Virus record (IMG/VR): IMGVR_UViG_3300042691_004284
Location: 1 to 20,956 of that record
DNA: 20,956 nucleotides
Origin: a virus
Reading direction: 5' to 3' (one strand)
The notes under the pieces are model-generated. The model ran no database searches. It was given only the letters and a program-made list of their open reading frames with translations, and was not told the DNA's origin. Positions within the stretch are counted from its first letter, which is position 1, and each line of letters opens with the position of its first letter. Positions 1-20,956 of the stretch are shown piece after piece. The position numbers were made by a program, and so were the translations under genes.

Positions 1-2
1 TA

Positions 3-68
3 TGTAATCAACTTGGTGGCACAACCGATAAGGCACCTGCTGCTGCCCTAAGAGCTAGGGAATCCTAA
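3..68 (+). CDS. C-terminal end of an upstream phage gene (partial)
   Basis: An open frame enters from the left edge and stops with TAA at 66-68. The last 21 residues are visible and end in the residues RARES. The stop overlaps the start codon of the next gene in a TAATG junction, the coupling seen throughout this window, which is why I accept it as a real gene end. Position before a connector-like gene suggests a virion structural protein, but too little is visible to name it. Confidence 0.55.
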   Translation, partial: CNQLGGTTDKAPAAALRARES

Positions 69-970
69 TGTCAACAACTTTCGGTCAACTTATTGACAAG
101 GTTGCCTTCAATATCCAAAGCGGTGCAGCAGCACAAGAGACTGCCACATGGATCAATCAGGCTGCTGGAATCACATCATCTGCAACCACATTTATTGTGA
201 ATGAAACCAACCAGATGGGTCGTGGTCTTATCGAGATTGGTGATGAACTCATCTATGTGGATAAGGTCGATAACCTAACCAAGACGGTAACTGTTGCCCC
301 ATGGGGTAGAGGATTCCGTGGCACCACAGCAGCTTCTGCTGCTAATAATGCCAAGGTAGTTATTGCTCCTATGTATCCACGAGCATTGATTAAGCAGTCA
401 ATCAACGACACTATTCAGGCTTCCTACCCGGAACTCTTCGGAGTAGGAACTCACACATTCTCTTTCAACTCTGCTGTTACCACATACTCAATGCCAGCAA
501 CTGCTGAATATGTCCTTGATGTTAAGTGGCAGACCATTGGATCGACTAAAGAATGGCTCAATGTTCGGCGTTATGATTTCGACAAAGTAGCCAATACAAC
601 TGAGTTTGCCAATGGCAAGACCATCAATATCTTTGACTCTATTGATCCGGGTCGTACTGTTCAGGTTGTTTACGCCAAGGCTCCATCTACTCTTTCATCA
701 GATAGCGATGTCTTTGAGACCGCTACTGGTTTCCCATCAAGTGCAGTTGACTGTATTACATACGGTGCAATAGCTCGACTACTTATGAATGTCGATGCTG
801 CACGAGTCAATGCACAATCTGTCGAAGCAGATATGCTCGACCAATCCAAGCCTGTAGGCGTTGGATCATCTACTGCTCGTTTCTACTTGGGTCTGTATAC
901 ACAGAGACTCCAGCAAGAAGCGGCAGGACTAAGAGATCTTTATCCTCCCCGACTCCACTATAAGAGGTAA
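68..970 (+). CDS. Virion structural protein, possibly head-tail connector/adaptor
   Basis: A 300-residue soluble protein with no signal peptide or membrane segment. The N-terminal third (about residues 30-100) is rich in beta-type and small residues and contains a short GDELIYVDKV stretch followed by a WGRGFRGT turn, a pattern I associate with phage virion proteins that describe an interface or a position-dependent surface. The rest reads as mixed beta structure with an alpha-helical C-terminal segment (about 250-290). It is the first complete gene of the tail module and is coupled to its upstream neighbour by TAATG. Its place just before the tail fibre suits a head-tail completion or tail-tube-associated protein. 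This is inference from position and general character; I do not recognise a named family. Confidence 0.55.
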   Translation: MSTTFGQLIDKVAFNIQSGAAAQETATWINQAAGITSSATTFIVNETNQMGRGLIEIGDELIYVDKVDNLTKTVTVAPWGRGFRGTTAASAANNAKVVIAPMYPRALIKQSINDTIQASYPELFGVGTHTFSFNSAVTTYSMPATAEYVLDVKWQTIGSTKEWLNVRRYDFDKVANTTEFANGKTINIFDSIDPGRTVQVVYAKAPSTLSSDSDVFETATGFPSSAVDCITYGAIARLLMNVDAARVNAQSVEADMLDQSKPVGVGSSTARFYLGLYTQRLQQEAAGLRDLYPPRLHYKR

Positions 971-973
971 CGA

Positions 974-2587
974 ATGGCACAAACACGATACTACGCCTCC
1001 ACGGCAAAGCAAGCCTCGCTATCATCCTCGGTCGATGGTGTTGTTACATCGATTACCTTGGATCTAACGACTGGTTTCCCAACTAACTATCCTTACTCTT
1101 TGGTTATCGATCCAGATACCAACAAGGAAGAGATCATCACCGTTGGTTCCTCTGGTGGTGGAACGACTCTGAATGTCACTCGTGGTGAAGACGGTACCTC
1201 TGCTGTTGCCCACTCTGCTGGTGCAACAGTTCGTCACATCATCTCTGGTCGTGACTTCAATGAGTTCTCTGCCCACATTGGTTCTTCTGGAACTCCAACA
1301 ACTGCTGGTGTCCATGGTGTTACTGGCAATGTTGTAGGTACATCTGATACTCAGACACTTACCAATAAGACTCTTACTGCCCCAATCATCGATGGTGCAG
1401 GAGTTGTCTTCGAAGGTGCAACAGCCGATGCCTTTGAGACAACCCTTACTGTTACCGATCCAACGGCAGATCGAACAATCACTCTTCCTAATGCTTCAGG
1501 TACTGTAACCCTTGATGGTGTTGCATCTACCCTGACATCTAAGACTCTATCTAGTGCAACTCTTGCTACAGATCTTGCTGCCGGTGGCTACAAGGTAACT
1601 GGTCTTGGCACACCTTCTGCTAACACAGATGCAGCAACCAAGGCTTATGTAGATACTCAGGTATCTAACCTTGTTGATGCAGCTCCGGGTGCCTTGGATA
1701 CCCTCAATGAACTTGCTGCCGCAATCAATGATGATGCCAACTTCTCAACCACAGTAACAAACAGTATTGCTACTAAGGTTGCCAAGGCTGGCGATTCAAT
1801 GACCGGCAACCTATCGATGGGTAATAACAAGATTACCGATCTTGGAAGTCCATCAGCATCTACCGATGCTGTGCCTAAGTCTTATATCGATACAGTCTTT
1901 GGATCGACTTCTTCAGCAGCAACCTCGGCTACATCAGCCGCTAACTCTGCTACAGCCGCTGCATCCTCTGCGACAGCAGCAGCTACAAGTGCATCCTCTG
2001 CTTCAACCTCAGCATCTTCAGCCGCCACCTCAGCTTCATCGGCTGCTACTTCAGCAACCTCGGCTAACAACAGTTTCATCTCGATTACAGGTCTTACCGG
2101 ATCTGGTCTTCTTCGAGATATGGGTACGATTACTGAGTCTGATACAACTACATCTACCTATATAAACATTGCAACGATTGCATCTAATGCATCTACATCT
2201 GCTGCTAGTGCAGCAACATCTGCAACATCGGCTGCAACAAGTGCAACTTCAGCTTCTAATTCTGCAACTGCTGCTTCTACATCGGCTTCTAGTGCAAGCA
2301 CCTCTGCTTCATCAGCAGCCACTTCAGCATCGTCAGCAGCAACTTCTGCTACTTCTGCTGCTAACTCTGCAACTGCTGCCGCTGGTTATGTAGTTCCATC
2401 TCAAACTGGAAATGCAGGTAAATATCTTAAGACGGATGGCTCTGTAACATCATGGGCAACTGTTGATGCATTACCATCTCAAACAGGTAATAGTGGTAAG
2501 TATTTAACAACTAATGGTACAAGTGCATCTTGGGCATCGATTACTACTGATCCATTGCCAGATGTATTTATGATGATGGGAGCATAA
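974..2587 (+). CDS. Tail fibre protein with Ala/Ser heptad repeats
   Basis: A 537-residue tail fibre. AGAGG at 963-967 is a good ribosome binding site for the ATG. The N-terminal part has a beta-rich phage baseplate-like stretch (about residues 20-90, with EEIITVGSSGGGTTLNVTRG) followed by fibre modules of the type TLTNKTLTAPIIDG and TADRTITLPNASGTVTL. Residues about 200-310 carry two copies of the widespread fibre motif 'GLGTPSANTDAATKAYVDTQ' / 'DLGSPSASTDAVPKSYID', common in Stf-like side tail fibres. Two blocks of seven-residue Ala/Ser/Thr repeats follow and probably form trimeric shafts. The end has two 'PSQTGN.GKYL' repeats and the tail residues MMMGA. It probably contacts the host surface. 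The fibre assignment is strong; the receptor is unknown. Confidence 0.88.
   Translation: MAQTRYYASTAKQASLSSSVDGVVTSITLDLTTGFPTNYPYSLVIDPDTNKEEIITVGSSGGGTTLNVTRGEDGTSAVAHSAGATVRHIISGRDFNEFSAHIGSSGTPTTAGVHGVTGNVVGTSDTQTLTNKTLTAPIIDGAGVVFEGATADAFETTLTVTDPTADRTITLPNASGTVTLDGVASTLTSKTLSSATLATDLAAGGYKVTGLGTPSANTDAATKAYVDTQVSNLVDAAPGALDTLNELAAAINDDANFSTTVTNSIATKVAKAGDSMTGNLSMGNNKITDLGSPSASTDAVPKSYIDTVFGSTSSAATSATSAANSATAAASSATAAATSASSASTSASSAATSASSAATSATSANNSFISITGLTGSGLLRDMGTITESDTTTSTYINIATIASNASTSAASAATSATSAATSATSASNSATAASTSASSASTSASSAATSASSAATSATSAANSATAAAGYVVPSQTGNAGKYLKTDGSVTSWATVDALPSQTGNSGKYLTTNGTSASWASITTDPLPDVFMMMGA
1913..2059 (+). repeat. Heptad repeat block 1 of the tail fibre
   Basis: Seven consecutive seven-residue units of the form SAATSAT / SAANSAT / AAASSAT / SASTSAS, composed only of Ala, Ser, Thr and Asn. 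The period of seven suggests a coiled or helical shaft segment. It is followed by SANNSF, where the pattern breaks into a globular-looking stretch before block 2. Confidence 0.85.
2207..2374 (+). repeat. Heptad repeat block 2 of the tail fibre
   Basis: Eight more units of the same kind. Units 5-7 match units 5-7 of block 1 at all 21 residues, yet 16 of those 21 codons differ. The block ends in AAAGY before the C-terminal SQTGN.GKYL repeats. Confidence 0.85.
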
Positions 2588-2589
2588 GA

Positions 2590-2793
2590 ATGCCAGCATT
2601 TGCAATCCAACTGCGTAGGGGAACAACAGCCCAACACGCATCATTTACAGGTTTAGTCGGTGAAGTAACAGTCGACACCGACAAAGACACACTCGTAGTA
2701 CACGATGGTGTCACGGCTGGAGGGTATCCTTTAGCCAAAGCATCCGAAGCAGGTAGCGGCGGATTAGATCCATTCCTTCTGATGGGAGCATAA
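2590..2793 (+). CDS. Small tail protein with Mtd N-terminal-like domain
   Basis: 67 residues. The stretch from about residue 5 to 50 (IQLRRGTTAQ, then a Gly-Glu-Val-x-Val-Asp-Thr-Asp turn, then VHDGVTAGGYPL) has the signature of the major tropism determinant N-terminal domain: an xQxRRG opening, a GExxxDTD turn and a DGVTxxxxPL close. That beta domain is found at the base of many phage receptor-binding proteins and hyaluronidase-like fibres. Here it stands nearly alone, so the protein may be a fibre base, adaptor or stump. The C-terminus LLMGA repeats the ending of the tail fibre before it. GGGAG at 2578-2582, inside the last codons of the fibre gene, is the ribosome binding site. Confidence 0.7.
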   Translation: MPAFAIQLRRGTTAQHASFTGLVGEVTVDTDKDTLVVHDGVTAGGYPLAKASEAGSGGLDPFLLMGA

Positions 2794-2796
2794 CAA

Positions 2797-3129
2797 ATGG
2801 CATATAAAGTACTTGGTCGCAAGGCTGCGGCCGCAACGACAGAAGAGGAACTTTATACCGTTCCATCTTCTTCAGCAGCGGTGGTTTCATCCATCGTAAT
2901 CGCTAATCGATCAGCATCTGCTCGTACCTATCGTTTGTCTGTAAAGCCAACCTCTGGTACTACAATCGCTGATGAACACTATCTTGCTTACGATGTATCA
3001 ATCGCAGCAAATGATTCAATCGCATTAACCCTTGGTATTACATTGGCTGCTGGTAACTCAGTTCGTTGCTATGCATCTGCTGCATCTTCACTTACATTTA
3101 CAGCTTTCGGTTCTGAACTTTCTGCTTAA
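2797..3129 (+). CDS. Small beta-rich tail-region protein
   Basis: 110 residues. The order of strands (LYTVPSSSAAVVSSIVIANRS, then TYRLSVKP, a DEHYLAYD stretch, IALTLGITLAAGNSVRCYA) matches a small beta-sandwich protein common in tail modules of aquatic phages, where a VP-SS-AVVSSIVIANR-like opening is typical. No catalytic residues are apparent, and it is probably a structural or fibre-associated protein. The ribosome binding site GGGAG (2784-2788) lies in the last codons of the upstream gene. The family resemblance is from memory of the pattern and the exact role is unknown. Confidence 0.6.
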   Translation: MAYKVLGRKAAAATTEEELYTVPSSSAAVVSSIVIANRSASARTYRLSVKPTSGTTIADEHYLAYDVSIAANDSIALTLGITLAAGNSVRCYASAASSLTFTAFGSELSA

Positions 3130-3151
3130 TTATTGAAAGGCAATACTATCC

Positions 3152-4039
3152 ATGGCTATTTCTAAGTTTACGACATCATCTATCAATAATGGCTTGTCTA
3201 AATATCCATCTGCTAAAGGTGGTAAAACACCAACTGTTGAATGTATGGTTGTTGCTGGCGGTGGCGGTGGTGGATCCGGTGGCGGAGGGGCTGGCGGATA
3301 TAGAACAAACTCTGCATTTGCTATAACAGTTGGATCAGCATTAACTGTAACTGTTGGTGCAGGTGGAACTGGAACTGCTGGCCCAACAACAGGGCGTGGC
3401 AATAATGGAAGTAACTCTGTTTTCTCAACAATCACATCTTCAGGTGGTGGTGGAGGTGGACAAGTAAATACACAAAACGCTCAATCAGGTGGTTCCGGCG
3501 GTGGTGGTGGTAGAGCTAGCGTTCATACAGCATCTGGTGGATCAGGTAATACTGGAGGTTATTCTCCAGTAGAAGGTTATGCTGGAGCAAATGGTATTAA
3601 CGCAGCTCCGTACCCCGGTGGTGGTGGTGGAGGTGCTGGTGGTGCCGGTACTAGCGGATCTAGTGGCGGTATTGGGCCATCTGGTACTGGTGGTGCTGGA
3701 GTAACAAACTCCATAACTGGAGTATCTGTTGAGTATGCAATCGGTGGTGGTAGTGGTGGAAGTTGGGGATCACTTTGTGCCGCTGGCCCTTCTGGGGGAA
3801 CTACTGGTTCTGATGGAAGAGAAAATGGCGTAACAACAAATGCTGCCGTAAATACTGGTAACGGTGGCGGTGGTGCTGGTGACAATAACGCTGGTGGTAA
3901 TGGCGGATCAGGTATAGTGGTTATTAAATATCCTTCATATTATGATGCTGCAACAGCAACTACTGGATCTCCAACTGTTACAACTTTTGATGGTTACAGA
4001 GTTTACAAGTTTACTGGTGATGGGAGCATTACTTTCTAA
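3152..4039 (+). CDS. Glycine-rich tail adhesin-like protein (paralogue 1)
   Basis: 295 residues with an unusually high glycine content, in runs of four to six, between a short N-terminal segment and a conserved non-glycine end. Motifs: VVAGGGGGG near residue 33, ALTVTVG, NSVFSTITSSGGGGGG, and the ending YKFTGDGSITF. This is the glycine-rich domain type of many phage fibres; in T4-like gp38 adhesins such runs form polyglycine-II layers that display receptor-binding loops. The loops between glycine runs are the likely host-contact surface. GAAAGG at 3135-3140 can serve as ribosome binding site. Tandem with a paralogue directly downstream. Tail location is well supported; adhesin function is inferred. 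Confidence 0.72.
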   Translation: MAISKFTTSSINNGLSKYPSAKGGKTPTVECMVVAGGGGGGSGGGGAGGYRTNSAFAITVGSALTVTVGAGGTGTAGPTTGRGNNGSNSVFSTITSSGGGGGGQVNTQNAQSGGSGGGGGRASVHTASGGSGNTGGYSPVEGYAGANGINAAPYPGGGGGGAGGAGTSGSSGGIGPSGTGGAGVTNSITGVSVEYAIGGGSGGSWGSLCAAGPSGGTTGSDGRENGVTTNAAVNTGNGGGGAGDNNAGGNGGSGIVVIKYPSYYDAATATTGSPTVTTFDGYRVYKFTGDGSITF

Positions 4040-4956
4040 TGGCTAACAGACTATTTTCTAAATCATCTATATCTATTGGTAGTAGATTTATATCAGCAGC
4101 GGCATCCTCTGAAAGCAAAACTCCGTATGTTGAATATCTTGTTGTTGCTGGTGGCGGCGGAGGTGCTGCTGGTGGTGGTCTTGGTGGCGGTGGTGGTGCA
4201 GGTGGTTACCGTGAAGGAAAACTTGCCGTAGCTATTGGATCGGCTTTAACTGTAACTGTTGGTAATGGTGGTACTGCTGGCACAGCAGCAGGTGGTGGTA
4301 CAGGCGGTAATGGTGGCAACTCTGTATTTTCAAGCATTACTTCATCAGGTGGTGGTGGCGGTGGTAAATCACAAAGTTCTCCACCTTATCCGGGTAGTGA
4401 TGGCGGTTCCGGTGGTGGTGGCGGAGAAAACTCTGGCAACATTGGTTCTGGCGGTAAAGGAAATAACGGAAACTATTCACCAAGCGAAGGTCATAATGGC
4501 GGAAACGCTGGAACTAATGCTGGTTATTACACCGGCGGTGGAGGTGGCGGTGCAGGAGCCCCGGGTAAAGAAGGAACTTCCACAAATGGTGGTCTTGGCG
4601 GAGACGGAAGACAAAGTTCTATAACTGGTACCTCTACCTATTATGCAGGTGGCGGTGGTGGTGGCCCATATTCTCGATCTTTTGGAACTTGTGCAGGTGG
4701 ACAAGGCGGCGGTGGAACTGGTGCAGATAATAACTTTTCTGGATCACCTGCTTCTACAGCAGGTACTGCTAATACTGGCGGTGGTGGTGGGGGTCGTACA
4801 TCAGGTGATGGAAAAGCTGGAGGTTCTGGGATTGTGATTATTAGATATTCTGATAAATATGCAGATCCAGCATCTTATACAGGATCACCAACTATAACCA
4901 CTACTGGTGGATATAAGATTTACAAGTTTACCGGTGATGGCTCAATCACATTCTAA
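4039..4956 (+). CDS. Glycine-rich tail adhesin-like protein (paralogue 2)
   Basis: 305 residues, starting in a TAATG overlap with paralogue 1. Same architecture: VVAGGGGG near residue 36, ALTVTVGNGG, NSVFSSITSSGGGGGG, a long glycine-run body, then SGIVIIRY and the same 11-residue ending YKFTGDGSITF. The ends are well conserved between the copies while the inter-glycine loops differ, as expected when a duplicated adhesin diversifies its exposed loops. It may form a mixed fibre tip with paralogue 1 or provide an alternative specificity. Structural role is likely; the specific function is inference. Confidence 0.72.
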   Translation: MANRLFSKSSISIGSRFISAAASSESKTPYVEYLVVAGGGGGAAGGGLGGGGGAGGYREGKLAVAIGSALTVTVGNGGTAGTAAGGGTGGNGGNSVFSSITSSGGGGGGKSQSSPPYPGSDGGSGGGGGENSGNIGSGGKGNNGNYSPSEGHNGGNAGTNAGYYTGGGGGGAGAPGKEGTSTNGGLGGDGRQSSITGTSTYYAGGGGGGPYSRSFGTCAGGQGGGGTGADNNFSGSPASTAGTANTGGGGGGRTSGDGKAGGSGIVIIRYSDKYADPASYTGSPTITTTGGYKIYKFTGDGSITF

Positions 4957-4966
4957 GGAGATATAA

Positions 4967-5332
4967 ATGGCACACTTTGCAAAACTAGATGAAAACAACA
5001 ATGTTCTTGCAGTTCATGTTGTAAACAATGATGTTATTACTGTTGATGGTAATGAGTCCGAACAAGCAGGTATTGATTTTCTAACCAATCTTTACGGACA
5101 TACATCTTGGAAACAAACATCATATAATGGAACATTTCGAAAGAACTATGCAGGTATTGGTTTTACTTATGATGCATCAAGAGATGCATTTATTTCACCA
5201 AAACCATATGAATCTTGGAGTCTGAACGAAACTACTTGCCAATGGGAAGCACCAACACCAATGCCAAGTACTGCTGGAATGTGGCTTTGGGATGAATCAA
5301 ATCAGATTTGGATTGATACAACACCTGCTTAA
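4967..5332 (+). CDS. Conserved aquatic-phage tail-region protein, function unknown
   Basis: 121 residues. It opens MAHFAKLDENNNVLAVHVV and later has KNYAGIGFTYDASRDAFISPKPY followed by W.LNE..C.WEAP. This combination (an opening strand pair about the protein's own 'inputs', an NYAGIGxxYD..RDAFI.PKP centre and a Trp-rich end) recurs in hypothetical proteins of marine cyanophages and other aquatic phages, often near tail fibres. No enzyme motif is seen. AAGGAG at 4955-4960 overlaps the upstream stop and gives a strong start. Role in the tail or its assembly is inferred from position. Confidence 0.62.
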   Translation: MAHFAKLDENNNVLAVHVVNNDVITVDGNESEQAGIDFLTNLYGHTSWKQTSYNGTFRKNYAGIGFTYDASRDAFISPKPYESWSLNETTCQWEAPTPMPSTAGMWLWDESNQIWIDTTPA

Positions 5333-5419
5333 TCTTGAAACAGAGGCAGTTTCGGAAGTGTCCTCGCCTAATGTCGTAAGTAAGAACTTCCATCAACTTT
5401 CTAACCCAAGGAGTCTGGC
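5333..5419 (+). promoter_or_regulatory. Structured leader of the minor tail gene
   Basis: An 87-base non-coding gap, the longest within the structural module. It holds GGAAGT (5354-5359) complementary to ACTTCC (5386-5391), and GAGG (5343-5346) complementary to CCTC (5362-5365); the two pairings interlock. GAAAC (5337-5341) and GTTTC (5349-5353) form an alternative small hairpin. AAGGAG at 5408-5413 is the ribosome binding site for the GTG start at 5420. No convincing promoter is visible. Confidence 0.4.
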
Positions 5420-7429
5420 GTGGTATTAAAGATATCTAAGTCACCGGATATTACAGATACAGTTGTATATGACCTTACCGGTCGTACATCTCAGTATTAC
5501 GATCCAGATACTTATGCCTTTGATGTAGCTGTAGGTGGTTTGCCATTCCTCTACAACATCACAGATGCAATCCCATACCGCAGATCGACTGCCCGATGGA
5601 AGTATGAGCGTGTTGACCAAGCCAGAGAGCCGGGTGAACAGACCCTTGACTCAGGTCTTTGGGTTCGATCTCAGACATCGTGGCACCTTGGTGCAGGTAT
5701 CGAGTTTCAAGAAGCCCTTGAGGGTAACCCCGATCTTCTTCGCTTCCGTTATTACACATCCACAGGTATCAACCCATGGAACATCGGTGAACTTTCTCTC
5801 CTTAAAGATACTTCTAAACTTTACAATGTAACTTCAACATCAACTACCGCTAAGACTATTGCACTTCCTGCAACGCTAAATGGTACAGACTTTGTTCTTG
5901 CTATCAACTGCACAGCAACCTCAACATCTTCATCTGCTATCCGTGTATCCAAGGTTACTTCTGCTGGTACTGCAACCACAGTTGTAACTGGTGCAGACCT
6001 CTCTGCTGAGATCTTGGCAGCAGAGACAGATGGATCATCTCTCTATCTTGCAACTGCTGACTACATCTATGACATCGATCTAACTGCTGGCAGTCCTACA
6101 CTTCATCAGCATTACCATATTGCATCTATTGCTAGTGCATCTAGCGTTACTTTGAAGTTCGTAAAGAACCGAGTTCTTGCAGGTATTACCTTTGCCTCTG
6201 GTGCAACCATTGCAGGTGTATATGAACTATCGTTTGCTACACACTCTTCACTAGCAAACTTGTCTTCAACTACCGCCATTGCTAATACCAAGACAGTACC
6301 TATTGGATGGAAGTGGACAGGTATTGCAGATGGTCGTGGTGCTATCTATCTATCTGGTTATGCCGGTGACAAGTCATCAATCTTCAAAGTTCAACCCGAT
6401 GCAACGACAGGTAACTTAGGAGCTGCTATCTCCGTAGCAGATATCCCATTGGGTGAAACTGTTAGAACTATCTTTGGTTATCTAGGAACTTATCTTGCTA
6501 TCGGAACATCTCGTGGTGTTCGTATTGCAGCCATTGCCGATGATGCAACCATCGTCTATGGCCCTATTATCTTTGAAACAACAAACCCTGTTGTTTCCTT
6601 CGCAGCTCGTGATGCTTACATCTGGGCTGGAGTCAAGGCTGGTGTCGGTGGTGCCTCTGGTACTTATCGAATCTATCTTGGACAATTATTAGATGATGGT
6701 GGCTATCCATTTGCTACCGATATCTATGCTGCTGGTACTACCGGATCGGTAGACAATATGGGATTCTTCCCAACAACTGGTCAGTTATTCTTCTCGATTA
6801 CCGCAAGTGGTATCTGGATTGAACACGCTACTCAGTTGGTATCTGAAGGAACTATCCAAACTGCAATCGTTAACTGGGGTACTCTCGAGAAGAAAGCGTG
6901 GAAGCGTGTTCGTATCGAGACCGATACCCTTGATGGAAAGATTGAAGTATATGCCGACTCCCTTGAGGGTCGTTCACAGATTGTTACCTTGACTGAAGGT
7001 AATGAATACAACACAGACTTCGATCTATCGGCGGCTTACCTTGCCCCACAAGTCAACGGACAGTTGACATTCTCTCTTTATAGAAACTCTTCAGATGCAA
7101 CAAAGGGTGCAAAACTGAAGGGTTATGCCATCAAGGCTATCCCATCACCTACTAGATCTCGTCTGATCCAGATGCCTTTGATGTGTTATGACTATGAAAC
7201 CGATCGAAGAGGTGTTCGATTTGGTATTGAAGATGGTGCCAAGATCCGACTCGCAGCCCTAGAAGCACTCGAGTCAAGCGGTGCCACCGTTCTCGTACAG
7301 GATTTCACCTCTGGTGAAAACTTCGATACTGTCATCGAAGAAATCGCATTCACTCGCATGACTCCTCCATCTCAGAACCATGAGAACTTTGGAGGAATCA
7401 TCACTATCACAATGAGAACGGTTGTCTAA
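5420..7429 (+). CDS. Minor tail protein (large)
   Basis: 669 residues from a GTG start set by AAGGAG six bases upstream. The N-terminal part (about 1-120) is beta-rich with a Trp-containing region (WKYERVDQAREPGEQ). The middle (about 130-450) is made of repeated beta segments with Thr/Ser/Ala-rich edges, such as SLYLATADYIYDIDL, TYLAIGTSRGVRIA and FFSITASGIWIE, suggesting a beta-propeller-like or repeated-blade body. The C-terminal region (about 480-669) has WGTLEKKAWKRVRIETDTL and ends in ITITMRTVV. Length and position, last before the lysis genes, match actinophage minor tail or distal tail proteins. No catalytic motif was recognised. It is followed directly (TAATG) by the first lysis-module gene. 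Confidence 0.68.
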   Translation: MVLKISKSPDITDTVVYDLTGRTSQYYDPDTYAFDVAVGGLPFLYNITDAIPYRRSTARWKYERVDQAREPGEQTLDSGLWVRSQTSWHLGAGIEFQEALEGNPDLLRFRYYTSTGINPWNIGELSLLKDTSKLYNVTSTSTTAKTIALPATLNGTDFVLAINCTATSTSSSAIRVSKVTSAGTATTVVTGADLSAEILAAETDGSSLYLATADYIYDIDLTAGSPTLHQHYHIASIASASSVTLKFVKNRVLAGITFASGATIAGVYELSFATHSSLANLSSTTAIANTKTVPIGWKWTGIADGRGAIYLSGYAGDKSSIFKVQPDATTGNLGAAISVADIPLGETVRTIFGYLGTYLAIGTSRGVRIAAIADDATIVYGPIIFETTNPVVSFAARDAYIWAGVKAGVGGASGTYRIYLGQLLDDGGYPFATDIYAAGTTGSVDNMGFFPTTGQLFFSITASGIWIEHATQLVSEGTIQTAIVNWGTLEKKAWKRVRIETDTLDGKIEVYADSLEGRSQIVTLTEGNEYNTDFDLSAAYLAPQVNGQLTFSLYRNSSDATKGAKLKGYAIKAIPSPTRSRLIQMPLMCYDYETDRRGVRFGIEDGAKIRLAALEALESSGATVLVQDFTSGENFDTVIEEIAFTRMTPPSQNHENFGGIITITMRTVV

Positions 7430-7623
7430 TGAACTACTTGGACTGGGCTGGCCTTGCGGTCGCCGTAACAACAATCGTCACCGCATTCGCTGGTGCAATC
7501 CGATGGTTAGTAAAACACTACCTTGCAGAACTAAAGCCAAATGGCGGATCAAGTATCCGGGATAAAGTCGACAGACTCGAAGCAAAGGTTGACAAACTAT
7601 ACGAGTATCTGATTCAGAAATGA
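7429..7623 (+). CDS. Small membrane protein of the lysis module
   Basis: 64 residues: one hydrophobic helix at about 6-28 (WAGLAVAVTTIVTAFAGAIRWLV), a short Gly/Ser linker, then a charged helix (IRDKVDRLEAKVDKLYEYL) with heptad-spaced Leu/Val that should form a coiled coil. One membrane span followed by a cytoplasmic coiled coil is a common plan for small membrane proteins beside actinophage endolysins (holin accessory or XhlA-like proteins). It overlaps the minor tail gene by TAATG and the methyltransferase by ATGA. A role in lysis is inferred from neighbours. Confidence 0.55.
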   Translation: MNYLDWAGLAVAVTTIVTAFAGAIRWLVKHYLAELKPNGGSSIRDKVDRLEAKVDKLYEYLIQK

Positions 7624-8189
7624 GTTACCCAAACTGGTTTGCCAGCTACGCAGTAACTTACTTCGACAAACACTTAGCAAGATTTAAGGATCAAGAGAAC
7701 CTACACTTCCTTCAGATAGGTGCATTCACAGGAGATGCCAGCCTTTGGCTTGTCCAGAATGTCCTGACCCATAAGACCTCAGTCCTTGTCGATGTAGACA
7801 CTTGGCATGGATCTGACGAGGAAGCCCATCACCAGATGGATTTCTCAGATGTTGAGAAGACCTATGACTGGAAGCTGAAAGATTACCCACGAGTAATAAA
7901 GGTCAAGCAGACCAGCCTTGAATACCTGACCACCTCCGATGAGACTGAGGTCTATGACTTCATCTATATCGATGGTGACCATACAGCTCAGGCAGTCTGG
8001 CACGATGCCAGCCTTGGCTGGAAAGCCCTTAAAAGGGGCGGAATCATGGCCTTTGATGATTACCTATGGGGAGAGGGTTTACCCCTTGAGAAGCGACCAC
8101 AGCCAGCCATAGACCTATTTCTGACCCTGCTCAAGGATCAGATAGAACTACTAGATACAGGATCCCAAGTATGGATAAGGAAGCGATAA
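7620..8189 (+). CDS. Class I SAM-dependent methyltransferase (Methyltransf_24-like)
   Basis: 189 residues. The SAM-binding motif I reads FLQIGAFTGDASLWL (about 30-44), followed by an acidic end of strand 2 (VLVDVDTWHG) and the post-motif YDFIYIDGDHTAQAVWHDA with KRGGIMAFDDY. The IDGDH plus GG...DD pattern is typical of the TylF/Methyltransf_24 group, which methylates small molecules or sugars, often O-methylation of saccharides. No DNA-methyltransferase NPPY or PC motif is present. It sits between a membrane protein and the endolysin, an unusual place; it may modify a virion or surface glycan, possibly with the glycosyltransferase at 9857. The target is unknown. Confidence 0.72.
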   Translation: MSYPNWFASYAVTYFDKHLARFKDQENLHFLQIGAFTGDASLWLVQNVLTHKTSVLVDVDTWHGSDEEAHHQMDFSDVEKTYDWKLKDYPRVIKVKQTSLEYLTTSDETEVYDFIYIDGDHTAQAVWHDASLGWKALKRGGIMAFDDYLWGEGLPLEKRPQPAIDLFLTLLKDQIELLDTGSQVWIRKR

Positions 8190-8675
8190 ATGAAACCTGT
8201 TGCAAAGACGGCGACACCTGCTGCCAAATCGCTGCTGAAGCAAGCGACCAAGCGGTGGCCAAAGAGGGCGAAAGCCAGCGATGGATTACTCCCTTCGGCT
8301 GCACATCTTGCGGCCAGTCCTAACTCAGACCACAACACAGGACACGCCGTGGATCTAACCCACGATCCCAAGGCAGGAGTAGACTGTCACGAACTATTTC
8401 AAAAGTTCAAGCAGGACAAGAGGGTTGCCTACTTGATCTTTGATAGCAAGATCTGGTCTCGTGCCAGAGCAAGCGAGGGTGACCGCCGGTATACCGGATC
8501 TAACCCACACTCAAAACACCTTCATGTTTCGATAGACCCGAAGCATGACAAGGACACCAGCACTTGGTTCCCTTGGCTCAAGAAGAAGGTGTTCTCCTCA
8601 CCAGATGCGGTCATTGCCCATCTGAAGAGTAAGAACCCACAGAAGTGTGAAGTACCGAGTCCAAAGGAGGACTAA
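8190..8675 (+). CDS. Endolysin, M15-type zinc peptidase
   Basis: 161 residues, starting right after the methyltransferase stop with AAGGAAG upstream. The core has the M15 metal site: SDHNTGHAVD (His48, Asp55) and KHLHVS (His112), with a Thr-His-Asp-Pro following the first motif and YTGSNPHSKH before the second. These are the zinc ligands of D-Ala-D-Ala carboxypeptidase/L-Ala-D-Glu endopeptidase-type enzymes that cleave peptidoglycan stem peptides. No signal peptide is seen, so a holin is needed for export; the next gene is holin-like. The N-terminal 30 residues are Lys/Ala-rich and the last 25 are Lys/Pro-rich and could bind the wall or be disordered. Confidence 0.85.
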   Translation: MKPVAKTATPAAKSLLKQATKRWPKRAKASDGLLPSAAHLAASPNSDHNTGHAVDLTHDPKAGVDCHELFQKFKQDKRVAYLIFDSKIWSRARASEGDRRYTGSNPHSKHLHVSIDPKHDKDTSTWFPWLKKKVFSSPDAVIAHLKSKNPQKCEVPSPKED

Positions 8676-8906
8676 ATGGAAAAGATCAAATCGTTTATCC
8701 ACCGCAACCCAGCCCGAGTAGCAGCGTTTGTTTCTTCGGCAGTTGCATTGATCGTGAGTTATGTGTCGCCAGATATCCCAGTAGAGCAAGCTGTTATCTT
8801 CATCTTGTCATCATTGGGTCTAGGTGAGTATGCTCAGAGAATCGAGAATGATAAGACGGAATCAGCCCTATGGACTGATCCTGAAGATCTCGATGACGAC
8901 AACTAA
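8676..8906 (+). CDS. Holin-like membrane protein
   Basis: 76 residues with a strong ribosome binding site, AAAGGAGG at 8663-8670. A basic start (MEKIKSFIHRNPARV) is followed by two hydrophobic stretches at about 14-30 (VAAFVSSAVALIVSYVS) and 36-50 (VEQAVIFILSSLGLG), and a long acidic tail (DPEDLDDDN). A basic N-terminus, short hydrophobic core and charged tail downstream of an endolysin fit a small class II-type holin. It is the last gene before a strong terminator, closing the lysis module. The family was not recognised by sequence; the assignment rests on topology and context. Confidence 0.62.
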   Translation: MEKIKSFIHRNPARVAAFVSSAVALIVSYVSPDIPVEQAVIFILSSLGLGEYAQRIENDKTESALWTDPEDLDDDN

Positions 8907-8926
8907 ATACTGGTAAGACAAGAGAT

Positions 8927-8955
8927 GGGCCACCTTCGGGTGGCCCTCTTTTTTT
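8927..8955 (+). terminator. Intrinsic terminator after the lysis genes
   Basis: A perfect 8-bp GC-rich stem (GGGCCACC at 8927-8934, GGTGGCCC at 8939-8946) closed by a stable TTCG loop and followed by TCTTTTTTT. It lies 21 bases after the holin stop and should end the late transcript. Confidence 0.93.
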
Positions 8956-9148
8956 GTGCCTAAAAACTACACCGGTAGGAGAGCCTAAGAAATGCCCCCC
9001 TACCCCCCATAAAAAACTTATGGTTGGTAGGTGCTACACCGTATAGTGTCGCCTGAAGTTTCTGCCCCACCCCCGAAGGGGTAGGCAAAGAATATCACGA
9101 CACACCGAAATCCCACACTTTGTCGTACCCTTGTGTCACACTTGTGGC
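8956..9148 (+). promoter_or_regulatory. Intergenic control region between late and early genes
   Basis: About 190 bases with no credible gene. It holds several repeats: GGTAGG at 8974 and 9026, both complementary to CCTACC at 8999; CTACACCG at 8968 and 9034; a hairpin at 9069-9082 (ACCCC.../GGGGT, giving a TTCG loop on the minus strand); and GTGTCACAC, an odd-length palindrome, at 9133-9141 just before the first early gene. TATAGT at 9042-9047 resembles a -10 element, with no good -35. CTTGTG occurs twice around the palindrome. This is a likely promoter/operator region for the plus-strand early operon; the exact start is not identified. Confidence 0.45.
8999..9031. other. Interrupted 12-bp inverted repeat
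   Basis: CCTACC (8999-9004) and CCATAA (9007-9012) pair with TTATGG (9018-9023) and GGTAGG (9026-9031), with a CC/TT internal mismatch and a five-base AAAAC loop. No T tract follows, so it is not a standard terminator. It could be a repressor site in DNA or an RNA structure. Confidence 0.7.
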
Positions 9149-9508
9149 ATGAGTGAAAAACTTGTCGAGGTCGACAACATCTATGCTCAGATGTCTGAGC
9201 TATCGGAGACTTCGTTCCGCCCACATCCTTGGGTCATGGGATTTTCCTATGGCAGAGATGGTGGGATATCCGTCTGGTGGGATCATGCGTATGAATCAAG
9301 CAAGTATCTATTAGCAAAGCTCGATCTTGTTGATTGGTTCCATGAGGGCTTCCTTATTGCAGATCGAATGGTTAGCCTTGTACCACTACCCGAAGAGAAA
9401 AACTTAATACTGCCGGGAACAATGCTGGTTTGGAGACCGATAGATGGTGAAGCCAAGATCTCTAAACTTGTAGAGGATTACATTAAGGGATATCAAAATG
9501 TTACTTAA
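9149..9508 (+). CDS. Hypothetical early protein
   Basis: 119 residues from ATG at 9149; a TTG 18 bases upstream is in frame but overlaps the palindrome and is less likely. There is no clear ribosome binding site, so translation may be leaderless or the operon promoter may lie very close. The protein is soluble, acidic and rich in Trp (HPWVMGFSYG, ISVWWDH, VDWFHEG), ending in an amphipathic helix. I recognise no family. As the first gene of the early operon it could be an early host-interaction protein; that is only inference from position. Confidence 0.6.
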   Translation: MSEKLVEVDNIYAQMSELSETSFRPHPWVMGFSYGRDGGISVWWDHAYESSKYLLAKLDLVDWFHEGFLIADRMVSLVPLPEEKNLILPGTMLVWRPIDGEAKISKLVEDYIKGYQNVT

Positions 9509-9668
9509 GGATTTCTATATCGATAAGTTCATCAGTAAGTTGGCTGCGGCACGACCACTACCAACCAATGATTACAACGCTGGCGTTGTAGATGGATTGC
9601 AATACGCAATGAATATCTTGCGAGAGGAGAAAGCAAAGGATGGGCAAACCCAAGAAGGGCAAGGGTAG
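9498..9668 (+). CDS. Small hypothetical protein (56 aa)
   Basis: 56 residues, overlapping the previous gene by 11 bases and the next by 29. It starts MLLKDFYIDKF and contains YNAGVVDGLQYAMNILREE, a short helix-forming segment of the kind that recurs in small phage proteins ('xxGxxxGLxxAxxIL'). The tail is polar. Overlap with both neighbours, and the fact that the space between 9508 and 9640 would otherwise be empty in a region without gaps, support it. The function is unknown. Confidence 0.6.
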   Translation: MLLKDFYIDKFISKLAAARPLPTNDYNAGVVDGLQYAMNILREEKAKDGQTQEGQG

Positions 9669-9867
9669 TGGTGTTAGAAATACGAACAGGCGAAACGGTA
9701 AAGCCTTCAAGAAAAATCCAAGAAAGCCAAAGTCTAAAGGCGATCGGATTGCTGGCAGGTCTCCTGCAAATCACGCAAAGCGAGAAGCGTGGAAGAAGTG
9801 GAAGGCAACTCTTCCAGAAGGTACTGAAGTTCCGCATTGGAAGGAGTGGAAAGTAGATGCCGCATAG
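9640..9867 (+). CDS. Small, very basic protein
   Basis: 75 residues with about one third Lys or Arg, opening MGKPKKGKGSG and ending in a Trp-containing helix (EAWKKWKATLPEGT, then HWKEWKV). GAGAGGAG at 9623-9630 provides the ribosome binding site. The charge and low complexity of the first 45 residues suggest a disordered nucleic-acid-binding segment; the Trp-rich end may be a small folded part. No family is recognised. It overlaps the glycosyltransferase start by 11 bases. Confidence 0.6.
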   Translation: MGKPKKGKGSGVRNTNRRNGKAFKKNPRKPKSKGDRIAGRSPANHAKREAWKKWKATLPEGTEVPHWKEWKVDAA

Positions 9868-10618
9868 TAGTAAAGAGACACTAACTATTGGTTGGTGTGA
9901 CAATGGTTTGACTGATGGAAAGTTTACTGAAGGTATTCTGTATTCAACTATTGGACTTCCAAAGTTTGGAATCTATGTGAACAATGCAGTTCGTGTTCAA
10001 GGTAATCAGATTGCTAGACAGCGTATGGATCTTCTCGAGCTGTGGGCAGATCAGGTGCAGACTGACTGGCTACTGTGGGTAGATTCCGATGTTGTCTTAA
10101 CTGCTGAGATTGTAAAGAAACTCTGGGATGCTGCCGACAAGTTGGCACGACCTGTCGTATGTGGGGTGTACTTTGTATCCAAGGCGATGGAAGGAACTCT
10201 GATGCAACCGATGCCAGCATTGTTTATGGATCATCCTACTGAAGAGTATCTGATGAACTTCATTCATCCATTGCCGTATAATGAGATCATTCAAGTCGAT
10301 AGTGCCGGTATGGGATTGGTTCTAATGCATAAGTCAGTAGTTCCAGTACTTCGCAAGAAGTTCCCGGATCAATCATTCTTTGCCGAGAAAGATCTAGGTA
10401 GAGATAAGTTTGTTGGAGAAGATATTGTTTTCTTCCGCAAACTAAAGCAAGCAGGTATCAAGCTGTATGCACATACTGGTGCATTAGCTCAACATATGAA
10501 ACGATTTAGTTTCGATGTTGCGTATTACGGTTTGTATTGGAAAGAATACGAACGACAGATGCAGTTGAAAGCGGAGCAAGAAGCAGAAGAAGTGGAAGGA
10601 TCAAATGAAGGAGATTAA
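9857..10618 (+). CDS. Glycosyltransferase-like protein (GT-A/GT2 type)
   Basis: 253 residues. Residues 71-80 read WLLWVDSDVV, the Asp-x-Asp (D76/D78) motif at the end of a beta strand that binds the nucleotide-sugar metal ion in GT-A enzymes. Upstream NQIARQRMDLLELW is the usual helix before that strand. Downstream, DSAGMGLVLMHKSV and GEDIVFFRKLKQAGIKLYAHT are the acceptor-side and ED motifs of phage family-2-like transferases (GED...F...G). AAGGAG at 9841-9846 is the ribosome binding site. It could glycosylate phage DNA, a virion protein or a host surface glycan; the substrate cannot be told. The C-terminus is Glu-rich and overlaps the nuclease start. Confidence 0.8.
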   Translation: MPHSSKETLTIGWCDNGLTDGKFTEGILYSTIGLPKFGIYVNNAVRVQGNQIARQRMDLLELWADQVQTDWLLWVDSDVVLTAEIVKKLWDAADKLARPVVCGVYFVSKAMEGTLMQPMPALFMDHPTEEYLMNFIHPLPYNEIIQVDSAGMGLVLMHKSVVPVLRKKFPDQSFFAEKDLGRDKFVGEDIVFFRKLKQAGIKLYAHTGALAQHMKRFSFDVAYYGLYWKEYERQMQLKAEQEAEEVEGSNEGD

Positions 10619-11561
10619 GAACATCCTTGTTGATGTCCTCAAAGCGAAGGATGCATCACGAGGAAGGTCACAACAAACAGAGGTCGGGCCATCCGAACTC
10701 GGAGGTTGTGCAAGAAAGGTTTGGTACAGACTGAATCAACAGCCTGAGACCAATGACAACGAGTTGAAACTCGCAGCAGTTATGGGTACGGCAATCCACA
10801 ACACGATTGAATCGGCGTTGAACTTTGTCGATCCTGACCAGAACGAGTATCTCGTTGAACAGGAAGTAGAGGCGTTTGGGATCAAAGCCCATGTCGATCT
10901 CTATGTTCGATCTGCTAAAGCAGTTGTCGACTGGAAGAGTACTAAGACTAAGAATCTTAACTACTTCCCATCGAAGCAACAGCGTTGGCAGGTACAGGTC
11001 TACGGACTCCTACTTTCGGAATCAGGTTTCGAAGTGGATACCGTCAATCTTGTGGCAATCCCACGAGATGGGGATGAACGAGACATCAAGGTTCACTCAG
11101 AACCTTATGATCGAAGCATTGCAGAGGAAGCACTTGAGTGGTTGCAAGCAATCAAGAACTCTTCCGAAGCACCAGCCCCGGGCAAAGATGCCAGCTACTG
11201 CCAGTTCTACTGCAAGTACTTTGATGCAAGTGGGGAACTCGGATGTACTGGCCTAAAAAAAGGTGGGATCACTCCGTCAGAAGTTCTGATTGATGATCCC
11301 TCCATCGACTCCAATGCCTTGGAGTACTTACAAATCACGAACGAGTTAAAGAAACTTGAAGCGAAAGCAGATGGTCTCAAGACTTCTCTCGAAGGTATCT
11401 TCGGTCGTACCATGTCCGGTGTTGAAATCAACTGGACAACGGTGGCACCACGCCAAACGATTGATGAGGCAGAAGTTCTAGCCAAACTCGGATTCGTACC
11501 AAAGAAAACAGCCGGCAAGGAATCAGTCCGGCTTTCAATCAAACACACGGAGGTTAACTAA
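10605..11561 (+). CDS. RecB/Cas4-like PD-(D/E)XK exonuclease with Fe-S cysteines
   Basis: 318 residues. Nuclease motifs in order: ELGGCARKVWY with Cys35, GTAIH (His65), AHVDLYV (Asp98), VVDWKS (Asp109, Lys111), and QVQVYGL (Gln129/Tyr133). A second cysteine group, YCQFYCKYFD...GC (Cys199, 203, 214), completes the four-cysteine iron-sulfur staple of the Cas4/AddB class. Residues after about 230 form a helical tail (YLQITNELKKLEAKADGLK) with a separate beta end. Such enzymes trim DNA ends in phage recombination or replication. It lies next to a zinc-ribbon protein, WhiB and a helicase. Fe-S spacing differs from textbook Cas4 (C-x3-C-x10-C), so cluster binding is likely but not proven. Confidence 0.85.
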   Translation: MKEIKNILVDVLKAKDASRGRSQQTEVGPSELGGCARKVWYRLNQQPETNDNELKLAAVMGTAIHNTIESALNFVDPDQNEYLVEQEVEAFGIKAHVDLYVRSAKAVVDWKSTKTKNLNYFPSKQQRWQVQVYGLLLSESGFEVDTVNLVAIPRDGDERDIKVHSEPYDRSIAEEALEWLQAIKNSSEAPAPGKDASYCQFYCKYFDASGELGCTGLKKGGITPSEVLIDDPSIDSNALEYLQITNELKKLEAKADGLKTSLEGIFGRTMSGVEINWTTVAPRQTIDEAEVLAKLGFVPKKTAGKESVRLSIKHTEVN

Positions 11562-11562
11562 G

Positions 11563-11961
11563 ATGGCCGAACTCGGTTTTCAAGTGTCAACTAAGACACA
11601 AGATGGAACCATTTTCGTCATTGCCGATGCAACCTACGAAGGCTTCGCCAACAAACTAATGGCAGCCCTCGATCAGACAGGTGCAGAGGCAGTACTCCAG
11701 CAGATGAAGTCCTCATTCGCTGGATCACCAATGACTACAGCTCAGATTGCGAATGCTCTGGGCGGTACTGTTATTCAATCTGATAAATGGGGTGCAGCAC
11801 CTGCTGCCGCAGCCCCTGCTGGTCAGGTCTGTAAGCATGGAGAGCCAGCAAAGTTAGTTCCTGCTGGTGTATCTAAAGCATCAGGAAAGCCTTATCGTGC
11901 TTTCTATGCTTGCCAACGACCACAAGGCCAGCAATGCGACTTCAGAGCGAACGCTTCTTAG
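11563..11961 (+). CDS. Zinc-ribbon protein beside the exonuclease
   Basis: 132 residues. N-terminal half (about 1-60): two beta strands and a helix (GTIFVIADATYEGFANKLMAAL). A disordered Ala/Pro linker (AAPAAAAPAG) at about 75-87 leads to a C-terminal ribbon with four metal ligands: C-KHGEP, then FYACQRPQGQQCDF (Cys-His and two Cys). This ribbon shape, with a Gly-Lys-Pro-Tyr turn, recurs in phage DNA-metabolism proteins. Probably DNA- or partner-binding. GGAGG at 11550-11554 is the ribosome binding site. Its neighbour is the nuclease upstream and WhiB overlaps its end. The family was not named from sequence. Confidence 0.65.
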   Translation: MAELGFQVSTKTQDGTIFVIADATYEGFANKLMAALDQTGAEAVLQQMKSSFAGSPMTTAQIANALGGTVIQSDKWGAAPAAAAPAGQVCKHGEPAKLVPAGVSKASGKPYRAFYACQRPQGQQCDFRANAS

Positions 11962-12239
11962 CACAGTTGGTGGAGTCGGGTACACCTAAGTACCCGGCTT
12001 ACACCGGCAAAGAAGCCTGTGCATCAGTTGGATCAGAGATGTTCTGCACCGATGAGAAAGACTTTAGCCACTACGAGGTTCTGCGAGGAATCTGTATGCA
12101 ATGTCCTCTTCTCAGAGACTGTTTCAACTGGGCATTACATAACGAAGACTTCCATTATTGGGGAGCTTCATCAGCCCATGACAGAAAAGAGATACGCAAG
12201 TTGTATCGGATCGAGAGAAAGCGAAGCGTGGCTGCATAA
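11934..12239 (+). CDS. whiB: WhiB-family transcriptional regulator
   Basis: 101 residues from ATG at 11934 (AAGG at 11924-11927); an upstream in-frame TTG at 11910 lacks a ribosome site. The WhiB pattern is clear: Cys29, then GICMQCPLLRDC (Cys54-x2-Cys57-x5-Cys63), which holds a 4Fe-4S cluster, then HYWGASS, the phage form of the WhiB G-x-W-G turn, and a basic end (AHDRKEIRKLYRIERKRS) that contacts DNA. An extra Cys38 is present. WhiB proteins bind the principal sigma factor and alter host promoter use; phage copies can interfere with host WhiB. The family occurs only in Actinobacteria and their phages, so it marks the host. It overlaps the zinc-ribbon gene upstream by 28 bases and meets the next gene in TAATG. 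Confidence 0.9.
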   Translation: MRLQSERFLAQLVESGTPKYPAYTGKEACASVGSEMFCTDEKDFSHYEVLRGICMQCPLLRDCFNWALHNEDFHYWGASSAHDRKEIRKLYRIERKRSVAA

Positions 12240-13087
12240 TGTTGAACCTACTTCAAGCAGTACATAGTACAAACTCATCAGCGAAACCATTGCCCGATGT
12301 GTGGGAATCATTGAAGAGCTATGGGATGAGGTTCCGTCAATCACAACTATGCCTAATCGCTGGGCAACCTAACTCCGGTAAGAGTCTTATGGCTTTGGTA
12401 TATGCACTCAAGAGTGGTGTACCAACTCTGTACTTCTCTGCCGATACGGATCCAATCACACAGATGTTTCGTACTGTTGCAGCTTTGAGTGGGATTCCAC
12501 AACAACAAGTGGAGACCTATCTTGATCAGGACTCACACTATTTCGATCCGATGTTGTCTGAAAAAGGCTCACATATCAAGTGGGTCTTTGATCCGTCACC
12601 AGATATAGACACCATCGAACTCGAGATCCTCGCTTATGGCGAGGTGTATGGCATGGCACCGGCACTTGTCGTTATAGATAACCTAATGAATTGCGTGTCC
12701 GTTACAGGGGAAGAATGGTCAGGCATTCGGGCAATCATGTCCGAACTTCATCATGTTGCTAGAAAGACAGGTGCCTGTGTCCTTGCTCTTACACATATGT
12801 CAGAGCAAAGAGATTACGAAGCAGACAAACCAGCACCACGCCGAGCCATACTTGGCAAGGCATCTCAGTTGCCTTCGATGATCTTGTCGATTGCAATGAA
12901 TCCAGAATATGGAGAACTAAAAGTGGCAGCAGTAAAGAACCGATTCGGAGAACATTCTGCCGATGGCACTAAGTATGCAACCCTTCTCATCGATCCATCG
13001 AGAGTACAGATTGCAGACGGAGATGCACAAGGTCGAGCAGATGTAAGACCGGGATTGATTTATTGGCGTGGACACGAAGCAATCTAG
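12239..13087 (+). CDS. DnaB/RecA-like ATPase, probable replicative helicase
   Basis: 282 residues forming a RecA-type ATPase. Walker A is GQPNSGKS (42-49), Walker B is LVVIDN (143-148, Asp147), and the sensor region reads CVLALTHMSEQ with a following KASQLPSMILSI segment. The layout (short N-terminus, nucleotide-binding fold, KNRFGEHS near the end) matches the single-domain DnaB-like or RadA-like proteins of actinophages, which lack the DnaB N-terminal dimerisation domain. It should unwind DNA or load onto forks for phage replication. Adjacent nuclease, resolvase and primase genes support a replication role. It starts in a TAATG overlap with WhiB. It might instead be a recombination ATPase. 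Confidence 0.8.
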   Translation: MLNLLQAVHSTNSSAKPLPDVWESLKSYGMRFRQSQLCLIAGQPNSGKSLMALVYALKSGVPTLYFSADTDPITQMFRTVAALSGIPQQQVETYLDQDSHYFDPMLSEKGSHIKWVFDPSPDIDTIELEILAYGEVYGMAPALVVIDNLMNCVSVTGEEWSGIRAIMSELHHVARKTGACVLALTHMSEQRDYEADKPAPRRAILGKASQLPSMILSIAMNPEYGELKVAAVKNRFGEHSADGTKYATLLIDPSRVQIADGDAQGRADVRPGLIYWRGHEAI

Positions 13088-13433
13088 GGCAAACAAACGC
13101 AAGGGATCCCAATGGGAGACCGACCTTGTTGAATACTTTAGATCGTTAGATCTACTTGCCGAGAGGTTACGCCTCTCTGGCTCATATGATGAAGGCGACC
13201 TATGGTTCTTCGCCAATAGGAAGTACTTCATAGTCGAAGCAAAGAACGAAAAAGGTTTCAAGCCCGGGCCTTGGATGCAAGAAGCGGTGCTTGAAAGGGA
13301 TAACTGGATGAAGCGAAGAAAGAAATCAGGTCGAGCTATCCCACTTGTCATTGCCAAGCGTAGGCAAAGCAATGTCAGTAAGGCATTTGTCATTATCCAA
13401 CTAGATGAGTTTATGGAGTTAGTAAATGAATGA
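13068..13433 (+). CDS. Holliday-junction-resolvase-like PD-(D/E)XK nuclease
   Basis: 121 residues from GTG at 13068, overlapping the helicase by 20 bases. The start RANKRKGSQWETDLVEYF (Glu17) followed by GSYDEGDLWF (Asp44) and YFIVEAKN (Glu57-x-Lys59) is the E...D...ExK catalytic order of the Hjc/RecB-like resolvase fold, with an N-terminal basic patch for DNA. The C-terminal helix-strand region (WMQEAVLERDNWMKRRKKSGRAIPLVIAKR) matches the usual continuation. It probably resolves branched DNA before packaging. No alternative start is better. The fold and active site are well supported; the exact substrate is inferred. Confidence 0.78.
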   Translation: MDTKQSRANKRKGSQWETDLVEYFRSLDLLAERLRLSGSYDEGDLWFFANRKYFIVEAKNEKGFKPGPWMQEAVLERDNWMKRRKKSGRAIPLVIAKRRQSNVSKAFVIIQLDEFMELVNE

Positions 13434-13605
13434 AACATTAGCGTTGATACTTTCAGTCGCAGCAGGTGTTGCCCTCTATCACTTCCTTGAGTGGGGTTAC
13501 TACAAGATCGAAGATAAGTTCTATGAGTGGAAACACGCAGAAGAGATTGAGAAGTTCGAGCAGTACATCAAGTCTTTAGAGAAGACAACGAAGAAGAAGA
13601 AATGA
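13426..13605 (+). CDS. Small membrane protein (59 aa)
   Basis: 59 residues overlapping the upstream resolvase by 8 bases and meeting the methyltransferase in ATGA. An N-terminal hydrophobic segment (LALILSVAAGVALYHFL, about 4-20) is followed by a charged helix (YYKIEDKFYEWKHAEEIEKFEQYIKSLEK) and a poly-Lys end. It is probably a single-span inner-membrane protein with a cytoplasmic helix. The function is unknown. Confidence 0.65.
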   Translation: MNETLALILSVAAGVALYHFLEWGYYKIEDKFYEWKHAEEIEKFEQYIKSLEKTTKKKK

Positions 13606-14153
13606 AGCAACTAACTTTTGTGTCGCTGTTTGCTGGAGTCGGGGGATTTGATCTCGGCTTCGAGCAAGCAGGGATGAAATGTGTAGGACAGGTAGAGATT
13701 GATAAGCATTGTCAAAAGGTATTGCAGAAGCATTGGCCCGATGTTCCGCTACATGACGATGTAACAACAGCAATAGGTTGGGCTAACGAGAAAGGATTGG
13801 TAGGAAATGTCGACATCGTATGCGGAGGATTCCCATGCCAAGATGTCTCAGTCGCTGGCAGAAGAGCTGGTATCGCTGGGGCAAGAAGTGGACTCTTCTG
13901 GGATGCCATTCGATTTGCTAGGGAAGTCGAAGCACACACGCTCATCTTGGAGAATGTGCCGGGATTATTATCAAGCAACCAAGGCCGCGATTTCGGAGTC
14001 GTTATCTCTGAAATGGCCGACTCAGGGTATCGCCACATCGAGTGGCGAGTTCTGGATTCGCAGTTCTTCGGAGTTCCCCAACGCCGCCGTAGAATCTTCA
14101 TTGTTGGAAGTTCTCGAGAAGACATCAAATCCCCGATACTTCTTGAGCAGTAA
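13602..14153 (+). CDS. C5 cytosine DNA methyltransferase, N-terminal part (motifs I-VIII)
   Basis: 183 residues. Motif I is LFAGVGGFDLGFEQAG; motif IV holds the catalytic Cys79 in GGFPCQDVS; motif VI is ENV (117-119); motif VIII is GVPQRRRRIFIVG. All are complete, so this part is fit to bind SAM and attack cytosine. It then runs SPILLEQ and stops at 14151-14153, well short of a full C5 enzyme: the target-recognition region and motifs IX-X lie in the separate ORF at 14216. Reading on in the +1 frame from about 14152 gives a sensible sequence (KACEGILRRANRRGKVLPKAL), suggesting a frame change rather than a designed end. Alternatively the enzyme is a natural two-chain type such as M.AquI, which splits in the same region. 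Likely roles are self-protection against restriction or epigenetic marking. Confidence 0.82.
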   Translation: MKQLTFVSLFAGVGGFDLGFEQAGMKCVGQVEIDKHCQKVLQKHWPDVPLHDDVTTAIGWANEKGLVGNVDIVCGGFPCQDVSVAGRRAGIAGARSGLFWDAIRFAREVEAHTLILENVPGLLSSNQGRDFGVVISEMADSGYRHIEWRVLDSQFFGVPQRRRRIFIVGSSREDIKSPILLEQ

Positions 14154-14215
14154 GGCTTGCGAAGGGATCCTTCGTAGAGCCAACCGTAGGGGCAAAGTAC
14201 TACCGAAAGCGTTGC

Positions 14216-14923
14216 ATGATGCATTGGTTTATCAAAGCCAGCAGAGCCAAGAGTAAAGATGATTATGAAACATGGAACGAAGGAGGGGTGGTGCCAACCT
14301 TGAACGCATTTGAAAACAACGGTGATGTTCGTGCCACAGTTTTGATTGCAACCAATGAGACTGTTGGTACATTGCAAGCACGAGACTACAAAGGGGTGGG
14401 CAATCAGTATGTCGAGGAAGACAAACTCATCATCTTCCATCCTCATCGATCTGATGGGGTTCGTATCCAAGGTGACACCATCAACACACTTACTGGATAC
14501 ATGGGAACAGGAGGACTGAACACACCTATGGTTACTGCCATACAGAACACAGTCATTGGAAGATCAGAGAATGCTGGGCCCAATGGTCGAGGTCATACCG
14601 ATGAGGGAGACCCGATGTTTACCATCGACACCACATCACCACACGCCATAGTCATACGAGAGCGTGAGGGCAAACCCGGTGGTGGCAAGGGTGCAATGTT
14701 CTCTGATAAATCATTCACCCTCAAGGGTGTCAATGATCAGACAATCTTCGAGTCAACCATCAGAAGACTGTTGCCATTGGAGTGTGAAAGATTGCAAGGG
14801 TTTCCAGATAACTGGACAGAAGACCAGTCTGATTCCCAGCGATACAAACAGATGGGTAATGCAGTCACCGTGAATGTAGCCAAGTGGATTGGCGACAGAA
14901 TCGTGGACTCCTATGGCCGCTGA
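14216..14923 (+). CDS. C5 cytosine DNA methyltransferase, C-terminal part (recognition region, motifs IX-X)
   Basis: 235 residues from ATG at 14216; the frame is open back to 14147. The segment SKDDYETWNEGGVVPTLNAF and repeated 'xTLxxxxxxG' stretches (GTLQARDYKG, INTLTGYMGTGG) form the long variable region usual in phage C5 enzymes. The end has motif IX (RRLLPLECERLQGFPDNW) and motif X (GNAVTVNVAKWIGDRI), which complete the SAM pocket of the N-terminal part. The start region (MMHWFIKASRAKS) looks like the middle of a protein, and no ribosome binding site precedes it, which favours a frameshifted single gene. Alternatively, a natural beta subunit. It overlaps the primase gene by 11 bases. Confidence 0.78.
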   Translation: MMHWFIKASRAKSKDDYETWNEGGVVPTLNAFENNGDVRATVLIATNETVGTLQARDYKGVGNQYVEEDKLIIFHPHRSDGVRIQGDTINTLTGYMGTGGLNTPMVTAIQNTVIGRSENAGPNGRGHTDEGDPMFTIDTTSPHAIVIREREGKPGGGKGAMFSDKSFTLKGVNDQTIFESTIRRLLPLECERLQGFPDNWTEDQSDSQRYKQMGNAVTVNVAKWIGDRIVDSYGR

Positions 14924-15293
14924 TGTTGACCTACTCAAAGCTGTGATTAGACATTACGGTGGAGAAGTAAGAGATGGATATTCGAGAGCAGTAAGGTGTT
15001 GCTTTCACGATGACTCACGGAGATCTGCCGTGATGTCTACTGATGGAGAGAAGGCTGGGTTGTATTTCTGCCACACCTGTGGCATAGGTGGAGATGCATA
15101 CTCACTACTGATGTGGAGAGAAGGGATAGATTTTCGTGTTGCTTTCGATAGAGCGTCTGACATTGCTAAACGATCTGGCATCGACTTATCACAAAAGGAT
15201 AAGCGAAGAGACGGTGGACTACTTACAGGGTCGAGGGTTCGGCAAAGAACTGGCAGAGGCCCATCTGCTGGGAACCGTACCAGTCGATTGTGA
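14913..15293 (+). CDS. Primase zinc-binding domain (DnaG/CHC2 type)
   Basis: Start at ATG 14913, giving 126 residues (an upstream TTG at 14889 is less likely). CCFHDD gives Cys29 and His32, and YFCHTCGIGGDA gives Cys53 and Cys56: the C-x2-H...C-x2-C zinc site of DnaG/CHC2 primases that recognises the DNA template. The helical stretch FRVAFDRASDIAKRSGIDL follows as in these proteins. Beyond about residue 95 (after DLSQ) the reading becomes Arg/Gly-rich and unlike a primase, whereas the +1 frame continues naturally into the TOPRIM domain. So the last 30 residues here are probably off-frame. Primase role in phage DNA replication, with the neighbouring helicase. Confidence 0.78.
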   Translation: MAADVDLLKAVIRHYGGEVRDGYSRAVRCCFHDDSRRSAVMSTDGEKAGLYFCHTCGIGGDAYSLLMWREGIDFRVAFDRASDIAKRSGIDLSQKDKRRDGGLLTGSRVRQRTGRGPSAGNRTSRL

Positions 15294-15783
15294 CCCGAGC
15301 CATGTGCAGTTCATCGGCTGGTTGTCGATCCCATACAGAGTTGTCAATGGGGTGGCAGGATTCAAGTTCCGAAGGGTCGATGGATCTCCGGGCCCTAAGT
15401 ACATGGCTCCAATGCATCAGCCAGCCCGACTCTTCAATGCAGTCGATCTTCAGAAACCTTCAGATGTTGTTGCAATCTGCGAGGGAGAACTCGATGCAGT
15501 TATTGCCAGCCAACTGTTGCCTTCAGTTGGAGTACCGGGTGTCAAGGCTTGGAGACCACACTTCAATCGACTCTTCCAAGGATATAAACGAGTTCTTATC
15601 CTTGCAGATAATGACGAGGGAAAGAAGGATGGTAGCAATCCGGGTATGGAACTCGCCGAGAAAGTATTACAAGAAGTAGAACACGCTGAACTGATACCAT
15701 TACCTCAAGGTTCTGATGTCAACTCAGTAGTAATAGATGAAGGATTAGAAGGTCTGAGAAAGAGGTTAGGACTAGATGAGTAA
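15136..15783 (+). CDS. Primase TOPRIM catalytic domain
   Basis: An open frame of 215 residues from GTG at 15136; the first 22 residues overlap the zinc-finger coding in another frame and are doubtful. A GTG at 15214 is an alternative start, giving 189 residues. Real homology appears to begin at RISEETVDYLQGRGFGKELA. Then FIGWLSIPYRVVNGVAGFKFR with KYMAP is the DnaG core, and the TOPRIM motifs are ICEGELDAV (catalytic Glu) and LILADNDEGKK (Asp-x-Asp for metal). This makes RNA primers for phage replication together with the zinc-binding part upstream. The two parts overlap in different frames; one extra base around 15191-15200 would join them as DLSQ-RISEETV. Confidence 0.8.
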   Translation: MLLSIERLTLLNDLASTYHKRISEETVDYLQGRGFGKELAEAHLLGTVPVDCDPSHVQFIGWLSIPYRVVNGVAGFKFRRVDGSPGPKYMAPMHQPARLFNAVDLQKPSDVVAICEGELDAVIASQLLPSVGVPGVKAWRPHFNRLFQGYKRVLILADNDEGKKDGSNPGMELAEKVLQEVEHAELIPLPQGSDVNSVVIDEGLEGLRKRLGLDE

Positions 15784-16201
15784 CAATGGAGACTCAGGAT
15801 ACAATCGAAAGTTTGAAAAGCTTGTTGGAAAAGCATGGCCTGATAGTGGTAAAAGTAGAGAACCTATCTTCGGGCCTACAGATGACAGTCCAAGTTCCCA
15901 AGACCCGGCAATGAATGACTTCGTTGCTGATGTCTGGGATATCATCGATGAACTTGGCAACTTACTGATAAGCAAGCAAAGGGATTACGGCCCCGGCAAT
16001 ATCAACAATGCATTCGGTGGCCCAATGAATGGGTTACTTGTCCGTATGGGTGACAAGTTTGAACGACTCAAGAACCTGTTTATCTTTGGCAATGGTAAGC
16101 CACAGCATGAATCAATCGAAGATTCATTCAAGGATCTAGCCAACTATGCAATCATCGCAATGATGGTGCAGCGTGGAAAGTGGCCTAAGAACAAACTATG
16201 A
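15776..16201 (+). CDS. DUF1599/Nmad1-like protein
   Basis: 141 residues. Residues about 50-130 show the family order: DIIDELGNLLISKQRDYGPGNI, then LLVRMGDKFERLKNLF, then ESIEDSFKDLANYAIIAM. The K-RDYG, R--DK--RL-NL and DLAxYAII motifs are typical of phage DUF1599, also called nucleotide modification associated domain 1. Members are found near enzymes that make or control modified nucleotides, and their overall shape recalls MazG-like helical folds. Here it sits between primase and a small membrane gene and 0.85 kb after the C5 methyltransferase. The first 45 residues are polar and probably flexible. The exact chemistry is unknown. Confidence 0.72.
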   Translation: MSNNGDSGYNRKFEKLVGKAWPDSGKSREPIFGPTDDSPSSQDPAMNDFVADVWDIIDELGNLLISKQRDYGPGNINNAFGGPMNGLLVRMGDKFERLKNLFIFGNGKPQHESIEDSFKDLANYAIIAMMVQRGKWPKNKL

Positions 16202-16323
16202 AGAAGCTCCTCTTTTTTTTGGTTCCGATTCTTGTAATTACATCGTTGTATTTCCTCATTAGGTTCATCATCGATGCAATCATAGAGATGGATGGAGTCG
16301 GAGGTCTTGACCTCGATGAGTGA
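16198..16323 (+). CDS. Very small membrane protein (41 aa)
   Basis: 41 residues in an ATGA overlap with the gene before and an 8-base overlap with the next. Nearly the whole N-terminal 30 residues are hydrophobic (LLFFLVPILVITSLYFLIRFIIDAII), then an acidic tail (GGLDLDE). A single-span membrane protein of unknown role. Without it the stretch 16202-16315 would be an unusual gap in this tightly packed operon. Confidence 0.55.
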   Translation: MKKLLFFLVPILVITSLYFLIRFIIDAIIEMDGVGGLDLDE

Positions 16324-16951
16324 TCGAGCCAAAGAACACCTCAATGACCTTATCAACATAGCCTCATCAACCATCTACCGAAGGTTCGTTGGGTATGTGG
16401 AATACAAAGACTTGGTTCAAGAACTAAATGTCTATGTATTGCAAAGACCTAAACTTGAGGAAGATCTTGATGAGTCTTATCAGGTATCCAAAGATGAAAC
16501 TAAATGGGTGGCTAGGAAAATCATGGCAAGGTTCCGCCGCCACATTGAAAAGTATTCTCGTAAAGAGAAGTCGGTTCGTGTTGGTTACTCGACTGGTGAT
16601 GAGTTCTTCTACGACACAGTAACCATTGCATCTATCTTGCCAGTTGCATTGCAGTTCGATGTACAAGGTGTGACATTGATCGACAAGGTAGATGATGGAC
16701 AACCACGCAGATCACCGGCACCTAATGAAGGTGGCAACCTTCTTGCCATGGCAATAGATGTGAAGTCTGCTCTTGAACTTCTTGATAAAGATGAACAGTA
16801 CATAATCAACCTAAGATACGGAGCTTCCCCCATGACCCTATCTGATATTGGAAAAGAACTAGGTCTGTCTGATTCGACAGTAGATCGGAGGGTTCAAAGA
16901 ATCCTTCGGAAGATTATCGATCATCTTGGAGGCCCAACTCCATGGGCGTAA
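16316..16951 (+). CDS. Sigma-70-like transcription factor
   Basis: 211 residues from ATG at 16316, with GGAGG at 16300-16304; an in-frame ATG at 16292 is possible. N-terminal part: YRRFVGYVEYKDLVQELNVYVLQ resembles sigma region 2 helices (VEYxDLVQExxV). Residues about 150-205 form a sigma region-4 helix-turn-helix: LLDKDEQYIINLRYGA, LSDIGKELGLSDSTVDRRVQRILRKI. The middle linker (GQPRRSPAPNEGG) looks flexible. It probably redirects host RNA polymerase to phage promoters, or acts as an ECF-like or anti-type factor. With WhiB, this gives the operon two transcriptional regulators. Confidence 0.75.
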   Translation: MSDRAKEHLNDLINIASSTIYRRFVGYVEYKDLVQELNVYVLQRPKLEEDLDESYQVSKDETKWVARKIMARFRRHIEKYSRKEKSVRVGYSTGDEFFYDTVTIASILPVALQFDVQGVTLIDKVDDGQPRRSPAPNEGGNLLAMAIDVKSALELLDKDEQYIINLRYGASPMTLSDIGKELGLSDSTVDRRVQRILRKIIDHLGGPTPWA

Positions 16952-17415
16952 AGATAGTCTTAGAAAGATATGAAGTGGTACTGGCTGTGAATACAGCAGT
17001 CGAAAGATATGTATCCACTATGAAGAACCAACAGATGCGTGGACTACAAGACATGGATCCGTGGCAACGAATCCTCCTCGATGTGGATGGATGTGGTGCA
17101 GAGATTGCCGTTGCTAAATACCTTGGCGTTTATTGGGGTGGTGCATTCGGTCAGGGCGGCGTAGACATAGAGCCAAACATAGATGTGAAGTACACAAAGC
17201 ATGAGCAAGGAAGACTATTAGTTAGACCCGATGCAAAGGATGACATCAAGTTCGTATTAGTTCGTGGTGGTATGCCGAACTATGAACTAATCGGATGGAT
17301 TATGGGAGCAGAAGCAAAGAAACCAGAGTGGTTAGACAAACCTGACTGGCGAAGACCTGAGATTTATTGTGTACCTGAAGATAAGTTACGAAAGTTTAGA
17401 GGTTACTATGGCTAG
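16942..17415 (+). CDS. Hypothetical protein, possibly nuclease-fold
   Basis: 157 residues; the start overlaps the sigma-like gene by 10 bases. The stretch GCGAEIAVAKYLG ... GVDIEPNIDVKYT ... KFVLVRGGMPNYELIGWIM has a helix with Glu, then Asp-Ile and Asp-Val-Lys strands, then a hydrophobic strand. This order recalls the PD-(D/E)XK restriction-like fold (E...D...DxK) of many small phage proteins. The C-terminal part ends with a Trp-Pro-Tyr segment (EWLDKPDWRRPEIYCVPED). Catalytic activity is not proven and no firm family is assigned. Confidence 0.55.
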   Translation: MGVKIVLERYEVVLAVNTAVERYVSTMKNQQMRGLQDMDPWQRILLDVDGCGAEIAVAKYLGVYWGGAFGQGGVDIEPNIDVKYTKHEQGRLLVRPDAKDDIKFVLVRGGMPNYELIGWIMGAEAKKPEWLDKPDWRRPEIYCVPEDKLRKFRGYYG

Positions 17416-17599
17416 GTATGATTACCAATGCCCGGGTTGTGGCAATGTGGTTGAGATAATCAGAGGGTTCAACGATCCAGAGTCAGAGTATGAATGCCCA
17501 ACAGATAACTGCAACACGATGTTAGTTCGAAAGTATTCTGCTACCCCGACCATCTTCAAAGCTCAAGGTTTCTACTCTACGGATAACTTCAGAAAATGA
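17408..17599 (+). CDS. FmdB-family zinc ribbon protein
   Basis: 63 residues from ATG at 17408, overlapping the upstream gene by 8 bases. Four cysteines (Cys8, 11, 30, 35) in YQCPGCG and YECPTDNC form the zinc ribbon of the FmdB regulatory-protein family. After it, RKYSATPTIFKAQGFYSTD is the standard end of that family. Such ribbons are widespread in bacteria and phages and may bind nucleic acid or partners. It is the last gene of the plus-strand operon, followed by a hairpin at 17604-17621. Confidence 0.85.
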   Translation: MARYDYQCPGCGNVVEIIRGFNDPESEYECPTDNCNTMLVRKYSATPTIFKAQGFYSTDNFRK

Positions 17600-17603
17600 A
17601 GAA

Positions 17604-17621
17604 CCCCCTCCGAAGAGGGGG
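17604..17621. terminator. Hairpin terminator at the convergent junction
   Basis: CCCCCTC (17604-17610) pairs with GAGGGGG (17615-17621). On the minus strand the loop is TTCG and the following bases read TTCTTCATTTTC, moderately T-rich, so it best suits the minus-strand transcript. On the plus strand the loop is CGAA with no T run. It may serve both operons. Confidence 0.72.
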
Positions 17622-17658
17622 CCTTCGCCTAGAGTGGAGGATCAGATCCACTATGACC

Positions 17659-17686
17659 AGTCTAATGTCGCTGTCGGCATTGTCAA
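17659..17686 (-). promoter_or_regulatory. Possible promoter in the convergent gap
   Basis: On the minus strand TTGACA (17681-17686) is followed after 16 bases by TAGACT (17659-17664), a perfect -35 and a four-of-six -10. It would read toward 17604 and stop at the hairpin, making a transcript of only about 50 bases with a second small stem (AGTGGA/TCCACT, 17633-17652). It lies just past the stop of the Rpf-like gene. Chance occurrence is possible. Confidence 0.3.
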
Positions 17687-17687
17687 C

Positions 17688-18104
17688 TCAGCGACCATAC
17701 TCTTCCTTCAAATACTTTCCACAATAGGGCCAAGGCTTCGATCCCCTATCGGCATAGATGTGAAGGGCTACATGGAACTGCTCAAGTAGCGTGGCTTTCT
17801 TTGGTGGTGTGCCGCTGGAGCCACCATGAGCAACCCATGTCCGGGGATATTCGATTTGAAAGTAGCCTTGAAACTGCTTCTTGGATCCGGCTACTGCATT
17901 CGATCTGCCGCTACTCTCACACATGGCGAGCTTCTGCCATGCTGGCGGCAGATGATCGAAGTCCATGTCCTCGAAGTGCAGAATGACCGGGATATCCTGC
18001 ACGATAGTCGAGCTTTTTGTTTCAGCTTTAGGTGGAACAGACTTGAGTGGGGGCGATAGAAGTACCGCCCCCATCAAGATTCCACCGATGATAAGTCGGT
18101 GCAT
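17688..18104 (-). CDS. Secreted Rpf-like lytic transglycosylase
   Basis: 138 residues. A signal-like start (MHRLIIGGILMGAVLLSPPLKS) is followed by a linker and then the enzymatic domain: WQKLAMCESSGRSN with Cys62 and the putative catalytic Glu63, FQGYFQIEYPRTWVAHGG, EQFHVALHIYADRG and WPYCGKYL (Cys128). The W..LA.CES.G, GY.Q....TW...GG and WP.CG pattern is that of resuscitation-promoting-factor/transglycosylase domains that cleave actinobacterial peptidoglycan; Cys62-Cys128 would form the usual disulfide. A secreted muralytic enzyme on the opposite strand from the M15 endolysin could aid lysis, wall remodelling or infection. A two-helix membrane gene lies directly before it. Confidence 0.83.
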   Translation of the reverse strand: MHRLIIGGILMGAVLLSPPLKSVPPKAETKSSTIVQDIPVILHFEDMDFDHLPPAWQKLAMCESSGRSNAVAGSKKQFQGYFQIEYPRTWVAHGGSSGTPPKKATLLEQFHVALHIYADRGSKPWPYCGKYLKEEYGR

Positions 18105-18233
18105 CTATCTTTCTCCTCCCAATGTGATTGCCCCAAGCCATACCAGCAAAGGGATCACCATTAGTATCGGTGAATCCTCACTCATTCCGAGTGGGAAAGT
18201 GAAGAAGGACAGGAAGAAAAGCACATAACCCAC
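18105..18233 (-). CDS. Small two-helix membrane protein (42 aa), holin-like
   Basis: A GTG start overlaps the upstream stop by one base (TAGTG), with AAGGAGG four bases before it; the stop directly abuts the Rpf-like ATG. Two hydrophobic segments, VLFFLSFFTFPLG and ILMVIPLLVWLGAITLG, are joined by a short acidic loop (MSEDSP), and the end is GGER. A two-span hairpin topology immediately before a secreted muralytic enzyme is holin-like. It is short for a holin, and the assignment is inference from topology and position. Confidence 0.6.
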   Translation of the reverse strand: MGYVLFFLSFFTFPLGMSEDSPILMVIPLLVWLGAITLGGER

Positions 18234-18415
18234 TACCCCTCCTTCATCTCTAGTTCAATGTTGGATATCTCAAACTCTGAGTCATCCCATTGACCATCTT
18301 CTTGTTCGACCCACGGCTCATCGAGTTGGAGTCGAAGGGTGTTGTGAATATCTTCGAACTCTTTCTCTGTGAGAGGTCTGTTTGTTTCAAACGAACCTGT
18401 GATTGTGTACCTCAT
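18233..18415 (-). CDS. Hypothetical small acidic protein
   Basis: 60 residues. A first strand MRYTITGSFETNRPL, a helix (TEKEFEDIHNTLRLQL), then an acidic strand pair (EFEISNIELEM). This beta-alpha-beta arrangement with a TNRPLTE turn is seen in short unknown proteins of actinophages. No active-site residues. It overlaps the gene before by 4 bases (ATGA). Confidence 0.6.
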   Translation of the reverse strand: MRYTITGSFETNRPLTEKEFEDIHNTLRLQLDEPWVEQEDGQWDDSEFEISNIELEMKEG

Positions 18416-18675
18416 GCCTGACCCTCATCTTTCCATTTGGTTGTGTCTATAACTCTGATGGTTTCTTCGGACAACTTTATAGATTGGCGGTCAGTAATCC
18501 ACCATTCCAATCCATCGAGTCGCCGAGATAGTTCTCCTACACCAAGAGGATTATCATCGCTTGAATAGATGGAGACGATGATTCTCTTCAGCTCGGTGCT
18601 GCCGGTTGCTCTTCGATCCGTGGCAATGCAGTTGCATTGGTCAATCGGAACGAGGTGGTCTCCACACATGGTCAT
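18412..18675 (-). CDS. Hypothetical protein with N-terminal Cys/His cluster
   Basis: 87 residues. The start MTMCGDHLVPIDQCNC has Cys4, His7, Cys14 and Cys16, which may bind a metal. Next comes IIVSIYSSDDNPLGVGELSRRLDGLEWWI, a strand and helix, and SIKLSEETIRVIDTTKW, a second beta unit. I recognise no family. Coupled by ATGA to the 40-residue gene before it. Confidence 0.6.
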   Translation of the reverse strand: MTMCGDHLVPIDQCNCIATDRRATGSTELKRIIVSIYSSDDNPLGVGELSRRLDGLEWWITDRQSIKLSEETIRVIDTTKWKDEGQA

Positions 18676-18794
18676 GCTTCCTCCTTCAATCCTGTGTAGA
18701 TAACAACTTGACCATCGTTATCGAGTTCATAACCAAGTCGGTCACAAAGTTCTTGTGCCAGTTCTTGGTTCGAATAATCCGCAAGAGTCTTCAT
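18672..18794 (-). CDS. Small hypothetical protein (40 aa)
   Basis: 40 residues, MKTLADYSNQELAQELCDRLGYEL followed by a short strand (GQVVIYTGLKEEA). GAGGAGGTG just before the ATG is a strong ribosome binding site, and ATGA overlaps join it to both neighbours. It reads as a helix plus a beta hairpin. The function is unknown. Confidence 0.62.
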   Translation of the reverse strand: MKTLADYSNQELAQELCDRLGYELDNDGQVVIYTGLKEEA

Positions 18795-18964
18795 GCCGAC
18801 ACCTCCTCAATGACTATCGAATCTTGAACTTCGCCACCGACCACCCTTGGTTCGGCATCGAAGTGACCAGCATGGAAGATTTCCATGGCTTGGTCTCGGT
18901 CTTCTGCCTCCAGCTCGAGGTCGTACCAGCGTTCATACACATACTTCACTTTGAACTTAGGCAT
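18791..18964 (-). CDS. Small DpnD/PcfM-like protein (57 aa)
   Basis: 57 residues: MPKFKVKYVYERWYDLELEA, then AEDRDQAMEIF and VQDSIVIEEV. The opening strand with a VEA/LEA end followed by an 'ED--QAM' helix resembles the DpnD/PcfM domain seen in small phage and plasmid proteins, whose function is unknown. It overlaps the zinc-ribbon gene upstream by 8 bases. The resemblance is by pattern only. Confidence 0.58.
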   Translation of the reverse strand: MPKFKVKYVYERWYDLELEAEDRDQAMEIFHAGHFDAEPRVVGGEVQDSIVIEEVSA

Positions 18965-19241
18965 TTGCCACCTGCTTCACGCAGTCATGGCAGATGGGAG
19001 ATTCGAATCGGTAATCGAACCCATCATCATCGAAGTTCTTGGTGCAGATAACGCAGTAAGTTCTTTCATCTATTGGATTCCACTTCTTCAATGGGGTCAT
19101 GTGTTCGAGCCATCGGCGAATGGATCCCCTCAACATCGAGAGGTCGCTATCTCCGTACCCCTCATCATCAAGCAAGGTGAGGGTGTGAACGAGGGTCTTT
19201 GCTTGACCCTTTGCGATTCTTTCCAATCTAGTTTGATTCAT
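18957..19241 (-). CDS. Hypothetical zinc-ribbon protein
   Basis: 94 residues. The N-terminal half is helical (LERIAKGQAKTLVHTLTLLDD ... LRGSIRRWLEHMTPL). The C-terminal half holds two knuckles, YCVICTKNF and PICHDCVKQ (C-x2-C and C-x2-C), separated by an aromatic hairpin, so it should bind one zinc ion. Such ribbons often contact DNA, RNA or proteins. Its start overlaps the upstream stop by TAATG. Confidence 0.65.
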   Translation of the reverse strand: MNQTRLERIAKGQAKTLVHTLTLLDDEGYGDSDLSMLRGSIRRWLEHMTPLKKWNPIDERTYCVICTKNFDDDGFDYRFESPICHDCVKQVANA

Positions 19242-19525
19242 TACTCACCCTCCGAAACTGTGATGGTGATGTCCTCATCCATTGACCAAGGAACTTCGGT
19301 CAAGATGTGTCCGATTCGGTTGATGAAATAGATTCCATTATGAATCCATTCACCTTTACCTTCGCAGGTATTTGTCCATCGAGTTGCTGGGTCTGAGTTC
19401 TTGAACTGCTCCTCATCTCCATCGAAGTAAATGATGTCGCCATGTTCATCACGAACCGGCTTGTACTTCTCGACCCACTCTTCCCAAGTATGATCGAGAA
19501 TCGTTGCTTCGAGCTTTGGTCTCAT
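19241..19525 (-). CDS. Hypothetical acidic protein
   Basis: 94 residues, acidic and aromatic: TWEEWVEKYKPVRDEHGDIIYFDGDEEQF, then RWTNTCEGKGEWIHNGIYFINRIGHILTEVPW and an end ITITVSEGE. The NGIYFINRIG...T..PW stretch resembles short unknown proteins of actinophages. No catalytic motif. Its start overlaps the stop of the small membrane gene at 19525 (TAATG). Confidence 0.6.
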   Translation of the reverse strand: MRPKLEATILDHTWEEWVEKYKPVRDEHGDIIYFDGDEEQFKNSDPATRWTNTCEGKGEWIHNGIYFINRIGHILTEVPWSMDEDITITVSEGE

Positions 19526-19677
19526 TACTTACCCTCCCCGAAGTAGCACTCAATCATTGTTCCCCAGCAGTAGTGGTCTTCAACCCACCAAATGTGGCTA
19601 GTGATGTAATAAACGGCAACGAATCCAAGCAGTATCGCAACTGCACGAACTCGCTTACCTCTCTTCGTTAGTTTCAT
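19525..19677 (-). CDS. Small membrane protein (50 aa)
   Basis: 50 residues. A basic start MKLTKRGKRVR precedes one hydrophobic span (AVAILLGFVAVYYI), then a Trp/Cys-rich outside-like end (SHIWWVEDHYCWGTMIECYFGEGK). The basic start would stay inside and the two cysteines (Cys37, Cys44) could pair outside the membrane. AAGGA at 19684-19688 is the ribosome binding site, six bases from the ATG. It is the first gene after the structured leader at 19678-19735. The function is unknown. Confidence 0.62.
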   Translation of the reverse strand: MKLTKRGKRVRAVAILLGFVAVYYITSHIWWVEDHYCWGTMIECYFGEGK

Positions 19678-19735
19678 TTCTGTTCCTTTTCTCTAGGTGG
19701 TCTGTCTCTTCAGGTGGGGTAGACCAGTTCCCCAC
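19678..19735 (-). promoter_or_regulatory. Leader with possible H-type pseudoknot (copy 1)
   Basis: On the minus strand stem 1 is GTGGGG (19730-19735) with CCCCAC (19714-19719). Its loop contains TGGTCT (19721-19726), complementary to AGACCA (19698-19703) downstream. The two stems interlock as an H-type pseudoknot, ending about nine bases before the AAGGA ribosome site (19684-19688). A related leader lies at 20898-20955. No known riboswitch class was recognised. Confidence 0.55.
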
Positions 19736-19736
19736 G

Positions 19737-19754
19737 ACCTCCCCGAAGGGAGGT
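19737..19754 (-). other. TTCG-loop hairpin upstream of the leader
   Basis: On the minus strand ACCTCCC and GGGAGGT form a 7-bp stem around TTCG, just after the stop of the gene at 19760 and one base before the pseudoknot. No T tract follows, so it is not a standard terminator. It may be an RNA-stability or processing element. Confidence 0.6.
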
Positions 19755-19759
19755 TTCGA

Positions 19760-19894
19760 CTATTCCTCCTTACATTCACAGAGTGGTTCATCATCCATCC
19801 ACTCTTGACCGCATTCTTTGCAACTGCATTGGTGGTCTCGAGGTTGACCCTCGATGTTCCCACAGATTTGGCAGAGTTCGATGAGGGTACTCAC
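19760..19894 (-). CDS. Small cysteine-rich zinc protein (44 aa)
   Basis: 44 residues from GTG at 19892-19894, in a GTGA overlap with the gene before it; the frame is open further upstream but would overlap that gene by 55 bases. Cysteines: LCQICGN (C-x2-C), then CSCKECG (C-x-C-x2-C) and LCECKEE (C-x-C). Seven cysteines in 44 residues indicate a zinc-binding mini-protein. Its role is unknown. Confidence 0.55.
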   Translation of the reverse strand: MSTLIELCQICGNIEGQPRDHQCSCKECGQEWMDDEPLCECKEE

Positions 19895-20202
19895 GATGCT
19901 TGGTTCCAATCGCAGTTCTTGCAGTAGTGCCACTCGGCTTCCCAATCAGAGACCCTTGCTTGGCAATCTGGAATCGCCACTCTCTTCCCATCCTTGACCA
20001 CATACGAGATGCATTGCTTTTGGATGGAACCATCCGAGAAGAACATCATGTCGAACCATTGGTCACCAACCTTGATGTTCTTTCGGTCGGTCATCTTGAC
20101 CCGATTCGGTTGGCAGATGTCCATGTGCTTTTCATAATCTGCATTCGTGGAAGTTTCGTTCCAGCAAGTTGAGCAGATGTAAGTGATGCCAGCAGTTTTC
20201 AT
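19891..20202 (-). CDS. Hypothetical zinc-ribbon protein (103 aa)
   Basis: 103 residues from ATG at 20200-20202 (ATGA overlap with the gene before); a longer frame exists but runs into that gene. The start TYICSTCWNETSTNADYEKHMDIC resembles a C2H2-like finger (C-x2-C...H-x3-C). The middle is a beta unit (KVGDQWFDMMFFSDGSIQK). The end, WHYCKNCDWNQAS, gives another C-x2-C. Possibly two small metal sites. The family is unknown. Confidence 0.65.
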   Translation of the reverse strand: MKTAGITYICSTCWNETSTNADYEKHMDICQPNRVKMTDRKNIKVGDQWFDMMFFSDGSIQKQCISYVVKDGKRVAIPDCQARVSDWEAEWHYCKNCDWNQAS

Positions 20203-20639
20203 TTTCCAATCCTCCAAAGATTCTTCTTGGTTAGTTCCACGAGAAGTGGGATTGCTTCTCCTTGTGCATCGTATGGAGTGAGGTCTACCCATTCCTCCAT
20301 GCCATCCTCGACATCGGGTTCAAACCCGATTGCATCGGTGGTCAATGTAAGTGCCTTCTTCTTATCTGCTGAGTACACATAGACGACCATGCAGAACCCA
20401 CCAGTTTGTTCGATGTTGCACTCGATGCCAGCATCTTGAAGTGCCAATGCCAGTTCATTCGAACCATCGGATTCACAAACCGAGGAGACTCGGCATTGGT
20501 AGCAACCGCCGTGTTCGATGCGTAGGAAGTTGTTGTTCATATCTCGGACTTCGTAATCCACCATGTGTGGGTGACCAGTAAATCCTGCACAAGGTTTGGC
20601 ATCTTCATGCCACCTTTTTTCTTGTAGCTCGAGTTTCAT
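20199..20639 (-). CDS. Hypothetical protein (146 aa)
   Basis: 146 residues, the largest unknown in the minus-strand cluster. It has an N-terminal charged segment, a Cys/Gly-rich middle (GGCYQCRVSSVCESDGSNELALALQDAGIEC) and a beta region (GGFCMVVYVYSADKKKALTLTTDAIGFEP), ending in a helix (EAIPLLVELTKKNLW). Five cysteines cluster around residues 46-92. I recognise no family. It directly follows the first gene of the cluster. Confidence 0.62.
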   Translation of the reverse strand: MKLELQEKRWHEDAKPCAGFTGHPHMVDYEVRDMNNNFLRIEHGGCYQCRVSSVCESDGSNELALALQDAGIECNIEQTGGFCMVVYVYSADKKKALTLTTDAIGFEPDVEDGMEEWVDLTPYDAQGEAIPLLVELTKKNLWRIGK

Positions 20640-20897
20640 TTATGCACCCTTCTTCGATCCGTGGAGCAATCGGTCTTCGTAAGCGGTGAGCAGTTGGTCT
20701 ACTCCATCCTGAACATCCCCGAACTCGGCGATGAAATCGCTCTCCTCGGTGGACTGTATGAATCGGATGTCGTAGCAGAGGGAGTCGCCGTCATGGCTGG
20801 ACTCTCCGATTTCCTTCTCTCCTTTGTAGATGTGGAGAGTGTGTCCAATCATTCCTCGAGAGTTCTCGAAGAGTCGGACTTTCTTTACTTGGTACAT
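20640..20897 (-). CDS. Hypothetical protein at the head of the visible minus-strand cluster
   Basis: 85 residues: a beta-rich start (YQVKKVRLFENSRGMIGHTLHIYKGEK) followed by an acidic strand and a helix (VQDGVDQLLTAYEDRLLHGSKKG). AAAGGG at 20903-20908 is the ribosome site, five bases from the ATG, and the second copy of the structured leader lies just upstream. No known family. Its stop directly abuts the next gene's ATG. Confidence 0.62.
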   Translation of the reverse strand: MYQVKKVRLFENSRGMIGHTLHIYKGEKEIGESSHDGDSLCYDIRFIQSTEESDFIAEFGDVQDGVDQLLTAYEDRLLHGSKKGA

Positions 20898-20955
20898 CTT
20901 GACCCTTTCTCTAGTGGCTTGGCTTCATCAGTTGGGGAGTAGCCATCTACCCCAA
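20898..20955 (-). promoter_or_regulatory. Leader with possible H-type pseudoknot (copy 2)
   Basis: On the minus strand stem 1 is TTGGGG (20950-20955) with CCCCAA (20932-20937). Its loop contains TGGCT (20941-20945), complementary to two tandem AGCCA copies (20915-20919 and 20920-20924). The order, the CTGA after stem 1, and the CTAGAGAAA run into the ribosome site match copy 1. The window ends one base past stem 1, so any promoter lies outside. Confidence 0.55.
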
Positions 20956-20956
20956 G

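Follow-up and report, generated by a model that had tools for sequence, protein, structure and literature searches.

Two leaders on the minus strand of an uncultured viral contig, situated upstream of the ATG codons at 19677 and 20897, share a series of structured elements close to the ribosome site, raising the question of which kind of RNA they encode and what it might do for the virus. The window analysed, 20,956 nucleotides in length, corresponds to the entire IMG/VR contig (IMGVR_UViG_3300042691_004284) and ends at nucleotide C20956. It codes for a WhiB-like protein, a DnaB-like helicase whose nearest relatives are the DnaB helicases of actinobacteriophages, and a 669-aa protein resembling Streptomyces phage proteins; as judged from sequence, the source is most likely an uncultured phage with a host among the Actinobacteria. 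Elsewhere in the window, a DNA methyltransferase is apparently distributed over two ORFs (13602-14153, the one scanned, and 14216-14923), and this split within 13602-14923 could be a frameshift, an error or two genes. A primase-like gene (14889-15783) likewise seems to be split, from translations inspected by eye, into overlapping frames (14889-15293 and 15136-15783), with a frameshift as a possible cause, and a strong hairpin resembling an intrinsic terminator, GGGCCACC-UUCG-GGUGGCCC and then a run of T, is found at 8923-8957.

A preliminary description had interpreted the leaders as two copies of an H-type pseudoknot matching no known family. Both related structured leaders, with all the elements it quoted, are indeed present on the minus strand, and the pseudoknot is real, the element called stem 2 being the loop I-3' tail pseudoknot of a published ribozyme class (PMC3088659). 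What had been described is actually the 3' portion of a larger RNA, the type II hammerhead, which forms a curated family (RF02276) and whose pseudoknot was already published. Screening against all 4227 Rfam families identified RF02276 in copy 1, at 19761-19696 of the minus strand, with 42.2 bits, above the gathering score of 37 and well beyond chance (E = 9.9e-6, or 2.3e-9 with RF02276 alone), while nothing else in Rfam, aptamer families included, scored above gathering.

Copy 1 constitutes a complete type II hammerhead with a loop I-3' tail pseudoknot (19698-19760, minus strand; RF02276 match 19696-19761), in which GUC-GAAA-CCUCCC-UUCG-GGGAGG-UC immediately precedes stem I on the 5' side. The preceding gene ends in a TAG (19760-19762) that overlaps the 5' arm of stem II (GUC, 19760-19758) within 19758-19762, G19760 being common to the stop (19762-19760) and the stem. 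In the covariance alignment, these are followed by the GAAA core, G12 to A15.1 (19754-19757), and by stem III, CCUCCC/GGGAGG closed by a UUCG tetraloop (19738-19753), which also appears in the minimum free energy fold. U19737 and C19736 directly precede the predicted cut, which is placed between C19736 (H17) and G19735 (19735-19736) from the UH position of the hammerhead consensus. Stem I (19714-19735), supported by sequence, alignment and fold, pairs GUGGGG (19735-19730) with CCCCAC (19719-19714) around the loop AACUGGUCUA, and is followed by the core CUGAAGA (19707-19713), an instance of CUGANGA, and by the 3' arm of stem II, GAC (19704-19706), seen in both sequence and alignment. The 3' arm of the pseudoknot, AGACCA (19698-19703), is complementary to UGGUCU in loop I (19726-19721), a kind of pairing also borne out by a family-wide test. 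Beyond AGACCA, the DNA continues with CTAGAGAAA, AAAGGA and the ATG at 19677, AAAGGA (19684-19689) being the ribosome site of a 50-aa gene; in the RNA, the pseudoknot arm and AAAGGA are separated by CCUAGAGA. The earlier view captured the 3' part of the motif but missed everything 5' of stem 1, which lies in the window for copy 1 and in contig L002 for copy 2, and it noted a CTGA element without recognizing the start of the catalytic core CUGANGA.

Only the 3' part of copy 2 falls in the window (20915-20956, minus strand), its 5' part being absent because the contig ends at its cleavage-site C20956; that the contig should end exactly at this nucleotide is probably a coincidence of assembly. 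Stem I pairs TTGGGG (20955-20950) with CCCCAA (20937-20932), and the pseudoknot pairs TGGCT (20945-20941) with AGCCA (20919-20915), upstream of the ATG at 20897. The core CUGAUGA (20925-20931) is followed by an extra A (20924) and by the 3' arm of stem II, GCC (20923-20921), an arrangement seen both here and in L002. Contig G001, of which L002 is the locus, encodes proteins that match those of the window at 100% where compared, and carries the whole copy at L002 5922-5982: UAGGC-GAAA-CCCC-UUCG-GGGG-UC^UUGGGG-UAGAUGGCUACU-CCCCAA-CUGAUGA-A-GCC-A-AGCCA. This copy obtains 28 bits on RF02276, under the gathering score of 37, probably because of the extra A between core and stem II and of a stem I that is poorly fitted by the model.

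Features that define the class were compared in both copies. The core elements CUGAAGA, GAAA and UC are all present in copy 1, and CUGAUGA, GAAA and UC in copy 2, with an extra A after A9; stems I and III are closed by loops and stem II carries the open ends; the pseudoknot, a majority feature of at least 4 bp, extends over 6 bp in copy 1 and 5 bp in copy 2. Copy 1 exceeds the gathering score, copy 2 of G001 does not, and the orthologues of copy 2 do (38.7-43 bits). Thermodynamic folding of the leaders gave z values of about 0 relative to shuffled sequences (-0.35 to 0.99), which are uninformative because the pseudoknot lies outside the model and the shuffles fold equally well; by folding alone, the element would have been missed. 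Taken from sequence, both leaders are therefore very probably type II hammerhead ribozymes. Copy 1 is a member of RF02276 by every feature examined here, with cleavage predicted, and its catalysis is inferred from the intact core and the published activity of the class. Copy 2 is a type II hammerhead by homology and structure whose core insertion puts its activity in doubt, and in the window strain it may be slow or inactive given the extra A. Since this class was already known from phages, the pair is a new example of it and not a new riboswitch.

Type II hammerheads and their loop I-3' tail pseudoknot were described by Perreault et al. in 2011 (PMC3088659), and the passages of that report covered here include disrupting and restoring mutants in support of the pseudoknot, a stem II of two pairs, fast cleavage by type II hammerheads bearing the pseudoknot, and clusters of hammerheads flanking prophage genes. 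The window shares with the class, as presented there, the core, the order of the three stems, the short open stem II, the loop I-3' tail pseudoknot and the clustering around phage genes. It differs in its UUCG-loop stem III, its exact placement from stop to ribosome site, and its host group, an actinophage by its WhiB and DnaB relatives, which is absent from those passages.

Might the ribozymes be decaying or neutral, given that hammerheads are easy to evolve? The core insertion and the 28 bits of copy 2 in the window strain point in this direction, but both sites are conserved in eight relatives with intact cores (one copy at 36 bits), and the orthologous sites show paired changes that keep stems I, II and the pseudoknot; we thus regard this scenario as very unlikely. 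The relatives retain pairing at sites A and B, so that leaders lacking it, named beforehand as evidence against the structure, were not what we found, and the claim that differences between the copies preserve pairing extends to the orthologous sites. At site A (copy 1), stem I has G-C as its outer pair in the window and in L014, but A-U in L003, L004 and L009. At site B (copy 2), stem I changes from UUCGG/CCGAA in L004 to UUCGA/UCGAA in L008 (G-C to A-U), and the window strain differs from its relatives in stem II (GUC/GAC to GGC/GCC, U-A to G-C) and in the pseudoknot (UGGUU/AACCA to UGGCU/AGCCA, U-A to C-G). As these last two changes are fully paired, the helices of copy 2 have been kept. 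The copy 2 orthologues of L003-L010 read CUGAUGA-GAC-AAACCA, and the sixth pair of the pseudoknot is missing in some relatives (U opposite U, or A opposite A), so that its conserved unit comprises five pairs. Because MAFFT misaligns stem I of site B when both sites are aligned jointly, covariation was read by eye for each orthologous site, a cleaner comparison than that of two paralogous copies on which the pairing had first been proposed. A search with the pattern CTGANGA...CCACNTAGAGAAA recovered the group itself and six contigs with no hammerhead match, which were taken as chance.

To place these ribozymes in a wider context, viral contigs were surveyed with a UUCG-type stem III pattern of 17 specified bases, which retrieved at least 120 stretches and biases the sample towards contigs in which a stem III with a UUCG loop occurs at least once. 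A structural descriptor, which makes no pseudoknot requirement, recognized at least 120 distinct type II hammerheads in these loci, mostly from other viral contigs, and gave no match in 4.3 Mb of 2-mer-block-shuffled sequence. Among the matches listed, 40 of 120 hammerheads can pair loop I with the tail through at least 5 contiguous Watson-Crick pairs, compared with a mean of 6.6 and a maximum of 14 pseudoknots of this length in 500 partner shuffles, and 30 different pairings occur, some being sub-strings of others. Rfam supported the assignment at E <= 0.001 in 27 of the 50 survey contigs tested, 15 of them above the cut-off. The survey also contains a second phage type II group (L050, L065, L098, L129 and others) with short stem I loops (GUAA or similar) and without the pseudoknot, in whose place another tertiary contact presumably acts.

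The survey bears on the initial suggestion that the leaders act as a metabolite riboswitch or a protein-binding site on the ribosome site. A structured RNA does adjoin that site, as in H-type pseudoknot riboswitches, which likewise place a pseudoknot near it, but here the ribosome site lies outside the paired elements, a catalytic core is present and no aptamer family matches. Furthermore, the hammerhead accounts for the whole structure, Rfam offers no other family above cut-off, and in other contigs very different sequences follow the same element, which makes such a function extremely unlikely. Of the control proposed near the ribosome site, a post-transcriptional role is reasonable and likely, whereas riboswitch, protein-binding and autoregulatory versions of it found no specific support.

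Placement between genes was found to be highly regular. Each ribozyme of the window occupies the gap from a stop codon to the next ribosome site, with the pseudoknot arm ending about 20 nt ahead of the following start codon. Among the matches listed, an upstream ORF stop lies within 80 nt of 115 of 116 usable ribozymes (51% at random same-strand positions, 56% on the opposite strand), and a downstream Shine-Dalgarno sequence (SD) plus start within 75 nt of 102 of them (27% and 18%, respectively), at a median of 27 nt past the core (interquartile range 24-30). After near-identical hammerheads were collapsed, 59 of the remaining 81 listed have a stop 0-7 nt before GAAA, against 7% at random, and 74 an SD and start downstream; copies 1 and 2 conform to this placement. 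In dense phage genomes, the gap from stop to SD is the sole room for non-coding elements, hence placement alone is no proof of function.

The same order is repeated in arrays. Rfam identifies 24 hammerheads (21 by the descriptor) in the 7.6 kb of locus L169 (G051, IMGVR_UViG_3300017605_000570, contig 9932-17520), where most of the 21 descriptor matches lie 1-7 nt after a called ORF stop and 16-22 nt before a called start, and seven in the 3.2 kb of L170 (G038, IMGVR_UViG_3300008255_000242, contig 32339-35541), where the pseudoknot pairings mostly differ among the seven while the order stop-ribozyme-SD-start is unchanged. Both contigs approach one ribozyme per gene, the genes of G051 being small. 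Tentatively, many phages may punctuate their operons with about one type II hammerhead per gene, exactly from stop to ribosome site, yielding single-gene mRNAs with structured ends whose cleavage would be coupled to translation upstream. A related but rather unlikely scenario is a regulated switch, in which ribosomes terminating on the upstream gene, at a stop within stem II, would mask the 5' part of the ribozyme, or ribosomes occupying the downstream site would perturb the pseudoknot, making cleavage responsive to translation. The stop located 0-7 nt before GAAA in most sampled ribozymes, and within stem II in copy 1, is consistent with it, as is the distance of about 20 nt from the end of the pseudoknot arm to the start codon, although simple genome compaction would give equal spacing.

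The two ribozymes of the window delimit a minus-strand block (19760-20897) with ORFs of 85, 146, 103 and 61 aa, among them the ORF at 19760-19945 directly upstream of copy 1. No Pfam family was found above cut-off for these four ORFs (the 61-aa ORF being scanned from 19897 only), nor any PHROG among those scanned, and no informative family match was obtained for the genes between the ribozymes. For the 85-aa gene, a search of genome contigs turned up no relative in a prophage, and blastn of the ribozyme region against isolated phages returned nothing shared beyond one 20-nt stretch. A same-strand pair that bounds one block and is kept in eight relatives could excise this segment of about 1.2 kb, with 5'-OH and 2',3'-cyclic phosphate ends, for ligation into a circle. 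Against this, other contigs carry from 1 to 24 type II hammerheads among the matches listed, with no fixed pair, and copy 2 may be weak; a search by Perreault et al. (PMC3088659) for products that were circular or spliced was negative. We therefore consider excision very unlikely.

The function that we favour, with moderate confidence, is the processing of operon mRNAs. Transcription of the minus-strand operon would produce each ribozyme, which would fold within the intergenic gap and cut itself just 3' of UC, where stem III meets stem I. The upstream message would be left with a 3'-terminal stem III hairpin and a 2',3'-cyclic phosphate, and the downstream one with a 5'-OH and a blunt stem I hairpin, devoid of unpaired 5' nucleotides and held by the pseudoknot, while the ribosome site would stay free in the approximately 20 nt from the pseudoknot arm to the start. 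Cleavage would likely serve to separate the mRNAs of small gene blocks, and probably also to protect them, so that the separated mRNAs could be translated and decay independently; we infer these effects on stability and translation. In some bacteria a 5'-OH end can also promote decay.

Known systems offer partial parallels in the 2011 report (PMC3088659), whose authors suggested that cleavage turns long phage transcripts into mRNAs of operon or gene length. Tandem sets of hammerheads cut there during transcription in vitro, and one set in E. coli. The triple hammerhead of the Agrobacterium tumefaciens prophage ardA region, which cleaves in E. coli, resembles the window in that several ribozymes on a single polycistronic RNA flank short blocks of genes, and differs in its genes and phage. 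In haloviruses HF1 and HF2, a hammerhead site lies 13 nt ahead of a start codon, and the 5' end of an mRNA has been mapped to within 3 nt of that site; this HHphage hammerhead is similarly found shortly upstream of a phage start codon, but belongs to an archaeal virus, has a variant core and occupies a single site heading an early transcript. A search mostly outside the subscription literature found no later papers on the stop-to-start placement of hammerheads.

The pair described here adds, for an actinophage group, a clear case of phage hammerheads in which the sites are orthologous, the changes paired and the placement fixed. Together with it, the placement observed in the survey puts numbers on the mRNA-processing idea of 2011 and renders it easily testable by RNA-end mapping.
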